From an uncultured Lachnospiraceae bacterium (GTDB lineage: Bacteria; Bacillota_A; Clostridia; Lachnospirales; Lachnospiraceae): a DNA stretch of 54,403 bases. The DNA lies in contig CANOBT010000022.1 in assembly GCA_947564305.1 (NCBI GenBank), positions 1 through 54,403 of the forward strand, written 5' to 3'. Positions 1 through 54,403 of the stretch are shown one piece after another (positions within the stretch are counted from its first letter, which is position 1; the number at the start of each line of letters is the position of its first letter). The position numbers were made by a program, and so were the translations under genes. Under the pieces are notes generated by a model, which was not told where the DNA came from, searched no databases, and was given only the letters and a program-made list of their open reading frames with translations.

Positions 1-1027
1 TTACAGGAACTAACTGCGGAACTACGGCCTCCAGATAATGTTTCGGCCACTTCTCCAAAGCTTCTGCAAGAATGGTATGATTGGTATATGCACATACCTT
101 TGTCACAATCTCAACTGCTTCCTCAAACTCAATCCCTTCTTCTTCCAGAAGGCGAATCAATTCTGGAATTACCATTGATGGATGGGTATCATTAATCTGG
201 ATTGCTGCATAGTCAGCAAGGTCATGAAAATCGCTTCCTCGTTCCTTACATTCCTCCAGAATCATCTGAGCGCCTGCGCTGACCATAAGATACTGCTGAT
301 AAATCCTCAGAAGCCTTCCTTCATCATCACTGTCATCCGGATAGAGGAACAAGGTCAGATTCTTAGCAATCTCTGTCTTATCAAAAGAAATACCATCCTC
401 AATGATAGAAGTATCCACCGTATCCAAATCAAATAAATTCAGATAATTGGTGCGTCCCTCATAACCGGTAACCGCCAGCCGGTAAAGCCTTGCCGTATAA
501 TCCTCTCCGGCAAGAGATACGGTATAAGTCTTCTCGGTTTTCTTTGCCCATTCATCACCGCCCAGCCAAAAATCAGGTGTTTCACTCTGACACTGTTCTT
601 CAAATTTCTGATGGAACAGACCGCAGTGATACCGAAGGCCGATTCCGTCTCCCGGAAGGTTCAGCGTAGCCAGAGAATCCAGGAAACAGGCCGCCAGTCT
701 TCCCAAGCCCCCATTACCAAGACTCGGCTCCGGCTCCACCTCTTCAAGGTCAGCCATAGATTTTCCATGTGCCTCCAGACAAGCTTTTACATCCTCATAG
801 ATTCCAAGATTAATCAGATTGTTGCTCAGCAATTTTCCAATCAAAAACTCAGCGGAAATGTAATAAAGTTTACGTCCTTTTACAGACATCACATGCTTTT
901 TACTTTCCTCTTCTACAATTCCAAGCAGTGCTGTATATAATTCTTCATAGGAGCACTGTTCAATCTCTTTTTTACATACATTTGATAAAATAGTTTCCAT
1001 TTCTTTTACATTTTTCATGTTCACCAT
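1..1027 (-). CDS. glgP: Glycogen/maltodextrin phosphorylase, N-terminal part (runs off the left edge)
   Basis: About 342 codons are open from the left edge to an ATG at 1027, which follows an AGGAGA ribosome site at a spacing of about 8 nt. The frame has no stop inside the window, so the gene is cut by the window edge. Recognisable family sequence includes [17 protein letters not shown] near residue 100 and [17 protein letters not shown] near residue 290, both typical of GT35 alpha-glucan phosphorylases. These enzymes release glucose-1-phosphate from glycogen or maltodextrin in the cytoplasm. Full-length members have about 750-820 residues; the C-terminal part with the pyridoxal-phosphate lysine lies outside. 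The neighbour is a divergent AraC regulator, but nothing shows that it controls this gene. Confidence 0.93.
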
Positions 1028-1100
1028 AACAAAATCTCCTTTCGAATCAAAGAATCAAAAATGTTATATTTCTTTTTTATCACGAACACTCATAAAATAC

Positions 1101-1130
1101 TTGCGCAATCCTATTAAAAGATTGTATAAT
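1101..1130 (+). promoter_or_regulatory. Sigma-A type promoter of the AraC gene
   Basis: TTGCGC at 1101-1106 and TATAAT at 1125-1130 are separated by 18 nt, and the start codon lies 37 nt downstream. The -10 is a perfect consensus. Confidence 0.6.
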
Positions 1131-1167
1131 CCTATCATCATTCACACAGGAGTGCAAATCAAAAAAC

Positions 1168-2076
1168 ATGAAAAGTATAGAAAATGATACGTTTTTACGG
1201 AATCCTGCCTATGAGGAGACAAAACAGCATACTGATATGATGTTCGCATTTAATGTATATCCCTGCACCATTCCCACTGATTTTGCATTCGTACCGATTC
1301 ATTGGCACAACAGCATGGAGATTATTTATATAAAACTAGGAACAGGAATTGTCCAGGTGGATTTTGAAACCTATACAGCAGAATCAGGTGATATCTTTTT
1401 CGTATTGCCAGGTCATTTACATGCGCTGAAAAGTATTCCCAAAAAGAGGATGGAATATGAAAATATTATTTTTGATATGTCCTTCCTCGGAAGTGACAAA
1501 GTGGATATCTGCAGCCAGAAATATCTCCAGCCAGTCATAAATGGGAAAATACAATTTCCAGTCCGAATCAGAAGAGGCGATGACTTCTACTCTTCTGTTT
1601 CTGCATGTCTGGATGCTTCTGACAGGTTATGTTCCCTGCGCCCCAATGGTTACGAATTGGGTGTGAAAGGACATCTGATGGTTCTCTTTTCCATTCTCTT
1701 TCAAATGACAATGGAACGGCCGGAACATACGGCTGATGATAAAAACATTCAAAAATTAAAGACGGTACTTATGCGCATTGAAAAAGATTACGATAAAAAA
1801 CTGACGGTAGACCAAATGGCTGATGAATGCGGTTACAGCGCAAGTCATTTTATGCGTTGGTTCAAGGACATCACCGGTTCCGGCTTTGCTGGATACCTGA
1901 TTGAGTATCGTCTTGGTAAGGCTGCCCTAGCCCTTCGGGATACGGATAATACTATTCTGGATATCTCTGAAAGAAACGGATTTGACAATCTGTCAAACTT
2001 TAACCGTTTATTTAAGAAAAAATTCGAAATGACACCGAGCCAATTCCGTCAGCAATCCGTTGGCAGGCCGACATGA
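1168..2076 (+). CDS. AraC family transcriptional regulator with cupin sensor domain
   Basis: A 302-residue protein. The N-terminal half is a cupin-type effector domain with an IHWHNSMEI motif near residue 45 and the GDIFFVLPGHLH pattern. The C-terminal hundred residues carry two helix-turn-helix segments (about 213-232 and 262-283, ending in the FNRLFKKKFEMTPSQFR signature). This architecture is typical of regulators of sugar utilisation genes, but the effector cannot be read from sequence. The AGGAG upstream is about 15 nt from the ATG, longer than ideal, though no better start is visible. The gene is transcribed away from the phosphorylase gene and ends in a long inverted repeat. Its target is unknown; the GH79-like gene at 3750 is one candidate. 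Confidence 0.9.
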   Translation: MKSIENDTFLRNPAYEETKQHTDMMFAFNVYPCTIPTDFAFVPIHWHNSMEIIYIKLGTGIVQVDFETYTAESGDIFFVLPGHLHALKSIPKKRMEYENIIFDMSFLGSDKVDICSQKYLQPVINGKIQFPVRIRRGDDFYSSVSACLDASDRLCSLRPNGYELGVKGHLMVLFSILFQMTMERPEHTADDKNIQKLKTVLMRIEKDYDKKLTVDQMADECGYSASHFMRWFKDITGSGFAGYLIEYRLGKAALALRDTDNTILDISERNGFDNLSNFNRLFKKKFEMTPSQFRQQSVGRPT

Positions 2077-2129
2077 TACCATTACCTTGTCAGCAATCTG
2101 TTGGAAAATCGACAGGGTAATGGCATCAT
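2073..2129. terminator. Inverted repeat between convergent genes, probable bidirectional terminator
   Basis: A 19-bp arm at 2073-2091 pairs with 2111-2129 apart from two mismatches, leaving a 19-nt loop. It overlaps the AraC stop codon and sits between two convergent genes. It lacks a good T-run, so termination is inferred from position. The left arm and loop also take part in a direct repeat of about 24 nt with the end of the AraC gene. Confidence 0.5.
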
Positions 2130-2136
2130 ATTGACC

Positions 2137-3549
2137 TTAAATATCTATCACCTGACCCATCTCATGCCACTGACACCCACCCCATGTAGAATTTGCAATG
2201 CCATGATCCAAAAAGCCCATCCTCTGATACATTTTTACTTTAGATTGCAGGCATGTCAGCAGGATCATATGCCTTCCATTTTCACGTTCCCTGCAAAGAT
2301 ACTGATGCATCAGCTCCCGTGCCAGTCCCTGTCTGCGGTACTCCGGAAGTACATCCAAGCCTAAAAGCATGATATTCTTTCCATCCGGGTCATGAAGGTT
2401 CACATCTGTAAAAAATTCATCCCGGAAGGTACTCTCATCTGTCGCAAGACCATTTAAAAATCCGGCCACTTTACCCGTATGCCTGTCCACTGCTGCCAGA
2501 AAAAACTCCGGCGCCTTTTCGACACGCTCATACATGCTTTTTCTGGAACACGCTTCATTGGGCGGAAAACAGATCTGTTCAATCTCCGCAGCCTGTTCAG
2601 CCTCGTCAGAACGAATATTCCGGAACTCAAATTTTTCATGCAGATTCCTTTCTGCCCCTTTGCCTGTCCGTGTCAGAAAATGCTCCAAATATATCATTGC
2701 AATTGCATCATGCTTCTTGGTAAATCCATGCTGTCCATTCTTAATTCGATAGAAGAGAACCTTTCTTGTCAGTTTTTTTCTTTTTGTCTCTTCCATATAT
2801 GTCAAATACGCCTGCTTCGAATATTTCAGATCCACAATCCGGTCGCTTTTACCGTGGACAATCAGAATATCTCCAGGAAATTCTTTTATCTCCTGATAAG
2901 GGTCTAAATCAATCACATCCTCCACATAGCATTTTCCCAACTTCATCGGACCGCACTGAATAAACTCCGGAATATGATGCGGGTCGAATCTTGCAAACAT
3001 CATTTTTCCCGCTTTTGCATCATCTGGAATACAAAGTGCGGGATAAAACAGGATCAATTTTGATATTTGCCCCTTTAATCTGGAAGCAGTGATTGCAGAT
3101 ACAAACCCGCCCTGACTGCAGCCCATTAAAACAATCCTTTGCGGGTTCACATATGGTCTGCCTTTAGCATAATCAATGACAGCCTCCAGATCCTTTACTT
3201 CTGTCATAACTGACATTTCTGTTGTTTTCCCGTCGCTCTTCCCGTTGGCCACACAGCCGCCGCAAAAATCAAAGCAATATGCAGCATATCCAAGTCCCGC
3301 TATTTTTTTAGCATAGCGGCGCACCGTATCCTGAGAAGCCATGAAGCCATGGCTGACAATGGCAATCGGAAGATTCTCTCCCTCAGCTCTATACTCGGTC
3401 CCGCGTATTATAAGGGAATCCCTTTGGCAGGTAAACGTAGATTCTAAAATTTTGTCTTTTTTCTTATTTGTTAATCGAAACAAATTTTTCACCCCTTTGC
3501 AGATGGATATATTTTTGAATCTCTTTGTATATATGCCCATAAGATACAT
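2137..3549 (-). CDS. Alpha/beta hydrolase fused to a GNAT acetyltransferase domain
   Basis: A 470-residue two-domain protein. Residues about 40-300 are a serine hydrolase: an oxyanion-type SHGFMAS segment, the nucleophile elbow GCSQGG, an acid candidate in HGKSDRIVD and a histidine in NGQHGF. Residues about 310-470 are a GNAT N-acetyltransferase domain with the acetyl-CoA loop pattern YRRQGLARELM. Each domain alone is common; the fusion is the notable point. There is no signal peptide, so it should act in the cytoplasm, and no substrate can be assigned. The start is uncertain: the first ATG is only 3 nt from AAAGGG, the ATG at 3540 is better spaced, and a TTG inside the frame follows AAAGGGGTG. 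Confidence 0.85.
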   Translation of the reverse strand: MYLMGIYTKRFKNISICKGVKNLFRLTNKKKDKILESTFTCQRDSLIIRGTEYRAEGENLPIAIVSHGFMASQDTVRRYAKKIAGLGYAAYCFDFCGGCVANGKSDGKTTEMSVMTEVKDLEAVIDYAKGRPYVNPQRIVLMGCSQGGFVSAITASRLKGQISKLILFYPALCIPDDAKAGKMMFARFDPHHIPEFIQCGPMKLGKCYVEDVIDLDPYQEIKEFPGDILIVHGKSDRIVDLKYSKQAYLTYMEETKRKKLTRKVLFYRIKNGQHGFTKKHDAIAMIYLEHFLTRTGKGAERNLHEKFEFRNIRSDEAEQAAEIEQICFPPNEACSRKSMYERVEKAPEFFLAAVDRHTGKVAGFLNGLATDESTFRDEFFTDVNLHDPDGKNIMLLGLDVLPEYRRQGLARELMHQYLCRERENGRHMILLTCLQSKVKMYQRMGFLDHGIANSTWGGCQWHEMGQVIDI

Positions 3550-3687
3550 TATCCCTTTTATTGTATCACTGCAATAGCCTAATGAAAAGATACAAGTTAC
3601 TGTTTGCAGAGCTGTGCATTCTGCAGCCAGTTAGGCCGTACACTATAACAGATACAATAATTATACAAAAAACACTAAAAATATGCG

Positions 3688-3717
3688 TTTCAAAAGTAAT
3701 TCCAGATAACGTATAAT
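3688..3717 (+). promoter_or_regulatory. Probable promoter of the GH79-like gene
   Basis: A perfect TATAAT at 3712-3717 lies 33 bp before the start codon. The best -35 candidate, TTTCAA at 3688-3693, is weak (18-nt spacer), which would fit an activator-dependent promoter. Confidence 0.45.
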
Positions 3718-3749
3718 TGTAAAAAACAGGAAGAAAGGAGAAATAAACA

Positions 3750-5285
3750 ATGTCTCAATCAATCAAAGTGGCTTTAAATACATTGAAGCCACTCCGCGAA
3801 ATCAATCCGATGATGATGTCCTACAACGTAGAGTTTGCCGAAGTTACCGGCGGCACATTCTGGAAAGCCTACACGCCGGAGCAGGTAGCCGGAACCGAAG
3901 AATTTTATGTGGAGCCTACCTCAGAAGGTATTGCAGCTATGTACAAAGATTTAATGCAGGTGTACCCACCGATTAATCTGTATAATGAAAAACTGCGCAG
4001 CCTGGCAAAAGCACTGGGCCCTGTGTGGGTCCGCGTTTCTGGCACTTGGGCAACAAAAACGTATTATGATTTTGACGGAACAACAAAGGGACAGGTTCCG
4101 GAAGGTTATCTGAACGTATTGACAAAAGAACAGTGGATCGGTGTTCTGGATTTTGTAAAAGCAATCGGTGCAAAGCTGATTGTTTCCGTCGCGAACTGTC
4201 CCGGACTCCACACTGCAGAAGAGCCCTGGAATCCGTCGGAAGCTGAAAAGCTGTTTTCACTGAGCAAGGAATACGGAGTTCCAATCAATGCAGCCGAATT
4301 TGCAAATGAACCAAACATGATGGCAGATACCGGATTCCCGGAAGGATATACGCCTGCACATTACCGCCGCGATCAGGATTTATTCTTCAAGTGGCTGCGG
4401 GCAAATTATCCTGACTGTATCTGTGTCGGCCCAAGCACGACCGGCGGGGATAACATCACGTTTGGCAAAGGCAGCCCTGACGGACAGGCCGGCGGCGGAA
4501 TCGAGCAGATTGCAGCCGAAACCTGCAACTGTGCCGACTTACTGGATGGAACAGAAGAACCTTTGGATGTATTCAGTTATCATTATTATAACGGTGTTTC
4601 GGAGCGTCTTGCATCTGTCATGCCGTCAGGACACTGGCTTGCCGAGGACGCAGTCACAGAACCTTATCTGGATACTGCCCTGAGTTTTGCCCATACCTAT
4701 GCACCAATGCGTGATAAATACTGCCCGGGCGGGGAAATGTGGGTAACGGAATCCGGAGATGCCGGCGGCGGCGGTGACACATGGGCTTCTACTTATCTGG
4801 ATGTTTTCCGTACCCTGAATGAACTTGGCGGTTTTGCCTCCATCACAAACGGCGTAATCTTCCATAACACGCTTGCCTCCTCTGATTATGGATTCCTTGC
4901 AAGAGAAGTGTTCGACCCACGTCCGAATTATTTTGCAGTCCTGTTGTGGAACCGTCTGATGGGCACTACGGTGTATGATTCAGAAGAACCCATCCGTACG
5001 GGAGCACATGTATATGTACATTCCAGAAAAGATGGAAAAGACGGAGTAGTCTATCTGATTATCAATAATTCGTTATCGGATTCTACTACCGTTGAACTGC
5101 CAAAAGAGGCTGAACGTTATACCCTGGCCGGTGAAGGCGGTAATGTACGCGCCACCGTAATGACTTTAAATGGTAAGCCGCTCGTTCTGGGAGAAAATAA
5201 TTCCCTGCCTGAAATGGAGCCATCCATACAGGCAGCAGGAAGAGTGGAACTTGCGCCCGGAACCTGTACGTTCTTTGTAATGTAA
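3750..5285 (+). CDS. GH79-like glycoside hydrolase (heparanase/beta-glucuronidase type), cytoplasmic
   Basis: A 511-residue protein behind an AAGGAG site 9 nt from the ATG. It has a TIM-barrel region with AEFANEPN, placing a probable acid/base at Glu187, and MWVTESGDAGG, placing a probable nucleophile at Glu334. A C-terminal beta domain follows. The segment PNYFAVLLWNRLMGTTVYDS resembles the end of the barrel in heparanase and other family 79 enzymes, which cleave beta-linked glucuronides. No signal peptide is visible, so the substrate would have to be imported or be a small glycoside. It is a single-gene unit closed by a strong terminator. Assignment to GH79 comes from motif recognition; a related clan A family cannot be excluded. 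Confidence 0.68.
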   Translation: MSQSIKVALNTLKPLREINPMMMSYNVEFAEVTGGTFWKAYTPEQVAGTEEFYVEPTSEGIAAMYKDLMQVYPPINLYNEKLRSLAKALGPVWVRVSGTWATKTYYDFDGTTKGQVPEGYLNVLTKEQWIGVLDFVKAIGAKLIVSVANCPGLHTAEEPWNPSEAEKLFSLSKEYGVPINAAEFANEPNMMADTGFPEGYTPAHYRRDQDLFFKWLRANYPDCICVGPSTTGGDNITFGKGSPDGQAGGGIEQIAAETCNCADLLDGTEEPLDVFSYHYYNGVSERLASVMPSGHWLAEDAVTEPYLDTALSFAHTYAPMRDKYCPGGEMWVTESGDAGGGGDTWASTYLDVFRTLNELGGFASITNGVIFHNTLASSDYGFLAREVFDPRPNYFAVLLWNRLMGTTVYDSEEPIRTGAHVYVHSRKDGKDGVVYLIINNSLSDSTTVELPKEAERYTLAGEGGNVRATVMTLNGKPLVLGENNSLPEMEPSIQAAGRVELAPGTCTFFVM

Positions 5286-5293
5286 ACTAAAAT

Positions 5294-5352
5294 TCAGGTG
5301 CCGGAACTGTGTATTGATAATGCATAGTTCTGGCACCTGAGTCAGTTTTATT
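5294..5352. terminator. Strong bidirectional terminator between the GH79-like gene and dapL
   Basis: A long stem (5294-5340, TCAGGTGCC pairing with GGCACCTGA and continuing inward with few mismatches) is followed by a T-rich run on the plus strand and by TTTTAGTTT when read on the minus strand. It separates convergent genes. Confidence 0.85.
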
Positions 5353-5383
5353 CGTACTTTGTGGTATTTTTCACTTTGAACAT

Positions 5384-6601
5384 CTATCCTAATTTCTTTA
5401 TCCTCTCAATCGCCGCCACAGTATTCTCATAGCTTCCAAATGCCGTCAGCCGGAAATACCCTTCCCCGCTTGGTCCAAACCCGGAACCCGGTGTCCCGAC
5501 TACGCCTGCCTGCTCCAGCAGATAGTCAAAAAATTCCCATGACGTCATTTTTCCCGGCGTTTTCAGCCAGATATACGGCGCATTGACACCGCCGGACACG
5601 CTGTAACCGGCATCCTTCAATCCTTGATAAATCACCCTAGCATTTCTCATATAATATGCCACCTGATCTGCAAGCTGCGCTTTTCCTGCTTCGGAATACA
5701 CAGCCTCTCCTGCTTTCTGAACAATATACGGTGCGCCATTATATTTCGTACCGTGACGTCTTGCCCACAGGGAATGAAGCGTCACATCCCCACACTTCAC
5801 ATCTTTCGGAATGATGGTGGCTCCCAGACGCACTCCGGTAAACCCGGCATTCTTCGAAAAGCTGCGCAGTTCGATTGCACAGGTTCTTGCCCCTTCACAT
5901 TCATAGATGGTATGGGGCACATCTGCCTCGGAAATATATGCTTCATAGGCTGCGTCATAGATAATCACTGCCCCCACCTTATTTGCATAGTCCACCCATT
6001 CCTGAAGCTGCGCTTTCGTAATCGTAGACCCCGTCGGATTATTCGGAAAGCAAAGATAAATGATATCCGGCGTCTCCTTCGGAAGCTCCGGCGCAAAATC
6101 GGTCTCGGCCGTACAAGGCATATAGATCACATCACTCCAGGTTTCCGTTGCCGTGTCATAATTTCCGGTTCTGCCCGCCATGACATTGGTATCCACATAA
6201 ACCGGATAGACGGGGTCGCAGACTGCAATTTTATTGTCCGTACTGAATATTTCCTGAATATTCCCCGAATCACATTTTGCGCCGTCAGAGATAAATACCT
6301 CATCAGCCGAGATATCACATCCCCGTACCTGATAATCATTCTTTGCCATCGCATCACGTAAAAACTCATACCCCAAATCCGGCGCATATCCATGAAATGT
6401 CTCCGCATGCGCCATCTCATCTACCGCGCTGTGCAGGGAATCAATAATCGCAGGCGTCAGCGGCTGTGTCACATCGCCAATCCCCAGCCGGATAATGGAT
6501 TTATCCGGATTTGCCTCCGTGTAGGCTGCCACCTTCTTTCCAATCGTGGAAAACAAATAGCTTCCCGGCAGTTTCAGATAATTCTCATTCACCTTGAACA
6601 T
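5384..6601 (-). CDS. dapL: LL-diaminopimelate aminotransferase
   Basis: A 405-residue class I/II PLP aminotransferase. It converts tetrahydrodipicolinate directly to LL-diaminopimelate, bypassing the succinylase and acetylase steps of lysine and peptidoglycan precursor synthesis. The PLP lysine is Lys250 in RSFSKNAGFTGVRLG, and FPNNPTGS supplies the usual Asn-Pro-Thr-Gly motif. Length and N-terminus (KVNENYLKLPGSYLF) match the DapL family. The ATG has a good AAGGAG site. The gene lies 41 nt downstream of dapF, whose product uses the LL-DAP formed here, so the pair is almost certainly co-transcribed. Confidence 0.95.
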   Translation of the reverse strand: MFKVNENYLKLPGSYLFSTIGKKVAAYTEANPDKSIIRLGIGDVTQPLTPAIIDSLHSAVDEMAHAETFHGYAPDLGYEFLRDAMAKNDYQVRGCDISADEVFISDGAKCDSGNIQEIFSTDNKIAVCDPVYPVYVDTNVMAGRTGNYDTATETWSDVIYMPCTAETDFAPELPKETPDIIYLCFPNNPTGSTITKAQLQEWVDYANKVGAVIIYDAAYEAYISEADVPHTIYECEGARTCAIELRSFSKNAGFTGVRLGATIIPKDVKCGDVTLHSLWARRHGTKYNGAPYIVQKAGEAVYSEAGKAQLADQVAYYMRNARVIYQGLKDAGYSVSGGVNAPYIWLKTPGKMTSWEFFDYLLEQAGVVGTPGSGFGPSGEGYFRLTAFGSYENTVAAIERIKKLG

Positions 6602-6642
6602 CTATAACAATCTCCTTCCTTGAAAATTTCCTTAAAAAACTA

Positions 6643-7479
6643 TTATATCTCTGGCCACACTCCGTCAAATACGACCTCCGCCGGCCCGGTCATATACACC
6701 GTATCCTTTTCCCTGTCCCAGTAAATCTGCAGAGCGCCGCCCAACAGCTTCACCGTAACCTCCTCATCGGTCAGTCCGTTTAAAACACATGCCACTGCCA
6801 CCGCACAGGCCCCTGTACCGCAGGCAAGTGTCTCACCGGAACCCCGCTCCCAGACCCGCATCTCCACAGTTTTTCTGTCCAACACATGGGCAAACTCCGT
6901 ATTCACACGCTTAGGAAAACATTCATGATTTTCAAACAACGGTCCTACTTTTTCAATCTCCAAACCTTTCACATCATCCACAAAGACCACCGCATGGGGA
7001 TTCCCCATAGAAACCCCGGTCATGCGGTATTCCACACCGCTTACCTGTATCGGCGCGTCCACTGCCTTTTCTCCAAACCCGATAATTGGTATCTTCTCCG
7101 TTTCCAAAATTGGACGCCCCATATCTACCTTTATCAGCTTAGCTTTCCCGGCTTCCACAATCAAATCTACATATTTGATCCCGCCTAATGTGTCTATCGA
7201 AATGTGAGTTTTATCCGTCAATCCATAATCATACACATATTTTGCCACACAACGGATGCCGTTCCCACACATCTCTCCGCGGGAGCCATCGGCATTGTAC
7301 ATCTCCATCTCGAAATCCGCCCGCTCTGACGGTTTAATCAGAATCAGCCCGTCCGCTCCAATCCCGAAATGCCGGTCACTGACCTTCACCGCAGTCTCTC
7401 CCGGATGCTGTACTGTCTCCTCGAAACAATTCACATACACATAATCATTGCCTAATCCCTGCATCTTTGTAAATTTCAT
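6643..7479 (-). CDS. dapF: Diaminopimelate epimerase
   Basis: A 278-residue protein interconverting LL- and meso-diaminopimelate. The two catalytic cysteines are visible: Cys71 in NADGSRGEMCGNGIRC and Cys220 in ERGSGETLACGTGAC. Length is normal for the family. It is preceded by a GAGGAG site, lies 85 nt downstream of the ANTAR regulator gene and 41 nt upstream of dapL, so a glnA-ANTAR-dapF-dapL transcript is plausible. No terminator is obvious between these genes. Meso-DAP is used both for lysine and for the peptidoglycan cross-link. Confidence 0.96.
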   Translation of the reverse strand: MKFTKMQGLGNDYVYVNCFEETVQHPGETAVKVSDRHFGIGADGLILIKPSERADFEMEMYNADGSRGEMCGNGIRCVAKYVYDYGLTDKTHISIDTLGGIKYVDLIVEAGKAKLIKVDMGRPILETEKIPIIGFGEKAVDAPIQVSGVEYRMTGVSMGNPHAVVFVDDVKGLEIEKVGPLFENHECFPKRVNTEFAHVLDRKTVEMRVWERGSGETLACGTGACAVAVACVLNGLTDEEVTVKLLGGALQIYWDREKDTVYMTGPAEVVFDGVWPEI

Positions 7480-7564
7480 ATCGACTCTCCTCGCAGCACT
7501 TTTCTAATAATCTTATCTACCATCTACCCAAAAGGCGGGCAGCCTATGTCCAACAAAGAATACT

Positions 7565-8122
7565 TTACACCGTCCCGCTCATAATCGTCAATACCATCTG
7601 TGCAGTCTCCAGCATATTTGTACCGCTGTCCATACTGCTTTTCTGCAGATACCGGTGCGCCTCTTCCTCTGTCATATGGTTTCTCTCCATCAAAAGAGCT
7701 TTTGCCTCTGCAATCAAGGCCTTCTGCTCCGGATTCCTGTTCTTTGCTGCTTCCCTCCGTTTCTTTTTCCTGCGCCGAAGCTCCTGCTGCATCATTTCTA
7801 TCGTATTCAACAGGTCGTAAACCTTCAATGGCAGCGGCAAACCAATCACACCACCAACCAGACCATCACTCCATTTATCCGGCGAAGCAATCAAAAGCAT
7901 TTCAAATACTTCTTCGGGCAGGCACTCCCGAAGTTCGGAATACATCATATCCTTCATCCTGTATCCACATATGACAATTCCCTCATCCAATGTATCCGCA
8001 CACTGCAGGGCCTGGGCTCCTGTCGTACACACCCCGGCCACATCCATGCCGCTGCGAATCAAAATATTACGAATATTTGCGGCAGTTTCTTTCTTTGGAA
8101 ATACAACGATCATACTGCTCAC
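7565..8122 (-). CDS. ANTAR-domain response regulator, putative RNA-binding antiterminator of nitrogen genes
   Basis: A 185-residue protein with a degenerate receiver-like domain (about 1-105), a basic coiled-coil linker (QQELRRRKKKRREAAKNR) and a C-terminal ANTAR helical domain (about 125-182, with KALLMERNHMTEEEAHRYLQK). ANTAR proteins such as NasR and EutV bind tandem RNA hairpins and prevent transcription termination. The receiver lacks the usual clear acidic pair and phospho-aspartate context, so it may not be phosphorylated conventionally. It follows glnA by 109 nt, a common pairing in Clostridia. The start is a GTG at 8122 behind GGGGGTG; an ATG three codons in is an alternative. Confidence 0.85.
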   Translation of the reverse strand: MSSMIVVFPKKETAANIRNILIRSGMDVAGVCTTGAQALQCADTLDEGIVICGYRMKDMMYSELRECLPEEVFEMLLIASPDKWSDGLVGGVIGLPLPLKVYDLLNTIEMMQQELRRRKKKRREAAKNRNPEQKALIAEAKALLMERNHMTEEEAHRYLQKSSMDSGTNMLETAQMVLTIMSGTV

Positions 8123-8231
8123 GTGTGCTCACCCCCAGCCTGTCCATACTTGCACGCTATAGAATTATCTCTCAAAATCCTTCATAAGCCTGAATACATG
8201 CAAAGATTCCAAGTGTCTATTCAAACTAACG

Positions 8232-9566
8232 TCATATCTTGTATAGATAATTTGCAAGCTCCCAGTCTGTTACCTGCATACAGTAATCAGAATATTCCTG
8301 CTTCTTTGCTTCTATAATTTTCGAAGACAATTCTTTCCCCAGTACTTCACATATATACGTATCCCACTCCAGTTCTTTAACCGCCTCACTAAGGTTTTCC
8401 GGAAGTCTCTCTATCTGAAACGCCTTTCGTTCTGCTTCTGTCATATTCTGGATATTTTTATCTACACTCGCCGGAGGCATGATCTGATTACGGATTCCAT
8501 CCAGGCCAGCCGCCAGCACCACAGCAAATGCCAGATATGGATTTGCAGAGCAATCCGGGCTTCTAAGCTCAATTCTTGCATGCTCCCCCCGCACCGGCGG
8601 AATCCGAAGCAAGGAATTTCTCGCACTTGCAGACCACCCCCGATAGACCGGAGCTTCCTGCCCCGGAACGAGCCGTTTATAAGAGTTTACCGTAGGATTG
8701 GTAATACACGTGATTGCCTGAATATGCTTCATCAGGCCCCCCATAAAATAATACGCCTCCCTGCTAATTCCATTCGAGTCCGCATCGTCTCGGAAAATAT
8801 TTTTCCCCTCTTTATGCAAAGACAGATTTAAATGCATCCCTGAGCCCGCGGTCTCTGTCTTTGGTTTCGGCATAAAAGCAGCATGCAGACCGTGTCGTTT
8901 CGCGATGGTCTTCACAACCATCTTAAAGGTCATAATATTATCCGCCGCAGCCAGGGCCTCATCAAACTGGAAATCAATCTCATGCTGTGCAGGCGCACTT
9001 TCGTGATAAGAAGATTCCACTACAAAGCCCATTTCCTCCAAAGTAAGCACCATATCCCGGCGCGCATTCTCTCCGAAATCCAGCGGTCCCACATCAAAAT
9101 AACCTCCCTGCTCATGGGTCAGCGTCGTAGGCAGGCCGTCTTCATCCGTATGAAACAAGAAAAACTCGCATTCCGGCCCTACTTTCATCGTATAACCCAT
9201 TTCCGCGGCCTCGTGGAGCACTCGTTTCAGCACCTGCCGCGGATCAATCTCACTGGGCGACCCATCCGGACGGTGTACATCACAGATCAGTCGGGCAACC
9301 TTTCCCTGCTGTGGCCGCCATGGAAATATCTCAAATGTATTCAGATCCGGATATAGATACAAATCTGACTCCCCTTCTCCTGACAAGCCTCTGATAGGAG
9401 AACCGTCAAATACGCACTCATTGTTCAATGCTTTTTTCAACTGGCTTCCGGTAACAGCCGTATTCTTCATTGTTCCATAAATATCCGTAAACTGCAGACG
9501 GATAAAGCCCACATCCTCTTCCTCCGCCAGTTCTATGATATCTTTCCTCGTATAATTATGCATCAT
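8232..9566 (-). CDS. glnA: Glutamine synthetase, type I
   Basis: A 444-residue GSI enzyme making glutamine from glutamate, ammonia and ATP. Visible motifs are FTDIYGTMKN near the N-terminus, the metal-site segments GPECEFFLF and SSYHESAPAQHEIDFQ, the ATP loop around KTETAGSGMHLN, and RIPPVRGEHARIELRSPDCSANPY. The adenylylation-site tyrosine segment of proteobacterial GlnA is not evident; the size fits the GSI-alpha subgroup. A GGAGGT site precedes the ATG. It lies between glnN and the ANTAR regulator gene on the same strand, consistent with a dedicated nitrogen assimilation block. Confidence 0.95.
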   Translation of the reverse strand: MMHNYTRKDIIELAEEEDVGFIRLQFTDIYGTMKNTAVTGSQLKKALNNECVFDGSPIRGLSGEGESDLYLYPDLNTFEIFPWRPQQGKVARLICDVHRPDGSPSEIDPRQVLKRVLHEAAEMGYTMKVGPECEFFLFHTDEDGLPTTLTHEQGGYFDVGPLDFGENARRDMVLTLEEMGFVVESSYHESAPAQHEIDFQFDEALAAADNIMTFKMVVKTIAKRHGLHAAFMPKPKTETAGSGMHLNLSLHKEGKNIFRDDADSNGISREAYYFMGGLMKHIQAITCITNPTVNSYKRLVPGQEAPVYRGWSASARNSLLRIPPVRGEHARIELRSPDCSANPYLAFAVVLAAGLDGIRNQIMPPASVDKNIQNMTEAERKAFQIERLPENLSEAVKELEWDTYICEVLGKELSSKIIEAKKQEYSDYCMQVTDWELANYLYKI

Positions 9567-9651
9567 CTACCTCCTATTTCTGAGAACCCTCTTCAGACTC
9601 TACATTTTGCAGCCTCGCCGGCCACGAAATATCCCCCAAAACATCGGCTTT

Positions 9652-9688
9652 AAAAAAGGACGTTCTCCTGGTTTAGAAACGTCCTTTT
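9652..9688 (-). terminator. Terminator between glnN and glnA
   Basis: An 11-bp stem (AAAAGGACGTT pairing with AACGTCCTTTT, loop 13 nt) is followed by a T-run on the minus strand. It is 76 nt past the glnN stop and 86 nt before glnA. It can be a simple glnN terminator or a regulated one, because it also starts with the AGGACGTT word found in the glnN leader hairpin. Confidence 0.75.
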
Positions 9689-9762
9689 ATAGTTCGTGAT
9701 TCTATTTTACAGCAAATAACAAAAGTTTAACATTCGCTATAAAATCTAAACAGAGATAGAGG

Positions 9763-11877
9763 CTATACCTCAAAAATCAAATCTCCATAGGAAGGCATTG
9801 GCCATACTTCCTTATCCACAATCATCTCCAGCTTATCTACAGGAGCCCTAAGCGCCTCCATAGCCGGAAATACATCTGAATGATAATAGTTTGCCTGTTC
9901 CGCTCCTTCTTCTTTTCCTGCGGCCTCTTCTGTCACATGAATCAAAGCATCTAAAGCAGCCTTTGTCTCTTTCAGTAAAGCGCTCACTTCTGTCAATATA
10001 CCTGACTGTACACTCGTATCTGCACCGGCTTCTTTTACAGCTAAGATCGTATCTGCCAGAGTCTTCGTATAACCCATGATAGCCGGAATTATCTGCTTGC
10101 TTGCCATATCGATCATGGTACGCGCCTCAATGTTAATGGCTTTCGCATAGGATTCATACTGGATTTCCGCCCTGGATTCCAGTTCTGCTTTTGTAAATAC
10201 ATTGAACCGCTCAAACAACTGGACTGCCTTATCCGTTGTAATACTCGGAATTGCTTCCACCATGGATTTAATATTTGGAAGCCCTCTTCGCTCCGCCTCT
10301 TTTACCCATTCGTCAGAATATCCGTTTCCATTAAATACAATCCTCTGATTCTCAATCATATACTGTTTGATCAGATCATGTACTGCCATATCAAAGTCAT
10401 CCACTTTTTCCAGAACATCACATGCATCTGCAAAGGCTTCCGCAACAATCGTATTCAATACGATATTCGGATTCGCAATGGAATCGCGGGAGCCGACCAT
10501 ACGGAATTCAAATTTATTTCCTGTAAATGCAAATGGTGAAGTTCTGTTCCTGTCCGTAGCATCCTTAGACAAATCCGGCAGCGTCGTTACACCGGTCTGC
10601 AGCTTACCGCCCTTTAAGCTGTGGGTGGCCTGACCTGTGCTGATCAACTGCTCCATCACATCCTCTAACTGTTCTCCAAGGAAGATAGAAATAATAGCCG
10701 GAGGCGCTTCATTTGCTCCAAGTCTATGGTCATTTCCCGGGTCTGCCGCAGACTCACGCAAGAGATCCGCATGCTTATTCACTGCCTTCAGGATACAAGC
10801 CAGAACCAAAAGGAACTGTCTGTTCTCATGAGGCGTTTTCCCTGGTTCTAACATATTGATACCATCGTCCGTTGTAATCGACCAGTTATTGTGCTTACCA
10901 GAACCGTTCACCCCTGCAAATGGCTTCTCATGAAGGAGACACTTCATGCCATGCTGGCAAGCGACCCTTTTCAATGTCTGCATTACAATCTGGTTATGGT
11001 CTACCGCAATATTCGCTTCCGCATAAATCGGAGCCAGCTCATGCTGTGCCGGAGCCACCTCATTGTGCTGTGTCTTAGCCGATACACCCACCTTCCATAA
11101 TTGAATGTTCACGTCCCTCATGAACCCTGCAATTCTCTGGCGGATAGTTCCGAAATAATGGTCATCCAACTCCTGCCCCTTTGGCGGCATTGCACCGAAC
11201 AGAGTACGTCCCGTATAAATCAAATCTTTTCTCTGCTCAAACAGCTCTGCATCCACCAGAAAATATTCCTGCTCTGGTCCCACAGAAGGAGTAACCTTTT
11301 TAGACGTTGTATTTCCAAATAAACGAAGGAGTCTGAGTGCCTGCACATTGATTGCTTCCATGGAGCGCAAAAGCGGCGTCTTCTGATCCAATGCCTCTCC
11401 TGTGTAGGAACAGAATGCAGTTGGAATACATAGTGTTGCACCTGCCGCATCCTGCCTTACGAATGCCGGTGATGTACAATCCCATGCCGTATATCCTCTT
11501 GCCTCAAATGTAGCACGAAGTCCGCCTGACGGAAATGAAGAAGCATCCGGCTCGCCCTTAATCAGCTCTTTCCCTGAAAAGCTCATCAGAATCTTTCCGC
11601 TGGGAAGCGGTGCGGAGATAAAGGAATCATGCTTTTCCGCTGTCACTCCCGTCAGAGGCAGAAACCAGTGTGTATAGTGAGTCGCTCCTTTTTCAATAGC
11701 CCACTCTTTCATCTCATGTGCGATTACGTCTGCTGTCTCAAGGTCCAGTTCTTTCCCCTCTTCAATCGTTTTCTTCAAGTTTTTATACACTTTTTTCGGC
11801 AAACGCGCCTGCATGACCGTATCGTTAAACACATTTTCCCCAAAAATATCAGCTACATTGAAATATTCTGTACTCAT
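9763..11877 (-). CDS. glnN: Glutamine synthetase, type III
   Basis: A 704-residue GSIII enzyme, the size expected for this class and far longer than GSI. Typical segments include [62 protein letters not shown] and [15 protein letters not shown]. It carries out the same reaction as GlnA. A second, larger glutamine synthetase is common in gut Clostridia and Bacteroidetes. Its start is preceded by AAGGAAGG. The gene has its own promoter and a leader hairpin, so it is likely regulated at transcription elongation. It is followed by a terminator and then glnA. Confidence 0.96.
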
Positions 11878-11919
11878 AATGCCTTCCTTTCTATTCGCCT
11901 GAAGCAGTTTTCTAGAATG

Positions 11920-11966
11920 CTCTTTTAAAGAAAAGAGGACACTCCAAGCAACCTTGGAACGTCCTC
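11920..11966 (-). promoter_or_regulatory. Leader attenuator of glnN with two mutually exclusive hairpins
   Basis: On the minus strand, starting about 15 nt after the predicted transcription start, GAGGAC...GTCCTC (11935-11966) encloses a second stem TCCAAG/CTTGGA and is followed by TTTTCTTT, an intrinsic terminator. The next segment, CTCTTTT-CTTT-AAAAGAG (11920-11937), is a perfect hairpin that uses the terminator's last CTC and its T-run, so the two cannot form together. This predicts termination control of glnN, plausibly by the ANTAR protein encoded nearby. A standard double ANTAR hexaloop motif was not identified. Confidence 0.6.
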
Positions 11967-11986
11967 GTTCAAACTTTACGCCTGTC

Positions 11987-12015
11987 AGTATAACTCACTT
12001 TTTCTAAAAAGGCAA
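11987..12015 (-). promoter_or_regulatory. Sigma-A promoter of glnN
   Basis: On the minus strand TTGCCT (12010-12015) and TATACT (11987-11992) are separated by 17 nt. The predicted start near 11980 leaves a leader of about 100 nt containing the attenuator. Confidence 0.7.
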
Positions 12016-12083
12016 GTATATTTTTTATTTTTTTCAAAACAGCAAACAGACCTATCATTTACCGCTTCGAATAGTTACAATTT

Positions 12084-12947
12084 TCAGGCTTTTCCAACAG
12101 AACCAAATAATTCCATCTTCTCTTTTACTGTAGCCATGATTGCATCTGCGCCTGGCTTCAGAAGTTTACGCGGGTCAAAGCCCTTACCTTCCTGATCTTT
12201 TCCTGCCTCGATATATTCGCGTGTTGCTGCAGCAAAGGAAAGCTGGCATTCTGTATTTACATTAATCTTAGCAACGCCGAGAGAAATAGCCTTCTTAATC
12301 ATATCAGCCGGGATTCCTGTACCGCCGTGAAGTACGAGAGGCATGTCTCCTGTAAGCTTCTGGATTGCATCCAGAGTCTCAAAGCTTAAGCCTTCCCAGT
12401 TAGCCGGATATTTTCCATGAATGTTACCGATGCCTGCTGCTAAGAAGTCAATTCCAAGGTCAGCGATTCTCTTACATTCTTCCGGATCTGCGCACTCACC
12501 CTTGCCAACTACGCCGTCTTCTTCTCCGCCGATAGCTCCTACTTCTGCTTCAAGGGACATTCCCTTTTCATTTACAATCGCAACCAGTTCTTTTGTCTTC
12601 TCTACGTTCTCCTCGATTGGGAAATGAGAACCATCAAACATAATGGATGAGAAACCTGCCTCGATACACTTCATACATCCATCATAGCTGCCGTGATCCA
12701 AATGCAGAGCAACCGGAACTGTGATGTTCAGCTCTTCCAGCATACCATTTACCATGCCGACTACGGTCTTATATCCTGCCATGTACTTGCCAGCGCCCTC
12801 GGAAACACCCAAGATAACCGGAGACTTGCACTCCTCTGCTGTGAGAAGGATAGCTTTTGTCCATTCCAGGTTGTTGATGTTAAACTGACCTACTGCATAG
12901 TGTCCTGCTTTTGCTTTCTGAAGCATCTCTTTTGCTGATACTAACAT
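12084..12947 (-). CDS. fba: Class II fructose-1,6-bisphosphate aldolase
   Basis: A 287-residue zinc-dependent aldolase of glycolysis and gluconeogenesis, cleaving fructose-1,6-bisphosphate to triose phosphates. The catalytic Asp84 and zinc-ligand His85 are in HLDHGS, with further zinc histidines at 177 (GNIHGKY) and 207 (VLHGGTG). NINNLEW near residue 25 is typical for the family. A tagatose-bisphosphate aldolase role is possible because the families overlap, but the stand-alone context and length fit Fba. The gene has its own strong promoter and is probably monocistronic. Confidence 0.93.
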   Translation of the reverse strand: MLVSAKEMLQKAKAGHYAVGQFNINNLEWTKAILLTAEECKSPVILGVSEGAGKYMAGYKTVVGMVNGMLEELNITVPVALHLDHGSYDGCMKCIEAGFSSIMFDGSHFPIEENVEKTKELVAIVNEKGMSLEAEVGAIGGEEDGVVGKGECADPEECKRIADLGIDFLAAGIGNIHGKYPANWEGLSFETLDAIQKLTGDMPLVLHGGTGIPADMIKKAISLGVAKINVNTECQLSFAAATREYIEAGKDQEGKGFDPRKLLKPGADAIMATVKEKMELFGSVGKA

Positions 12948-13016
12948 AATTTCATTTCCTCCAATTCTCCCACCCCGTCAGCTTATACTGACAGGAAATA
13001 TTTTAAATCTCGTTCC

Positions 13017-13045
13017 ATTATATCCCATTCTTTCAAAAAAGACAA
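13017..13045 (-). promoter_or_regulatory. Sigma-A promoter of fba
   Basis: On the minus strand TTGTCT (13040-13045) and a perfect TATAAT (13017-13022) have a 17-nt spacer, consistent with strong constitutive expression. The leader contains a small hairpin at about 12976-12993. Confidence 0.75.
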
Positions 13046-13107
13046 TCTGTAATTTCGAAAATCAGAGGTCACATTGCACAAAAATATAGAGTCAGATTCG
13101 TCAGAAA

Positions 13108-13833
13108 TTACATCTTCGACAGCGCAGCCCTGTCTGCAACGACTGTTACATCCTGATGCATCTGCAGAATCGATGCCGGCACTTCCGGGGTAACCTCTCC
13201 TGTAAATGCCTTTGCGACAATCTCTGCCTTATCCTCTCCGCTGACTACCACTAACACCTTCTTTGCCTTCATGATTGTCCCGATTCCCATCGTATACGCC
13301 TGCTTCGGAACCTCATCTGCTGACGCAAAAAAACGCTTGTTGGCTTCAATCGTGCTCTCTGTCAGGTCTACACAATGGGTCGTCTTCTCAAATACCGGTG
13401 CTGGTTCATTGAACCCAATATGTCCGTTATGGCCCAGTCCAAGGAGCTGCAGATCAGCTCCGCCCAAAGAATCCACCAACTCTTCATATCTCTTACATTC
13501 TTTCTCTGAATCCGCCTCCATTCCATTGGGCACGTGGGTGCATTCCGGGCGCACATTTACATGATTAAACAGATGCTGGTGCATAAAATAGTAATAACTT
13601 TGATCGTTCTCCCGATTCAATCCTTTGTATTCATCTAGGTTCACTGTGGATATTTTTGAAAAATCCAGGTCACCCTTTTTATACCACTCTACCAGTTGTT
13701 CGTAGATTCCTATCGGCGTGGAGCCTGTTGCCAAACCCAACACACAATTCGGCTTCAGTATCATCTGGGCGGATATAATATTCGCCGCTTTTCTGCTCAT
13801 ATCTTTATAATCTTCTGCTGCAATAATTCTCAT
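13108..13833 (-). CDS. nagB: Glucosamine-6-phosphate deaminase
   Basis: A 241-residue enzyme converting glucosamine-6-phosphate to fructose-6-phosphate and ammonia during amino sugar use. Catalytic and binding segments are present: GLATGSTP for phosphate binding, Asp67 in NLDEYKGL, and His138 and Glu143 in GLGHNGHIGFNEP. Its length is typical of the Firmicute form, which lacks the long C-terminal allosteric tail of E. coli NagB. It has its own promoter and no nagA next to it, so the deacetylase must be elsewhere. Upstream of fba, it feeds glycolysis directly. Confidence 0.95.
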   Translation of the reverse strand: MRIIAAEDYKDMSRKAANIISAQMILKPNCVLGLATGSTPIGIYEQLVEWYKKGDLDFSKISTVNLDEYKGLNRENDQSYYYFMHQHLFNHVNVRPECTHVPNGMEADSEKECKRYEELVDSLGGADLQLLGLGHNGHIGFNEPAPVFEKTTHCVDLTESTIEANKRFFASADEVPKQAYTMGIGTIMKAKKVLVVVSGEDKAEIVAKAFTGEVTPEVPASILQMHQDVTVVADRAALSKM

Positions 13834-13877
13834 ATTTCTCTCCTTACTTAATTACGAACTCATTTTGTGTCCATTTC

Positions 13878-13906
13878 ATACTATCAAATAGAGGTTGGAA
13901 TGTAAA
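13878..13906 (-). promoter_or_regulatory. Sigma-A type promoter of nagB
   Basis: On the minus strand TTTACA (13901-13906) and TAGTAT (13878-13883) have a 17-nt spacer, and the start codon lies 45 nt downstream. Confidence 0.55.
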
Positions 13907-13987
13907 GCGAATAATGCAAAGTTGATTTTGTTACCGCTCATAAACATAATCTTGCAATAAATTTCATATCGAAAAATAAAATTTCTC

Positions 13988-14016
13988 TTGCACTATTGGA
14001 AATTGTGTGCTATAAT
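13988..14016 (+). promoter_or_regulatory. Promoter of the tRNA-Glu gene
   Basis: TTGCAC (13988-13993), a 17-nt spacer and a perfect TATAAT (14011-14016) lie 64 nt before the mature tRNA start, a strong stable-RNA type promoter. Confidence 0.75.
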
Positions 14017-14080
14017 CAATTTTGCTTGTGAGACATAGCATTTATTTAAAAGAAAAGTATGTCGCAAGTCTGATAGATAC

Positions 14081-14152
14081 GGCTCCATGGTCAAGCGGTT
14101 AAGACGCTAGCCTCTCACGCTGGAATCAGGGGTTCGATTCCCCTTGGAGTCA
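14081..14152 (+). tRNA. tRNA-Glu (anticodon CTC)
   Basis: A complete cloverleaf: acceptor GGCTCCA/TGGAGTC with one G-T pair, discriminator A, T-loop GGTTCGATTCC, and anticodon stem CTAGC/GCTGG around loop CTCTCAC. The anticodon CTC at 14114-14116 reads GAG. CCA is not encoded. It is a single-tRNA transcript ending in a strong terminator. Confidence 0.95.
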
Positions 14153-14160
14153 TCATTAAA

Positions 14161-14194
14161 AAATCTCCGAACGACAGAGTTCGGAGATTTTTTT
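14161..14194. terminator. Strong bidirectional terminator
   Basis: AAATCTCCGAAC pairs perfectly with GTTCGGAGATTT around a 6-nt loop, followed by seven T on the plus strand and flanked by a matching A-run. It ends the tRNA-Glu transcript and the lipid kinase gene arriving on the opposite strand. Confidence 0.92.
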
Positions 14195-14195
14195 G

Positions 14196-15143
14196 TTATT
14201 CCTCTTTAATTTTTTCTAATATTTCTTCCTTCTCTTCCTCCAAGGATATCTTCGTATCCTCCTTGACCATAAGCGACAATGCCTGCTTTCGGTTATAGAT
14301 TGTCACAGCATCATGTTCTCCGCCAAACTCGCCGTCCAGCGTCCACGGAATCTCCTCCACGCATTCAAAATGCACTTCCCCTGAACGGAAGGAGTATACA
14401 TGATTTGAGTCAATCTGCTTGATTACAAGAGAGGCAATAATTTCATTCAATGCAATTGGATTCTTCGGTGTCTTGATCAATGTCACTTCAAAAAGCCCGT
14501 CATCAAAGATAACATCTTTTCCAATAATCCCTTTAAATCCCCCGACCGATCTGGAATTTGTGACCATGCCAAACATGAAGTCGTCCTCTAACGACTCCCC
14601 GTCATGCGTGACTCTGATATGATAGGACGGAATGTTAAATATCTGCTTCGAGCCTTCTAGAATATATGCAAGATGCCCCAGCACATTTTTCATACTCTGC
14701 TTTGTCTCATAGGATACATCCGTAAACAGGCCGAACGCTGCAATGTATACAAAATAGTCATCATTAAACTTTCCTACATCACACGGGAACACCGTTCCAT
14801 TTACTGCGGTATCCGCTGCTTCTAAAATATTACTGGAAATATTCAGACTATTGGCAAAATCGTTGGTCGTACCAGCCGGAATATATCCCACCGGCACCCT
14901 TTTTGCCCGTTTGGACAGCCCGGTAACCACTTCATCCAGTGTGCCGTCCCCTCCGCTGCATACGATAAGATCATAGTCTTCTGTGTAAGTAATCACCTTT
15001 GTCAGCGCATCATGCTGACACTGTGTGGGATAGATTGTCACATCATATCCGCCTTTTACAAAAATATCAACCACATCTGCCAGCTTTGGCTTTAATAATC
15101 CGGTTCCTGCATTCGGATTATAAACAAACAGCATCCTTTTCAT
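14196..15143 (-). CDS. Diacylglycerol kinase family lipid kinase (YegS/BmrU type)
   Basis: A protein of 315 residues from the chosen start. The DAGK catalytic signature is clear: YNPNAGTG at residues 8-15, the nucleotide-binding GGDGT at 64-68, and PAGTTNDFANSL. These cytoplasmic enzymes phosphorylate diacylglycerol or related lipids in membrane phospholipid turnover. The frame extends five codons further to an ATG at 15158, but that ATG is inside the GGAGGT ribosome site of the ATG at 15143 (7-nt spacing), so 15143 is the start. The C-terminus is unusually rich in Glu and Lys. Which lipid is used cannot be told. Confidence 0.88.
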   Translation of the reverse strand: MKRMLFVYNPNAGTGLLKPKLADVVDIFVKGGYDVTIYPTQCQHDALTKVITYTEDYDLIVCSGGDGTLDEVVTGLSKRAKRVPVGYIPAGTTNDFANSLNISSNILEAADTAVNGTVFPCDVGKFNDDYFVYIAAFGLFTDVSYETKQSMKNVLGHLAYILEGSKQIFNIPSYHIRVTHDGESLEDDFMFGMVTNSRSVGGFKGIIGKDVIFDDGLFEVTLIKTPKNPIALNEIIASLVIKQIDSNHVYSFRSGEVHFECVEEIPWTLDGEFGGEHDAVTIYNRKQALSLMVKEDTKISLEEEKEEILEKIKEE

Positions 15144-15211
15144 AAGCTCTACCTCCATGATATTTGCAACCGCTTTTGCTGCACCGACATATCAGAATTT
15201 AAGACAACAGC

Positions 15212-15243
15212 CCTATAACCCTGACTGCAAATAGGGTCATAGG
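15212..15243 (-). terminator. Possible terminator of the murB-rapZ-whiA-crh operon
   Basis: CCTATaACCCT pairs with AGGGTcATAGG around a 9-nt loop, about 20 nt past the crh stop. The following T-run is poor, so this is a weak call. Confidence 0.35.
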
Positions 15244-15262
15244 ACCTGTTCGATTACACGCT

Positions 15263-15520
15263 TTAAGTGGCTGCCATAAAAAATGTCTTAATCCCCTCCG
15301 CAGCTTTTTCTTCGTCTTCGCCGTCTGTCAGTATTGTGACTTCCTCTCCTTTAGAAAGACTCAGGCTCATCATACCCATGATGCTCTTTGCATTGATGCT
15401 CTTTTCCTCCACCTTAATGTACACTTTGCTCACGTACTGGCTTGCCTCCTGTACCAACAATGCAATCGGTCTTCCATCAAGCCCCTTTTCTTGTCTTACG
15501 ACAACTGGCGTTTCAATCAT
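15263..15520 (-). CDS. crh: HPr-like protein lacking the PTS histidine (Crh-like)
   Basis: An 85-residue HPr-fold protein. The position of the PTS phosphorylation site, His15 in HPr (GLHARP), is Asp15 here (GLDGRP), while the HPr-kinase target Ser46 and its surroundings (AKSIMGMM) are kept. It therefore cannot carry PTS phosphate on His15 but could be phosphorylated on Ser46 and act as a carbon catabolite co-regulator with CcpA, as Bacillus Crh does (Crh has Gln15). The start ATG overlaps the whiA stop by 4 nt, the same place crh has in the Bacillus yvcJ-yvcK-yvcL-crh operon. The name is by analogy; the Asp is unlike Crh itself. Confidence 0.82.
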   Translation of the reverse strand: MIETPVVVRQEKGLDGRPIALLVQEASQYVSKVYIKVEEKSINAKSIMGMMSLSLSKGEEVTILTDGEDEEKAAEGIKTFFMAAT

Positions 15521-16476
15521 AATAACCCTCCTTGTTCTTGCTTAACCTTCTCTGCCAATTCCCCCAGCTTGCGAAGTCTGTGATTCACCCCAGACTTGCC
15601 TACCGGTGGCGACAAGATTTCCCCCAGCTCTTTTAGTGATGCGTCCGGATGCGTAAGGCGGGCCTGTGCCACTTCCTGCAGCCCATCCGGCAATTTTTCA
15701 AAACCGATAGTGTCTCGCAAGTATGTAATATCCTCCATCTGCCTTACTGCAGCGGAGACGGTTTTGTTGATGTTCGCCGTCTCACAGTTCACCTTCCGGT
15801 TCACTGTGTTGCGCATCTCCTTCAAGATTCTGACATTTTCCAGTTCCATCAAGGATACATGCGCTTCCATGACATTTAAGATATCTACAATCTGTGAACC
15901 TTCTTTTAGATACACGACATAAGATTTTTTCCTCCGGACAATCTTCGCATCCATTGCAAAGCTGCATATCAACATCTGAATCTGCTCAGCCATTACCTCA
16001 GCCGCACAGACAATCTCAAAATGATAAGACTTTGACGGATTGCTCATGGAGCCCGCTGCCAAAAAGGCTCCCCGGATGAATGCCCGTCTGCAGCAAATCT
16101 GCTGGACCACGATAGGGTTCGCAATGTGCACCTCGTCAAACCCTCCCGTATGTTCATCCATCAATTTCGTTGCCTGAAGAATACGGAGTGCATCTTGATG
16201 CCGTCCAACCATAACCATATAGGATACGCTCTTCTTCACCATATTTCTCCGAATTGAGATATCAGCATCTATATTAAATGTTTTTTTGATTAATGTAAAG
16301 ACTTTTCTTGCAACAGCCTGATTTTCCGTATAGATTTTTACATGGCACTGATTCCTGCTGCCTATGGCAATGGAACCGCACATGCTGAGCAAAGCCGCTA
16401 ATTCCGCAATCTGGCAGTGCCTTGCCTCCTTTACGCTCCTGGAAATTTCTTCCTTAACATTTCCAGAAAATGACAT
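15517..16476 (-). CDS. whiA: DNA-binding protein WhiA
   Basis: A 319-residue WhiA protein with an N-terminal LAGLIDADG-homing-endonuclease-like fold (no catalytic activity is known for WhiA) and a C-terminal helix-turn-helix of the SPPVGKSGVNHRLRKL type. It starts SFSGNVKEEISR, typical of Firmicute WhiA. In Streptomyces it activates sporulation septation; in Bacillus it affects cell division and chromosome segregation. It lies 16 nt downstream of rapZ and overlaps crh by ATGA, so the three are one operon. The yvcK gene usually found between rapZ and whiA is not here. Confidence 0.95.
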   Translation of the reverse strand: MSFSGNVKEEISRSVKEARHCQIAELAALLSMCGSIAIGSRNQCHVKIYTENQAVARKVFTLIKKTFNIDADISIRRNMVKKSVSYMVMVGRHQDALRILQATKLMDEHTGGFDEVHIANPIVVQQICCRRAFIRGAFLAAGSMSNPSKSYHFEIVCAAEVMAEQIQMLICSFAMDAKIVRRKKSYVVYLKEGSQIVDILNVMEAHVSLMELENVRILKEMRNTVNRKVNCETANINKTVSAAVRQMEDITYLRDTIGFEKLPDGLQEVAQARLTHPDASLKELGEILSPPVGKSGVNHRLRKLGELAEKVKQEQGGLL

Positions 16477-16492
16477 GTCTATTCCCTGCCTT

Positions 16493-17383
16493 TCAGTGTG
16501 CTTTTACAATTGCATCTTTCTCAATATCCCTATGCTCAATCCGCACACCATAATTTTCCTTTTTTTCCATATAATGGAACAATACATTTGCCAATGTTAC
16601 GGAACGGTGCTTTCCACCGGTACATCCAATTCCTATCACAAGCTGGTTTTTTCCTTCCAGAATATAGTTGGGAAGCAGAAAATCCATCAGGTCTCTTAGC
16701 TTCTCCACAAAAGCCTGTGCACGTTCATTATTCAGGACATATTCCTGTACTTCCTGATCGTTGCCTGTTTTTTCTTTTAAGCCCTCGATATAATATGGAT
16801 TGGGAAGGAAACGTACATCAAACACCAGGTCTGCGTCCTGCGGAATTCCATATTTAAACCCAAAGGACATTACAGAGACATAAAGATTCCTGAACTCCTT
16901 GCCCTCTACAAAAATCTTTTCCAACTCTCTCTTTAATTCCCTGGTCAGCATCTTGCTTGTATCCAATATATACGTTGCCCTCATTTTTAAGAACGCAATC
17001 CGTTCACGTTCTTTGGCAATCCCGATATCCACCCTGCCGACTCCTCCCAACGGGTGCTGTCTCCTCGTCTCTTTGTACCTTTTTACAAGCACATTATCAC
17101 GGGCATCTAAAAAGAGAATCTCGTATCGTATCCCCTGGGCATCCATCTGGGAAAGCTGCTGCTCTATTCCATCCAACGCCTGCCCGCTGCGCACATCCAC
17201 ACCAAGTGCCACCTGGTTAATCTCAGCATCGGGTGTCATCAGCATCTCTGCAAACTTGGGCATAAGCAGAATCGGCAGATTATCCACGCAGAAATAGCCA
17301 ATATCCTCCAGCATTTTCAGCGCCGTAGACTTTCCGGCCCCTGACATCCCCGTCACGATCACAAACCTCATTATCCTCACCAT
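16493..17383 (-). CDS. rapZ: RNase adapter/nucleotide-binding protein RapZ (YvcJ)
   Basis: A 296-residue P-loop protein: Walker A GMSGAGKST near the N-terminus, a DVRSG segment near residue 64, and the C-terminal domain with IGIGCTGGKHRSV. E. coli RapZ delivers the small RNA GlmZ to RNase E to control glmS and senses glucosamine-6-phosphate; Bacillus YvcJ hydrolyses nucleotides and affects competence. The role in this organism is not known. The start could be the ATG at 17383 (GGAG at 5 nt) or the ATG four codons later, both with Shine-Dalgarno-like sequence. It sits between murB (52 nt upstream) and whiA. Confidence 0.95.
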   Translation of the reverse strand: MVRIMRFVIVTGMSGAGKSTALKMLEDIGYFCVDNLPILLMPKFAEMLMTPDAEINQVALGVDVRSGQALDGIEQQLSQMDAQGIRYEILFLDARDNVLVKRYKETRRQHPLGGVGRVDIGIAKERERIAFLKMRATYILDTSKMLTRELKRELEKIFVEGKEFRNLYVSVMSFGFKYGIPQDADLVFDVRFLPNPYYIEGLKEKTGNDQEVQEYVLNNERAQAFVEKLRDLMDFLLPNYILEGKNQLVIGIGCTGGKHRSVTLANVLFHYMEKKENYGVRIEHRDIEKDAIVKAH

Positions 17384-17435
17384 CCGTTCTCCGGCCTCTC
17401 CGCCTGGTTCATTGCTTTGCGAAATGATCCTGTTG

Positions 17436-18341
17436 TCAAAATTCTCCCACCTGCTTCACTTCCGGCTCCAAACGCACCCCAAACTGTGTAAATACCCTGT
17501 CCGACACCTGCCCCATTAAAGCCTTGATATCTGCCGCCGTAGCCTGACCGCGGTTGATTACAAATCCACAATGCTTTTCAGACACCTGCGCACCTCCTAC
17601 CTGAAAGCCCCGCAGTCCTGCATCCTGAATCAGCTTTCCGGCAAAATATCCTTCCGGCCGTTTAAACGTGCTTCCAGCACTTGGATACTCCAAAGGCTGC
17701 TTTTCCACACGCTTCTTTTTCAGTTCTTCCATCGTTGTACGGATTGTATCGGCAGCCCCCGTATCCAGTTCAATATCTGCGCTGACCACAACATCTCCGC
17801 TTTTCGCAAACACACTGGTCCGGTATCCCAGTTCCATCTCCTCCACCGGCACCTCTGCAATCTCCCCGGTAGATTTCAATACCCTGGCGCGTATGAGCAC
17901 CTGTTTCATCTCTCCGCCATAAGCCCCCGCATTCATCATCACCGCACCGCCCAGCGTCCCTGGAATCCCGGAAGCAAATTCAAAACCAGTAAGGCCGGCG
18001 GCTAATGCCTTTGCAGCGATTTTAGACAGAAGAGCTCCTGCCTGGGCGTGAATCACCGTGTCGTGAACTTCAATCTGATCCATCGTTTTATAAATCTGTA
18101 TGATCACCCCCCGATATCCTTTGTCCCCAACAAGCAGGTTACTCCCATTTCCCATGACATAAAATGAAACTCCTGCTTCCTTTAAGACAGCTGCCACATC
18201 CCGTATCTGCCCTTCCTCCTTCGGAGTCACGAAGAAATCTGCGGGTCCTCCCACCTGAAAGGTGGTATGCTTACTCATCGGCTCCTTAACCCGTATATTT
18301 TCTTCCCCTAATATCCGGCATAATTCCTTATATAACTCCAT
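17436..18341 (-). CDS. murB: UDP-N-acetylenolpyruvoylglucosamine reductase
   Basis: A FAD enzyme reducing UDP-GlcNAc-enolpyruvate to UDP-MurNAc in peptidoglycan precursor synthesis. Motifs include HTTFQVGGPADFF, the FAD segment MGNGSNLLVGDKGYRGV, GIPGTLGGAVMMNAGAYGGEM, the catalytic-serine region YPSAGSTFKRP, and AGKLIQDAGLRGFQVGGAQVS, as in type IIb MurB. The open frame extends to 18392, but the start at 18341 is preferred because GGAG lies 7 nt before it and family N-termini begin there. From this start it has 301 residues. It heads the rapZ-whiA-crh operon. Confidence 0.95.
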   Translation of the reverse strand: MELYKELCRILGEENIRVKEPMSKHTTFQVGGPADFFVTPKEEGQIRDVAAVLKEAGVSFYVMGNGSNLLVGDKGYRGVIIQIYKTMDQIEVHDTVIHAQAGALLSKIAAKALAAGLTGFEFASGIPGTLGGAVMMNAGAYGGEMKQVLIRARVLKSTGEIAEVPVEEMELGYRTSVFAKSGDVVVSADIELDTGAADTIRTTMEELKKKRVEKQPLEYPSAGSTFKRPEGYFAGKLIQDAGLRGFQVGGAQVSEKHCGFVINRGQATAADIKALMGQVSDRVFTQFGVRLEPEVKQVGEF

Positions 18342-18436
18342 ACACTGTCTCCATTCATTATCCAGTGTCCGACACACTGTATTTCTATTCACAACTATTT
18401 TATTACATATTACAATAAAACGCCATGAAATTCAAC

Positions 18437-18465
18437 TTGCAAATTTCTTCGGAATGATGTATAGT
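18437..18465 (+). promoter_or_regulatory. Promoter of the CNNM/CorB-type gene
   Basis: TTGCAA (18437-18442), a 17-nt spacer and TATAGT (18460-18465). It overlaps the upstream in-frame ATG codons of the following gene, which argues that translation begins further downstream. Confidence 0.6.
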
Positions 18466-18516
18466 AAATTCGTGTACTCGTCAAATTTTAAAGATAAAAA
18501 GGAGTTGAACGAATCA

Positions 18517-19866
18517 TTGGACCCGAGTGACGCCATACAATTTATTATATTGTTTATCTTGTTATTGTTATCAGCCTTTTTCTCTTCTGCGGAGACCGCA
18601 CTTACCACGGTAAGTAAAATTAAGATGCGTTCCCTTGCAGATGACGGCAACAAGCGGGCGGCAACCGTGCTGGATATCACGGAGAATCATTCTTCCAAAA
18701 TGCTGAGTGCAATTTTGATTGGAAATAATATTGTCAACCTATATGCTGCATCACTGACCACCACACTGGCTTATCGTCTAGGCGGTGCCATGGTAAGCAT
18801 TGCAACCGGTCTTTTAACGATTGCAATCCTTATATTCGGAGAGATTACTCCGAAGAATGCGGCAACCATTAATTCCAGCAAATTATCTCTGGCATACATT
18901 CCTGTGATTAAGTTTTTTATGGTAATTATGACACCTTTCATTTTTATCGTAAACCTATTATCGCGGGGAGTGCTGTTTTTATTACGGATTGACCCGGATG
19001 CGAAGAACAATGCCATGACTGAGGACGAGCTTCGTACGATTGTGGATGTAAGCCACGAGGACGGTGTAATCGAATCCGAAGAAAAGGAAATGATTTATAA
19101 CGTATTCGACTTGGGAGATGCACGCGCAAAGGACGTTATGGTACCAAGGGTGCATGTAACTTTTGCAGATGTCAACAGCACTTATCGAGAATTATTAGAG
19201 ATTTTTAAGGAGGACAAGTACACCCGGCTTCCTGTCTATGAGGAAACGACAGATAATGTCATCGGAACGATCAACATGAAAGATCTGCTTCTCTTTGAAA
19301 ATAAGGAGCATTTCCATGTACGTGATATTCTGCGGGAAGCATATTTCACTTATGAATATAAAAGTATCTCTGAGCTTCTTGTCGAGATGCGGGATGCTTC
19401 ATATAATATTGCCATCGTATTGGATGAATACGGTGAGACAGCTGGTCTGATCACCCTGGAAGATATTCTGGAGGAGATTGTCGGAGAGATTCACGATGAA
19501 TACGACGAGAACGAAGAAAGTTTTCTTCAAAAGCTGGATGAACGCGAATATATGGTAGAGGGTGCATTAAGCCTGGACGATCTCAATAACCGCCTTGGAT
19601 TGGAGTTGGAATCGGAAGAGTATGATTCTGTAGGAGGGTTTATTATCCAATGTTTAGACCGTCTGCCGGAAGTGGGAGATGAATTTACCACAGAAGACGG
19701 TATACGCATGGTGGTAGAGCAGCTTGATAAAAACCGGGTACAGCTTGTACATGTCTATCTGCCGGAAACAACAGACGAGGAACCGGAGAGCACAGACGAA
19801 GCAGACTCTGATGATGAACAGAAGGAAGAACGTGACAAAGAGCGTTCGGAAAAGAAGCGTACATGA
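18517..19866 (+). CDS. CNNM/CorB-type membrane protein with CBS pair and CorC/HlyC domain
   Basis: About 449 residues from a TTG start. An N-terminal DUF21/CNNM transmembrane domain (several hydrophobic segments, with SSAETALTTVSKIKMR) is followed by a CBS pair (VMVPRVHVTFADV and YNIAIVLDEYGETAGLITLEDILEEIVGEI) and a CorC/HlyC transporter-associated domain. The tail is highly acidic. Family members are linked to Mg2+ efflux; the old name hemolysin is misleading. The open frame extends to 18262 inside antisense murB, but the promoter at 18437-18465 excludes those ATGs. TTG at 18517 lies 12 nt after AAAAAGGAG; the spacing is long, so the exact start is not certain. Confidence 0.85.
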   Translation: MDPSDAIQFIILFILLLLSAFFSSAETALTTVSKIKMRSLADDGNKRAATVLDITENHSSKMLSAILIGNNIVNLYAASLTTTLAYRLGGAMVSIATGLLTIAILIFGEITPKNAATINSSKLSLAYIPVIKFFMVIMTPFIFIVNLLSRGVLFLLRIDPDAKNNAMTEDELRTIVDVSHEDGVIESEEKEMIYNVFDLGDARAKDVMVPRVHVTFADVNSTYRELLEIFKEDKYTRLPVYEETTDNVIGTINMKDLLLFENKEHFHVRDILREAYFTYEYKSISELLVEMRDASYNIAIVLDEYGETAGLITLEDILEEIVGEIHDEYDENEESFLQKLDEREYMVEGALSLDDLNNRLGLELESEEYDSVGGFIIQCLDRLPEVGDEFTTEDGIRMVVEQLDKNRVQLVHVYLPETTDEEPESTDEADSDDEQKEERDKERSEKKRT

Positions 19867-19921
19867 AATAACAGCAAAAGCTTGATGTTCATGTGATAGA
19901 TTTTTTACTACAGATATAAGG

Positions 19922-19946
19922 CTGCCGCCGAAAGCATCTGCGGCAG
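19922..19946. other. GC-rich hairpin in the intergenic space before tRNA-Ser
   Basis: CTGCCGC pairs perfectly with GCGGCAG. No T-run follows on either strand. It may be a weak terminator of the CNNM gene. A TATAAT at 19953-19958 immediately after it is the likely -10 for tRNA-Ser; no good -35 is visible. Confidence 0.35.
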
Positions 19947-19984
19947 TCATGTTATAATAGACTGGTAGTTTCTTAATTTGATAT

Positions 19985-20072
19985 GGAGAGTTATCGAAGT
20001 GGTCATAACGAGCTGCACTCGAAATGCAGTTGTCCGTTTCCGGGCACGTGGGTTCGAATCCCACACTCTCCG
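19985..20072 (+). tRNA. tRNA-Ser (anticodon CGA)
   Basis: Acceptor GGAGAGT/ACTCTCC with discriminator G, anticodon stem CTGCA/TGCAG around loop CTCGAAA giving CGA at 20020-20022 (reads TCG), a long class II variable arm, and T-loop GGTTCGAATCC. CCA is not encoded. Confidence 0.95.
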
Positions 20073-20077
20073 CTAAC

Positions 20078-20121
20078 GAAAAGCCTGCAGGCGGTCTTAC
20101 CGTTTTCAGGCCTTTTCTTTG
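20078..20121 (+). terminator. Terminator of tRNA-Ser
   Basis: AAAAGCCTG pairs with CAGGCCTTTT with one bulged C, with an inner CGGT/ACCG stem, followed by a T-rich run. Confidence 0.75.
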
Positions 20122-20128
20122 TGTAAGC

Positions 20129-20155
20129 ACATTTCCAATTTTCTGACATATTCTA
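20129..20155 (+). promoter_or_regulatory. Candidate sigma-K (late mother-cell) promoter of the amidase gene
   Basis: AC at 20129-20130, a 16-nt spacer and CATATTCTA at 20147-20155 match the sigma-K pattern known from Bacillus (AC, about 16 nt, CATAnnnTA). No comparable sigma-A promoter is visible between the tRNA terminator and the gene. The pattern is short and degenerate, so chance is possible. Confidence 0.45.
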
Positions 20156-20185
20156 ATATAGAACTATAGGAAAGGAAATACTGCT

Positions 20186-20950
20186 ATGCCTTATTCAATC
20201 ATGTTGGATGCCGGCCATGGCGGGCGTGACTCGGGAGCGGTCTATAATGGACGTCAGGAAAAGGATGATGCGCTTCGCCTTACTCTGGCTGTCGGCGAAA
20301 TCCTTCAGGACAACGGCCTTAATGTAGAGTACACACGAACAACCGATATCTATCAGTCTCCTTACGAAAAAGCAATGGAAGCCAACAACGCAGGTGTTGA
20401 CTATTTTGTTTCCATCCACCGCAATTCATTTCCTACTGATAATGTTGTCTCCGGTGTAGAATCTCTGGTCTATGACCTCTCAGGAATTAAATTGGAGATG
20501 GCGGAAAACATCAATGAGCAGCTAGAGACTGTTGGCTTTGTTAATCTCGGCGTACAGGCCCGCCCCAATCTGATCATTCTCAGACAGACAAAGATGCCCG
20601 CCGTACTGGTGGAAGTCGGTTTCTTAAATTCCAATACAGACAATACCTTATTTGATGAGAATTTTGATGATATTGCCCAGGCAATCGCCTCTGGAATTTT
20701 AGATACTGTCAGCAATAGAGGAACACTCACTAATCAATCCATCTACTATATACAGGTTGGTTCTTTCCGGAATCCTGCCTACGCCAACCGTCTGTTAAAT
20801 GAATTAATCGAGCAGGACTATCCGGCCTCTATCATGGAAGGAGACGGCTTTTTCCGCGTAATAACAGGCCATTTTGAAAATCTGGAAGATGCCGCAGAAA
20901 TGGAACAGCGATTAAAATATGCCGGATATCCGACCATTATCATAGGATAA
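20186..20950 (+). CDS. N-acetylmuramoyl-L-alanine amidase with SPOR domain (CwlC-like)
   Basis: A 254-residue protein: amidase_3 catalytic domain (1-175) followed by a C-terminal SPOR domain (about 186-254) that binds denuded glycan strands. Zinc ligands are His11 (DAGHGG), Glu25 and His78 (SIHRNS); the catalytic glutamate is Glu143 (VEVGF). It cuts the bond between MurNAc and L-Ala. There is no signal peptide. Size, domain order and missing signal match Bacillus CwlC, which is made in the mother cell and lyses it to free the spore. The upstream sigma-K-like promoter fits that. A phage-type endolysin origin is less likely, as no phage genes are near. Confidence 0.88.
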   Translation: MPYSIMLDAGHGGRDSGAVYNGRQEKDDALRLTLAVGEILQDNGLNVEYTRTTDIYQSPYEKAMEANNAGVDYFVSIHRNSFPTDNVVSGVESLVYDLSGIKLEMAENINEQLETVGFVNLGVQARPNLIILRQTKMPAVLVEVGFLNSNTDNTLFDENFDDIAQAIASGILDTVSNRGTLTNQSIYYIQVGSFRNPAYANRLLNELIEQDYPASIMEGDGFFRVITGHFENLEDAAEMEQRLKYAGYPTIIIG

Positions 20951-21005
20951 ATATAATCCGGCAGCTCTTCGTACCATCACAAAGCGCCATAGAATCCAAT
21001 AGAAA

Positions 21006-21060
21006 AGCAGCGAAAGCTCCCTCTCACTGAAGGCAGCTTACCGCTGCTATCTTATTTTCT
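21006..21060 (+). terminator. Terminator of the amidase gene
   Basis: AGCAGCG pairs with CGCTGCT, with an inner AGCT/AGCT stem, followed by a T-rich run (ATCTTATTTTCTT). A second short perfect hairpin, AACGATT/AATCGTT, lies at about 21070-21093 before the glmM end. Confidence 0.6.
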
Positions 21061-21116
21061 TACAGTCCCTAACGATTGTAAACGACAAATCGTTAAACGC
21101 AAAATCCTTTCGCTTT

Positions 21117-22466
21117 CTAATTCGATACTTCCAGACCCTCTGCCCGTATAACATCTACTACCTGCTTCACATACTGCTCACACAACTCATCTGTAGATGC
21201 CTCTACCATCACACGGATCACCGGCTCTGTCCCACTTTCACGGACCAGGATTCTTCCATCATTTCCCAGTGCGGATGCAACATCTTCCACAGCTTTTTGC
21301 ACCGCCGGATTTTCCCTTGCTGTCTTCTTATCTGTCACATGGACATTTTTCAAAAGCTGCGGGTAAATCTTCACATCCTCGCAGAGCTTAGAAAGGGTCT
21401 GCTTTTTCTCCATAACCACTTCCATAATCATCAGGGAAGTCAGGATTCCGTCACCGGTTCTTGCATGTTTACTGAAAATAATATGACCTGACTGCTCACC
21501 GCCGAGAATAAACCCATTGTTCAGCATATTTTCATAAACATACTTGTCTCCCACTGCGGTCTGCTCATATTTCATGCCAATCTTATCACAGGCTTTGTAA
21601 AGTCCCAGATTGGACATCACCGTCGTAACAATAGTATTTCCGGCTAGCTTGCCCTGCTCCATCAAATATTTTCCGCAGAGATAGAGTACCAGATCGCCAT
21701 TAACCACATCACCATTCTCATCCACTGCGATACAACGGTCTGCATCACCGTCATAGGCAAAACCGATATCCAGTCTTTTCTTTTTCACAAAATCCTGCAG
21801 TACTTCAATATGTGTGGAGCCGCAGCTGCGGTTGATATTCAGACCATCCGGCTCGTTGCTGATTACATATGTGTCCGCCCCTAAAGCATCAAAAACACTT
21901 TTGGCAATGCTGAATGCACTTCCATTGGCACAGTCCAATCCAATCCTCATATCCTTAAAAGAACGTGTAGCCAAAGAAATCAGGTGGCCGATATAACGGT
22001 TTCTTCCTGCCGCATAATCAATCGTGCATCCCGTCTTCTCCCTGGTCGCCAAAGGCAATTCTTCCGTCTTTCCGTCAATATAATCCTCAATCTTCGCTTC
22101 TACTTCGGCCTCCATCTTATGGCCTTTTCTATTAATTACTTTAATCCCATTGTCATAATAAGGGTTATGGCTGGCCGAGATCATGATACCACAGTCAAAA
22201 TCTTCCGTACGTACCACATACGATACGCTTGGCGTGGTCGTAACATGAAGCAGATATGCATCCGCACCTGACGCTGTCAGCCCAGCCGCCAAGGCATACT
22301 CAAACATATAGCTGCTTCTTCTCGTGTCCTTTCCGATTACAATCCGAGCCTTATGTTCCTGTCCAAAATACCATCCCAGATAACGACCCACTTTAAATGC
22401 ATGTTCCACAGTCAGTACAACATTCGCTTCTCCGCGAAAACCGTCTGTTCCAAAATATTTACCCAT
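21117..22466 (-). CDS. glmM: Phosphoglucosamine mutase
   Basis: A 449-residue enzyme converting glucosamine-6-phosphate to glucosamine-1-phosphate for UDP-GlcNAc and cell wall synthesis. It begins GKYFGTDGFRG, has the phosphoserine loop ISASHNP with active Ser99, the metal-binding FAYDGDADRC loop, the sugar loop GGEQSGH, and the phosphate-binding RESGTEPVIRVMVE. Length is normal. It has its own promoter and is not next to cdaA/ybbR as in Bacillus. With nagB in the same window, the supply and drain of glucosamine-6-phosphate are both encoded here, though not co-transcribed. Confidence 0.96.
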   Translation of the reverse strand: MGKYFGTDGFRGEANVVLTVEHAFKVGRYLGWYFGQEHKARIVIGKDTRRSSYMFEYALAAGLTASGADAYLLHVTTTPSVSYVVRTEDFDCGIMISASHNPYYDNGIKVINRKGHKMEAEVEAKIEDYIDGKTEELPLATREKTGCTIDYAAGRNRYIGHLISLATRSFKDMRIGLDCANGSAFSIAKSVFDALGADTYVISNEPDGLNINRSCGSTHIEVLQDFVKKKRLDIGFAYDGDADRCIAVDENGDVVNGDLVLYLCGKYLMEQGKLAGNTIVTTVMSNLGLYKACDKIGMKYEQTAVGDKYVYENMLNNGFILGGEQSGHIIFSKHARTGDGILTSLMIMEVVMEKKQTLSKLCEDVKIYPQLLKNVHVTDKKTARENPAVQKAVEDVASALGNDGRILVRESGTEPVIRVMVEASTDELCEQYVKQVVDVIRAEGLEVSN

Positions 22467-22508
22467 TTTTCTACCTTCTCACTTATTTATTTGTAATTTG
22501 CCATACCT

Positions 22509-22537
22509 ATTATATTATTTTCTTTTCTAAGATACAA
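22509..22537 (-). promoter_or_regulatory. Sigma-A promoter of glmM
   Basis: On the minus strand TTGTAT (22532-22537), a 17-nt spacer and a perfect TATAAT (22509-22514). Confidence 0.7.
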
Positions 22538-22566
22538 CTATTTTTTATATGGCAGTTCTATTCCAC

Positions 22567-23202
22567 TCATACCCCGTTCTTTGCGCAAATGTCTGCCAGA
22601 CAACATCGCTCGCAATATGGTTTTGTCCGTGCGGTACACACATCCCGCCCATGATAAACCAGACGGTGGCAGAAATCGCTTCCCTCTTCCGGAGGAATAA
22701 TCTTCCACAATGCCATTTCCACCTTTTTGGGATCTTTAATTCCATCCACCAATCCCATCCGGTTCGTCAGACGGATGCAATGAGTATCTGTCACAATCGC
22801 AGGTTTTCCAAATACGTCTCCCATAATCAGGTTTGCACTCTTACGCCCAACTCCTGGAAGCTTCAAAAGCGCATCAAAATCATCGGGTACATTCCCGTCA
22901 TACTGCTCTTTTAAGATCTTCATGCATGCGCTAATATCCCTGGCCTTGCTTTTCCCTAACCCACAGGGCCGGACAATCTCCTCAATCTCCTCCGGTTTTG
23001 CCTCCGCAAGCGCATCCACATCCGGATATTTTGCATACAGATCTTCTACTACCACATTGACCCTTGCGTCTGTACATTGGGCTGCCAAACGGACACTGAC
23101 CAGTAATTTCCATGCGTCATCATAGTCCAAGGTGCATCCTGCATCGGGATATTCTTTTTTCAAACGTGCAATAATCTCTTCTGCCAGCTTTTTCTTCGTC
23201 AT
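22567..23202 (-). CDS. nth: Endonuclease III (DNA glycosylase/AP lyase)
   Basis: A 211-residue HhH-GPD enzyme that removes oxidised pyrimidines and nicks the abasic site. The helix-hairpin-helix is LPGVGRKSA with catalytic Lys121, and catalytic Asp139 lies in VTDTHCIRL. Four C-terminal cysteines (189, 197, 200, 206) should bind a 4Fe-4S cluster. Their spacing is C-X7-C-X2-C-X5-C, one residue longer in the first gap than the C-X6-C of E. coli Nth. It is 100 nt upstream of glmM on the same strand and 58 nt downstream of the MATE pump gene. Confidence 0.95.
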   Translation of the reverse strand: MTKKKLAEEIIARLKKEYPDAGCTLDYDDAWKLLVSVRLAAQCTDARVNVVVEDLYAKYPDVDALAEAKPEEIEEIVRPCGLGKSKARDISACMKILKEQYDGNVPDDFDALLKLPGVGRKSANLIMGDVFGKPAIVTDTHCIRLTNRMGLVDGIKDPKKVEMALWKIIPPEEGSDFCHRLVYHGRDVCTARTKPYCERCCLADICAKNGV

Positions 23203-23260
23203 ACGTATTTTCCACTCTTTTCCTGATATTGTTCACAGCCTTTTCAATTTTCCCATAGCC

Positions 23261-24640
23261 CTACTGTACTGCCTTCTTTCTCCAGGTTCCTCTTCTATAG
23301 AAGATTGCCGTAGCAATAGCCCCGACAATCCAGGATATGAGCAATGAGACAAAGATACATTCCTTCCTGCCTTGAGGATATTGTGCACTTCTGGTCAAAT
23401 ATACCAGTCCATATGCCAGAGGAACTCGGATAGCCACTGTAGTAGCCAGTGAAATCCACATTGGTGTTAGCGTATCTCCGGCACCGCGCATCACGCCTGA
23501 TAAAGACTGCGTCACTGCCATAGCAATATATCCCACTGCCAAAATACACATCATATTCATGCTAAGCACCACCAGCTCGTCCGTATTAGTAAAAATTCCC
23601 ATCAGATGTTTTCCAAATAAAACAATCAGTCCCGTAATAACGGCAGAAGTTCCAATTGCCATAAGAGTTCCCTGCTTTGCACCTTTAGCTACTCGGTCAT
23701 AGGCGCCTGCCCCGACATTCTGCCCTGCATAGGTTGTCATTGCCGTTCCGAAAGAAAAATTCGGCAGCATGGCAAAACCATCCACACGCATAACGATGAC
23801 ATTTGCCGCAATGAATTGTTCCCCAAAACTATTTGTTAATGACTGTACTACCAGCATAGACATGGAAATAATTGCCTGAGTAACTCCAGAGGGCACACCC
23901 AGACGGATGATATTCAAGGAATGACGCTTTGTCATTTTCAAACATTCCTTATTCAAATCAAACAAATCTTTCATCTGCATGAGCCTGCGCACACAAAGCA
24001 GTGCAGAGATTCCCTGTGCAATTGCTGTCGCCAAAGCCACGCCATCCACTGCCATGCCAAACCCGACAACAAATACCAAATCCAAAATAATATTCAGGAC
24101 GCTGGCCACAATCAAATACAACAATGCGGAAATCGAATCTCCCAATCCGCGCAGCACTCCGCTTAAAATATTGTAATATGCCAGTCCTGCGGAACCAATA
24201 AACAGAATATGCAGATAGGAAGTACACCAGTCAATGATACTGTCCGGCGTCCCTAAAAGCAGTAAAAGCGGCCTTGTAGCCAATGTAGCAACCACCATGA
24301 CAAATATGGATGCCCATGCGGTCAGCATAATACAGTTCCCGATTGTACTTGATAAATCCTTCCTGTTCCTTGCTCCAAAATACTGAGATACCATAATGCT
24401 GGCACCCATACTGATTCCGATAAACAGCACAATCAGCAGATTCAATATCGGACCTGCACTCCCCACCGCAGCCAACGCATTATCTCCCACAAAATTTCCA
24501 ACCACTACGCTGTCTACCGTATTATATAATTGCTGAGCGATATTTCCAATCAGCATCGGTACAGTAAACACCAAGATATTTTCCCACGGTTTCCCCACAG
24601 TCATATCCACTGGGGCAAATAATTTCTTCAAATATTCCAT
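23261..24640 (-). CDS. MATE family efflux transporter
   Basis: A 459-residue membrane protein with about 12 hydrophobic segments in two similar halves. Family hallmarks are NIAQQLYNTVDSVVVGNFVGDNALAAVG in the first helices and the repeated SGVLRGLGDS / SGVMRGAGDTLTPMW motifs. MATE proteins export cationic drugs or metabolites in exchange for Na+ or H+; the substrate here is unknown. The start follows GAGGAGAGGAG. An unusually long leader with two strong hairpins separates it from its probable promoter near 24800-24830. Confidence 0.92.
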   Translation of the reverse strand: MEYLKKLFAPVDMTVGKPWENILVFTVPMLIGNIAQQLYNTVDSVVVGNFVGDNALAAVGSAGPILNLLIVLFIGISMGASIMVSQYFGARNRKDLSSTIGNCIMLTAWASIFVMVVATLATRPLLLLLGTPDSIIDWCTSYLHILFIGSAGLAYYNILSGVLRGLGDSISALLYLIVASVLNIILDLVFVVGFGMAVDGVALATAIAQGISALLCVRRLMQMKDLFDLNKECLKMTKRHSLNIIRLGVPSGVTQAIISMSMLVVQSLTNSFGEQFIAANVIVMRVDGFAMLPNFSFGTAMTTYAGQNVGAGAYDRVAKGAKQGTLMAIGTSAVITGLIVLFGKHLMGIFTNTDELVVLSMNMMCILAVGYIAMAVTQSLSGVMRGAGDTLTPMWISLATTVAIRVPLAYGLVYLTRSAQYPQGRKECIFVSLLISWIVGAIATAIFYRRGTWRKKAVQ

Positions 24641-24698
24641 AGCTTATCTCCTCTCCTCATTTTTCCTTACTCTATCCTTCAAAAAACACGGAAGTACG

Positions 24699-24776
24699 GA
24701 AAATCAGTTCACCAATCTGACTGATTTTCTACATTTCCTAAATAATGTCGGCTGTCAGGAAATCCTGCCAGCCGAC
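24699..24776 (-). promoter_or_regulatory. Two stable hairpins in the MATE gene leader
   Basis: Read on the minus strand, GTCGGCTG-CAGG/CCTG-CAGCCGAC (24747-24776) comes first and GAAAATCAGT/ACTGATTTTC (24699-24729) second. Neither has a strong T-run. They could control the pump's expression, or the first could be a second terminator of the kdgA-kdgK operon. Confidence 0.4.
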
Positions 24777-24905
24777 AATGCTCTCTATATATACTAACAT
24801 GTTATGGTAAAATTACAAGATATTTTTTATATTTTGACATTTCAAAGATGTCAGGTGTTAAATCTTCCACCCGTTAGAACGTACACCCACCGGAAAACAC
24901 TACGA

Positions 24906-24937
24906 AATATGGCTGCCACCTGTGTGACAGCCATATT
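24906..24937 (-). terminator. Probable terminator of the kdgA-kdgK operon
   Basis: A perfect 10-bp stem, AATATGGCTG/CAGCCATATT, with a 12-nt loop lies about 70 nt past the kdgK stop. The T-run is interrupted (TTCGTAGTGTTTT). The rest of the 366-nt gap holds the MATE leader and promoter region. Confidence 0.5.
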
Positions 24938-25006
24938 CCGAAATAGCAAAATGGGAGAATGATTCAAAACAGCAGACGATTCGCCGCTATCCTAAATCCT
25001 TATTTA

Positions 25007-26032
25007 TTATCTCTGGACACGTCCCGAAGCATCGCCTCCGGCGAGCTTTGCGACCTCATCCATAGATACCATGTTGTAATCACCCTCAATGGAGTGCTTC
25101 AAACAAGATGCTGCTACCGCAAACTCTATCGTAGCCTGTGAGTCATATCCACTAAGGACTGCTGCGATCAATCCGCCGCCAAAGCTGTCCCCGCCGCCTA
25201 CACGGTCCACAATATGCATCTTATATTTTTTACTGAAATAATAGTCTGTGCCATCGAATAACATTGCTGACCAGTTGTTGTCATTTGCAGAAATTGATTC
25301 TCTGAGTGTAATTGCCACCTTCTCAAATCCAAATCGGTCCGCCAGCTGCTTAGCCACATCTTTGTAACCTTCCCTGTTGACTTCACCTGCCGTAACATCT
25401 GTGTTTGCCGCGTGGATTCCAAATACATCCGCAGCATCCTCTTCATTTGCAATGCAGACATCCACATACTTACAAAGCTCACCCATCACCTGGCCTGCTT
25501 TCTCTTTGCTCCACAGCTTATTTCTGTAATTCAAATCGCAGGAAATCTTTACACCTGCTTCCTTTGCTGCCTTGCAGGCTTCCAGACAGATTGCAGCCGC
25601 ACCGTCATTCAATGCCGGAGTAATCCCTGTAAAGTGGAACCACTCTGCACCGTCAAAGATTTCTTTCCAGTTAAAATCTTCTGGCTCTGCCGTATAAATA
25701 GAAGAGCCGGCCCTGTCATAAATAACTTTAGACGGTCTCTGAGATGCTCCTTTTTCCAGGAAATAAATTCCCACACGGTCCCCGCCGCGCGCAATATAAG
25801 AAGTATCTACCCCGAATTTTCTCAATGAATTAATCGCCGCCTGTCCAATCTCATGCTTTGGAAGCTTGGTAACAAATGCCGCGTCAAAACCATAGTTTGC
25901 CAGAGACACCGCTACGTTAGCCTCTCCGCCTCCGAATGTCGCACACAGCTTATCCGCCTGTACAAATCGGTAATATCCTTCCGGCGCCAGTCTCAACATG
26001 ATTTCTCCAAATGTAACAACTTTTTTTGCCAT
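25007..26032 (-). CDS. kdgK: 2-dehydro-3-deoxygluconokinase (PfkB family)
   Basis: A 341-residue sugar kinase from an ATG with AAAGGAG at 7 nt. The open frame runs 18 codons further up but lacks a ribosome site. PfkB marks are FGGGEANVAVSLANYG at the sugar site and the catalytic DRVGGGDSFGGGL. It phosphorylates 2-keto-3-deoxygluconate to KDPG, the step before the aldolase encoded 34 nt upstream. The aldolase partner makes KDG kinase a confident choice over other PfkB sugars. The pathway receives carbon from pectin, glucuronate and galacturonate. Confidence 0.9.
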   Translation of the reverse strand: MAKKVVTFGEIMLRLAPEGYYRFVQADKLCATFGGGEANVAVSLANYGFDAAFVTKLPKHEIGQAAINSLRKFGVDTSYIARGGDRVGIYFLEKGASQRPSKVIYDRAGSSIYTAEPEDFNWKEIFDGAEWFHFTGITPALNDGAAAICLEACKAAKEAGVKISCDLNYRNKLWSKEKAGQVMGELCKYVDVCIANEEDAADVFGIHAANTDVTAGEVNREGYKDVAKQLADRFGFEKVAITLRESISANDNNWSAMLFDGTDYYFSKKYKMHIVDRVGGGDSFGGGLIAAVLSGYDSQATIEFAVAASCLKHSIEGDYNMVSMDEVAKLAGGDASGRVQR

Positions 26033-26066
26033 AATTTTCTCCTTTAAAATAGCTCTGTCACCGCTG

Positions 26067-26705
26067 CTATGCTCTAATCTGCGCAACCAGTTTTACTGCT
26101 TCTTCTGTCAGAGACTTAATCTCATCAAACTTACCTGCTTTCACCAGGTCACCTTTTACCATCCAGCTTCCACCACATGCAATAATCTTATCGCAGCTTA
26201 AGTAGCTTTCCAGATTCTTAGCATTCACACCGCCTGTAGGCATAAACTTCAGACCTACATATGGTGCTGCCATTGCCTTAATCGTAGACACTCCACCAAA
26301 CTGCTCTGCCGGGAAGAATTTTACAATCTTCAGCCCTCTCTTCACTGCCTGTGCCACCTCAGATGGTGTAATACATCCCGGAAATACCGGAATATCTTTT
26401 TCAAGGCAATAGTCTACAATCTCCGGATCAAATCCCGGACTTACAATGAACTTAGCCCCGGCAGCTAATGCACGGTTTACCTGGTCAATTGTCAGCACTG
26501 TACCTGCCCCCACGAACATATCAGGATACTCCGTTGTCATAATCCGGATAGATTCCTCTGCCGCATCTGTACGGAAAGTAACCTCTGCACAAGGCAGTCC
26601 GCCCTCGCACAAAGCTTTTGCTAATGGTGCGGCATCCTTCGCATCATTCAGCACAACAACTGGTACAACACCCATTTTCTGAATTTTTTCTGCTACTTCT
26701 TTCAT
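26067..26705 (-). CDS. kdgA: KDPG/KHG aldolase
   Basis: A 212-residue class I aldolase splitting 2-keto-3-deoxy-6-phosphogluconate into pyruvate and glyceraldehyde-3-phosphate. The Schiff-base lysine is in KIVKFFPAEQFGG (residue 129 from this start), with EVTFRT and VGAGTVL as further active-site segments. The ATG at 26705 is chosen over the one at 26711 because the AAGGAG site is 8 nt from the former and 2 nt from the latter. It is the first gene of a two-gene operon with kdgK, divergent from an IclR regulator. Confidence 0.94.
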   Translation of the reverse strand: MKEVAEKIQKMGVVPVVVLNDAKDAAPLAKALCEGGLPCAEVTFRTDAAEESIRIMTTEYPDMFVGAGTVLTIDQVNRALAAGAKFIVSPGFDPEIVDYCLEKDIPVFPGCITPSEVAQAVKRGLKIVKFFPAEQFGGVSTIKAMAAPYVGLKFMPTGGVNAKNLESYLSCDKIIACGGSWMVKGDLVKAGKFDEIKSLTEEAVKLVAQIRA

Positions 26706-26726
26706 AGTCATTCTCCTTATTTTTTT

Positions 26727-26743
26727 GTTTCATAATATGGAAC
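26727..26743. promoter_or_regulatory. Candidate IclR operator upstream of kdgA
   Basis: GTTTCAT-AAT-ATGGAAC is an inverted repeat with one mismatch in seven, located in the kdgA leader downstream of its promoter. A similar half-site, ATTTCAT, follows. IclR-family operators are often such short palindromes; the link is inferred from position. Confidence 0.35.
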
Positions 26744-26773
26744 TTAATTTCATATCGTGAACTCTTTATTGTT

Positions 26774-26801
26774 ATTATACACCTTTTCGTCTTAATGTCA
26801 A
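26774..26801 (-). promoter_or_regulatory. Sigma-A promoter of kdgA-kdgK
   Basis: On the minus strand a perfect TTGACA (26796-26801), a 16-nt spacer and a perfect TATAAT (26774-26779). Confidence 0.78.
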
Positions 26802-26875
26802 CCTTTTCCAATAAGTTTTTATTGTTGTTTTTTTATACAAATAAGAGTATGTCCGTTTTGTCTTGATATTATGAT

Positions 26876-26904
26876 TTGCTCTTTTTTAACAAACGTGCTA
26901 CAAT
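26876..26904 (+). promoter_or_regulatory. Sigma-A promoter of the IclR gene
   Basis: TTGCTC (26876-26881), a 17-nt spacer and TACAAT (26899-26904). The predicted start of transcription is about 38 nt before the chosen start codon. Confidence 0.6.
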
Positions 26905-26948
26905 ACCACATAGTCAAATTGCAGACTGACTCAGAAGAGGTGAAGCTT

Positions 26949-27713
26949 ATGGAAACAAAAAATCCAATCCAGGTATCGGAACGTATCTTTCACACCATTG
27001 AATATTTGGCACAATCCGGACCTACAGGTCTTCAAGATTTGAGTAATGAATTAGGGTTAAATAAGAGTACGGTACATCGGATTTTAAATTCGCTCATTTG
27101 CATGGACTATGTCCGTCAGGATGCCGAGACTTCAAAATACAGTCTCAGTTTTAAATTTTGCAAAATTGCAAACCAAATCCTGTCTCAGAATGACATTATC
27201 GATATTGCCCGTCCCTACATCCGACAGCTCGCGGAATTGTCCGGTGAAACCGTTCATCTAGTACAAATTGACGGCCTCTATGCGGTCTATATTGACAAAG
27301 TAGAATCTTCCCGCAATGCAGTACGCCTCGTATCCATGGTCGGCAAAAGCATTCCACTCTACTGTTCCGGAGTGGGGAAGGCAATGCTTGCAGATATGCC
27401 TGACGAACGTATCCTGTCTATCTGGGAGCAGAGCAAGATTGTCAAAATCACAGAATTTACCATTACGGATTTTGGAAAATTTCAAAATTTAATCGAAGAG
27501 ATTCGCAAAAACGGGTATGCCCTGGACAATGAAGAAAACGAGCTTGGAGTCCGGTGCATCGCCGTATCCCTCAAAGGATTTCACGGTGGTCCCTCCTATG
27601 CAATCAGCATTTCCGCTCCCAAGGACCGTATGAATGACTGTCGTATCAATGAATTGAAGGCACTGGTGTTAGATACCAAAGAAAAAATTGCACAGGAAAT
27701 GGGAAGCCTTTAG
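26949..27713 (+). CDS. IclR family transcriptional regulator of KDG catabolism (KdgR-like)
   Basis: A 254-residue protein from the ATG at 26949, which follows GAGGTG; the longer frame to 26871 would start upstream of the predicted promoter. The N-terminus is a winged helix (GLQDLSNELGLNKSTVHRILNSL), the remainder the IclR effector domain (SGETVHLVQIDGLYAVYIDK, PLYCSGVGKAMLA, ENELGVRCIAVS). Such proteins commonly repress KDG/uronate genes and are released by KDG. The divergent kdgA-kdgK operon is the obvious target. The gene overlaps its own terminator at the stop codon. Confidence 0.9.
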   Translation: METKNPIQVSERIFHTIEYLAQSGPTGLQDLSNELGLNKSTVHRILNSLICMDYVRQDAETSKYSLSFKFCKIANQILSQNDIIDIARPYIRQLAELSGETVHLVQIDGLYAVYIDKVESSRNAVRLVSMVGKSIPLYCSGVGKAMLADMPDERILSIWEQSKIVKITEFTITDFGKFQNLIEEIRKNGYALDNEENELGVRCIAVSLKGFHGGPSYAISISAPKDRMNDCRINELKALVLDTKEKIAQEMGSL

Positions 27714-27727
27714 GCTTCCCATCTTTT
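27699..27727. terminator. Terminator overlapping the IclR stop codon
   Basis: ATGGGAAGCCT pairs perfectly with AGGCTTCCCAT, followed by CTTTTG. The TAG stop lies in the loop and arm. It may also serve the convergent HAD gene. Confidence 0.8.
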
Positions 27728-27762
27728 GACCTTATACGCTTCCATCCTCTAAAGCAGTAATA

Positions 27763-28413
27763 TTATTCTCCAAAAATAACCGGATAAATGTCCTTTACGC
27801 TTTCTGCGATATACGTGGCACCTGCATTCTCTAATTCCTCATAATCCCCATATCCGAACAAAACACCTAATGAATCCAGTCCCATTTTTTTCGCACCCAA
27901 TATATCATGCTCCCTATCGCCGATCATCAAGAGACTTGAACCCACGGGAATATTGCAGTTGTGAAGCACATAGGATATCACCTCATCCTTCTTTGTGCGT
28001 GTTTCATCCAGATTCGCTCCTACGATGTGAGCAAAATATTTTGCGATATCAAAATGTTCCAGAATTCTTTTCGCAAATATCTCCGGTTTTGAGGTCGCCA
28101 CAATCGCTGTTTTTCCGGAAACCTGGATTGCTTTCAATAATTCTTCCATCCCCTCATACACCGCATTTTCAAAGAGCCCTTTATCCACATAATATTCCCG
28201 GTAATACTCTATCGCCTTCACCGCTTTCTCCGAAGAAAATCCATAATACTTTTCAAAGGATTCTTTGAGCGGCGGTCCAATAAATTTAAAAAGCTCCGTC
28301 TGATCTGTCACTTGAATATCAAATTTTTTTAATGCATATGCTACAGAATTCGTAATGCCTGGACCCGAATCTGTTAAAGTCCCATCCAAATCAAATAAAA
28401 TCACATCATACAT
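27763..28413 (-). CDS. HAD family hydrolase, phosphoglycolate phosphatase-like
   Basis: A 216-residue HAD phosphatase. Motif I is FDLDGTLTDSG with nucleophile Asp8 and Asp10, motif II lies in IVATSKPE, and the metal motif is MIGDREHDILGAK. A helical cap follows motif I, as in phosphoglycolate phosphatase, PpaX and beta-phosphoglucomutase relatives. The substrate cannot be assigned. The ATG at 28413 is preferred over that at 28419, since GGAG is 8 nt away rather than 2. The gene stands alone, convergent with the IclR gene. Confidence 0.88.
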   Translation of the reverse strand: MYDVILFDLDGTLTDSGPGITNSVAYALKKFDIQVTDQTELFKFIGPPLKESFEKYYGFSSEKAVKAIEYYREYYVDKGLFENAVYEGMEELLKAIQVSGKTAIVATSKPEIFAKRILEHFDIAKYFAHIVGANLDETRTKKDEVISYVLHNCNIPVGSSLLMIGDREHDILGAKKMGLDSLGVLFGYGDYEELENAGATYIAESVKDIYPVIFGE

Positions 28414-28530
28414 CCCCATATCTCCTATCTTTGTTTTTTTGACGGCTATCAGGCTGCAATTCGCAAAGTGTTTTCTCCCCGAATTATCATTATCTTAGCA
28501 TAATATTGTAAAGATGGGAATAGTACAGGA

Positions 28531-28559
28531 TTGACTTTATCTATAAACTTAGCTAAAAT
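28531..28559 (+). promoter_or_regulatory. Sigma-A promoter of upp
   Basis: TTGACT (28531-28536), a 17-nt spacer and TAAAAT (28554-28559), 43 nt before the start codon. Confidence 0.7.
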
Positions 28560-28601
28560 TACCATAATATCTAAAGAAGAAAAATACGGAGGTACTGAAT
28601 C

Positions 28602-29231
28602 ATGGAAAATGTATTTATTATGGATCACCCTTTAATCCAGCATAAAATCTCACTTCTTCGGAAAAAAGAGACCGGAACCAACGAGTTTCGGAAGCTGGTT
28701 GAAGAAATCGCTATCCTAATCGGATATGAAGCTCTCCGCGATCTTCCGTTGGAAGATGTGGAGGTAGAGACACCGATTGAGACCTGTATGACTCCCATGC
28801 TTTCTGGGAAAAAACTTGCGGTTGTCCCCGTCCTGCGCGCCGGACTGGGTATGGTAAATGGGATTACGACTCTGGTGCCCTCTGCCAAGATTGGACATAT
28901 CGGACTGTACCGTGACCCGGAAACCCATGAACCTCATGAATATTACTGCAAACTTCCTGTTCCCATTGAGCAGCGTCAGATTGTGCTTGTTGACCCCATG
29001 CTGGCAACCGGCGGTTCAGCCGTCGCAGCCGTGGACTTTATCAAAAAGCATGGCGGAAAAAATATCAAGTGTATGTTTATTATTGCCGCTCCGGAAGGAA
29101 TTGAGCGGCTGACAAAGGCACATCCGGATATCACCATTTATGTAGGGCATCTGGACCGTGAATTAAATGAGGCTGCCTATATCTGTCCTGGACTGGGAGA
29201 TGCGGGAGACCGAATTTTCGGAACAAAATAA
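28602..29231 (+). CDS. upp: Uracil phosphoribosyltransferase
   Basis: A 209-residue enzyme salvaging uracil to UMP with PRPP. It has the N-terminal signature ([18 protein letters not shown]), the PRPP-binding loop [20 protein letters not shown], and the C-terminal uracil site ([16 protein letters not shown]). The start follows ACGGAGG. It is a single-gene unit with a strong promoter and terminator, a normal housekeeping arrangement; no uracil permease gene is next to it. Confidence 0.97.
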
Positions 29232-29263
29232 AAACATGCGCCCACCGGACGCACAACTGCAAA

Positions 29264-29300
29264 AAATCCTGACGAGTGTTCGTCAGGATTTCTCTTTTAT
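29264..29300. terminator. Terminator of upp
   Basis: AAATCCTGACGA pairs perfectly with TCGTCAGGATTT around a 4-nt loop, then CTCTTTTATT. It may also act on the convergent SDR gene. Confidence 0.9.
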
Positions 29301-29343
29301 TATGATTTATCTTTGACATCGTAAACAGCTTTTAGGCATTACT

Positions 29344-30144
29344 TTACGGTCTCTGTCCCATTCCGCCTTCCAAAGTAATAGTCTCACCAGACATATACTT
29401 AAAGTCTGGGGAAGCAAGCTGTACGCAGACACGTCCGATTTCAAGCTCGGCATCTCCGTAATGTCCTGCCGGCGGCATATGCACATTCTGCTTAAATGCT
29501 TCCGGATATGCTTCCTCAAAGTTCTCAAGCTGTGCGGTCCATGCCAACGGGCATACAATATTTACATTGATTCCATCTTTGCCCCACTCTGTAGCTGCCA
29601 CACGGGTCAATCCACGAACGCCTTCTTTTGCTGCTGCATAAGCACACTGTCCAAAGTTTCCGAACAGACCTGCGCCGGATGCAAAGTTGATAACTGATCC
29701 CTTCGTTTCTTTCAGATGCGGATAACATGCCTTCATATAATAGAAGGTTGCATAAAGTCCGGAATACACAGCCAGGTTAAACTGATCTGTGGTATGGTCT
29801 GCAAGCGTTACTCCAGATGCGGATGCCTGAGCATTGTTGATTAAAACATCGATTCTTCCAAATGTATCCATCGTCTGTTTTACAACATTTTCAACCACTG
29901 CTTCGTTGTCTGATCCAGCGCTGACATCTGCCTGAATCGGAAGCACCTTGATGCCATAAAGTCTTTCTAACTCTTCCTTTGCATCTGTCAGCTTCTGCAC
30001 ATTCCGTCCTGTAATAACGATATTTGCCCCTTCTTTTGCATAAGCGGTTGCAATACCATATCCGATAGAACCGCATCTGCCATCACGCAGAACAGCTCTT
30101 CCCCCGCCTGTAATAATCACTGTTTTTCCTGTCAAAAATCCCAT
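29344..30144 (-). CDS. Short-chain dehydrogenase, candidate bile-acid 12alpha-hydroxysteroid dehydrogenase
   Basis: A 266-residue SDR with the catalytic set Asn103/104 region (INNAQASAS), Ser156, Tyr169 and Lys173 (YAAAK). From memory of the family, the long stretches around INNAQASASG, YSGLYATFYYMK and NFASGAGLFGNFGQC closely resemble the NADP-dependent 12alpha-hydroxysteroid dehydrogenase described from Clostridium sp. ATCC 29733; this was not checked against a database. The cofactor loop is unusual: between TGGG and GSIGYGIA there is an extra stretch (RAVLRDGRC) compared with ordinary TGGGxGIG. Ribosome site GGAGGG. No bai genes are nearby, and a different alcohol substrate remains possible. 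Confidence 0.72.
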   Translation of the reverse strand: MGFLTGKTVIITGGGRAVLRDGRCGSIGYGIATAYAKEGANIVITGRNVQKLTDAKEELERLYGIKVLPIQADVSAGSDNEAVVENVVKQTMDTFGRIDVLINNAQASASGVTLADHTTDQFNLAVYSGLYATFYYMKACYPHLKETKGSVINFASGAGLFGNFGQCAYAAAKEGVRGLTRVAATEWGKDGINVNIVCPLAWTAQLENFEEAYPEAFKQNVHMPPAGHYGDAELEIGRVCVQLASPDFKYMSGETITLEGGMGQRP

Positions 30145-30186
30145 GTTCTTGACCCTCCTTTTCTGTTTTTGCTTCTAATACATAAT

Positions 30187-30200
30187 GTGAAAATTATCAC
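30187..30200. promoter_or_regulatory. Short palindrome in the SDR promoter region
   Basis: GTGAAAATTATCAC is palindromic except for one central mismatch pair. It overlaps the expected -10 region downstream of a TTGACA read on the minus strand, so it may be an operator. Confidence 0.3.
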
Positions 30201-30285
30201 CATTATATACAAATGTCAATACGGCAGCACTATCCCGAACATTCCCATTACAGTTCACAGGACCAGTCCGCCTGTAAAATGCGGC

Positions 30286-30651
30286 TTATTCTCCGCTAAC
30301 TTCATCGAGAGCCGCCAACAACTGCCCTCTGTCTAAAGGCTTGTAGATAAATGTCTTTGTGCCTATTGATTTTGCCTCATCAATCGTGTCATCGTATGCC
30401 AGGGAAGATACCATGATGATCCTAGCCTCGGGATGCTCCTCCAGGATTGCCCTGGCGGTCTCCAATCCATCCATACCCGGCATGATAATGTCCATCGTCA
30501 CCAAATCCGGCAAAACTTCACCATATTGGGCAATAGCTGTCTCGCCATCCTGACAGTAAGATACCACTTCATAATCCGTATCTTCTAACATCCTCTTCAT
30601 CTGTAGTTCCACTACCCGCGAATCGTCCACGATCATGATTCGCTTTCCCAT
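30286..30651 (-). CDS. CheY-like single-domain response regulator
   Basis: A 121-residue receiver domain without output domain. Acidic residues Asp9 and Asp10, phospho-acceptor Asp54 (VTMDIIMPGMDG), Ser82 and Lys104 (YKPL) are all in place. Third gene of an operon after the CheX-like and FapA-like genes. In chemotaxis CheY-P binds the flagellar switch and CheX dephosphorylates it; here no kinase, receptor or flagellar gene is present, so the output may be something other than flagellar rotation. Confidence 0.9.
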   Translation of the reverse strand: MGKRIMIVDDSRVVELQMKRMLEDTDYEVVSYCQDGETAIAQYGEVLPDLVTMDIIMPGMDGLETARAILEEHPEARIIMVSSLAYDDTIDEAKSIGTKTFIYKPLDRGQLLAALDEVSGE

Positions 30652-30748
30652 AATGAATCACCTCTTTCAAGTATAATGAATGTCTGTCCCACATATTTCA
30701 GGTCTCAACACTCTGATCATGCGGAAACCTTGTTCCTTTTGCCACTAT

Positions 30749-31210
30749 TTATTCTGATTCCGGTGTAAAATGACTCAAACGCGCTCCCTCATTTTTATCA
30801 CTGGAATAGCAGATTGTAAATTGCTCCTTTTGATTTGCAGGCTGATATCGCCCATTATAAAACTGTGGTACCTCAAACCGGGATGCCACTTTGGTAACCT
30901 GAAATATTTTGGAAGCGATGTGCCCGCATAGTACATTAAAGTATTCCTTCGTAAAATCTTCCACGTCCTGCTCCGTAACATCTTCTGCCTGCAGCATAGA
31001 CTGTGTCAGCCTGGTAAACATCGCCGTATCTGCGCATAAAGCCAGGCTGGAATGGAATCCTCTTGCAAATGCGGCATGTACGGTACAGGAATCTTCTTCC
31101 AGAGAGCCATCCCCTTCGCACAAACGGATGCCTGCTACCTGTTCTGTCACTTCCCTGGTTACCTGGTCAAATACATCCTGCAATTTTTCCTCCGACATAA
31201 CAGTATCCAC
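30749..31210 (-). CDS. CheX-like CheY-P phosphatase domain protein
   Basis: A 153-residue CheX-domain protein. The motif EYFNVLCGHIASKI places the catalytic pair at Glu89 and Asn92, matching the ExxN of CheC/CheX/FliY phosphatases. The start is GTG at 31210, 7 nt after AGGAGG. It lies between the CheY-like and FapA-like genes (97 and 36 nt gaps), so it probably dephosphorylates the adjacent CheY-like protein. Confidence 0.8.
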   Translation of the reverse strand: MDTVMSEEKLQDVFDQVTREVTEQVAGIRLCEGDGSLEEDSCTVHAAFARGFHSSLALCADTAMFTRLTQSMLQAEDVTEQDVEDFTKEYFNVLCGHIASKIFQVTKVASRFEVPQFYNGRYQPANQKEQFTICYSSDKNEGARLSHFTPESE

Positions 31211-31246
31211 GCAAATCCCTCCTTTCCACAGAGATTACAGGGGCAG

Positions 31247-33064
31247 CTACATAAAACGTATCTCCCCTCCTGCCAACACTGCTCTGCAACTCTGAGTCTC
31301 ATGTCCAAGGCGCTGGGTGACATCTCCAATTGTCACCTCAGTCCCCGGATAAGCAATTCCGCAGACCAAACGACGCTCATCCTGCTTCTCATCCTGCTCC
31401 TGAGGCTCTTCTTTTGCTTCTTGAATATACGCTTCAAATTGTTTTATCTTTGTTCGATTCACAGAAAGTTTCATCCGCACCATTGGCAGATTTCTAACTT
31501 TTGCCGGACTATCCGGCTGTTTTTCCAGCTCTTCAAATTCTGACTCCAGCTCTCCAATCTCTCTCAGTAAGGTCTCATATTCAAAATCGTCACTGGGACG
31601 TCCTCCCAAAACAATGGATGTAAGACACTCTGATTTTGAGCCTACGATATTAGCTTTTACCTCTCCGGCAGCTCTTATCTTACCACCGATAATGATACCC
31701 CGCCCGGAGCATGCCTGCACCTGACCATCACTATACACATTACAATTGATGATACAATCCGTCTGCAATTCTTCCTTGGCACATACCACGGTACTTTCCA
31801 GATATTTTGCATAGATGCTTCCGCATGCCTTGATAACAGCCTGGCCATTTCCCTTGACCCCCTTAACTACCACCAAGTCTCCGCCAGCCTCAATCGTACT
31901 TGCTTCCACTACACCATCTACAGTAATATTTCCCATAGCACGGACTGTAAAACCGCTGCACACATCTCCACGGATATGAATATCCCCTAAAAAGTTGATA
32001 TTTCCAGTAGAATAATCCACATTCTTTCCGATATCCATGACTGGCTTTACCTGGAAATTTCGGCCGTCAAATTCCACATGCCCTGGTTTCGTCGCTATCA
32101 ACGTTGTGCCATCCTCAGACAGCTTCGTATTCCGTCCCTTAGGTACTATGACCTTCTTCCCGTCTTTGGCCGGAATCACCTGGTCCAATATGGTCCTGCC
32201 CGATACCCCCGCAGTTGGTTCCACAATCTGACAGATCACATCCCCCTGGTCTGCATTATTGACAATATTCAACTCGGAGTAATCCACCTGGCCTGACTCA
32301 TTCACCTTCATCTCACGCTGCTTTCTGCGTGGAAAATGGTCTATGGTATAGCCATCTTTTCCATGAATTGGCGGGACCCCCTCCGCAGCAAAAAACAAAT
32401 GGAAATATCTGTTGGCATCCATAGGCACCTGATCGAGTACTGCTGCGTCTACCCCAAATTCCACTTCCTGATCCCTCAGTGCCTGCGCCAGCATATCGCG
32501 GCTGACTTCCTTGCCATGCCCCACCGGGGGATAAACCAAAAGCCAGGCAGCCATCTCATTCTTTGTTGTGAATACTACCACCTGTGCATCTAAATCCGGA
32601 AGTGGTTTCTTCTCAGCTTCCTCCCCCTCAGGAGCTGTTTCCTGGTTCCCTGTATCTGAGGAGGATTCCCACAGTTCATCCGACTCATAATCTGTATCCT
32701 CATGATTGGCATCCTCATTAGAAAGTTCCTCTTCTTCTGGTATAACTTCGTCAATACGCTCACTCGCTGTCGAGGTTATAAGCTGACGAAGACGGGTCAG
32801 CTCTCCCTCCAACTCCCTCCCCGAAAGAATCTCCCTGTGCTCAGGTGAGCCTTCTAAACATAATTCCGGAATTGGCGATTTCCCTGTCTGCTCCGACCAT
32901 AAAGTCCAAAGTTTAATCAAAGGATGCTCCAAGGACAGCTCCAGAGAAGCCGGATTCGGCGCTGGAATTTCCTCCTCCTGTATCTCTGAAACCGGGTTCT
33001 CTTTTTCATCCTCGTTTGAGGCAGAGCCAAACAACCTGGATAGTATTGTTTTCGCTAGTGACAT
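31247..33064 (-). CDS. FapA/DUF342 family protein
   Basis: A protein of 605 residues from the chosen start. An acidic, low-complexity N-terminal region (about 20-160) precedes the DUF342 part, which has repeated beta-helix segments (GNINFLGDIHIRGDVCSGFTV, DGVVEASTIEAGGDLVVV, GSIYAKYLESTVVC) and a coiled coil near 505-560. FapA proteins are named for flagellar assembly genes but also occur in non-flagellate species; their biochemical role is poorly known. The frame extends 22 codons to 33130, but a promoter at 33102-33130 covers that part, and AAGGAG precedes the ATG at 33064, although closely. Confidence 0.8.
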   Translation of the reverse strand: MSLAKTILSRLFGSASNEDEKENPVSEIQEEEIPAPNPASLELSLEHPLIKLWTLWSEQTGKSPIPELCLEGSPEHREILSGRELEGELTRLRQLITSTASERIDEVIPEEEELSNEDANHEDTDYESDELWESSSDTGNQETAPEGEEAEKKPLPDLDAQVVVFTTKNEMAAWLLVYPPVGHGKEVSRDMLAQALRDQEVEFGVDAAVLDQVPMDANRYFHLFFAAEGVPPIHGKDGYTIDHFPRRKQREMKVNESGQVDYSELNIVNNADQGDVICQIVEPTAGVSGRTILDQVIPAKDGKKVIVPKGRNTKLSEDGTTLIATKPGHVEFDGRNFQVKPVMDIGKNVDYSTGNINFLGDIHIRGDVCSGFTVRAMGNITVDGVVEASTIEAGGDLVVVKGVKGNGQAVIKACGSIYAKYLESTVVCAKEELQTDCIINCNVYSDGQVQACSGRGIIIGGKIRAAGEVKANIVGSKSECLTSIVLGGRPSDDFEYETLLREIGELESEFEELEKQPDSPAKVRNLPMVRMKLSVNRTKIKQFEAYIQEAKEEPQEQDEKQDERRLVCGIAYPGTEVTIGDVTQRLGHETQSCRAVLAGGEIRFM

Positions 33065-33101
33065 ACTCCTTATACCCCCTGACTCTTTGACTTTTGTAAA
33101 C

Positions 33102-33142
33102 ATTGTATAATATCTCGCATCTAACGACAAATTTTGTTAGAT
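33102..33142 (-). promoter_or_regulatory. Promoter of the FapA/CheX/CheY operon with overlapping palindrome
   Basis: On the minus strand TTGTCG (33125-33130), a 17-nt spacer and TACAAT (33102-33107). A palindrome with 7-bp arms ATCTAAC/GTTAGAT (33119-33142) covers the -35 element, a typical place for a repressor. Confidence 0.5.
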
Positions 33143-33208
33143 ATATTATACCAATCGCGTTTACTCTCTGTCAAGAGTATTCAATCCGGAAGCTCCTATG
33201 CCAAAAGC

Positions 33209-33252
33209 CATATTACAGTTCACGGCCTGACCGGCCGTAAACTGTAATATGC
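33209..33252 (-). terminator. Large hairpin downstream of the amylosucrase-like gene
   Basis: CATATTACAGTT-ACGGCC pairs with GGCCGT-AACTGTAATATG with a single mismatch, a stem of about 19 bp. There is no good T-run, but it is the only structure between the gene end and the FapA promoter. Confidence 0.6.
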
Positions 33253-33272
33253 TGGCTCTATTCCGTCAAAAA

Positions 33273-35387
33273 TCAATCTCCTTCTACCTTCTTCAGGTAA
33301 TAGAATCCATACGCCGGTATATGAACAGCGGCCGGCTGTATCACTGCGCCTGAAACAAGGTCCACATACTTTCCATCAATTTCATTGATCCATGCGGTCT
33401 TATCATATTCACTGAAATTAAAGAGTCCCAGAAGCTTATCGCCGTCATACCACCTGCCAATGCACAATACGCCCTGCTCCCATGTCTCAATTGTCCATGT
33501 CTCGGCATTTGCCACAAATACTTTTTCTCTTTTGCGGATTTCTTCCAGTTGGTTCAGTCTCTTAAACAATTTTCCTTCTACGGTATCAGGGTCCGTAATG
33601 TTTTCTGCCAAATCCCAATTCATTGCCCCGCGGTGGATATAACGGGAATCTTCTCTCTTATCCGGGTCCTCTTTGTATGTATAATCATTAACCTGCCCAA
33701 TCTCGTCCCCACTGTACAGCACTGGGATTCCTGACTGCATAAACATGTAAGCATGCAGCATCACATCCATTTGGATTGCTCGATCCATGGCTTGATCATC
33801 CTGCTCAAACCCGGCTTTTTCAATTCCGCACATGGACGCTGTAGTTCCGCAGAAACGTGCATCGCCAAGCACCAGGTCTTCATTGTACAGTTCTCCGCGG
33901 CTTGTGCTGTCTCCGGCATAGCCCCGGAAATAGTCATTCAAATACTGCTTGTGCGGACGCTCCTTGAAGCCTTCCTTCTCCAGAGTATCGTAGTCTAATC
34001 CCCATCCGATATCATCATGGCAGCGCAGATAATTTAAGAATACATATTCTTTCGGCAGATGGTTTACGGCATCTAACTGCTTTTTCAGAAGACGCACATC
34101 TCTTGTAGCCACCGTATGCCAGGTAGTCGCCATAGTCGTCACATTGTAAAGCATATGGCATTCCGGTTTTTCTACGGTTCCAAAGTAAGGAACCACCTTG
34201 GCCGGCTCCATAACAACTTCACCGAGAAGCAGAATTCCAGGGCACACAATCTCGCCTATCATACGCATCATACGTACAATTGTATGTACCCTTGGCAGAT
34301 TCCGGCAGTCTGTATTCAATTCCTTCCAGATATAGGGAACCGCATCAATTCTTATCACGTCTATACCCTTATTTGCCAGGAAGAGGAAATTATACATCAT
34401 CTCATTAAATACTCTTGGGTTCTTATAATTCAAATCCCACTGGTATGGATAAAATGTTGTCATTACAAAATGTTTTACATCATCCAGCCAGGTAAAATTG
34501 CCGGGTGCTGTAGTCGGGAATACCTGCGGCACCGTACGCTCATACTGCTGAGGAATAGAGTCATTGTCATAGAAAAAGTATCTGCTCATGTATTCTCCAT
34601 CCCCCTGACGGGCACGCTTCGCCCATTCATGGTCCTCTGAGGTATGGTTCATGACAAAGTCCATACAGATATTCATATTTCTTTTATGGCAGGCTGCGGT
34701 CAGGCTCTCCAGGTCTTCCATCGTGCCCAGATTTTCCTGTACCTTGCGGAAATCGGAAACCGCATATCCGCCGTCGGAACGTCCTTTCGGCGTATCTAAA
34801 AACGGCATCAGATGAATATAGTTGACATTATTCTTCTCCAGGTAGTCCAGTTTGGATTCCACACCCTTGATGTTACCGGCAAAATTGTCAATATAGAGCA
34901 TCATCCCAAGCATATCATTATGCTTATACCAGTTTAAGTCAGCCTCCCGCTTCTGATCCAGTTCTTTCAAATCCTTGTTCCGCTCTTTATAAAATCTATG
35001 CAGGTTGTCACACAATTCCGCAAACATCGAATCATTTCCATATACTTCCGTATACAGCCATTTCAATTCGTCAAAATGACGCTGGAATCTTTTCTGATAA
35101 ATCTCTTCCTGTTCAGAATCGTCTTCGGCTTTCTGGGTTTCTTCCTGATTAGAAATAACCTCTTCTGGCTCTAAAGCTGCTTCCTGATTAGAAATAACCG
35201 CTTCTGGTTCTGAAGCTTCTTCCTGATTAGAAATAACCGCTTCTGGTTCTGAAGCTTCTTCTGATTCCTGCTCGAACTTCTCTTCTTCCTTTAAGACTTC
35301 CTCCTGCTTAGGGGCATTCTCCGTTAATTTTACAGCCGGGTTTTTTGTCCGGTTTTTCTTTGCCTTTACCGCTTTTCTTCTGCTCAT
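33273..35387 (-). CDS. Amylosucrase-like GH13 (subfamily 4 type) glucan/sucrose-active enzyme
   Basis: A 704-residue protein. The first 95 residues are an extra tail: basic (RRKAVKAKKNRTK) then acidic with three 13-residue repeats. The rest follows amylosucrase order: helical N-domain, barrel with DFVMNHTSEDHEWA, nucleophile Asp348 (IRIDAVPYIWK), acid/base Glu390 (LLLGEVVMEP), and the CHDDIGW segment with Asp458. Amylosucrase makes alpha-1,4-glucan and fructose from sucrose; related subfamily members hydrolyse or phosphorolyse sucrose or maltosides. No signal peptide, so cytoplasmic. It is 44 nt downstream of smpB, hence likely in that operon. Fructose released could go to the fructokinase at 49890. 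Confidence 0.78.
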   Translation of the reverse strand: MSRRKAVKAKKNRTKNPAVKLTENAPKQEEVLKEEEKFEQESEEASEPEAVISNQEEASEPEAVISNQEAALEPEEVISNQEETQKAEDDSEQEEIYQKRFQRHFDELKWLYTEVYGNDSMFAELCDNLHRFYKERNKDLKELDQKREADLNWYKHNDMLGMMLYIDNFAGNIKGVESKLDYLEKNNVNYIHLMPFLDTPKGRSDGGYAVSDFRKVQENLGTMEDLESLTAACHKRNMNICMDFVMNHTSEDHEWAKRARQGDGEYMSRYFFYDNDSIPQQYERTVPQVFPTTAPGNFTWLDDVKHFVMTTFYPYQWDLNYKNPRVFNEMMYNFLFLANKGIDVIRIDAVPYIWKELNTDCRNLPRVHTIVRMMRMIGEIVCPGILLLGEVVMEPAKVVPYFGTVEKPECHMLYNVTTMATTWHTVATRDVRLLKKQLDAVNHLPKEYVFLNYLRCHDDIGWGLDYDTLEKEGFKERPHKQYLNDYFRGYAGDSTSRGELYNEDLVLGDARFCGTTASMCGIEKAGFEQDDQAMDRAIQMDVMLHAYMFMQSGIPVLYSGDEIGQVNDYTYKEDPDKREDSRYIHRGAMNWDLAENITDPDTVEGKLFKRLNQLEEIRKREKVFVANAETWTIETWEQGVLCIGRWYDGDKLLGLFNFSEYDKTAWINEIDGKYVDLVSGAVIQPAAVHIPAYGFYYLKKVEGD
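35142..35258 (-). repeat. 39-bp tandem repeat encoding EASEPEAVISNQE
   Basis: Three consecutive 39-bp units in the N-terminal tail of the amylosucrase-like gene (residues 44-82). The first two encoded copies are identical and nearly identical at DNA level; the third is diverged (AALEPEEVISNQE). Such repeats change copy number by slippage or recombination. Confidence 0.9.
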
Positions 35388-35431
35388 TCTTATGTCCCTC
35401 CAATTTTTATTTCTACTTTTGCTGTATTCAT

Positions 35432-35896
35432 CTACAGATTTTTAACCTTAAATTCTCTCTGTGCCTCCCGCTTCTGGTCCTTCTTCGCAATGTCATTGCG
35501 TTTGTCATACAGCTTCTTTCCTTTGGCCAGTCCAATCTCCACTTTCACCAGGCTTCCACTGAAATAAACCTTCAGCGGGACTACCGTATTCCCCCTTTCT
35601 TTCATTTTCCCGAAAATCTTGTCAATCTCCTTTTTATGAAGAAGCAGCTTCTTCACACGGAGCGGGTCCTTATTAAAGATATTCCCTTTTTCATAAGGAG
35701 AAACATGCATTCCATAAAGAAATACCTCTCCCTCCTCAATACGGATAAATGCCTCTTTGATACTGCATTTCCCCATCCGCAGGGATTTTACTTCTGTGCC
35801 ATGGAGGACAATTCCTGCCTCGTATTTTTCCAATATAAAATAATCATGATATGCCTTTTTATTATTTGCAATCAGCTTGCCTTCTGTCTTACTCAT
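35432..35896 (-). CDS. smpB: SsrA-binding protein SmpB
   Basis: A 154-residue protein that brings tmRNA to stalled ribosomes in trans-translation. Family sequences are clear: [29 protein letters not shown], the [23 protein letters not shown] segment and the basic tail [19 protein letters not shown]. It lies 49 nt downstream of rnr, whose RNase R degrades the messages released by this system; the order secG-rnr-smpB is widely conserved in Firmicutes. An ssrA (tmRNA) gene is not seen in the window. Confidence 0.97.
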
Positions 35897-35945
35897 AATC
35901 TATGCCTTTCTCTGCCAGGCATCCTTTTCACCGCAGCCCGGCTTT

Positions 35946-38093
35946 TCATACTGCCTCTGCTTCTTCGCTAAACGCAAAATCTATCGTCCGCTGAACCTTA
36001 TCTGCATCCAGCACTCGAACCTTTACCTTCTGACCAAGCTTATAAACATGATTGGTACGCTCTCCGACCAGTTCATACCTGTCCTCACAATATTCATAAT
36101 GGTCATCTGTCATATTTGCCACATGCACGAGCCCCTCAATAGTATTCGGCAGCTCCACATACGCGCCCCATTTCGTGATTCCGGAAATCACCCCTTCAAA
36201 CTCCTGTCCAATCCGTTCTTCCATATATTCCACTTTTTTCAGTTTTACGGTCTCCCGCTCCGCCTCTTCTGCACGGCGTTCCATCGTACTGGATTGCATC
36301 GCCACCTCCGGCAGAATTTTCTCATAATGGGCTATCCGTTCTTCGTTCATACGTCCACGAATATTTTCTTTGATAATCCGATGAATCTGCAAATCCGGAT
36401 ATCTACGAATGGGGGACGTGAAATGGGTATAATACTTTGCCGCCAGTCCAAAATGCCCTGTATTCTCCCAGGTATATTTCGCCTGCTTCATGGAGCGCAG
36501 TGCAAGACGGCTGATCATCGCTTCTTCCGGCGTTCCCTCTGCCTTTGCAAGAAGCTTCTGCACCTCCTTCGGACGAACTTCATTTCCTACATGGATATGA
36601 TATCCGAAATTATTGATTAACGTACTCAGTTTTTTCATTTTATCATCATCTGGTGTTTCATGGGTCCGATATAAAAACGGCTGTTCCCGCCAGTAATACT
36701 CCTCAGCCACGGTCTCGTTTGCCAAAAGCATAAAATCCTCAATAATCTTTGTCGCCACATTTCTATCATAGGGCTTAATATCTATCGGCCTTCCACTTTC
36801 ATCTAGCAAAAGTTTAGTCTCAGGAAAATCAAAATCTATGGAGCCTCTTTGATGTCTTCTTTCCCGTAAAATACCGGACAATTCTGCCATCCGCTCAAAC
36901 ATAGGCACCAATTCCTGATATTCTTTGATCTCCTCCGTATCGTGTTCTGTCAATATTTTTGCCACACTCGTATAGCTCATCCGCCTGTCCACACAAATGA
37001 CGGTCTCTGCAATCTCAGAGTCAATGACTTCCCCTTTCCTATTGACAGTCATGATGCAGCTCAGTGCCAAACGGTCCTCGCCCGCATTGAGGGAACAGAT
37101 GCCATTGGACAATTTATGCGGAAGCATAGGAATCACCCTGTCAGCTAAGTATACACTGGTCCCGCGCTTTAACGCTTCTCTGTCCAATGCACTGTTCTCC
37201 TGGACATAGTTGGTTACGTCTGCGATGTGTACGCCCAGCCGGTAATTCTCCCCTTCCTTTGTAAGTGACACCGCATCATCCAAATCCTTTGCGTCCTCAC
37301 CATCAATCGTCACCATCTGCCAGTCACGCAGATCCATTCGCCCCGCCATGTCCGCCTCGCTGACATCCTTTCCGACCCGTTCTGCCTGGTTCATCACCTT
37401 TTCCGGAAATTCTACCGGAAGGTCAAAGCCCTTGACAATCGACATAATATCTGTCCCCGGGTCATTGACATGTCCGATAATTTCCACCACGAAACCTTCC
37501 GGATTTTTATCTTCAGAGCCATAGGAAGTCAATTCTACAACAACCTTGTGTCCATCCATGGCGCCCTTCTCTTTTCCTTCGGGTATATAAATATCTTTCC
37601 ACAATTTTCTATCATCCGGGAGGACAAATCCATATTTTTTACTTTTCTCATACAGCCCTACAACACGGGTTGTCCCATGAGAAATCACACGGACAATTTT
37701 TCCTTCTGTACGTTTCCCGTCCTTTTCCCGTGCATCCTTGTGCCGGGTGATGACAAACTCTACCTGGTCTCCGTGAAGCGCGCCGCCTGTATTCTCCTCT
37801 GCAATATAGACATCCTCTTCCTCTCCGTCCCGGATTACAAACCCGAAGCCTCTGGCATTTGCCTGGAAGTTCCCAATCAAATGCTTAGCATGCCCTTTGG
37901 CATATTTCCCTTTCTTAGAGACAAAAATCTTGCCTTCCGCCTCCAGTGCATCCAACACTTCTCTCAAATCCTCTCTCTGCTCCTTCGGCACCTGAAGAAT
38001 GATTGCAATTTCCTTTATTTTCATAGGCACATATAGATCGTCACAGATAAAATCATAAATCACCTTTTTGCGCTTCTCAAATGTCTGGTCCAT
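35946..38093 (-). CDS. rnr: Ribonuclease R
   Basis: A 715-residue processive 3'-to-5' exoribonuclease of the RNB/VacB family. Order: N-terminal winged helix (about 1-70), cold-shock domains (GNFQANARGFGFV, GLYEKSKKYGFVLPDD), the RNB catalytic domain starting near RMDLRDWQMVTIDGEDAKDLDDAVSL with the Asp cluster that binds Mg2+, and a C-terminal S1 domain (FEGVISGITKWGAYVEL). It degrades structured RNA, including rRNA and mRNA from stalled ribosomes. Start follows AAAGGAGG. The terminator at 38142-38180 separates it from secG, so part of the expression may come by read-through or an unseen promoter. Confidence 0.97.
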   Translation of the reverse strand: MDQTFEKRKKVIYDFICDDLYVPMKIKEIAIILQVPKEQREDLREVLDALEAEGKIFVSKKGKYAKGHAKHLIGNFQANARGFGFVIRDGEEEDVYIAEENTGGALHGDQVEFVITRHKDAREKDGKRTEGKIVRVISHGTTRVVGLYEKSKKYGFVLPDDRKLWKDIYIPEGKEKGAMDGHKVVVELTSYGSEDKNPEGFVVEIIGHVNDPGTDIMSIVKGFDLPVEFPEKVMNQAERVGKDVSEADMAGRMDLRDWQMVTIDGEDAKDLDDAVSLTKEGENYRLGVHIADVTNYVQENSALDREALKRGTSVYLADRVIPMLPHKLSNGICSLNAGEDRLALSCIMTVNRKGEVIDSEIAETVICVDRRMSYTSVAKILTEHDTEEIKEYQELVPMFERMAELSGILRERRHQRGSIDFDFPETKLLLDESGRPIDIKPYDRNVATKIIEDFMLLANETVAEEYYWREQPFLYRTHETPDDDKMKKLSTLINNFGYHIHVGNEVRPKEVQKLLAKAEGTPEEAMISRLALRSMKQAKYTWENTGHFGLAAKYYTHFTSPIRRYPDLQIHRIIKENIRGRMNEERIAHYEKILPEVAMQSSTMERRAEEAERETVKLKKVEYMEERIGQEFEGVISGITKWGAYVELPNTIEGLVHVANMTDDHYEYCEDRYELVGERTNHVYKLGQKVKVRVLDADKVQRTIDFAFSEEAEAV

Positions 38094-38141
38094 ATTCTTT
38101 TGTCCTCCTTTCTAAACAAAATTTTTACTCCACATAATATG

Positions 38142-38180
38142 AAAAGGGCACTCTATAGCTGCTTATAGAGTGCCTTTTTT
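38142..38180. terminator. Terminator between secG and rnr
   Basis: AAAAGGGCACTCTATA pairs with TATAGAGTGCC-TTTTTT around a 6-nt loop. The T-run is longest on the plus strand; read on the minus strand, CTTTTC follows. The strongest-looking effect is on plus-strand transcription, yet no plus-strand gene is present; partial termination after secG is likely. Confidence 0.75.
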
Positions 38181-38288
38181 CTCTTCTTGTATACCCAAAA
38201 AAGGGCATTCCGTAATTCTTGCGCAAGCGGACTTGTCTCATAAAATATTCTTATCCAAAAGGCAGCATTTTAAACTCATGTTCCTGTC

Positions 38289-38531
38289 TTAATTGAATAC
38301 ACCTAAGTTCAGTACAACCGCTAATACCATAAATAAAACTGCAAGAAACTTCGTTGACTTTACGAGCGCTCCCTCCATGGAACGTCCCTTGTTCTGTCCC
38401 CAATAGCTGTCTGCCGCCCCGCTGATCGTCCCAAGTCCTGCGGACTTGCCTTCCTGAAGAAGAATGATCGCTGACAACGCAATACAGTCTATTACAAAGA
38501 TGATAGTCAAAATAATTTTCAAAATATCCAT
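38289..38531 (-). CDS. secG: Preprotein translocase subunit SecG
   Basis: An 80-residue membrane protein with two hydrophobic helices (about 3-24 and 56-76) around the conserved loop LLQEGKSAGLGTISGAADSYWGQNKGRS. SecG assists the SecYE channel in SecA-driven export. The start follows AGGAGG, and a good promoter is directly upstream. It heads the secG-rnr-smpB cluster. Confidence 0.96.
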   Translation of the reverse strand: MDILKIILTIIFVIDCIALSAIILLQEGKSAGLGTISGAADSYWGQNKGRSMEGALVKSTKFLAVLFMVLAVVLNLGVFN

Positions 38532-38563
38532 CTGTTCACACCTCCTGCGGATAAACCAAAATC

Positions 38564-38592
38564 ATTTTAACACACCACATAAAATAAGGCAA
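38564..38592 (-). promoter_or_regulatory. Sigma-A promoter of secG
   Basis: On the minus strand TTGCCT (38587-38592), a 17-nt spacer and TAAAAT (38564-38569). It lies between the alpha-galactosidase stop and secG. Confidence 0.7.
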
Positions 38593-38616
38593 GACTTTCT
38601 TATCCATGTTTTCGCC

Positions 38617-40806
38617 TTATTCATTGTCTTCCAGCGTAAAATACAACTGATATGCCTGGTATTCCCCAAAGGCAGCCGGAAGTGGAATTCCTGTCTCCAT
38701 CAGGGCATCTGACGTATAAAGTCTGCCACTGGATTTCTCCCTGTACATACACCCGCTTTTCAATCCTTTTAATTTCACATAGCGCACTGCCATATTGCCA
38801 TGAATCTCAAGCATCACTGCATGAACCAGTACTTCTTTCCTGTCCTCAGAAATAAATTCCCAGGCTCCGACTTCCTGTTTAAACGGATTCGTAAGCCTAT
38901 AATACAGGCCGTGCTGAATCAATGGTGCGTATTTATGGTAATTCTCTACCTGACGACGGATTTCCTTCTTTTCCTCCTCAGAGAGTTTCCCCAGATTCAA
39001 TTCATATCCAAAAGTTCCAGCCAAAGCGGTTACACTTCTTGTGTTCAAAGAAGTGCTTCTGCCTGTCTGATGGTTCGGAGAAGCCGACACATGGGACCCC
39101 ACCGAAGAAACAGGATATCCAAAGGAAGTACCGTACTGTATCCGCACACGGTCCACCGCGTCCGTGTTGTCACTGCACCAAATCTGCGGTGTATAATAAA
39201 GCATTCCCGCGTCAAACCGGCCGCCGCCGCCGCTGCATCCTTCAATCAAAATATCAGGATATTTCTGCACGAGGCGCTCCAGAAAATCATAGAGCCCCAG
39301 CACATAGTCATACATCACTTTCCCCTGCTCTTTCGTACCACAGGAATAGATATCTGCAAGCGCTCTGTTCATATCCCATTTTACATATTCGATGTTGCCT
39401 TTATCTAAGATATTACAAATCTGTTCAAAAATAGCATCCACAACTTCCTTCCTTGAAAAATCAAGGACGAGCTGATTACGCGCCCGAATCGGATTACGCC
39501 CTGGAATCCGCATTGCCCAATCCGGATGACGCTGGAATAACCCACTGTCTTCATTCACAGACTCTGGTTCAATCCAGATTCCGAACTTCACCCCAAGTCC
39601 GTTAATCCTCTCAATCAGGCTTTCCAATGATTCCCCTAACTTTTTCTCGTTCACATACCAGTCTCCCAGTCCGCTGTTATCATCATCCCGCTTGCCAAAC
39701 CATCCGTCATCCATTACCAACATTTCAATACCCAGCTCTGACGCCTGCTTTGCCAGTTCATAGATGGTCTCGCCGTCAAAATCAAAGTAAGAAGCTTCCC
39801 AACTGTTAATCAAAACCGGCCTGATGGCATCTCTGTATTTTCCGCGGCAAAGATGTGTCCGAAAACAAGTATGTAGATTTTGAGAAAGTTTCGCCAATCC
39901 ATTCTGACTGTAGGTCATAGTAACCTCTGGGGCATAAAACTCCTCTCCCTGTTCTAATGGATATGAAAATCCTTCTTCCTGTAAGCCTAACTGAATACGG
40001 GTCTGGTCAAACTGATCCTGCTCAACCTCCCCCTTAAAACCTCCACTGTATAAAAATGACAGTGCATAGCAGGCACCTGCGTCCTCAGATGTCTCCCTGT
40101 CTGCCAGTATCATCAGCGGATTATACTGATGACTGGACGTTCCGCGCCTGCTTCCTATAATATGAGAACCATGCATGACCGGCACTCTCTGGAAATTCCG
40201 TTCCATCGCATGTCTTCCATAAAAGCTGATAAAATCAAATTCTCCCTGTAGGAAATCCAGACATGCAGACTGTATTTTTTCCAGATACACCTTGTCTTTC
40301 CCGTTGTTTACTACACGCGCACTCCGCGTAATCACATCATATTCCGGCAGTACTCCATACAACAGATATACTGAAATCTTTGTCACCGGGTCCTGCATAT
40401 GAATTTCCAGCGTCTGCGCCTCTGTCTCGTCTGCATATACTGCCGGAAGTCCTTGAATACCATACTTCCCTTCTTTAATTTCATATCCTTGAAACCGGAG
40501 ATCGCAGCTCACAGAACCGTCCATATTTTTCACAGCAAACACATGGCTCCTGTAGTCTCCGTTTCCCAGACATGGAAATTCCTGCGGCAGAACGTCCAGC
40601 GAATACGTCCGGTCACTGCCCACATCATAAGGATTGCCAGAAAAGCCCCTGTCTGCATAAGTCAGCAGATAGTCCATACATCCTTTTGCCTTCCTGCCAT
40701 AGTACAAATGCAAAAGAAACCCAAAGGGATCGACCTGCATTTGATACGTTGAATCTTTTGTGTGCAGTGTAAAAGTCTTTCTTGCTTTGTCAAAAATAAT
40801 ACTCAT
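38617..40806 (-). CDS. Alpha-galactosidase, GH36
   Basis: A 729-residue enzyme of the large GH36 type: beta-sandwich N-domain, barrel and C-terminal domain. The nucleophile aspartate is in EYVKWDMNR, the acid/base in CSDNTDAVDR, with MDDGWFG, WIEPESV and CSGGGGRFD also conserved. No signal peptide, so it cleaves imported raffinose, stachyose or melibiose. It sits immediately downstream of the sugar ABC transporter genes on the same strand, but with a terminator, its own promoter and a long leader between, so it can be expressed separately. The gene would be called aga or rafA by different authors. Confidence 0.95.
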   Translation of the reverse strand: MSIIFDKARKTFTLHTKDSTYQMQVDPFGFLLHLYYGRKAKGCMDYLLTYADRGFSGNPYDVGSDRTYSLDVLPQEFPCLGNGDYRSHVFAVKNMDGSVSCDLRFQGYEIKEGKYGIQGLPAVYADETEAQTLEIHMQDPVTKISVYLLYGVLPEYDVITRSARVVNNGKDKVYLEKIQSACLDFLQGEFDFISFYGRHAMERNFQRVPVMHGSHIIGSRRGTSSHQYNPLMILADRETSEDAGACYALSFLYSGGFKGEVEQDQFDQTRIQLGLQEEGFSYPLEQGEEFYAPEVTMTYSQNGLAKLSQNLHTCFRTHLCRGKYRDAIRPVLINSWEASYFDFDGETIYELAKQASELGIEMLVMDDGWFGKRDDDNSGLGDWYVNEKKLGESLESLIERINGLGVKFGIWIEPESVNEDSGLFQRHPDWAMRIPGRNPIRARNQLVLDFSRKEVVDAIFEQICNILDKGNIEYVKWDMNRALADIYSCGTKEQGKVMYDYVLGLYDFLERLVQKYPDILIEGCSGGGGRFDAGMLYYTPQIWCSDNTDAVDRVRIQYGTSFGYPVSSVGSHVSASPNHQTGRSTSLNTRSVTALAGTFGYELNLGKLSEEEKKEIRRQVENYHKYAPLIQHGLYYRLTNPFKQEVGAWEFISEDRKEVLVHAVMLEIHGNMAVRYVKLKGLKSGCMYREKSSGRLYTSDALMETGIPLPAAFGEYQAYQLYFTLEDNE

Positions 40807-41031
40807 CTTCTTATTCTCCTTTTCTCACATTGCACCTGAGGAGCTGTCATGAAATAACTTATGCACCTGTGTACTGACAAGTCATTTTTCGTCAGTTCCT
40901 AATACAGCGTATATCAAGTCTCCAAAATATAAAATGTTACATATGGGCCATCCGGTGTCCAGTCAAAATCCCTGCCCCTTATAAAGCCAGACCGCCTGTG
41001 CTGCGCTTTGTCTGCACTTTAGCTAATGTTC
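40807..41031 (-). other. Long untranslated leader of the alpha-galactosidase gene
   Basis: About 220 nt separate the predicted transcription start from the ATG. I see a short hairpin ACTGAC/GTCAGT near 40870-40895 but no known riboswitch, T-box or terminator. AGGAG lies just before the start codon. Confidence 0.4.
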
Positions 41032-41060
41032 AGTATAGCGCAAGTGAAAAACCTGTGCAA
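41032..41060 (-). promoter_or_regulatory. Sigma-A promoter of the alpha-galactosidase gene
   Basis: On the minus strand TTGCAC (41055-41060), a 17-nt spacer and TATACT (41032-41037). The CCATTATGCG box of the transporter promoter was not found here. Confidence 0.68.
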
Positions 41061-41207
41061 TCACATTTCCGCATTTTTGTGAAAAATAGCAAATACAAGC
41101 TGCATTCTTTCCATAACACATAAACAGAATCACCAGTGTAACAACATTTACTATCTTATCAAAAAGCCTGCTTCCTGCAGCCTTTCCAGATACTATGGTA
41201 TAACAGA

Positions 41208-41235
41208 CAAAGCGGACTTGAAAAAGCCCGCTTTG
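41208..41235 (-). terminator. Terminator of the sugar ABC transporter operon
   Basis: CAAAGCGG pairs perfectly with CCGCTTTG around a 12-nt loop, 37 nt past the last permease gene; an interrupted T-rich stretch follows on the minus strand. Confidence 0.65.
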
Positions 41236-41271
41236 CCATTTCCAATACTGTTTTGTCTGAGAACAGTAATC

Positions 41272-42114
41272 CTATTTTACCGCACCATTTACAACACCAT
41301 TCAGAATCTGCTTCTGACAGATAATATAGAAAATCAGAATCGGCAGTAATGCCAGCAGATAAGATGCAAATGCCAAATTGTAGTTTGTACCGAACTGTGT
41401 CTGGAATGTAAGCTGTGCCAGAGGCAGTGTATTCATTCCGCTTCCCGACATAATTACGAGCGGTGTCATAACATCATTCCATGTACCCAATGCTGTAAGA
41501 ACAGCAACCGTTGCATGCATAGGTTTCATAATCGGAAAAATAATGCTCCAATAGGTCCTGAAGGTGCTTGCCCCATCCACACGTGCCGCTTCCTCAAGGG
41601 CTACCGGGATATTTACCAGATATCCGGAATATAACAGCACATTCATCGGCATATAGAATACCACATAACAGAGGATAACACCAACTAAGTTGTCAATTCC
41701 CATCTGTGCCGTCTGCTTTACCAGAGGCATCATCAGGATTGCAAATGGTACGAACATACCACTTACGATATATAAGTATGAAAAATTGTAAAATTTATTT
41801 TTTGCTTTATTTCTTCCAACTGCATATCCAATCATGGAGTGAAGCAGGATAGAAATTACCACTGTAATCACAGTAATCAAAAAGCTGTTAAACAGGGAAT
41901 GCCAAAAGTCCGTCACGCGCATTGCCTCCGCAAAATTTGCAAGGCTCCAGCTCTTTGGCAGGGACAAAATCCCGGAAATGCTGTTTGTCATTTCACTGGG
42001 CTGCTTAAATGCGATAACAATCGTCATATAGAGCGGAAAAGCTACGGTGATCAGTCCGATAATCAGCAGAATCGTAATAGGCCAGTTTACTCTCTCATTT
42101 ACTTTCTCTTTCAT
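41272..42114 (-). CDS. Carbohydrate ABC transporter permease (MalG/MsmG/RafG type)
   Basis: A 280-residue inner membrane permease with six hydrophobic segments and the ATPase-contact (EAA) loop EEAARVDGASTFRTYWSIIFPIMKP near residues 190-215. It pairs with the MalF-type permease encoded directly upstream, whose stop overlaps this start by one base. No ATPase gene is in the operon, which is usual for CUT1 importers that share an MsmX/MsmK-type ATPase. Context with GH36 suggests raffinose-family sugars. Confidence 0.93.
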   Translation of the reverse strand: MKEKVNERVNWPITILLIIGLITVAFPLYMTIVIAFKQPSEMTNSISGILSLPKSWSLANFAEAMRVTDFWHSLFNSFLITVITVVISILLHSMIGYAVGRNKAKNKFYNFSYLYIVSGMFVPFAILMMPLVKQTAQMGIDNLVGVILCYVVFYMPMNVLLYSGYLVNIPVALEEAARVDGASTFRTYWSIIFPIMKPMHATVAVLTALGTWNDVMTPLVIMSGSGMNTLPLAQLTFQTQFGTNYNLAFASYLLALLPILIFYIICQKQILNGVVNGAVK

Positions 42115-42980
42115 TATAACTGCTCCTCCCTCTTACTTGTAAATGTCATCTGTGCTACAGAAATCACTACAATCATGATAAAGAAGACAACTGCGTTGGC
42201 ACTCTGGAATCCAAACTGTCCGCCTGACATACCATTGTTATAAATCAGGTAGGAGATAGACTCTGTACTCTGTGCCGGGCCTCCCTTCGTCAATGCCATG
42301 ATCTGGTCAAATACCATCAGGAAATTCTTCATACACAACACCATGTTGATACTGAAGAATGGAAGGATAAGCGGGAAGGTCAGATTTTTAAACTGTGACC
42401 ATCCTGTCGCTCCGTCGATAGAGCCTGCTTCGTATACATCCTCCGGCACGGTCTGAAGTCCGGAGATATAGATAATCGTATTCATTGCGATAGACTGCCA
42501 TGCACATACAACCATAATGGCAACCCATGCCCATTTTGTACTTGCCAGCATACTGGTTCCTTCTCCGCCCATCATCTGTACGACTGCCGGAAGAATGTAT
42601 GTAAAGAAATAGTTGAAGATGTAGCCGACTACCAACGCGCCCAGGATATTCGGGATAAAATACAGTCCACGCAGCGCACTCTTAAATTTAATCTTGCTGT
42701 TCAATCCCAAAGCAAGGAGCAGACTGATTACATTTACCACGATAGTAGAAACAAAAGCTAGCTTAAATGTAAACCAGTAAGATCTGCCTACACGCCCGTC
42801 CTGGAACAAATCAATATAGTTACGCAGTCCAACCCAGTCATAGGTACCATATCCCTTAAAGTTTGTAAAACTGTAGATTGCACCCTTAATCAAAGGCAAT
42901 GTATTAAACAAGAAGAACAAAATGAGGATCGGTACTGTCATCAACAAAAATGTTCGTTCTCTGTCATTCGATTTTTTCAT
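42114..42980 (-). CDS. Carbohydrate ABC transporter permease (MalF/MsmF/RafF type)
   Basis: A 288-residue membrane protein with six hydrophobic segments, starting with a short basic cytoplasmic tail. The EAA loop is VYEAGSIDGATGWSQFKNLTFPLILP. It forms the heterodimeric channel with the following permease. The gene lies 21 nt after the binding-protein gene and overlaps the next gene by one nucleotide, so translation is coupled. Confidence 0.93.
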   Translation of the reverse strand: MKKSNDRERTFLLMTVPILILFFLFNTLPLIKGAIYSFTNFKGYGTYDWVGLRNYIDLFQDGRVGRSYWFTFKLAFVSTIVVNVISLLLALGLNSKIKFKSALRGLYFIPNILGALVVGYIFNYFFTYILPAVVQMMGGEGTSMLASTKWAWVAIMVVCAWQSIAMNTIIYISGLQTVPEDVYEAGSIDGATGWSQFKNLTFPLILPFFSINMVLCMKNFLMVFDQIMALTKGGPAQSTESISYLIYNNGMSGGQFGFQSANAVVFFIMIVVISVAQMTFTSKREEQL

Positions 42981-43001
42981 TTTCTTCCCACTCCTTTCCG
43001 A

Positions 43002-44285
43002 TTACTCATTTCCATGTGCCGCTTCATATTCCTCTACCAGACGGATAATGTCACGGTTGTAACGCAGCCAGTCCGTATCAAATTTCTTAAGAAATTCATC
43101 CACATCCTGATTGATCAGGAAAGTCTGAATCTGTGCATCCACTGCCATCTCGGAAGGATAGTAGTGATTTTGATAATCAGACATGATACCTTCTTCGATA
43201 TACTCTGTCATACCATCCACTTCACTTGCCAGTTCAAAGCTCTCATCTTTACAAGGTACTGCATTCTGGTCATCCAGATACATCTGGACATTGTCATGTT
43301 CCAGAAGGAAGTCAATGACTTCATAAGCTGCTTCTTTATTTTTACACTCAGATGTCACACAGAACTGAAGGTCCACACCAGAGTTCAGCACATTGCCGCC
43401 CTTTTCATCACTTCCCGGCATAACAAAGGAATCAATGTTCATATCCGGATTTACAGATTTAATCTGTGGTACGGCATAACTACCGATGGTATACATTGCA
43501 CATTCTCCATTCGCAAATGCAGTACATGCATCATTATATCCATAAGCAAACGGTCCTTCTTCTCCGTATTCCACCATTTCCAACATTTTCTCAGCAATCT
43601 CACGATACTCATCTGTAAAATTAGTTTCACCACGGTTCACCATCTTGCACACATCCGCAGGTGCCAAATCAACTGCCAGAGCATTCCATGGTGCCAGACA
43701 GGTCCATGTATCCTTGAAGCCAAAGTACAGAGGCAGGATACCTTCTGACTCAATCTCTGCACAAAGGTCCATGAACTCGCCCCATGTCTCCGGAATTTCC
43801 CATCCGTGCTCTTCAAACATGTCTCTGTTGTAGAGTACGCCTGCTGCATTTGCCACATAAGGAACACCGAATGTTCCTTCGGTCGGAACAAACTCCAGAC
43901 TTTCCAGAATGTCCACATAGGATTGTTTGATGGTGCTTAATCCCTCATAATCGGAGATATCGGCAAGAATATCAGAATCCACGAAATAAGAGTAGTTGAT
44001 ATCTCCTCCGATTCCAAGAATATCCGGATAATTCTCACGGATAAACCGGGTCTTCAAAATTGTCATTGCATCATTCGGTGACTCGATTTTCAGAAGGATG
44101 TCATCATGCGTTGCATTAAACTCTTCTTCCAGCTGTTCAAATACACCGACAGCTTCCTGCTTGTACTGCACCAGCTCGATTACGGTCTTGCCATTGCTTT
44201 CGTCTGTGCCGCATGCACTAAGACACATCGCAACCAGCATGATGCTCACCAGGAGTACGCTTAATACTGCTTTTCTTTTTCTCAT
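43002..44285 (-). CDS. Extracellular sugar-binding lipoprotein of an ABC importer
   Basis: A 427-residue solute-binding protein (family 1). The N-terminus has a basic start, a hydrophobic core and the lipobox LSAC with lipidated Cys25, so it is anchored outside the membrane. The remainder has typical binding-protein segments (GIGGDINYSYFVDSDILADIS, GVPYVANAAGVLYNRDMFEEHGWEIPETW, GECAMYTIGSYAVPQIK). It delivers sugar to the two permeases encoded downstream. The start has a GGAGA site and is under the AraC-box promoter region at 44341-44404. Confidence 0.94.
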   Translation of the reverse strand: MRKRKAVLSVLLVSIMLVAMCLSACGTDESNGKTVIELVQYKQEAVGVFEQLEEEFNATHDDILLKIESPNDAMTILKTRFIRENYPDILGIGGDINYSYFVDSDILADISDYEGLSTIKQSYVDILESLEFVPTEGTFGVPYVANAAGVLYNRDMFEEHGWEIPETWGEFMDLCAEIESEGILPLYFGFKDTWTCLAPWNALAVDLAPADVCKMVNRGETNFTDEYREIAEKMLEMVEYGEEGPFAYGYNDACTAFANGECAMYTIGSYAVPQIKSVNPDMNIDSFVMPGSDEKGGNVLNSGVDLQFCVTSECKNKEAAYEVIDFLLEHDNVQMYLDDQNAVPCKDESFELASEVDGMTEYIEEGIMSDYQNHYYPSEMAVDAQIQTFLINQDVDEFLKKFDTDWLRYNRDIIRLVEEYEAAHGNE

Positions 44286-44340
44286 TGCTTCACTTTCTCC
44301 TTTCCCTTATAGAAACATCTGTGGTTTCTTTGATGAAAAT

Positions 44341-44404
44341 ATTATAACATCCCATTATGCGACTAATAAATGGCACTATTTTAGAGGTTTTATACCATTA
44401 TGCG
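44341..44404 (-). promoter_or_regulatory. Promoter of the sugar ABC operon with two CCATTATGCG boxes
   Basis: A perfect -10 TATAAT (44341-44346 as ATTATA), extended by TGT upstream, has no good -35. The box CGCATAATGG, read on the minus strand, occurs at 44352-44361 and again at 44395-44404, 43 bp apart in the same orientation. A third copy lies inverted at 44596-44605, before the divergent AraC gene. This looks like the operator set of that regulator. Confidence 0.65.
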
Positions 44405-44590
44405 ATTTTATTAAATTTTTATAAAAGTCATCTAGCATTTTGCTATATAGCAGTAAATAGAAACAAAATGATAAAAAATGCTCCTTTCCCAATACTTTCC
44501 CCTTGCATAATCTAAATCACAAGTGTATGATAGTTAAGATTCATTTTTGAAAAGTATACGCAAAATATGACCAAGCACTTACAGATGATT

Positions 44591-44619
44591 TTTTGCGCAT
44601 AATGGCAACATTCTATAAC
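44591..44619 (+). promoter_or_regulatory. Probable promoter of the AraC gene with an internal regulator box
   Basis: TATAAC (44614-44619) with a weak TTTTGC (44591-44596) at 17 nt. The box CGCATAATGG (44596-44605) sits in the spacer, as in the facing ABC promoter, suggesting autoregulation. The remainder of the 365-nt divergent region is AT-rich, with nothing else recognised. Confidence 0.5.
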
Positions 44620-44650
44620 AATACGGTTTCACCGGATTAGGGAGGTTATT

Positions 44651-45502
44651 ATGCAAGAAGTAATTTTTTCTGTATTTCCAAATGAAAATTTTGTTGACCT
44701 GGGCTTGTATCAGTTTGGCTGGGAGCAGTGCAAGCCTTCCAACTCCTTCGGCCCGGCCGCCAGGAACCACTACCTGTTCCATTATGTCATTTCCGGAACC
44801 GGCACTCTGATGTCTGACGATTCCAAAGGCCATACCCGGAATTATCACATAAAAAGCGGACAGGGATTTATGATATTTCCCGGCCAGATCAATACATATG
44901 TCGCTGACCAGGATCTGCCATGGGAGTATACATGGGTGGAGTTTGACGGATTAAGGGCAAAAGGCGCAGTAGAATCCGCCGGTCTCTCCATGGACCAGCC
45001 TATCTATCATGCACGTTCCAAGGATCTTCGTGAAGAGATGATGAAAGAGATGTTGTATCTTGTAGAGCATAAAGATATGCCCCCTCTCCATCTCATCGGT
45101 CATGTATATCTGTTCATTGACTTTTTGACACGCTCCGCCATCCACATGACCGATTCAAAGGGAGGAAGTCTCAGGAATTTTTACATCAAGGAAGCCCTGA
45201 CATTTTTGGAGCAAAACTTTCAGAATGATATCTCTGTTGAGGATATTGCTGCCACCTGCGGACTGAACCGCAGTTATTTCGGGAAAATTTTTAAAGAAGA
45301 ATTGGGGAAATCTCCCCAGGAATTTTTGTTGAGTTACCGGATGATTAAGGCTGCCGAACTGCTGAAACTGACGCAGTTATCCATCGGAGACATTTCCAAC
45401 GCAGTAGGATATTCCAATCAGCTTCACTTCTCACGTGCCTTTAAAAATATGTATGGATTGTCCCCAAGAGAGTGGCGGAACCGGAATCGAATATTGGCTT
45501 AG
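44651..45502 (+). CDS. AraC family regulator of alpha-galactoside uptake (MsmR/RafR-like)
   Basis: A 283-residue protein with an AraC_binding cupin domain (NHYLFHYVISGTGTL, GQGFMIFPGQINTYVAD, PWEYTWVEFDG) and a C-terminal double helix-turn-helix (ISVEDIAATCGLNRSYFGKIFKEELGKSPQEFLLSYR and ISNAVGYSNQLHFSRAFKNMYGLSPREWR). It follows a GGGAGG site. Divergent from the sugar ABC operon, it matches the layout of msm and raf loci, where such a protein activates transport genes in response to the sugar. The shared 10-bp boxes in both promoters support this. Confidence 0.9.
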   Translation: MQEVIFSVFPNENFVDLGLYQFGWEQCKPSNSFGPAARNHYLFHYVISGTGTLMSDDSKGHTRNYHIKSGQGFMIFPGQINTYVADQDLPWEYTWVEFDGLRAKGAVESAGLSMDQPIYHARSKDLREEMMKEMLYLVEHKDMPPLHLIGHVYLFIDFLTRSAIHMTDSKGGSLRNFYIKEALTFLEQNFQNDISVEDIAATCGLNRSYFGKIFKEELGKSPQEFLLSYRMIKAAELLKLTQLSIGDISNAVGYSNQLHFSRAFKNMYGLSPREWRNRNRILA

Positions 45503-45541
45503 AATAAGGTGATACATTACAATCCATGTCCCTATGAGTAC

Positions 45542-45588
45542 AAACAGCGATGCTTCTATATTTTAAAATAGAAGCACCGCTGTTTTTA
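45542..45588. terminator. Bidirectional terminator between AraC and NhaC-family genes
   Basis: AAACAGCG-TGCTTCTAT pairs with ATAGAAGCA-CGCTGTTT with one mismatch, followed by T-rich sequence. It separates convergent genes. A small ATACCC/GGGTAT hairpin follows at 45592-45606. Confidence 0.9.
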
Positions 45589-45618
45589 TTGATACCCACA
45601 GGGTATATGTTCATCGAT

Positions 45619-47238
45619 TTATGACTGTGTATCTTCGTTCCTGTTTTTCAGAACCAGCAAAACTGCAATCATCAGCACCACTCCAATAGGAAGTGCAATC
45701 ACAGGAGTCTTCACAAATCCGGCGATAATATAGGTCACAAATGAAACCGCCGCCACGGTAACTGCATATGGAAGCTGAGTAGAAACATGGTTCACATGGT
45801 TACACTGGGCGCCTGCGGATGCCATAATTGTAGTATCCGAAATCGGAGAACAGTGGTCGCCGCATACCGCGCCTGCCATACATGCAGAAATAGACATAAT
45901 CATCATCGTCTCATTTGTCCCCGAAAATACATTGACAACAATCGGAATTAAAATGCCGAAAGTTCCCCAGGAAGTTCCGGTTGCAAATGCCAGGAAGCAT
46001 CCTACCAGGAAGATGATTGCCGGAAGCAGGTTCATCAGTCCATCGGCGCTGTTTTGAACCACGCCTGCCACGAACACATCCGCCCCAAGGCTGTCTGTCA
46101 TTGATTTCAGTGTCCACGCCAGAGTCAGGATAAGAATCGGGGAAACCATCGCTTTAAACCCTTCCGGGATACATGCCATAGATTCGCTGAATTTTAATAC
46201 TTTTCTCACTCCATAGAAGATAATGGTAATGATAAATGCGAAAAAGCTTCCCAGCATCAGTCCTACGGAGGCATCACTGTTTGAGAATGCTGTCACAAAG
46301 CTTTCCCCGCTGAAGAACCCGCCTGTATAAATCATGCCGATTACACAACAGACAATCAGAACGGCAATTGGGAAAATCAAGTCAATAACAGCACCCTTTG
46401 TATTCTCTGCATCCTCTTTTGCATCTGCAAAAGGTCTGTCCGGCGTTGTATATAAGTCCCCTTTCAGCGCATTGAGCTCATGCTTTTTCATGAGACCATA
46501 ATCCGCATTCAACGTCACTAATCCTACCATCATAACAAGGGTAAGCAGGGCGTAAAAGTTGTAAGGAATGGCACGGATAAAAATAGATAGTCCATCTTCC
46601 CCCTCTACGAATCCAGTTACTGCCGCCGCCCAGGAAGAAATCGGAGCGATAATACACACCGGCGCTGCCGTAGCATCTATCAGATAAGCCAGCTTTGCAC
46701 GGGAGATATTGTGCTTGTCCGTAACCGGACGCATAACACTTCCTACTGTCAGACAGTTAAAATAATCATCAATAAAAATCAGCACGCCCAGAAGTACCGT
46801 CGCGAGCTGTGCACCCGCACGGCTTTTGATATGCTCGCTGGCCCAGCGCCCGAATGCCGCAGAACCACCTGCCTGATTCATCATGCAGACCAAAATACCC
46901 AAAATAACCAAAAATACCAGAATCCCTACGTTATACGCATCAGACAGAGAGCCAATGATTCCATCCTGAAACACATGGGTAATCGTCCGCTCAAATGTAA
47001 ACCCGGAATAGAATACCCCGCCTATCAATATCCCTATAAACAGGGAACTATAGACTTCCTTTGTAATCAGCGCCAATACAATTGCCACCACCGGCGGAAT
47101 CAGTGACCAAACGGACGCATACATGACCGGTACATACTCTTCAGCTTCCTCCGCTGCAAATGCCAGCATCGGACAGCACATCACCAGCAGCATTGCCGTA
47201 GAAAAAGCCCATATCATCTTGTGTTTTGCTTTTTTCAT
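45619..47238 (-). CDS. NhaC-family transporter, probable lysine transporter (LysW type)
   Basis: A 539-residue membrane protein with a cleavable-looking N-terminal signal segment (MLLVMCCPMLAFAAEE) and about 11-12 hydrophobic helices; IDDYFNCLTVGSVMRP, ATGTSWGTFGILIPI and AGAVCGDHCSPISDTTIMAS are family signatures. By sequence it would be called a Na+/H+ antiporter. A lysine riboswitch in its leader argues that it transports lysine, as proposed from comparative genomics for riboswitch-linked NhaC-type proteins (LysW). Transport is inferred from regulation, not from residues. Confidence 0.85.
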   Translation of the reverse strand: MKKAKHKMIWAFSTAMLLVMCCPMLAFAAEEAEEYVPVMYASVWSLIPPVVAIVLALITKEVYSSLFIGILIGGVFYSGFTFERTITHVFQDGIIGSLSDAYNVGILVFLVILGILVCMMNQAGGSAAFGRWASEHIKSRAGAQLATVLLGVLIFIDDYFNCLTVGSVMRPVTDKHNISRAKLAYLIDATAAPVCIIAPISSWAAAVTGFVEGEDGLSIFIRAIPYNFYALLTLVMMVGLVTLNADYGLMKKHELNALKGDLYTTPDRPFADAKEDAENTKGAVIDLIFPIAVLIVCCVIGMIYTGGFFSGESFVTAFSNSDASVGLMLGSFFAFIITIIFYGVRKVLKFSESMACIPEGFKAMVSPILILTLAWTLKSMTDSLGADVFVAGVVQNSADGLMNLLPAIIFLVGCFLAFATGTSWGTFGILIPIVVNVFSGTNETMMIMSISACMAGAVCGDHCSPISDTTIMASAGAQCNHVNHVSTQLPYAVTVAAVSFVTYIIAGFVKTPVIALPIGVVLMIAVLLVLKNRNEDTQS

Positions 47239-47282
47239 CTCATATCCTCTTTTCTGTTTTTCTTTGTTCCTTCCTTACTTCG

Positions 47283-47333
47283 AAAAAGTAAAAATGCCAT
47301 GAATAACGTCTCTCGAAAACGCATTCATGGCAT
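47283..47333 (-). terminator. Riboswitch-controlled terminator before the lysine transporter gene
   Basis: On the minus strand ATGCCATGAAT pairs with ATTCATGGCAT with a long loop, then TTTTTACTTTTT. It is directly downstream of the lysine aptamer and 45 nt before the gene, so it is the expression platform. Confidence 0.88.
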
Positions 47334-47365
47334 AGTTTTTATAACCTATTCTCTACATATCCCGT

Positions 47366-47559
47366 GATAGCGCTCCACTGATGTGACAGTCCACAGCATA
47401 TTCTGCTGCAGCCCAGCAACCGTATCACAGGGGAAGATACCGTTCCTTCGGCGGTCTACCCTTTCCCTTATGCAGCGGGCTTACTGTTCATCCTGTGACT
47501 GAACCTTCCGCCATTCCCCTTGAGCACTGCATGGTACTGATGAATCCCGCACCTCTATC
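47366..47559 (-). ncRNA. Lysine riboswitch (L box)
   Basis: On the minus strand the aptamer begins GATAGAGGTGC and ends GTGGAGCGCTATC, which pair as helix P1. In between are the conserved core words in order: TCATCAGTA, AAGGGGAATGGCGGAAGG, CCGCCGAAGG, TTGCTGGGCTGC and GGACTGTCAC. Lysine binding is expected to allow the terminator at 47293-47333 and shut off transport gene expression when lysine is plentiful. Confidence 0.95.
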
Positions 47560-47581
47560 AAATCCATTATTCATACAATAT

Positions 47582-47610
47582 GTTGTATCACTTCTCACAG
47601 TATATGTCAA
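47582..47610 (-). promoter_or_regulatory. Sigma-A promoter of the lysine riboswitch transcript
   Basis: On the minus strand a perfect TTGACA (47605-47610), a 17-nt spacer and TACAAC (47582-47587), about 23 nt upstream of the aptamer. Confidence 0.78.
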
Positions 47611-47626
47611 GAAATAAAAAATCTTT

Positions 47627-48238
47627 TCAGATATTTCCATTCTCTTTTTTCACATCTTCTCTAAGCATCCTGAACACATGAAGAAGTTCCTTTTGGTTCT
47701 CCAGACCCAGTTTCTTCACAATCCTTCCCTTTTGATTTGCAATCGTTTTTGGCGAAGACTGCAGATGATTTTCTTTTCCCATCATAATCTCAAACACAGC
47801 CCTCTCTGCCTCTGAAAGACAGGATAGCGCCGATGAGGCAATCAGATACTCCTGCGGCGTACTGCCTGCGGCAGTCGTCCGGATATCTTCCACTAATAAT
47901 GACAACTGGTTTTTGAATATGTAACCGGATGCAAATGCCTCCTTCGCTGCTTTTAAAATCATATCCGGCGTATTAGAGGCTGTAAGAATCAAAACTTTTG
48001 CGTCCGTGCGAATCCTGATTTCTCTGGAAAGCAGGACTCCATCCATAGATGACGTTCCAAGGTTCAAATCCATCAGCACGATATCCGGCTGTTCCTCAAG
48101 CACCTTTTGGAAAGCTTCCTTTTTATCCGGGCAGTGACCAACAACTTCAATATCTTTATGCTTTTTCAGAAGTTTCTGGATTAAAAACGCAAAATCCATG
48201 TCATCTTCCACTATCAATATTTTTATTATTTCTTTCAT
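47627..48238 (-). CDS. Two-component response regulator, CitB/NarL-like with C-terminal HTH
   Basis: A 203-residue protein: receiver domain (1-120) with Glu11, Asp12/13, phospho-acceptor Asp57, Thr86 and Lys109, then a short C-terminal helix-turn-helix of LuxR type (LSEAERAVFEIMMG ... SPKTIANQKGRIVKKLGLENQKELLHVF). The start overlaps the histidine kinase stop by four bases, so the two form a coupled pair. Target genes are unknown; the lysine transporter lies downstream but has its own promoter and riboswitch. Confidence 0.88.
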   Translation of the reverse strand: MKEIIKILIVEDDMDFAFLIQKLLKKHKDIEVVGHCPDKKEAFQKVLEEQPDIVLMDLNLGTSSMDGVLLSREIRIRTDAKVLILTASNTPDMILKAAKEAFASGYIFKNQLSLLVEDIRTTAAGSTPQEYLIASSALSCLSEAERAVFEIMMGKENHLQSSPKTIANQKGRIVKKLGLENQKELLHVFRMLREDVKKENGNI

Positions 48239-49662
48239 GACTTACCCGCTCCCCTGTATCTCCGGGGTAAATATAACGTAAACTCTGTTCCATGCTTTTC
48301 TTCATCCGTAGAACTCTTCACTTCCATGTAACCATTGTGCTGCTTAATCACAGCCCGACAATAGACAAGCCCCAGACCGAAATGAGAGTAATCCGAATGT
48401 CCCGTATAATATAATTCAAAAATATGCTCCAACTTATCCTCCGGAATCCCACGCCCGGTATCTGATACCCGAATCAAAGCAAGTTCTCTTCGCACCATTC
48501 GAAAAGTATATGTAAGGATTCCACTTTCCCCCATAGCATCCAGTGCATTCGACGTCAGGTTACACAACACCTCCTTCATATGATAGAGGTCACAATACAG
48601 ACCGGAAACACCTTGTTCTACGTCAAACCTCACAGTTCCCTTCCATCCTCCGGCAGCTTCTGCCGCAACTGCTTCAAAGAGAGTCCGTATCTCTACATAC
48701 TCCGGCTCAATATGCAGTTCTCCGGAACACCGGTTGCTTCGCTGTACAAAATCGTCTATATGTGTAATCGAGCGTTCCATAATATCCAATTCGTCAGCCG
48801 CCTCCGGAATATCCAGCTCACGTATCAACCGTGCGCCCAATCGCAGCTTTGCAGTTTCATTTTTCAACATGTGGATAATATACCGAACGTCCTCCGGGAA
48901 CTGGTCTTCTTCCTCCCACCAGTCAAAATGCTGCCTGTTAAGCCGCAATCCCCAGATTCCTTTATTGAAAAGAAGATACAAATAATAGATACACAGACCT
49001 AATATAATCAGTGCATTTCCCTGCCAGAGCTTGTAGAACTTTTCTAATTTCAGCATATGTACGAGGAATATCATGATCAGCCAATACCAGAGCGGTAAAA
49101 GGACAAATAACGATATCTGCTTATGTTGGTGGAATTGAACGCTGTTCCTTGTCCTGATCAGTGCAGCCACAATCAATGCCGTCATAATCAAACCATACAC
49201 CAGGTTATAAACCGCTACGATTATAAATGCTTCCTGATTGATACTCACGACAATCCTCGTCTGACTCCATGGATATATCGCGCTGAAAATGACTGCCGGC
49301 AAAAATACAATATACTTCAGGACATGGAATAGTCGTGGTCTGTCTCTGTCAATACGGCAAAAATATAAACCGCAAACCACCCCACAGGGTATCGCCAGAT
49401 AATAGATGATTGCTGTCAAAATGGAATACACCAGCTCGTCCAACTGGTACCATACTCCAAGAAACTGTATCTGCTTCCCCGCAAAGAACCCACTATAATA
49501 GAGGTATTCTTTCAGTACACCAATGCTCAACAAAAAACCCGTGATGAAGCACCACTGGTTGACCTTGTTCTTTCGACTGGAGAGCAAGACCGTCAGATAC
49601 AATCCCCATATCAGCAATGTAAAAAGAAGTAAATAAGTTACCGGCAATCCCTGTCTTAGCAT
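48235..49662 (-). CDS. Membrane sensor histidine kinase
   Basis: About 475 residues. The N-terminal half has about eight hydrophobic segments without a large extracellular domain, so the signal is probably membrane-borne or small. A dimerisation helix with a candidate phospho-histidine in IHMLKNETAKLRLGARLI is followed by a HATPase_c domain: N box NLTSNALDAMGE, G1 SDTGRGIP, and GLGLVYCRAVIKQHNG. The frame extends to a TTG at 49692, but the ATG at 49662 follows GGGGG at 9 nt and is preferred. Partner of the overlapping response regulator gene. Confidence 0.88.
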   Translation of the reverse strand: MLRQGLPVTYLLLFTLLIWGLYLTVLLSSRKNKVNQWCFITGFLLSIGVLKEYLYYSGFFAGKQIQFLGVWYQLDELVYSILTAIIYYLAIPCGVVCGLYFCRIDRDRPRLFHVLKYIVFLPAVIFSAIYPWSQTRIVVSINQEAFIIVAVYNLVYGLIMTALIVAALIRTRNSVQFHQHKQISLFVLLPLWYWLIMIFLVHMLKLEKFYKLWQGNALIILGLCIYYLYLLFNKGIWGLRLNRQHFDWWEEEDQFPEDVRYIIHMLKNETAKLRLGARLIRELDIPEAADELDIMERSITHIDDFVQRSNRCSGELHIEPEYVEIRTLFEAVAAEAAGGWKGTVRFDVEQGVSGLYCDLYHMKEVLCNLTSNALDAMGESGILTYTFRMVRRELALIRVSDTGRGIPEDKLEHIFELYYTGHSDYSHFGLGLVYCRAVIKQHNGYMEVKSSTDEEKHGTEFTLYLPRRYRGAGKS

Positions 49663-49690
49663 ATACAATACCCCCAATGCCGGACAAAAC

Positions 49691-49715
49691 AAAAAAAGCT
49701 TTCATGCATAAAAGC
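49691..49715 (-). terminator. Small hairpin with T-run in the kinase leader, possible attenuator
   Basis: On the minus strand GCTTTT-ATGCAT-GAAAGC is followed by seven T, immediately before the histidine kinase start. The position, after the presumed promoter near 49813-49839 and before the gene, suggests attenuation. Confidence 0.45.
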
Positions 49716-49838
49716 CTCACACCAGACATGTGTAAAGCACTTATCCATCCCTCCGTTCACAGAGTAGCTTTGTACCCAGGCAGTACAAAACCCTCTTCTA
49801 CATCTTCTTAACACTATACCCAAAAAGATAAATTGTCA

Positions 49839-49878
49839 ATAGCCCAAATTCCCATTTTTTGTGGGAATTTGGGCTATT
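49839..49878. terminator. Strong terminator of the fructokinase gene
   Basis: AATAGCCCAAATTCCCA pairs perfectly (17 bp) with TGGGAATTTGGGCTATT around a 6-nt loop. It lies directly past the fructokinase stop, and its edge overlaps a TTGACA/TATAGT pair that may be the kinase promoter. Confidence 0.92.
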
Positions 49879-49889
49879 TGTGAATACCT

Positions 49890-50849
49890 TTATTGATGAA
49901 TTAATCTCTCCACTTCTTCCTTTTCCGGCATCGCGCGGATGGCGCCTTTTCTTGTCGTAACAATCGCAGCAGCAGCATTTGCAAAGGTGAGCATCTCTGC
50001 CAACTGTTCCTCTGTCAGATTTTCAAAATCATGCTCCAATATGTAGTTCAAAGAGCTTCCACAGAAGGTATCCCCTGCCCCTGTTGTTTCGATGGTTTCA
50101 CACTTGAAGCCGCCTCGCTCCACACGCATTCCTTTGTAATATGCACGGCTGCCGTCTTTTCCCATGGTCAAAAGGATTAACGGAATCTGATATTTCTCCT
50201 GCAAATAACGAATTCCTTCGTCATAGTCTTCCTTACCTGATACAAACTGAATCTCATTATCTGAAATCTTCAAAATATCGCAAAATTGGAAGCCATACTC
50301 CATCTGTTCCTTAGCCAGCTCCAAAGAACTCCAAAGCGGCGGACGCAGGTTCGGGTCAAAGGAAATCAAAAGGCCCTTATCCTTTGCTGCCTTAATTGCC
50401 TTTTTTGTTGCCTCACGCACACTGTCGTGAGTCATAGAAAGTGTTCCGAAATGGAACAGTCTGGACTCTGCCAAAAACTCTGGGTTCACTTCCTCTGCCG
50501 TAAGCATCATATCCGCTCCCGGATTGCGGTAGAAGGAAAATTCCCTGTCTCCATCCGGAAATGTATGTACAAATGCCAATGTTGTATTTACCTGTTCATC
50601 CACCAGCAGGTTTGAAGTATCAATACCTACATCATCCAAAGTTCCCCGAAGCAGGACGCCAAACTGGTCTTTTCCTACCTTTCCAAGAAATGCCGTTTTC
50701 TTTCCCATCTTATTTAAAAGCGCCAGTACATTACAGGGAGCTCCGCCCGGACATGCCTCAAACATACCGTTCCCCTGCTCACTCTCGCCGCTCATCGTAA
50801 AATCAATCAAAAGTTCCCCCATTGCAATCACATCATATTTTTTTCCCAT
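49890..50849 (-). CDS. Fructokinase (PfkB family)
   Basis: A 319-residue sugar kinase. The N-terminus MGKKYDVIAMGELLIDF, the sugar site PGGAPCNVLALLNKMGKKTAFLGKVG, and the catalytic ETTGAGDTFCGS are characteristic of bacterial fructokinases (ScrK/FrkB type), which make fructose-6-phosphate for glycolysis. Start follows AAAGGAG. It stands alone. Fructose could come from raffinose-family sugars or sucrose handled by the GH36 and amylosucrase-like enzymes of this window. A different ketose or nucleoside substrate is possible but less likely. Confidence 0.88.
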   Translation of the reverse strand: MGKKYDVIAMGELLIDFTMSGESEQGNGMFEACPGGAPCNVLALLNKMGKKTAFLGKVGKDQFGVLLRGTLDDVGIDTSNLLVDEQVNTTLAFVHTFPDGDREFSFYRNPGADMMLTAEEVNPEFLAESRLFHFGTLSMTHDSVREATKKAIKAAKDKGLLISFDPNLRPPLWSSLELAKEQMEYGFQFCDILKISDNEIQFVSGKEDYDEGIRYLQEKYQIPLILLTMGKDGSRAYYKGMRVERGGFKCETIETTGAGDTFCGSSLNYILEHDFENLTEEQLAEMLTFANAAAAIVTTRKGAIRAMPEKEEVERLIHQ

Positions 50850-50947
50850 TCATCTGTTCTCCTTTCACAAGCCCCCGTCAGTGCTGCCACCTCATACAAA
50901 GAACCTGCCACCGGCAGCTTCTTCCGCATACTATGGTATTTAGAAGC

Positions 50948-50972
50948 AGGGCTGTATGAATATCACAGCCCT
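50948..50972 (-). terminator. Hairpin downstream of the SpoIID/LysM gene
   Basis: AGGGCTGT pairs perfectly with ACAGCCCT around a 9-nt loop, about 57 nt past the gene's stop. The T-run is weak on the minus strand and better on the plus strand. Confidence 0.5.
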
Positions 50973-51028
50973 CTTTCTATCTTGAGGTATAAGATAAGTA
51001 TAACGGATTTTTCGGTGAAATACAAGAG

Positions 51029-52411
51029 TTATGATGCGCTTGCGGGAATCCGCAGTACCTGGCCGATGCTGAGCGCGTCGCTGGTAAGGCCGTTCAGGCT
51101 CTTAATGGCATCTACTGTCGTTCCAAATCTTCGCGAAAGGACCCACAAGGTGTCTCCCGAACGAACCGTGTATTCAAAATACGACGGCGATGAGGTTGTT
51201 GTCGTCGGAATTTTCAAAACCTGACCCACATGCAATACGTCGGTAGTCAATCCATTCAGATTTTTGATTGCATCTACTGTGGTATTGTATCTCTGAGAAA
51301 TCAGCCACAGAGTATCCCCTAAACGGACGGTATACTCAATGTATGGCGACGGTGCATCTGTGGTGGCCGGGATTTTGAGCACCTGCCCAATATTCAGCAG
51401 ATTACTTGTCAAACCATTCAGGCTTTTAATGGCATCTACTGTCGTTTTGTATCTCTGGGAAATCAGCCACAGGGTATCTCCGGGCTGAACAACATATTCT
51501 ATATAGCTGGTGTCTGGTCCTGGTTCCGGCATGGGAACATTATCACCAATTCCCAGGTACACATTATAAAGCGCCCTCCAGGTATCCGTTCCTACAATTC
51601 CATCCGGGTCTAATCCCCTCATTTTCTGGAATGCAATGACAGCCTGCTGTGTTCCGCTGCCGAAAATCCCGTCCTGGGATACACTTGGAATCGTGGGGTA
51701 GAATTCAGAAGCCATGTTCAAAAGATATTGCAGCGTAATCACGTCTGCCCCTCGCGAGCCCTGCCTTAACACTGAACTCGGAGGAACGGTTCCGATTCCC
51801 AAAGTCGTACCCTCACTGTTCAGCTCCGCCAGTCTTGCCACAGCAGTATAAATACTGGAAATTTTATACCAGGTAGATTTCCCCACGATACCATCCGCCG
51901 TCAGATTGAAGACGCTCTGAAATTTGGTGACCGCAGCATTGGTACTGCTGCCAAACACCCCTGCCTCATCGGTAATGGCAGGAATCGCAGGATAATTTCT
52001 CCGAATCCGGTTCAGGTAGGTCTGAATTGTCTGTACATCAAGCCCCCTGCTGCCAACCCGAAGGGGAGCGCCCGGATAAGAGGTCACAACACCGGTAATA
52101 ATATCTGTTTCCGCAATTTCTATATCATTTGGATAGTAGGTACGCAGAATCTGCAATGGATTTCTCCCTTGGTTTGCCAGGCTGACCGTCCCCCACTGTG
52201 ACATTCCGGAACAGGTTACAGTAGTTCCATTGCAAAAAGATGTAAAATATGGGACATTCTGTCCCTGTCTGCGTACATATTGATTAAAGATTTCATCCAC
52301 AATCCTGCTGATGGATGCGTAGATTGTCCGCCCATGCACATAAGCCTGGTCATAAGCTGTGCTGTTTGTAATATCAAAATTATAGCCGCGGCTTCGATAC
52401 CCCGAAACCAT
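51029..52411 (-). CDS. 3' part of an interrupted SpoIID-like/peptidoglycan-binding/LysM protein gene
   Basis: A 460-residue open frame. Residues about 8-105 match only the second half of a SpoIID/LytB-type domain (ending SGMSQWGTVSLANQGRNPLQILRTYYP, like the GMSQYGA...YYPG end of that family); the first half is missing. Two peptidoglycan-binding domains (about 115-190 and 215-290) and three LysM repeats follow (about 307-352, 360-405, 412-457, each with GDTLW and LNGLT). Such proteins bind cortex or cell wall peptidoglycan. The frame begins exactly where a serine recombinase gene ends and has no ribosome site for its first ATG, so this is the downstream piece of a gene split by an integrated element. 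Confidence 0.75.
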   Translation of the reverse strand: MVSGYRSRGYNFDITNSTAYDQAYVHGRTIYASISRIVDEIFNQYVRRQGQNVPYFTSFCNGTTVTCSGMSQWGTVSLANQGRNPLQILRTYYPNDIEIAETDIITGVVTSYPGAPLRVGSRGLDVQTIQTYLNRIRRNYPAIPAITDEAGVFGSSTNAAVTKFQSVFNLTADGIVGKSTWYKISSIYTAVARLAELNSEGTTLGIGTVPPSSVLRQGSRGADVITLQYLLNMASEFYPTIPSVSQDGIFGSGTQQAVIAFQKMRGLDPDGIVGTDTWRALYNVYLGIGDNVPMPEPGPDTSYIEYVVQPGDTLWLISQRYKTTVDAIKSLNGLTSNLLNIGQVLKIPATTDAPSPYIEYTVRLGDTLWLISQRYNTTVDAIKNLNGLTTDVLHVGQVLKIPTTTTSSPSYFEYTVRSGDTLWVLSRRFGTTVDAIKSLNGLTSDALSIGQVLRIPASAS

Positions 52412-54071
52412 CAGTCATTCGTGGTTGAGTAAAAAAATTATCAAGGTTAATTTTGAATTGAACAACGATTCTATCCTTTGTAACATTTATTCGATTAACC
52501 AGACGATCAACCAAAACTCTCTTTGTAGGAGTATCAGCACTTAGGAACACATCTTGCCAGGTAGGAATCTTCTCACGGAGATCTGTCCATTCGCTCATAG
52601 TAACAGAAGCATTTTTTAATTCCACCTCTTTCTGACGAATGATTTCTTCTTGATTTTCTGCCTGTTGCTTATGTTTATTGATGATTGCTACCAACTGCTC
52701 CAATGAAAGAGGATAATCACCAGTGATTGCATTTGCTATATTATCTTCCAGCACATCAATCTTTTTTCTGATATTAGCAAGTTCCTGTTTTTCCTTTTTC
52801 AGTTCGTTTTCCTTTGCCTTTTTATCCTTGCTTTGATTATACTCTATTTCCTGAAAAATATCTTCATTCTCTTGTAATTTTCCAATGTATTTTGCCAAAG
52901 CGTCAAATACAATAGGTTCAATCTTATCTGCTCTATATTGTTTTGATTTGTCATGTGGGACACCTTGCCATGCTGTCTGACATTTATAAATTGGGGTTTT
53001 ACTTGCTCTTTTTTCTCCAGTATCTTTAATTGTCCAGTAGCTGTATTTGCTCCCATTTACCATTTTGCATCCACAATATCCACAGTGGCAAACATCCACC
53101 AGTGCCAACATACCATCATTTCTCTTGATAACATTCACATCCTTATGTTCTAACTTCTTGATATATTTGTCACTCCTCTGTTTTCTTCTATCTTGTGTAC
53201 GATTCCATGTGTCACTGTCAATAATCATTATATCTTCGTTTGGTTCAGATGATGTAATCCATTCCTCACTGTCAAGTCTGTGATATTTGCCATTAACACG
53301 TTCTCTTCGCTTATATGCTGTATGCCCCGCATAGATTGGATTGGTGAGAATGCTTGTGATTGTTCCACTTTTCCATACATCTTTGGGTGCCATACTTTTA
53401 TATCTGTCATGCTCATTCAGTATGCGTGCTATTTTCTGTGAACCAAATTCTTTATTAAGTGAAAGGTCATAGATATATTTTACAACCTCTGCCTGTTCAG
53501 AAATAATGACCAAATGGTGTAATGCTCTTCCATGTTTGCTGATTTCACCAGACAACACCAGTTCATAACCAAAAGGGGCAGCACCACCCATGAACTTTCC
53601 TTTTTGTACAAGTTTCTGTGCTGTATCTTTTACTCTTGCCCCTGTGTCAGCACTGCTTTTCTCTGCATTTCCATACCTTAACGCCAACACCATCTGTCCC
53701 ATTATATCATTACTGCCAGGGGAAATGCAGTCATCTTTGACGGTGTATATATCGACACCATTCATTTTTAAATCCATGATATACTTGCCGATTTCCCATA
53801 ATCTTCGCCCAATTCTGTCATCCTTGTATGCTACAAGAATATCATACTCCCCATTCTGTGCATCCTTTAATGCTTCTTGAAGAATACTTCTGTCTGCCAC
53901 TGAATTTTTATAACCACTGTTGCTACCTTCAAAATATTCTTTTGTATCCAGTAACCAATCTTCGTGACGTTCAATGTATTCTTTTACAATCTGTCTCTGA
54001 ATTGACAAATCTCCATCTGCTTCTAATTGCTGATTAGAACTTACTCTCAAAAGCATTCGTACTCTTTTCAT
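52380..54071 (-). CDS. Large serine recombinase (site-specific integrase/excisionase type)
   Basis: A 563-residue protein: resolvase catalytic domain (1-150) with nucleophile Ser11 in LLRVSSNQQ and YKDDRIGR, a recombinase domain (about 175-275, GKFMGGAAPFGYELV to SILTNPIYAGHTAYKRR), a zinc ribbon (CHCGYCGCKM, later YKC), a long coiled coil (about 405-500) and a C-terminal segment. Such enzymes integrate and excise phages, transposons and the sporulation skin elements. AAGGAGG precedes the ATG. The sequence is more AT-rich than neighbouring genes, a sign of transfer. Its last codons overlap the interrupted gene, so its C-terminus is formed at the integration site. Confidence 0.93.
   Translation of the reverse strand: MKRVRMLLRVSSNQQLEADGDLSIQRQIVKEYIERHEDWLLDTKEYFEGSNSGYKNSVADRSILQEALKDAQNGEYDILVAYKDDRIGRRLWEIGKYIMDLKMNGVDIYTVKDDCISPGSNDIMGQMVLALRYGNAEKSSADTGARVKDTAQKLVQKGKFMGGAAPFGYELVLSGEISKHGRALHHLVIISEQAEVVKYIYDLSLNKEFGSQKIARILNEHDRYKSMAPKDVWKSGTITSILTNPIYAGHTAYKRRERVNGKYHRLDSEEWITSSEPNEDIMIIDSDTWNRTQDRRKQRSDKYIKKLEHKDVNVIKRNDGMLALVDVCHCGYCGCKMVNGSKYSYWTIKDTGEKRASKTPIYKCQTAWQGVPHDKSKQYRADKIEPIVFDALAKYIGKLQENEDIFQEIEYNQSKDKKAKENELKKEKQELANIRKKIDVLEDNIANAITGDYPLSLEQLVAIINKHKQQAENQEEIIRQKEVELKNASVTMSEWTDLREKIPTWQDVFLSADTPTKRVLVDRLVNRINVTKDRIVVQFKINLDNFFTQPRMTDGFGVSKPRL
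52395..52440. other. Predicted element/chromosome junction (attachment site region)
   Basis: In this stretch the recombinase frame (ending FGVSKPRL) and the SpoIID/LysM frame overlap in different phases, and base composition changes from AT-rich on the right to mixed on the left. Recombination should have taken place here. The exact core cannot be fixed without the other end of the element. Confidence 0.5.
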
Positions 54072-54095
54072 TATTTACCTCCTTTTTGTGTGGAT

Positions 54096-54120
54096 AGCAG
54101 GGGGAAGATTCCCCCCTGCT
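54096..54120 (-). terminator. GC hairpin between the small element gene and the recombinase
   Basis: AGCAGGGGG pairs perfectly with CCCCCTGCT around a 7-nt loop, right after the small gene's stop and 25 nt before the recombinase start. There is no T-run; it may limit or stabilise transcription. Confidence 0.45.
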
Positions 54121-54121
54121 G

Positions 54122-54358
54122 TTATGATAGTTTTTGAAGATATTCGTATAAAACAGTTGTCAGAACTTTTCTGACTTCACGTTTTGCCGCTTCGTCTTCT
54201 GCTGACTGCTCAGGAACTTCTAAAACTACTTCCATTCCGTCATTTGCAGTTTCGTATTGCACTATGTAGCTGTTACACATTGCATTACCCTCAATAGTTT
54301 CATTCTTTACGATTGTATGATTTTGCATACAATCATATTCATTGACAAATTTTTGCAT
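54122..54358 (-). CDS. Small protein of the integrated element, function unknown
   Basis: A 78-residue protein with a clear AAGGAGG ribosome site 8 nt from the ATG, 50 nt upstream of the recombinase gene on the same strand. The second half is acidic then helical (EQSAEDEAAKREVRKVLTTVLYEYLQKL). I do not recognise a family. The close tandem with the recombinase suggests a role in the element's maintenance or recombination control, but nothing in the sequence shows it. Confidence 0.7.
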   Translation of the reverse strand: MQKFVNEYDCMQNHTIVKNETIEGNAMCNSYIVQYETANDGMEVVLEVPEQSAEDEAAKREVRKVLTTVLYEYLQKLS

Positions 54359-54403
54359 GGCTATTACCTCCTTGGCTAAAAATTTGTCCTCCTAACACAT
54401 AAA

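Follow-up and report, generated by a model that had tools for sequence, protein, structure and literature searches.

A putative skin-like element appears to split a SleC-type spore cortex-lytic enzyme gene in a Lachnospiraceae bacterium

The gene of a SleC-type spore cortex-lytic enzyme is interrupted near the right-hand end of the window (the whole stretch of 54,403 nucleotides that was analysed), and the interrupting DNA is quite probably a skin-like element with sleC as its target, removed by programmed excision in the mother cell; the excision and its timing are deduced from comparison with related genomes. In the growing cell and in the forespore, sleC would stay interrupted and unexpressed. 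Mother-cell transcription of sleC would start from a sigma-K-type promoter, and there a serine recombinase, aided by a small protein encoded just upstream of it, would recombine attL with attR at the dinucleotide GT. The element would leave as a circle, TEW/YR (the slash marks the break) would be rejoined in frame, and the full enzyme would be produced and built into the spore, ready for germination, with the element inherited through the split genome of the spore. On the best reading of the sequences, sleC would be a new target of skin-like excision; a search of the open-access literature found no split sleC. The features discussed below are the following.

49890..50849, reverse strand: PfkB-type sugar kinase gene beside sleC, a synteny anchor outside the element.
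51029..52399, reverse strand: 3′ part ("exon") of the SleC-type gene, encoding what remains of the SpoIID-like domain together with peptidoglycan-binding domains and three LysM repeats.
52380..54071, reverse strand: large serine recombinase, 563 aa (PF00239, PF07508, PF13408).
52399..52400, reverse strand: presumed attR crossover dinucleotide GT, at the W/Y codon boundary of intact sleC.
52401..52424, reverse strand: element-side attR arm CCACGAATGACTGATGGTTTCGGG, presumably part of the former attP, judged by its likeness to a phage attP-like site (see below).
54122..54358, reverse strand: small ORF of 78 aa that may encode a recombination directionality factor, similar in position to small ORFs directly 5′ of the recombinase elsewhere.
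54359..54403, reverse strand: last 45 bp of the contig, 5′ of the small ORF; the sleC 5′ part, the remainder of the element and any more distant promoter would lie past the contig end.

The open frame at 51029–52411 on the reverse strand was confirmed (460 aa), and Pfam finds two PG_binding_1 and three LysM stretches in it. Its ATG start lies within element DNA, 4 codons ahead of the first residue aligning with intact relatives. The closest of these are 663–665 aa long; the 3′ part in the window is 81–88% identical to intact 665-aa proteins that extend upstream past the break, and 91.5% identical to the intact protein P0002 across the first 200 residues. The structure of the SleC pre-pro-form (PDB 9h68) matches P0002 with an E value of 3e-78, residues 5–403 aligning with residues 62–477 of the structure, and the SleC N-terminal region, the SpoIID-like catalytic domain and the peptidoglycan-binding domain, assessed in this intact relative rather than in the truncated window frame, are all present in it. 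Pfam places SpoIID at residues 166–231 of P0002, so that the break after residue 209 falls inside the domain. In the window fragment Pfam calls no SpoIID domain, and the NCBIfam model SpoIID_LytB gives a weak match under the cut-off (E 3.9e-5). The initial annotation had described a SpoIID/LysM cell-wall gene; its peptidoglycan-binding and LysM domains are found by Pfam, whereas in place of the SpoIID name a SleC-type cortex-lytic enzyme with LysM repeats is the better one. The added LysM repeats set P0002 apart from the SleC family. According to an excerpt of one study, sleC belongs to the sigma-K regulon of C. difficile (PMC3789822). Since the intact homologue is a SleC match and sleC is sigma-K controlled in C. 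difficile, the window element sits in a spore gene.

Among 80 related loci, 73 continue upstream in frame for at least 210 residues via ...TEW/YR..., and the remaining 7, from 6 genomes, are broken at exactly the W/Y point. Four element-free relatives (L001, L004, L005 and L006, the last being Schaedlerella arabinosiphila) share the neighbourhood, with a kinase 91.5–92% identical to the PfkB-type kinase at the same place beside an intact sleC-LysM gene, NhaC (86–91%) and a sensor kinase (62–81%). Comparison with these syntenic relatives, proposed in the initial annotation, shows a longer, continuous gene; they do not have the frame as an independent gene of the length seen in the window. Within the window, tblastn gave no match to the sleC 5′ part at E 1e-3, and the contig ends at position 54403; we infer that the 5′ half exists beyond this end. 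By eye, the element-side arm resembles the attP-like site CCACGAATAAGTGAATACAATGGGG/TACAGGAACAGCTACTCATTCGTGG of a 145.8-kb phage contig (L136), the ends of which form an inverted repeat.

A large serine recombinase at the break and in the same orientation had been noted before, and this holds: the protein abuts sleC at the W/Y codon boundary, with Resolvase (PF00239) and Recombinase (PF07508) above the Pfam cut-off and the zinc ribbon PF13408 at 24.0 bits against a cut-off of 25.3. Its C-terminal VSKPRL and stop codon (52380–52400) are encoded by the sleC 3′ part in another frame. PHROG classes it as an integrase, and the best solved structures are those of the SPbeta recombinase YokA (E 1e-9), which we take to be the same as SprA; the NCBIfam matches to CcrB (E 1.8e-26) and XisF (E 1.8e-24) are both far under their cut-offs. 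At E <= 1e-80 the recombinase is present in 12 of 397 genomes and adjoins a sleC half in all 12, a strong tie of this clade to sleC. The idea that a large tail class of homologues (P0136 and others) lies in another gene was dropped, as the DNA of G210, G227 and G354 shows the tails to be antisense readings of the end of the sleC 5′ half.

The small ORF may act as a recombination directionality factor. A comparable ORF stands directly 5′ of the recombinase in 12 of the 13 elements examined (there is none within the 368 bp present in G006), although these ORFs are only 21–35% identical to that of the window. No Pfam or NCBIfam family matches the small ORF above cut-off, and AlphaFold gives a weak model of a hairpin and a helix (pLDDT 60). 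Of 11 elements, 5 have a sigma-E/K-like box, CATA[AT]AA[TA], 5′ of the small ORF; these 5 are all recB-type elements in long sleC and not independent of each other. The box is missing from both recB-type elements in short sleC and from all 4 recW-type elements whose sequence extends far enough.

Where relatives carry a recombinase of this family at the W/Y codon boundary, the 5′ half of sleC lies across the element. A single contig holds both halves, in collinear order and 1.4–21 kb apart, for 12 distinct split genes: four of the long sleC paralogue (G001, G003, G004, G005) and eight of the short one (G001, G003, G110, G194, G227, G324, G354 and the IMG/VR record L135). In these counts L029 and L042/L107, which derive from a single MAG, represent one split gene, and L102 and L088 are duplicates of L021 and L023, respectively; left out of the same-contig pairs are the long sleC of G002 and the short sleC of G005, G038 and G369, whose halves are on different contigs, and the short sleC of G002, of which there is the 5′ half only. 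For G006, the other long-sleC case with the same recombinase, a 5′ half was not found. The dinucleotide common to attL and attR at W/Y is G/T in 11 of the 12 same-contig pairs and C/T on both sides in G227. Joined in silico, all 9 genes treated in this way reach full length without stops, giving 605 aa for long sleC (4/4) and 418–422 aa for short sleC (5/5). Two short-sleC elements, those of G003 and G001, have no recombinase. Where one genome has two split genes, their attL arms agree at 6, 5 and 8 of 13 positions (G003, G005 and G001, respectively), more weakly than the attR arms, and excision in trans is therefore unproven by the sites. A SleC-domain match is found in at least 191 of 299 genomes; partial matches occur in G138, G080, G082 and G169, some of them at contig ends, and an apparent frameshift in G211.

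Selection was assessed in a single genome pair, G003 and G005, which share the split by descent (dS 0.60 for the recombinase, 0.51–0.69 for the halves). The two halves have dN/dS values of 0.047 and 0.093 in long sleC and of 0.073 and 0.012 in short sleC, both halves are stop-free, and the intact-gene controls are more diverged (pS 0.60–0.84 vs 0.44–0.45 for this pair). In this co-inherited case, both halves are under long-term purifying selection. The recurring cut in relatives together with the halves kept by selection suggests that the gene is rejoined at spore formation.

A sigma-K-like promoter, AC-N16/17-CATA, occurs in 12 of 14 short-sleC upstream regions, partly taken from related genomes, against a mean of 0.39 in mononucleotide shuffles; this pattern and the sigma-E/K-like box were picked after reading the sequences. 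The NCBIfam sigK model is matched over its cut-off in only 3 of 18 split-sleC genomes and at E <= 6e-81 in 15 of 18, and in 11 of 14 control genomes it picks up other sigma factors as well. The skin-like element in a sporulation gene of the initial annotation is thus backed by the halves in relatives, the selection on them, the matched core dinucleotides and the sigma-K-like promoters, with the correction that the target is sleC and not spoIID.

An ordinary temperate phage or mobile element could likewise use the conserved sleC as attB, inactivating the host gene with no developmental excision, which appears unlikely. The 145.8-kb phage contig with the attP-like GT site does encode an integrase 63% identical to the homologue P0140, several elements measure 9–21 kb and carry other genes, and the window element, running off the contig end, could be an ordinary prophage; also, simple mobility would give a pair such as P0020 (split) and P0024 (intact), identical in 395 of 396 residues. 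Searches of viral contigs yielded no relative of the window recombinase nor of that of G227, and neither P0140 nor the G003 recombinase had a match among annotated phage records at E 1e-60. However, three elements of 1.9–2.0 kb apparently contain no genes other than the small ORF and the recombinase (one isolate with the minimal element is Lachnospiraceae bacterium 28-4, L023/G003), the co-inherited halves are stop-free under purifying selection, and the genomes with both paralogues split (G001, G002, G003, G005) have nevertheless kept a sigK-class match.

Selection on both halves would also be explained if these were translated separately and functioned as two polypeptides, making DNA excision unnecessary, and the window, like the other broken loci, does have a possible start codon just 5′ of the 3′ part. 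Yet these start codons lie in element DNA and vary by element (ATG, GTG, TTG), the 50 nt 5′ of the 3′ part contain no Shine-Dalgarno-like word in 7 of 7 long-sleC cases, the cut falls inside one SpoIID-like domain, and purifying selection acts on the recombinase as well (dN/dS 0.12, G003–G005), all of which renders separate function very improbable. That the insertion is dead and decaying, a pseudogene in a lineage no longer sporulating or needing sleC, is hardly credible and is disfavoured by the selection test, since the joined genes are stop-free (9/9) with low dN/dS, sigK-class matches are kept in most carriers and sigma-K-like promoters stand 5′ of split copies, even if one short-sleC element (L101) retains only a small recombinase fragment by the 3′ half, the G210 assembly has no 3′ half, and G048 and G292 have no strong sigK-class match.

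Returning to skin-like excision, we put forward, with doubt and confidence evenly balanced, a wider proposal: a clade of dedicated serine recombinases may have made split sleC a standing feature in some Lachnospiraceae, with both paralogues of one genome split, the second by a recombinase-free element needing the recombinase of the first in trans, and with different recombinases cutting sleC at no fewer than three sites, two of them together in one record (giving three "exons"), so that germination capacity would arise in the dying mother cell alone, through coordinated multi-locus DNA splicing. The minimal (1.4–2 kb) elements and those lacking a recombinase resemble the final stage of phage domestication. 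The gut commensals concerned are thought to spread as spores, and in them a cortex-lytic germination enzyme would be under programmed gene reconstruction. With sleC cut repeatedly and at different places, the question why spore genes gather such elements becomes directly testable. Annotation pipelines would label a split sleC as truncated, and species with such genes may be misjudged as incapable of germination.

In the excerpts consulted, spore formers are described as reconstructing genes in a programmed way for sporulation regulators, coat and envelope genes and dipicolinate genes. The skin elements in sigK of Clostridioides difficile and Bacillus subtilis combine a large serine recombinase with a small directionality factor in a mother-cell gene, the frame of which is restored by excision, and the sleC elements would be alike in this; an excerpt on C. 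difficile describes this factor, CD1234, as a 72-aa protein under sigma-E/SpoIIID (PMC5025042). In contrast, the target of the sleC elements is a germination enzyme gene, and they can be just 1.4–2 kb long, some without their own recombinase. SPbeta in spsM (SprA/YokA with SprB) has the unit attL-rdf-int-attR (PMC6957869), the kind of unit proposed for the sleC elements. Among solved structures, its YokA matches the window recombinase best, and the 145.8-kb phage contig carries an integrase of the sleC clade; gene and hosts differ, and the smallest sleC elements show no phage structural gene. The gin element in gerE (B. cereus), described as non-prophage-like, and yin in yabG (C. botulinum) likewise intervene in mother-cell genes, and the split genes named in the excerpts of this literature are sigK, spsM, spoVFB, spoVR, gerE and yabG, sleC not being among them (PMC5595907; PMC10747680). 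The fdxN element of heterocyst-forming cyanobacteria (XisF) and SCCmec (CcrB) also employ serine recombinases, in other hosts, target genes and programmes.

The initial annotation read one frame as the 3' part of a split SpoIID/LysM gene and the frame abutting it as a large serine recombinase. Both frames were found as described, and element-free relatives carry an intact, longer gene beside the same neighbours (L001, L004, L005 and L006, the last being Schaedlerella arabinosiphila), followed by pfkB, a sensor kinase and NhaC. The split thus stands, while the gene is better described as encoding a SleC-type enzyme with LysM repeats.

51029-52411, minus strand: 3' part of the SleC-type gene
52380-54071, minus strand: large serine recombinase
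54122-54358: small ORF preceding the recombinase

Among the best 80 of 284 related loci, taken from genome contigs, 73 continue upstream in the same frame for at least 210 residues through ...TEW|YR..., and 7 (L020, L021, L023, L029, L037, L042, L073; L029 and L042 being one MAG) break exactly at the W|Y codon boundary. The nearest intact proteins among the matches listed (P0002-P0008) have 663-665 aa and the remaining intact ones, among 120 listed, 604-753 aa; five of these 120 (P0020, P0070, P0071, P0089, P0110) start at the same break, the window's own aside. Judged by the syntenic and related intact genes, which continue upstream, the element truncates the window gene on its 5' side. P0020 is identical to the intact P0024 (605 aa) in 395 of 396 residues, which suggests that both states, split and intact, occur in one species or in very close ones.

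PDB 9h68 ('Spore cortex-lytic enzyme pre-pro-form') aligns with residues 5-403 of intact P0002 at E 3e-78, which identifies the protein, by homology, as a SleC-type enzyme; it has three LysM repeats and an additional peptidoglycan-binding domain. The Pfam SpoIID match in P0002 (residues 166-231) spans the break after residue 209. We term this form long sleC (some relatives have two repeats); several genomes additionally encode a smaller form, short sleC (about 420-450 aa). According to passages of the respective papers, SleC is the major cortex-lytic enzyme in C. difficile germination (PMC6021603), and in that species sleC is part of the sigma-K regulon (PMC3789822).

Collinear halves lie on a single contig for 12 distinct split genes.

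Distance between sleC halves on one contig
Long, G001 (L020): 1993 bp
Long, G003 (L023): 1901 bp
Long, G005 (L037): 1959 bp
Long, G004 (L029): 3687 bp
Short, G003: 1359 bp
Short, G001: 5127 bp
Short, G194: 3444 bp
Short, G110: 9364 bp
Short, G227: 21.4 kb
Short, G324: 18.1 kb
Short, G354: 14.0 kb
Short, IMG/VR record L135: 7.4 kb

Halves on separate contigs occur in G002 (long), G005 (short), G038 and G369; the assemblies of G048 and G149 hold a 3' half alone and that of G210 a 5' half alone. No 5' half was seen in the 54,403-nt window contig or in G006, which has the window-type recombinase in its long sleC. Both paralogues are split in G001, G002, G003 and G005, the short sleC of G002 being counted from a 5' half alone, which ends at the break.

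Large serine recombinases use a two-base overlap. At the W|Y boundary the element ends attL and attR both read G|T in 11 of 12 same-contig pairs, and the twelfth (G227) has C|T at both sides, a matched change; in some pairs (G194, G110, G354) the common stretch is longer, ACGGAGTGG|TA or near it. In-silico joining at W|Y gave stop-free frames of 605 aa for long sleC (4/4) and 418-422 aa for short sleC (5/5). One and the same element interrupts long sleC in G003 and G005, and for this single genome pair (dS is well above 1 in most others) dS and dN/dS are 0.602 and 0.119 for the recombinase, 0.670 and 0.692 with 0.047 and 0.093 for the long halves, and 0.513 and 0.564 with 0.073 and 0.012 for the short halves. 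By these rates, element and gene halves are co-inherited in this pair and both halves are kept intact.

The recombinase (E <= 1e-80) is present in 12 of 397 genomes of the family and adjoins a sleC half in all 12 (contexts L087 and L088 included): in nine beside the 3' half in sense, about 1 kb off in G324, and in three beside the 5' half in antisense (G210, G227, G354). Its C-terminal tail reads into the sleC 3' half in another frame in 23 of the best 120 homologues and antisense into the end of the 5' half in 77; the other 20 are left unassigned, several of them ending early in a way that would fit. Many of these homologues are near-identical and therefore not independent. The tail patterns, written after the tails were seen, matched 0 of 6000 internal 24-mers. 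The recombinase tree divides, with full support, into the clades recW, which includes the window recombinase, and recB; both sleC paralogues are targets of either clade. The 145,752-bp contig L136 (IMG/VR UViG_3300032007_000029), with phage tail genes and without a sleC match, encodes an integrase sharing 63% identity with P0140, and its attP-like site resembles the window attR arm CCACGAATGACTGATGG...; with this sleC-clade integrase and site it is possibly similar to the ancestor of the elements.

sleC is also cut between CPNWM and (T/S)QWG (G022, L112; G231, L116; G216, L114/L115; and L135), and near residue 165-173 (G292, L113; G198, L119/L120). Recombinases at these sites are only remote relatives of the window recombinase or gave no match to it, the latter being called by eye. 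In L135 (IMG/VR UViG_3300035327_000291, 12320-4079) sleC is cut twice: a recW-type recombinase lies antisense at W|Y, a different recombinase-like ORF (2470-4047) adjoins the CPNWM cut, and the third piece is off the contig. As listed, the long-sleC relative P0013 (391 aa) starts with MSQWG, at precisely this second cut site, and may be another split sleC.

The short-sleC elements of G003 (L098 2929-4122; one 397-aa ORF) and G001 (L099 3884-8799; three long ORFs, two with DUF5722) contain no recombinase, and the next-best match to the window recombinase in these genomes reaches only E 1e-17 to 1e-18. DUF5722 proteins are also cargo of the L029 long-sleC element. Between long and short sleC, the element arms of attR bordering the core agree at 13/13 (G003), 12/13 (G005) and 8/13 (G001) positions, attL arms at 6/13, 5/13 and 8/13. 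Excision of the recombinase-free elements in trans is plausible.

AC-N16/17-CATAnnn(A/T) precedes short sleC, split and intact together, in 12 of 14 upstream regions, being absent in G324 and G038 (shuffle control: mean 0.39, maximum 5); C. difficile sigma-K promoters combine AC with a CATATAAT-like box, as excerpted from PMC3789822. The sigK model matched in 18/18 split-sleC genomes searched, but also in 11/14 controls; 3/18 passed the curated cut-off. We regard matches at E <= 6e-81 (15/18; missing in G048 and G292) as probable sigK, those of a weaker tier near 1e-73 resembling its paralogue. The G038 match forms two collinear pieces (C1:57063-57341 and 82751-83101) separated by about 25 kb; a second element of the skin type, a kind excised in the mother cell, may lie in this genome.

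In 12 of 13 elements a small ORF lies before the recombinase, its loosely common pattern being invariant only in M1, one P and one L. Of 11 elements, five have a CATA[AT]AA[TA] box upstream of it, each a recB element in long sleC, whereas the box is absent in 4/4 recW and 2/2 other recB elements; the window contig ends too close to the ORF to show this region in full. Two distant elements (L095, L093) have TTTCAGACTGTCTTTCTCC...CAAAATCTAAAGGCATCAA in common upstream of it. Known elements, in the sections consulted, carry the recombination directionality factor gene at the equivalent position before the recombinase (PMC6957869, PMC5025042), and we infer a candidate factor here. No report of a split sleC was found in open-access full texts, subscription papers being outside that scope; genes already known to be split include, from excerpts, sigK, spsM, spoVFB, spoVR, gerE and yabG (PMC10747680, PMC6957869, PMC5595907).
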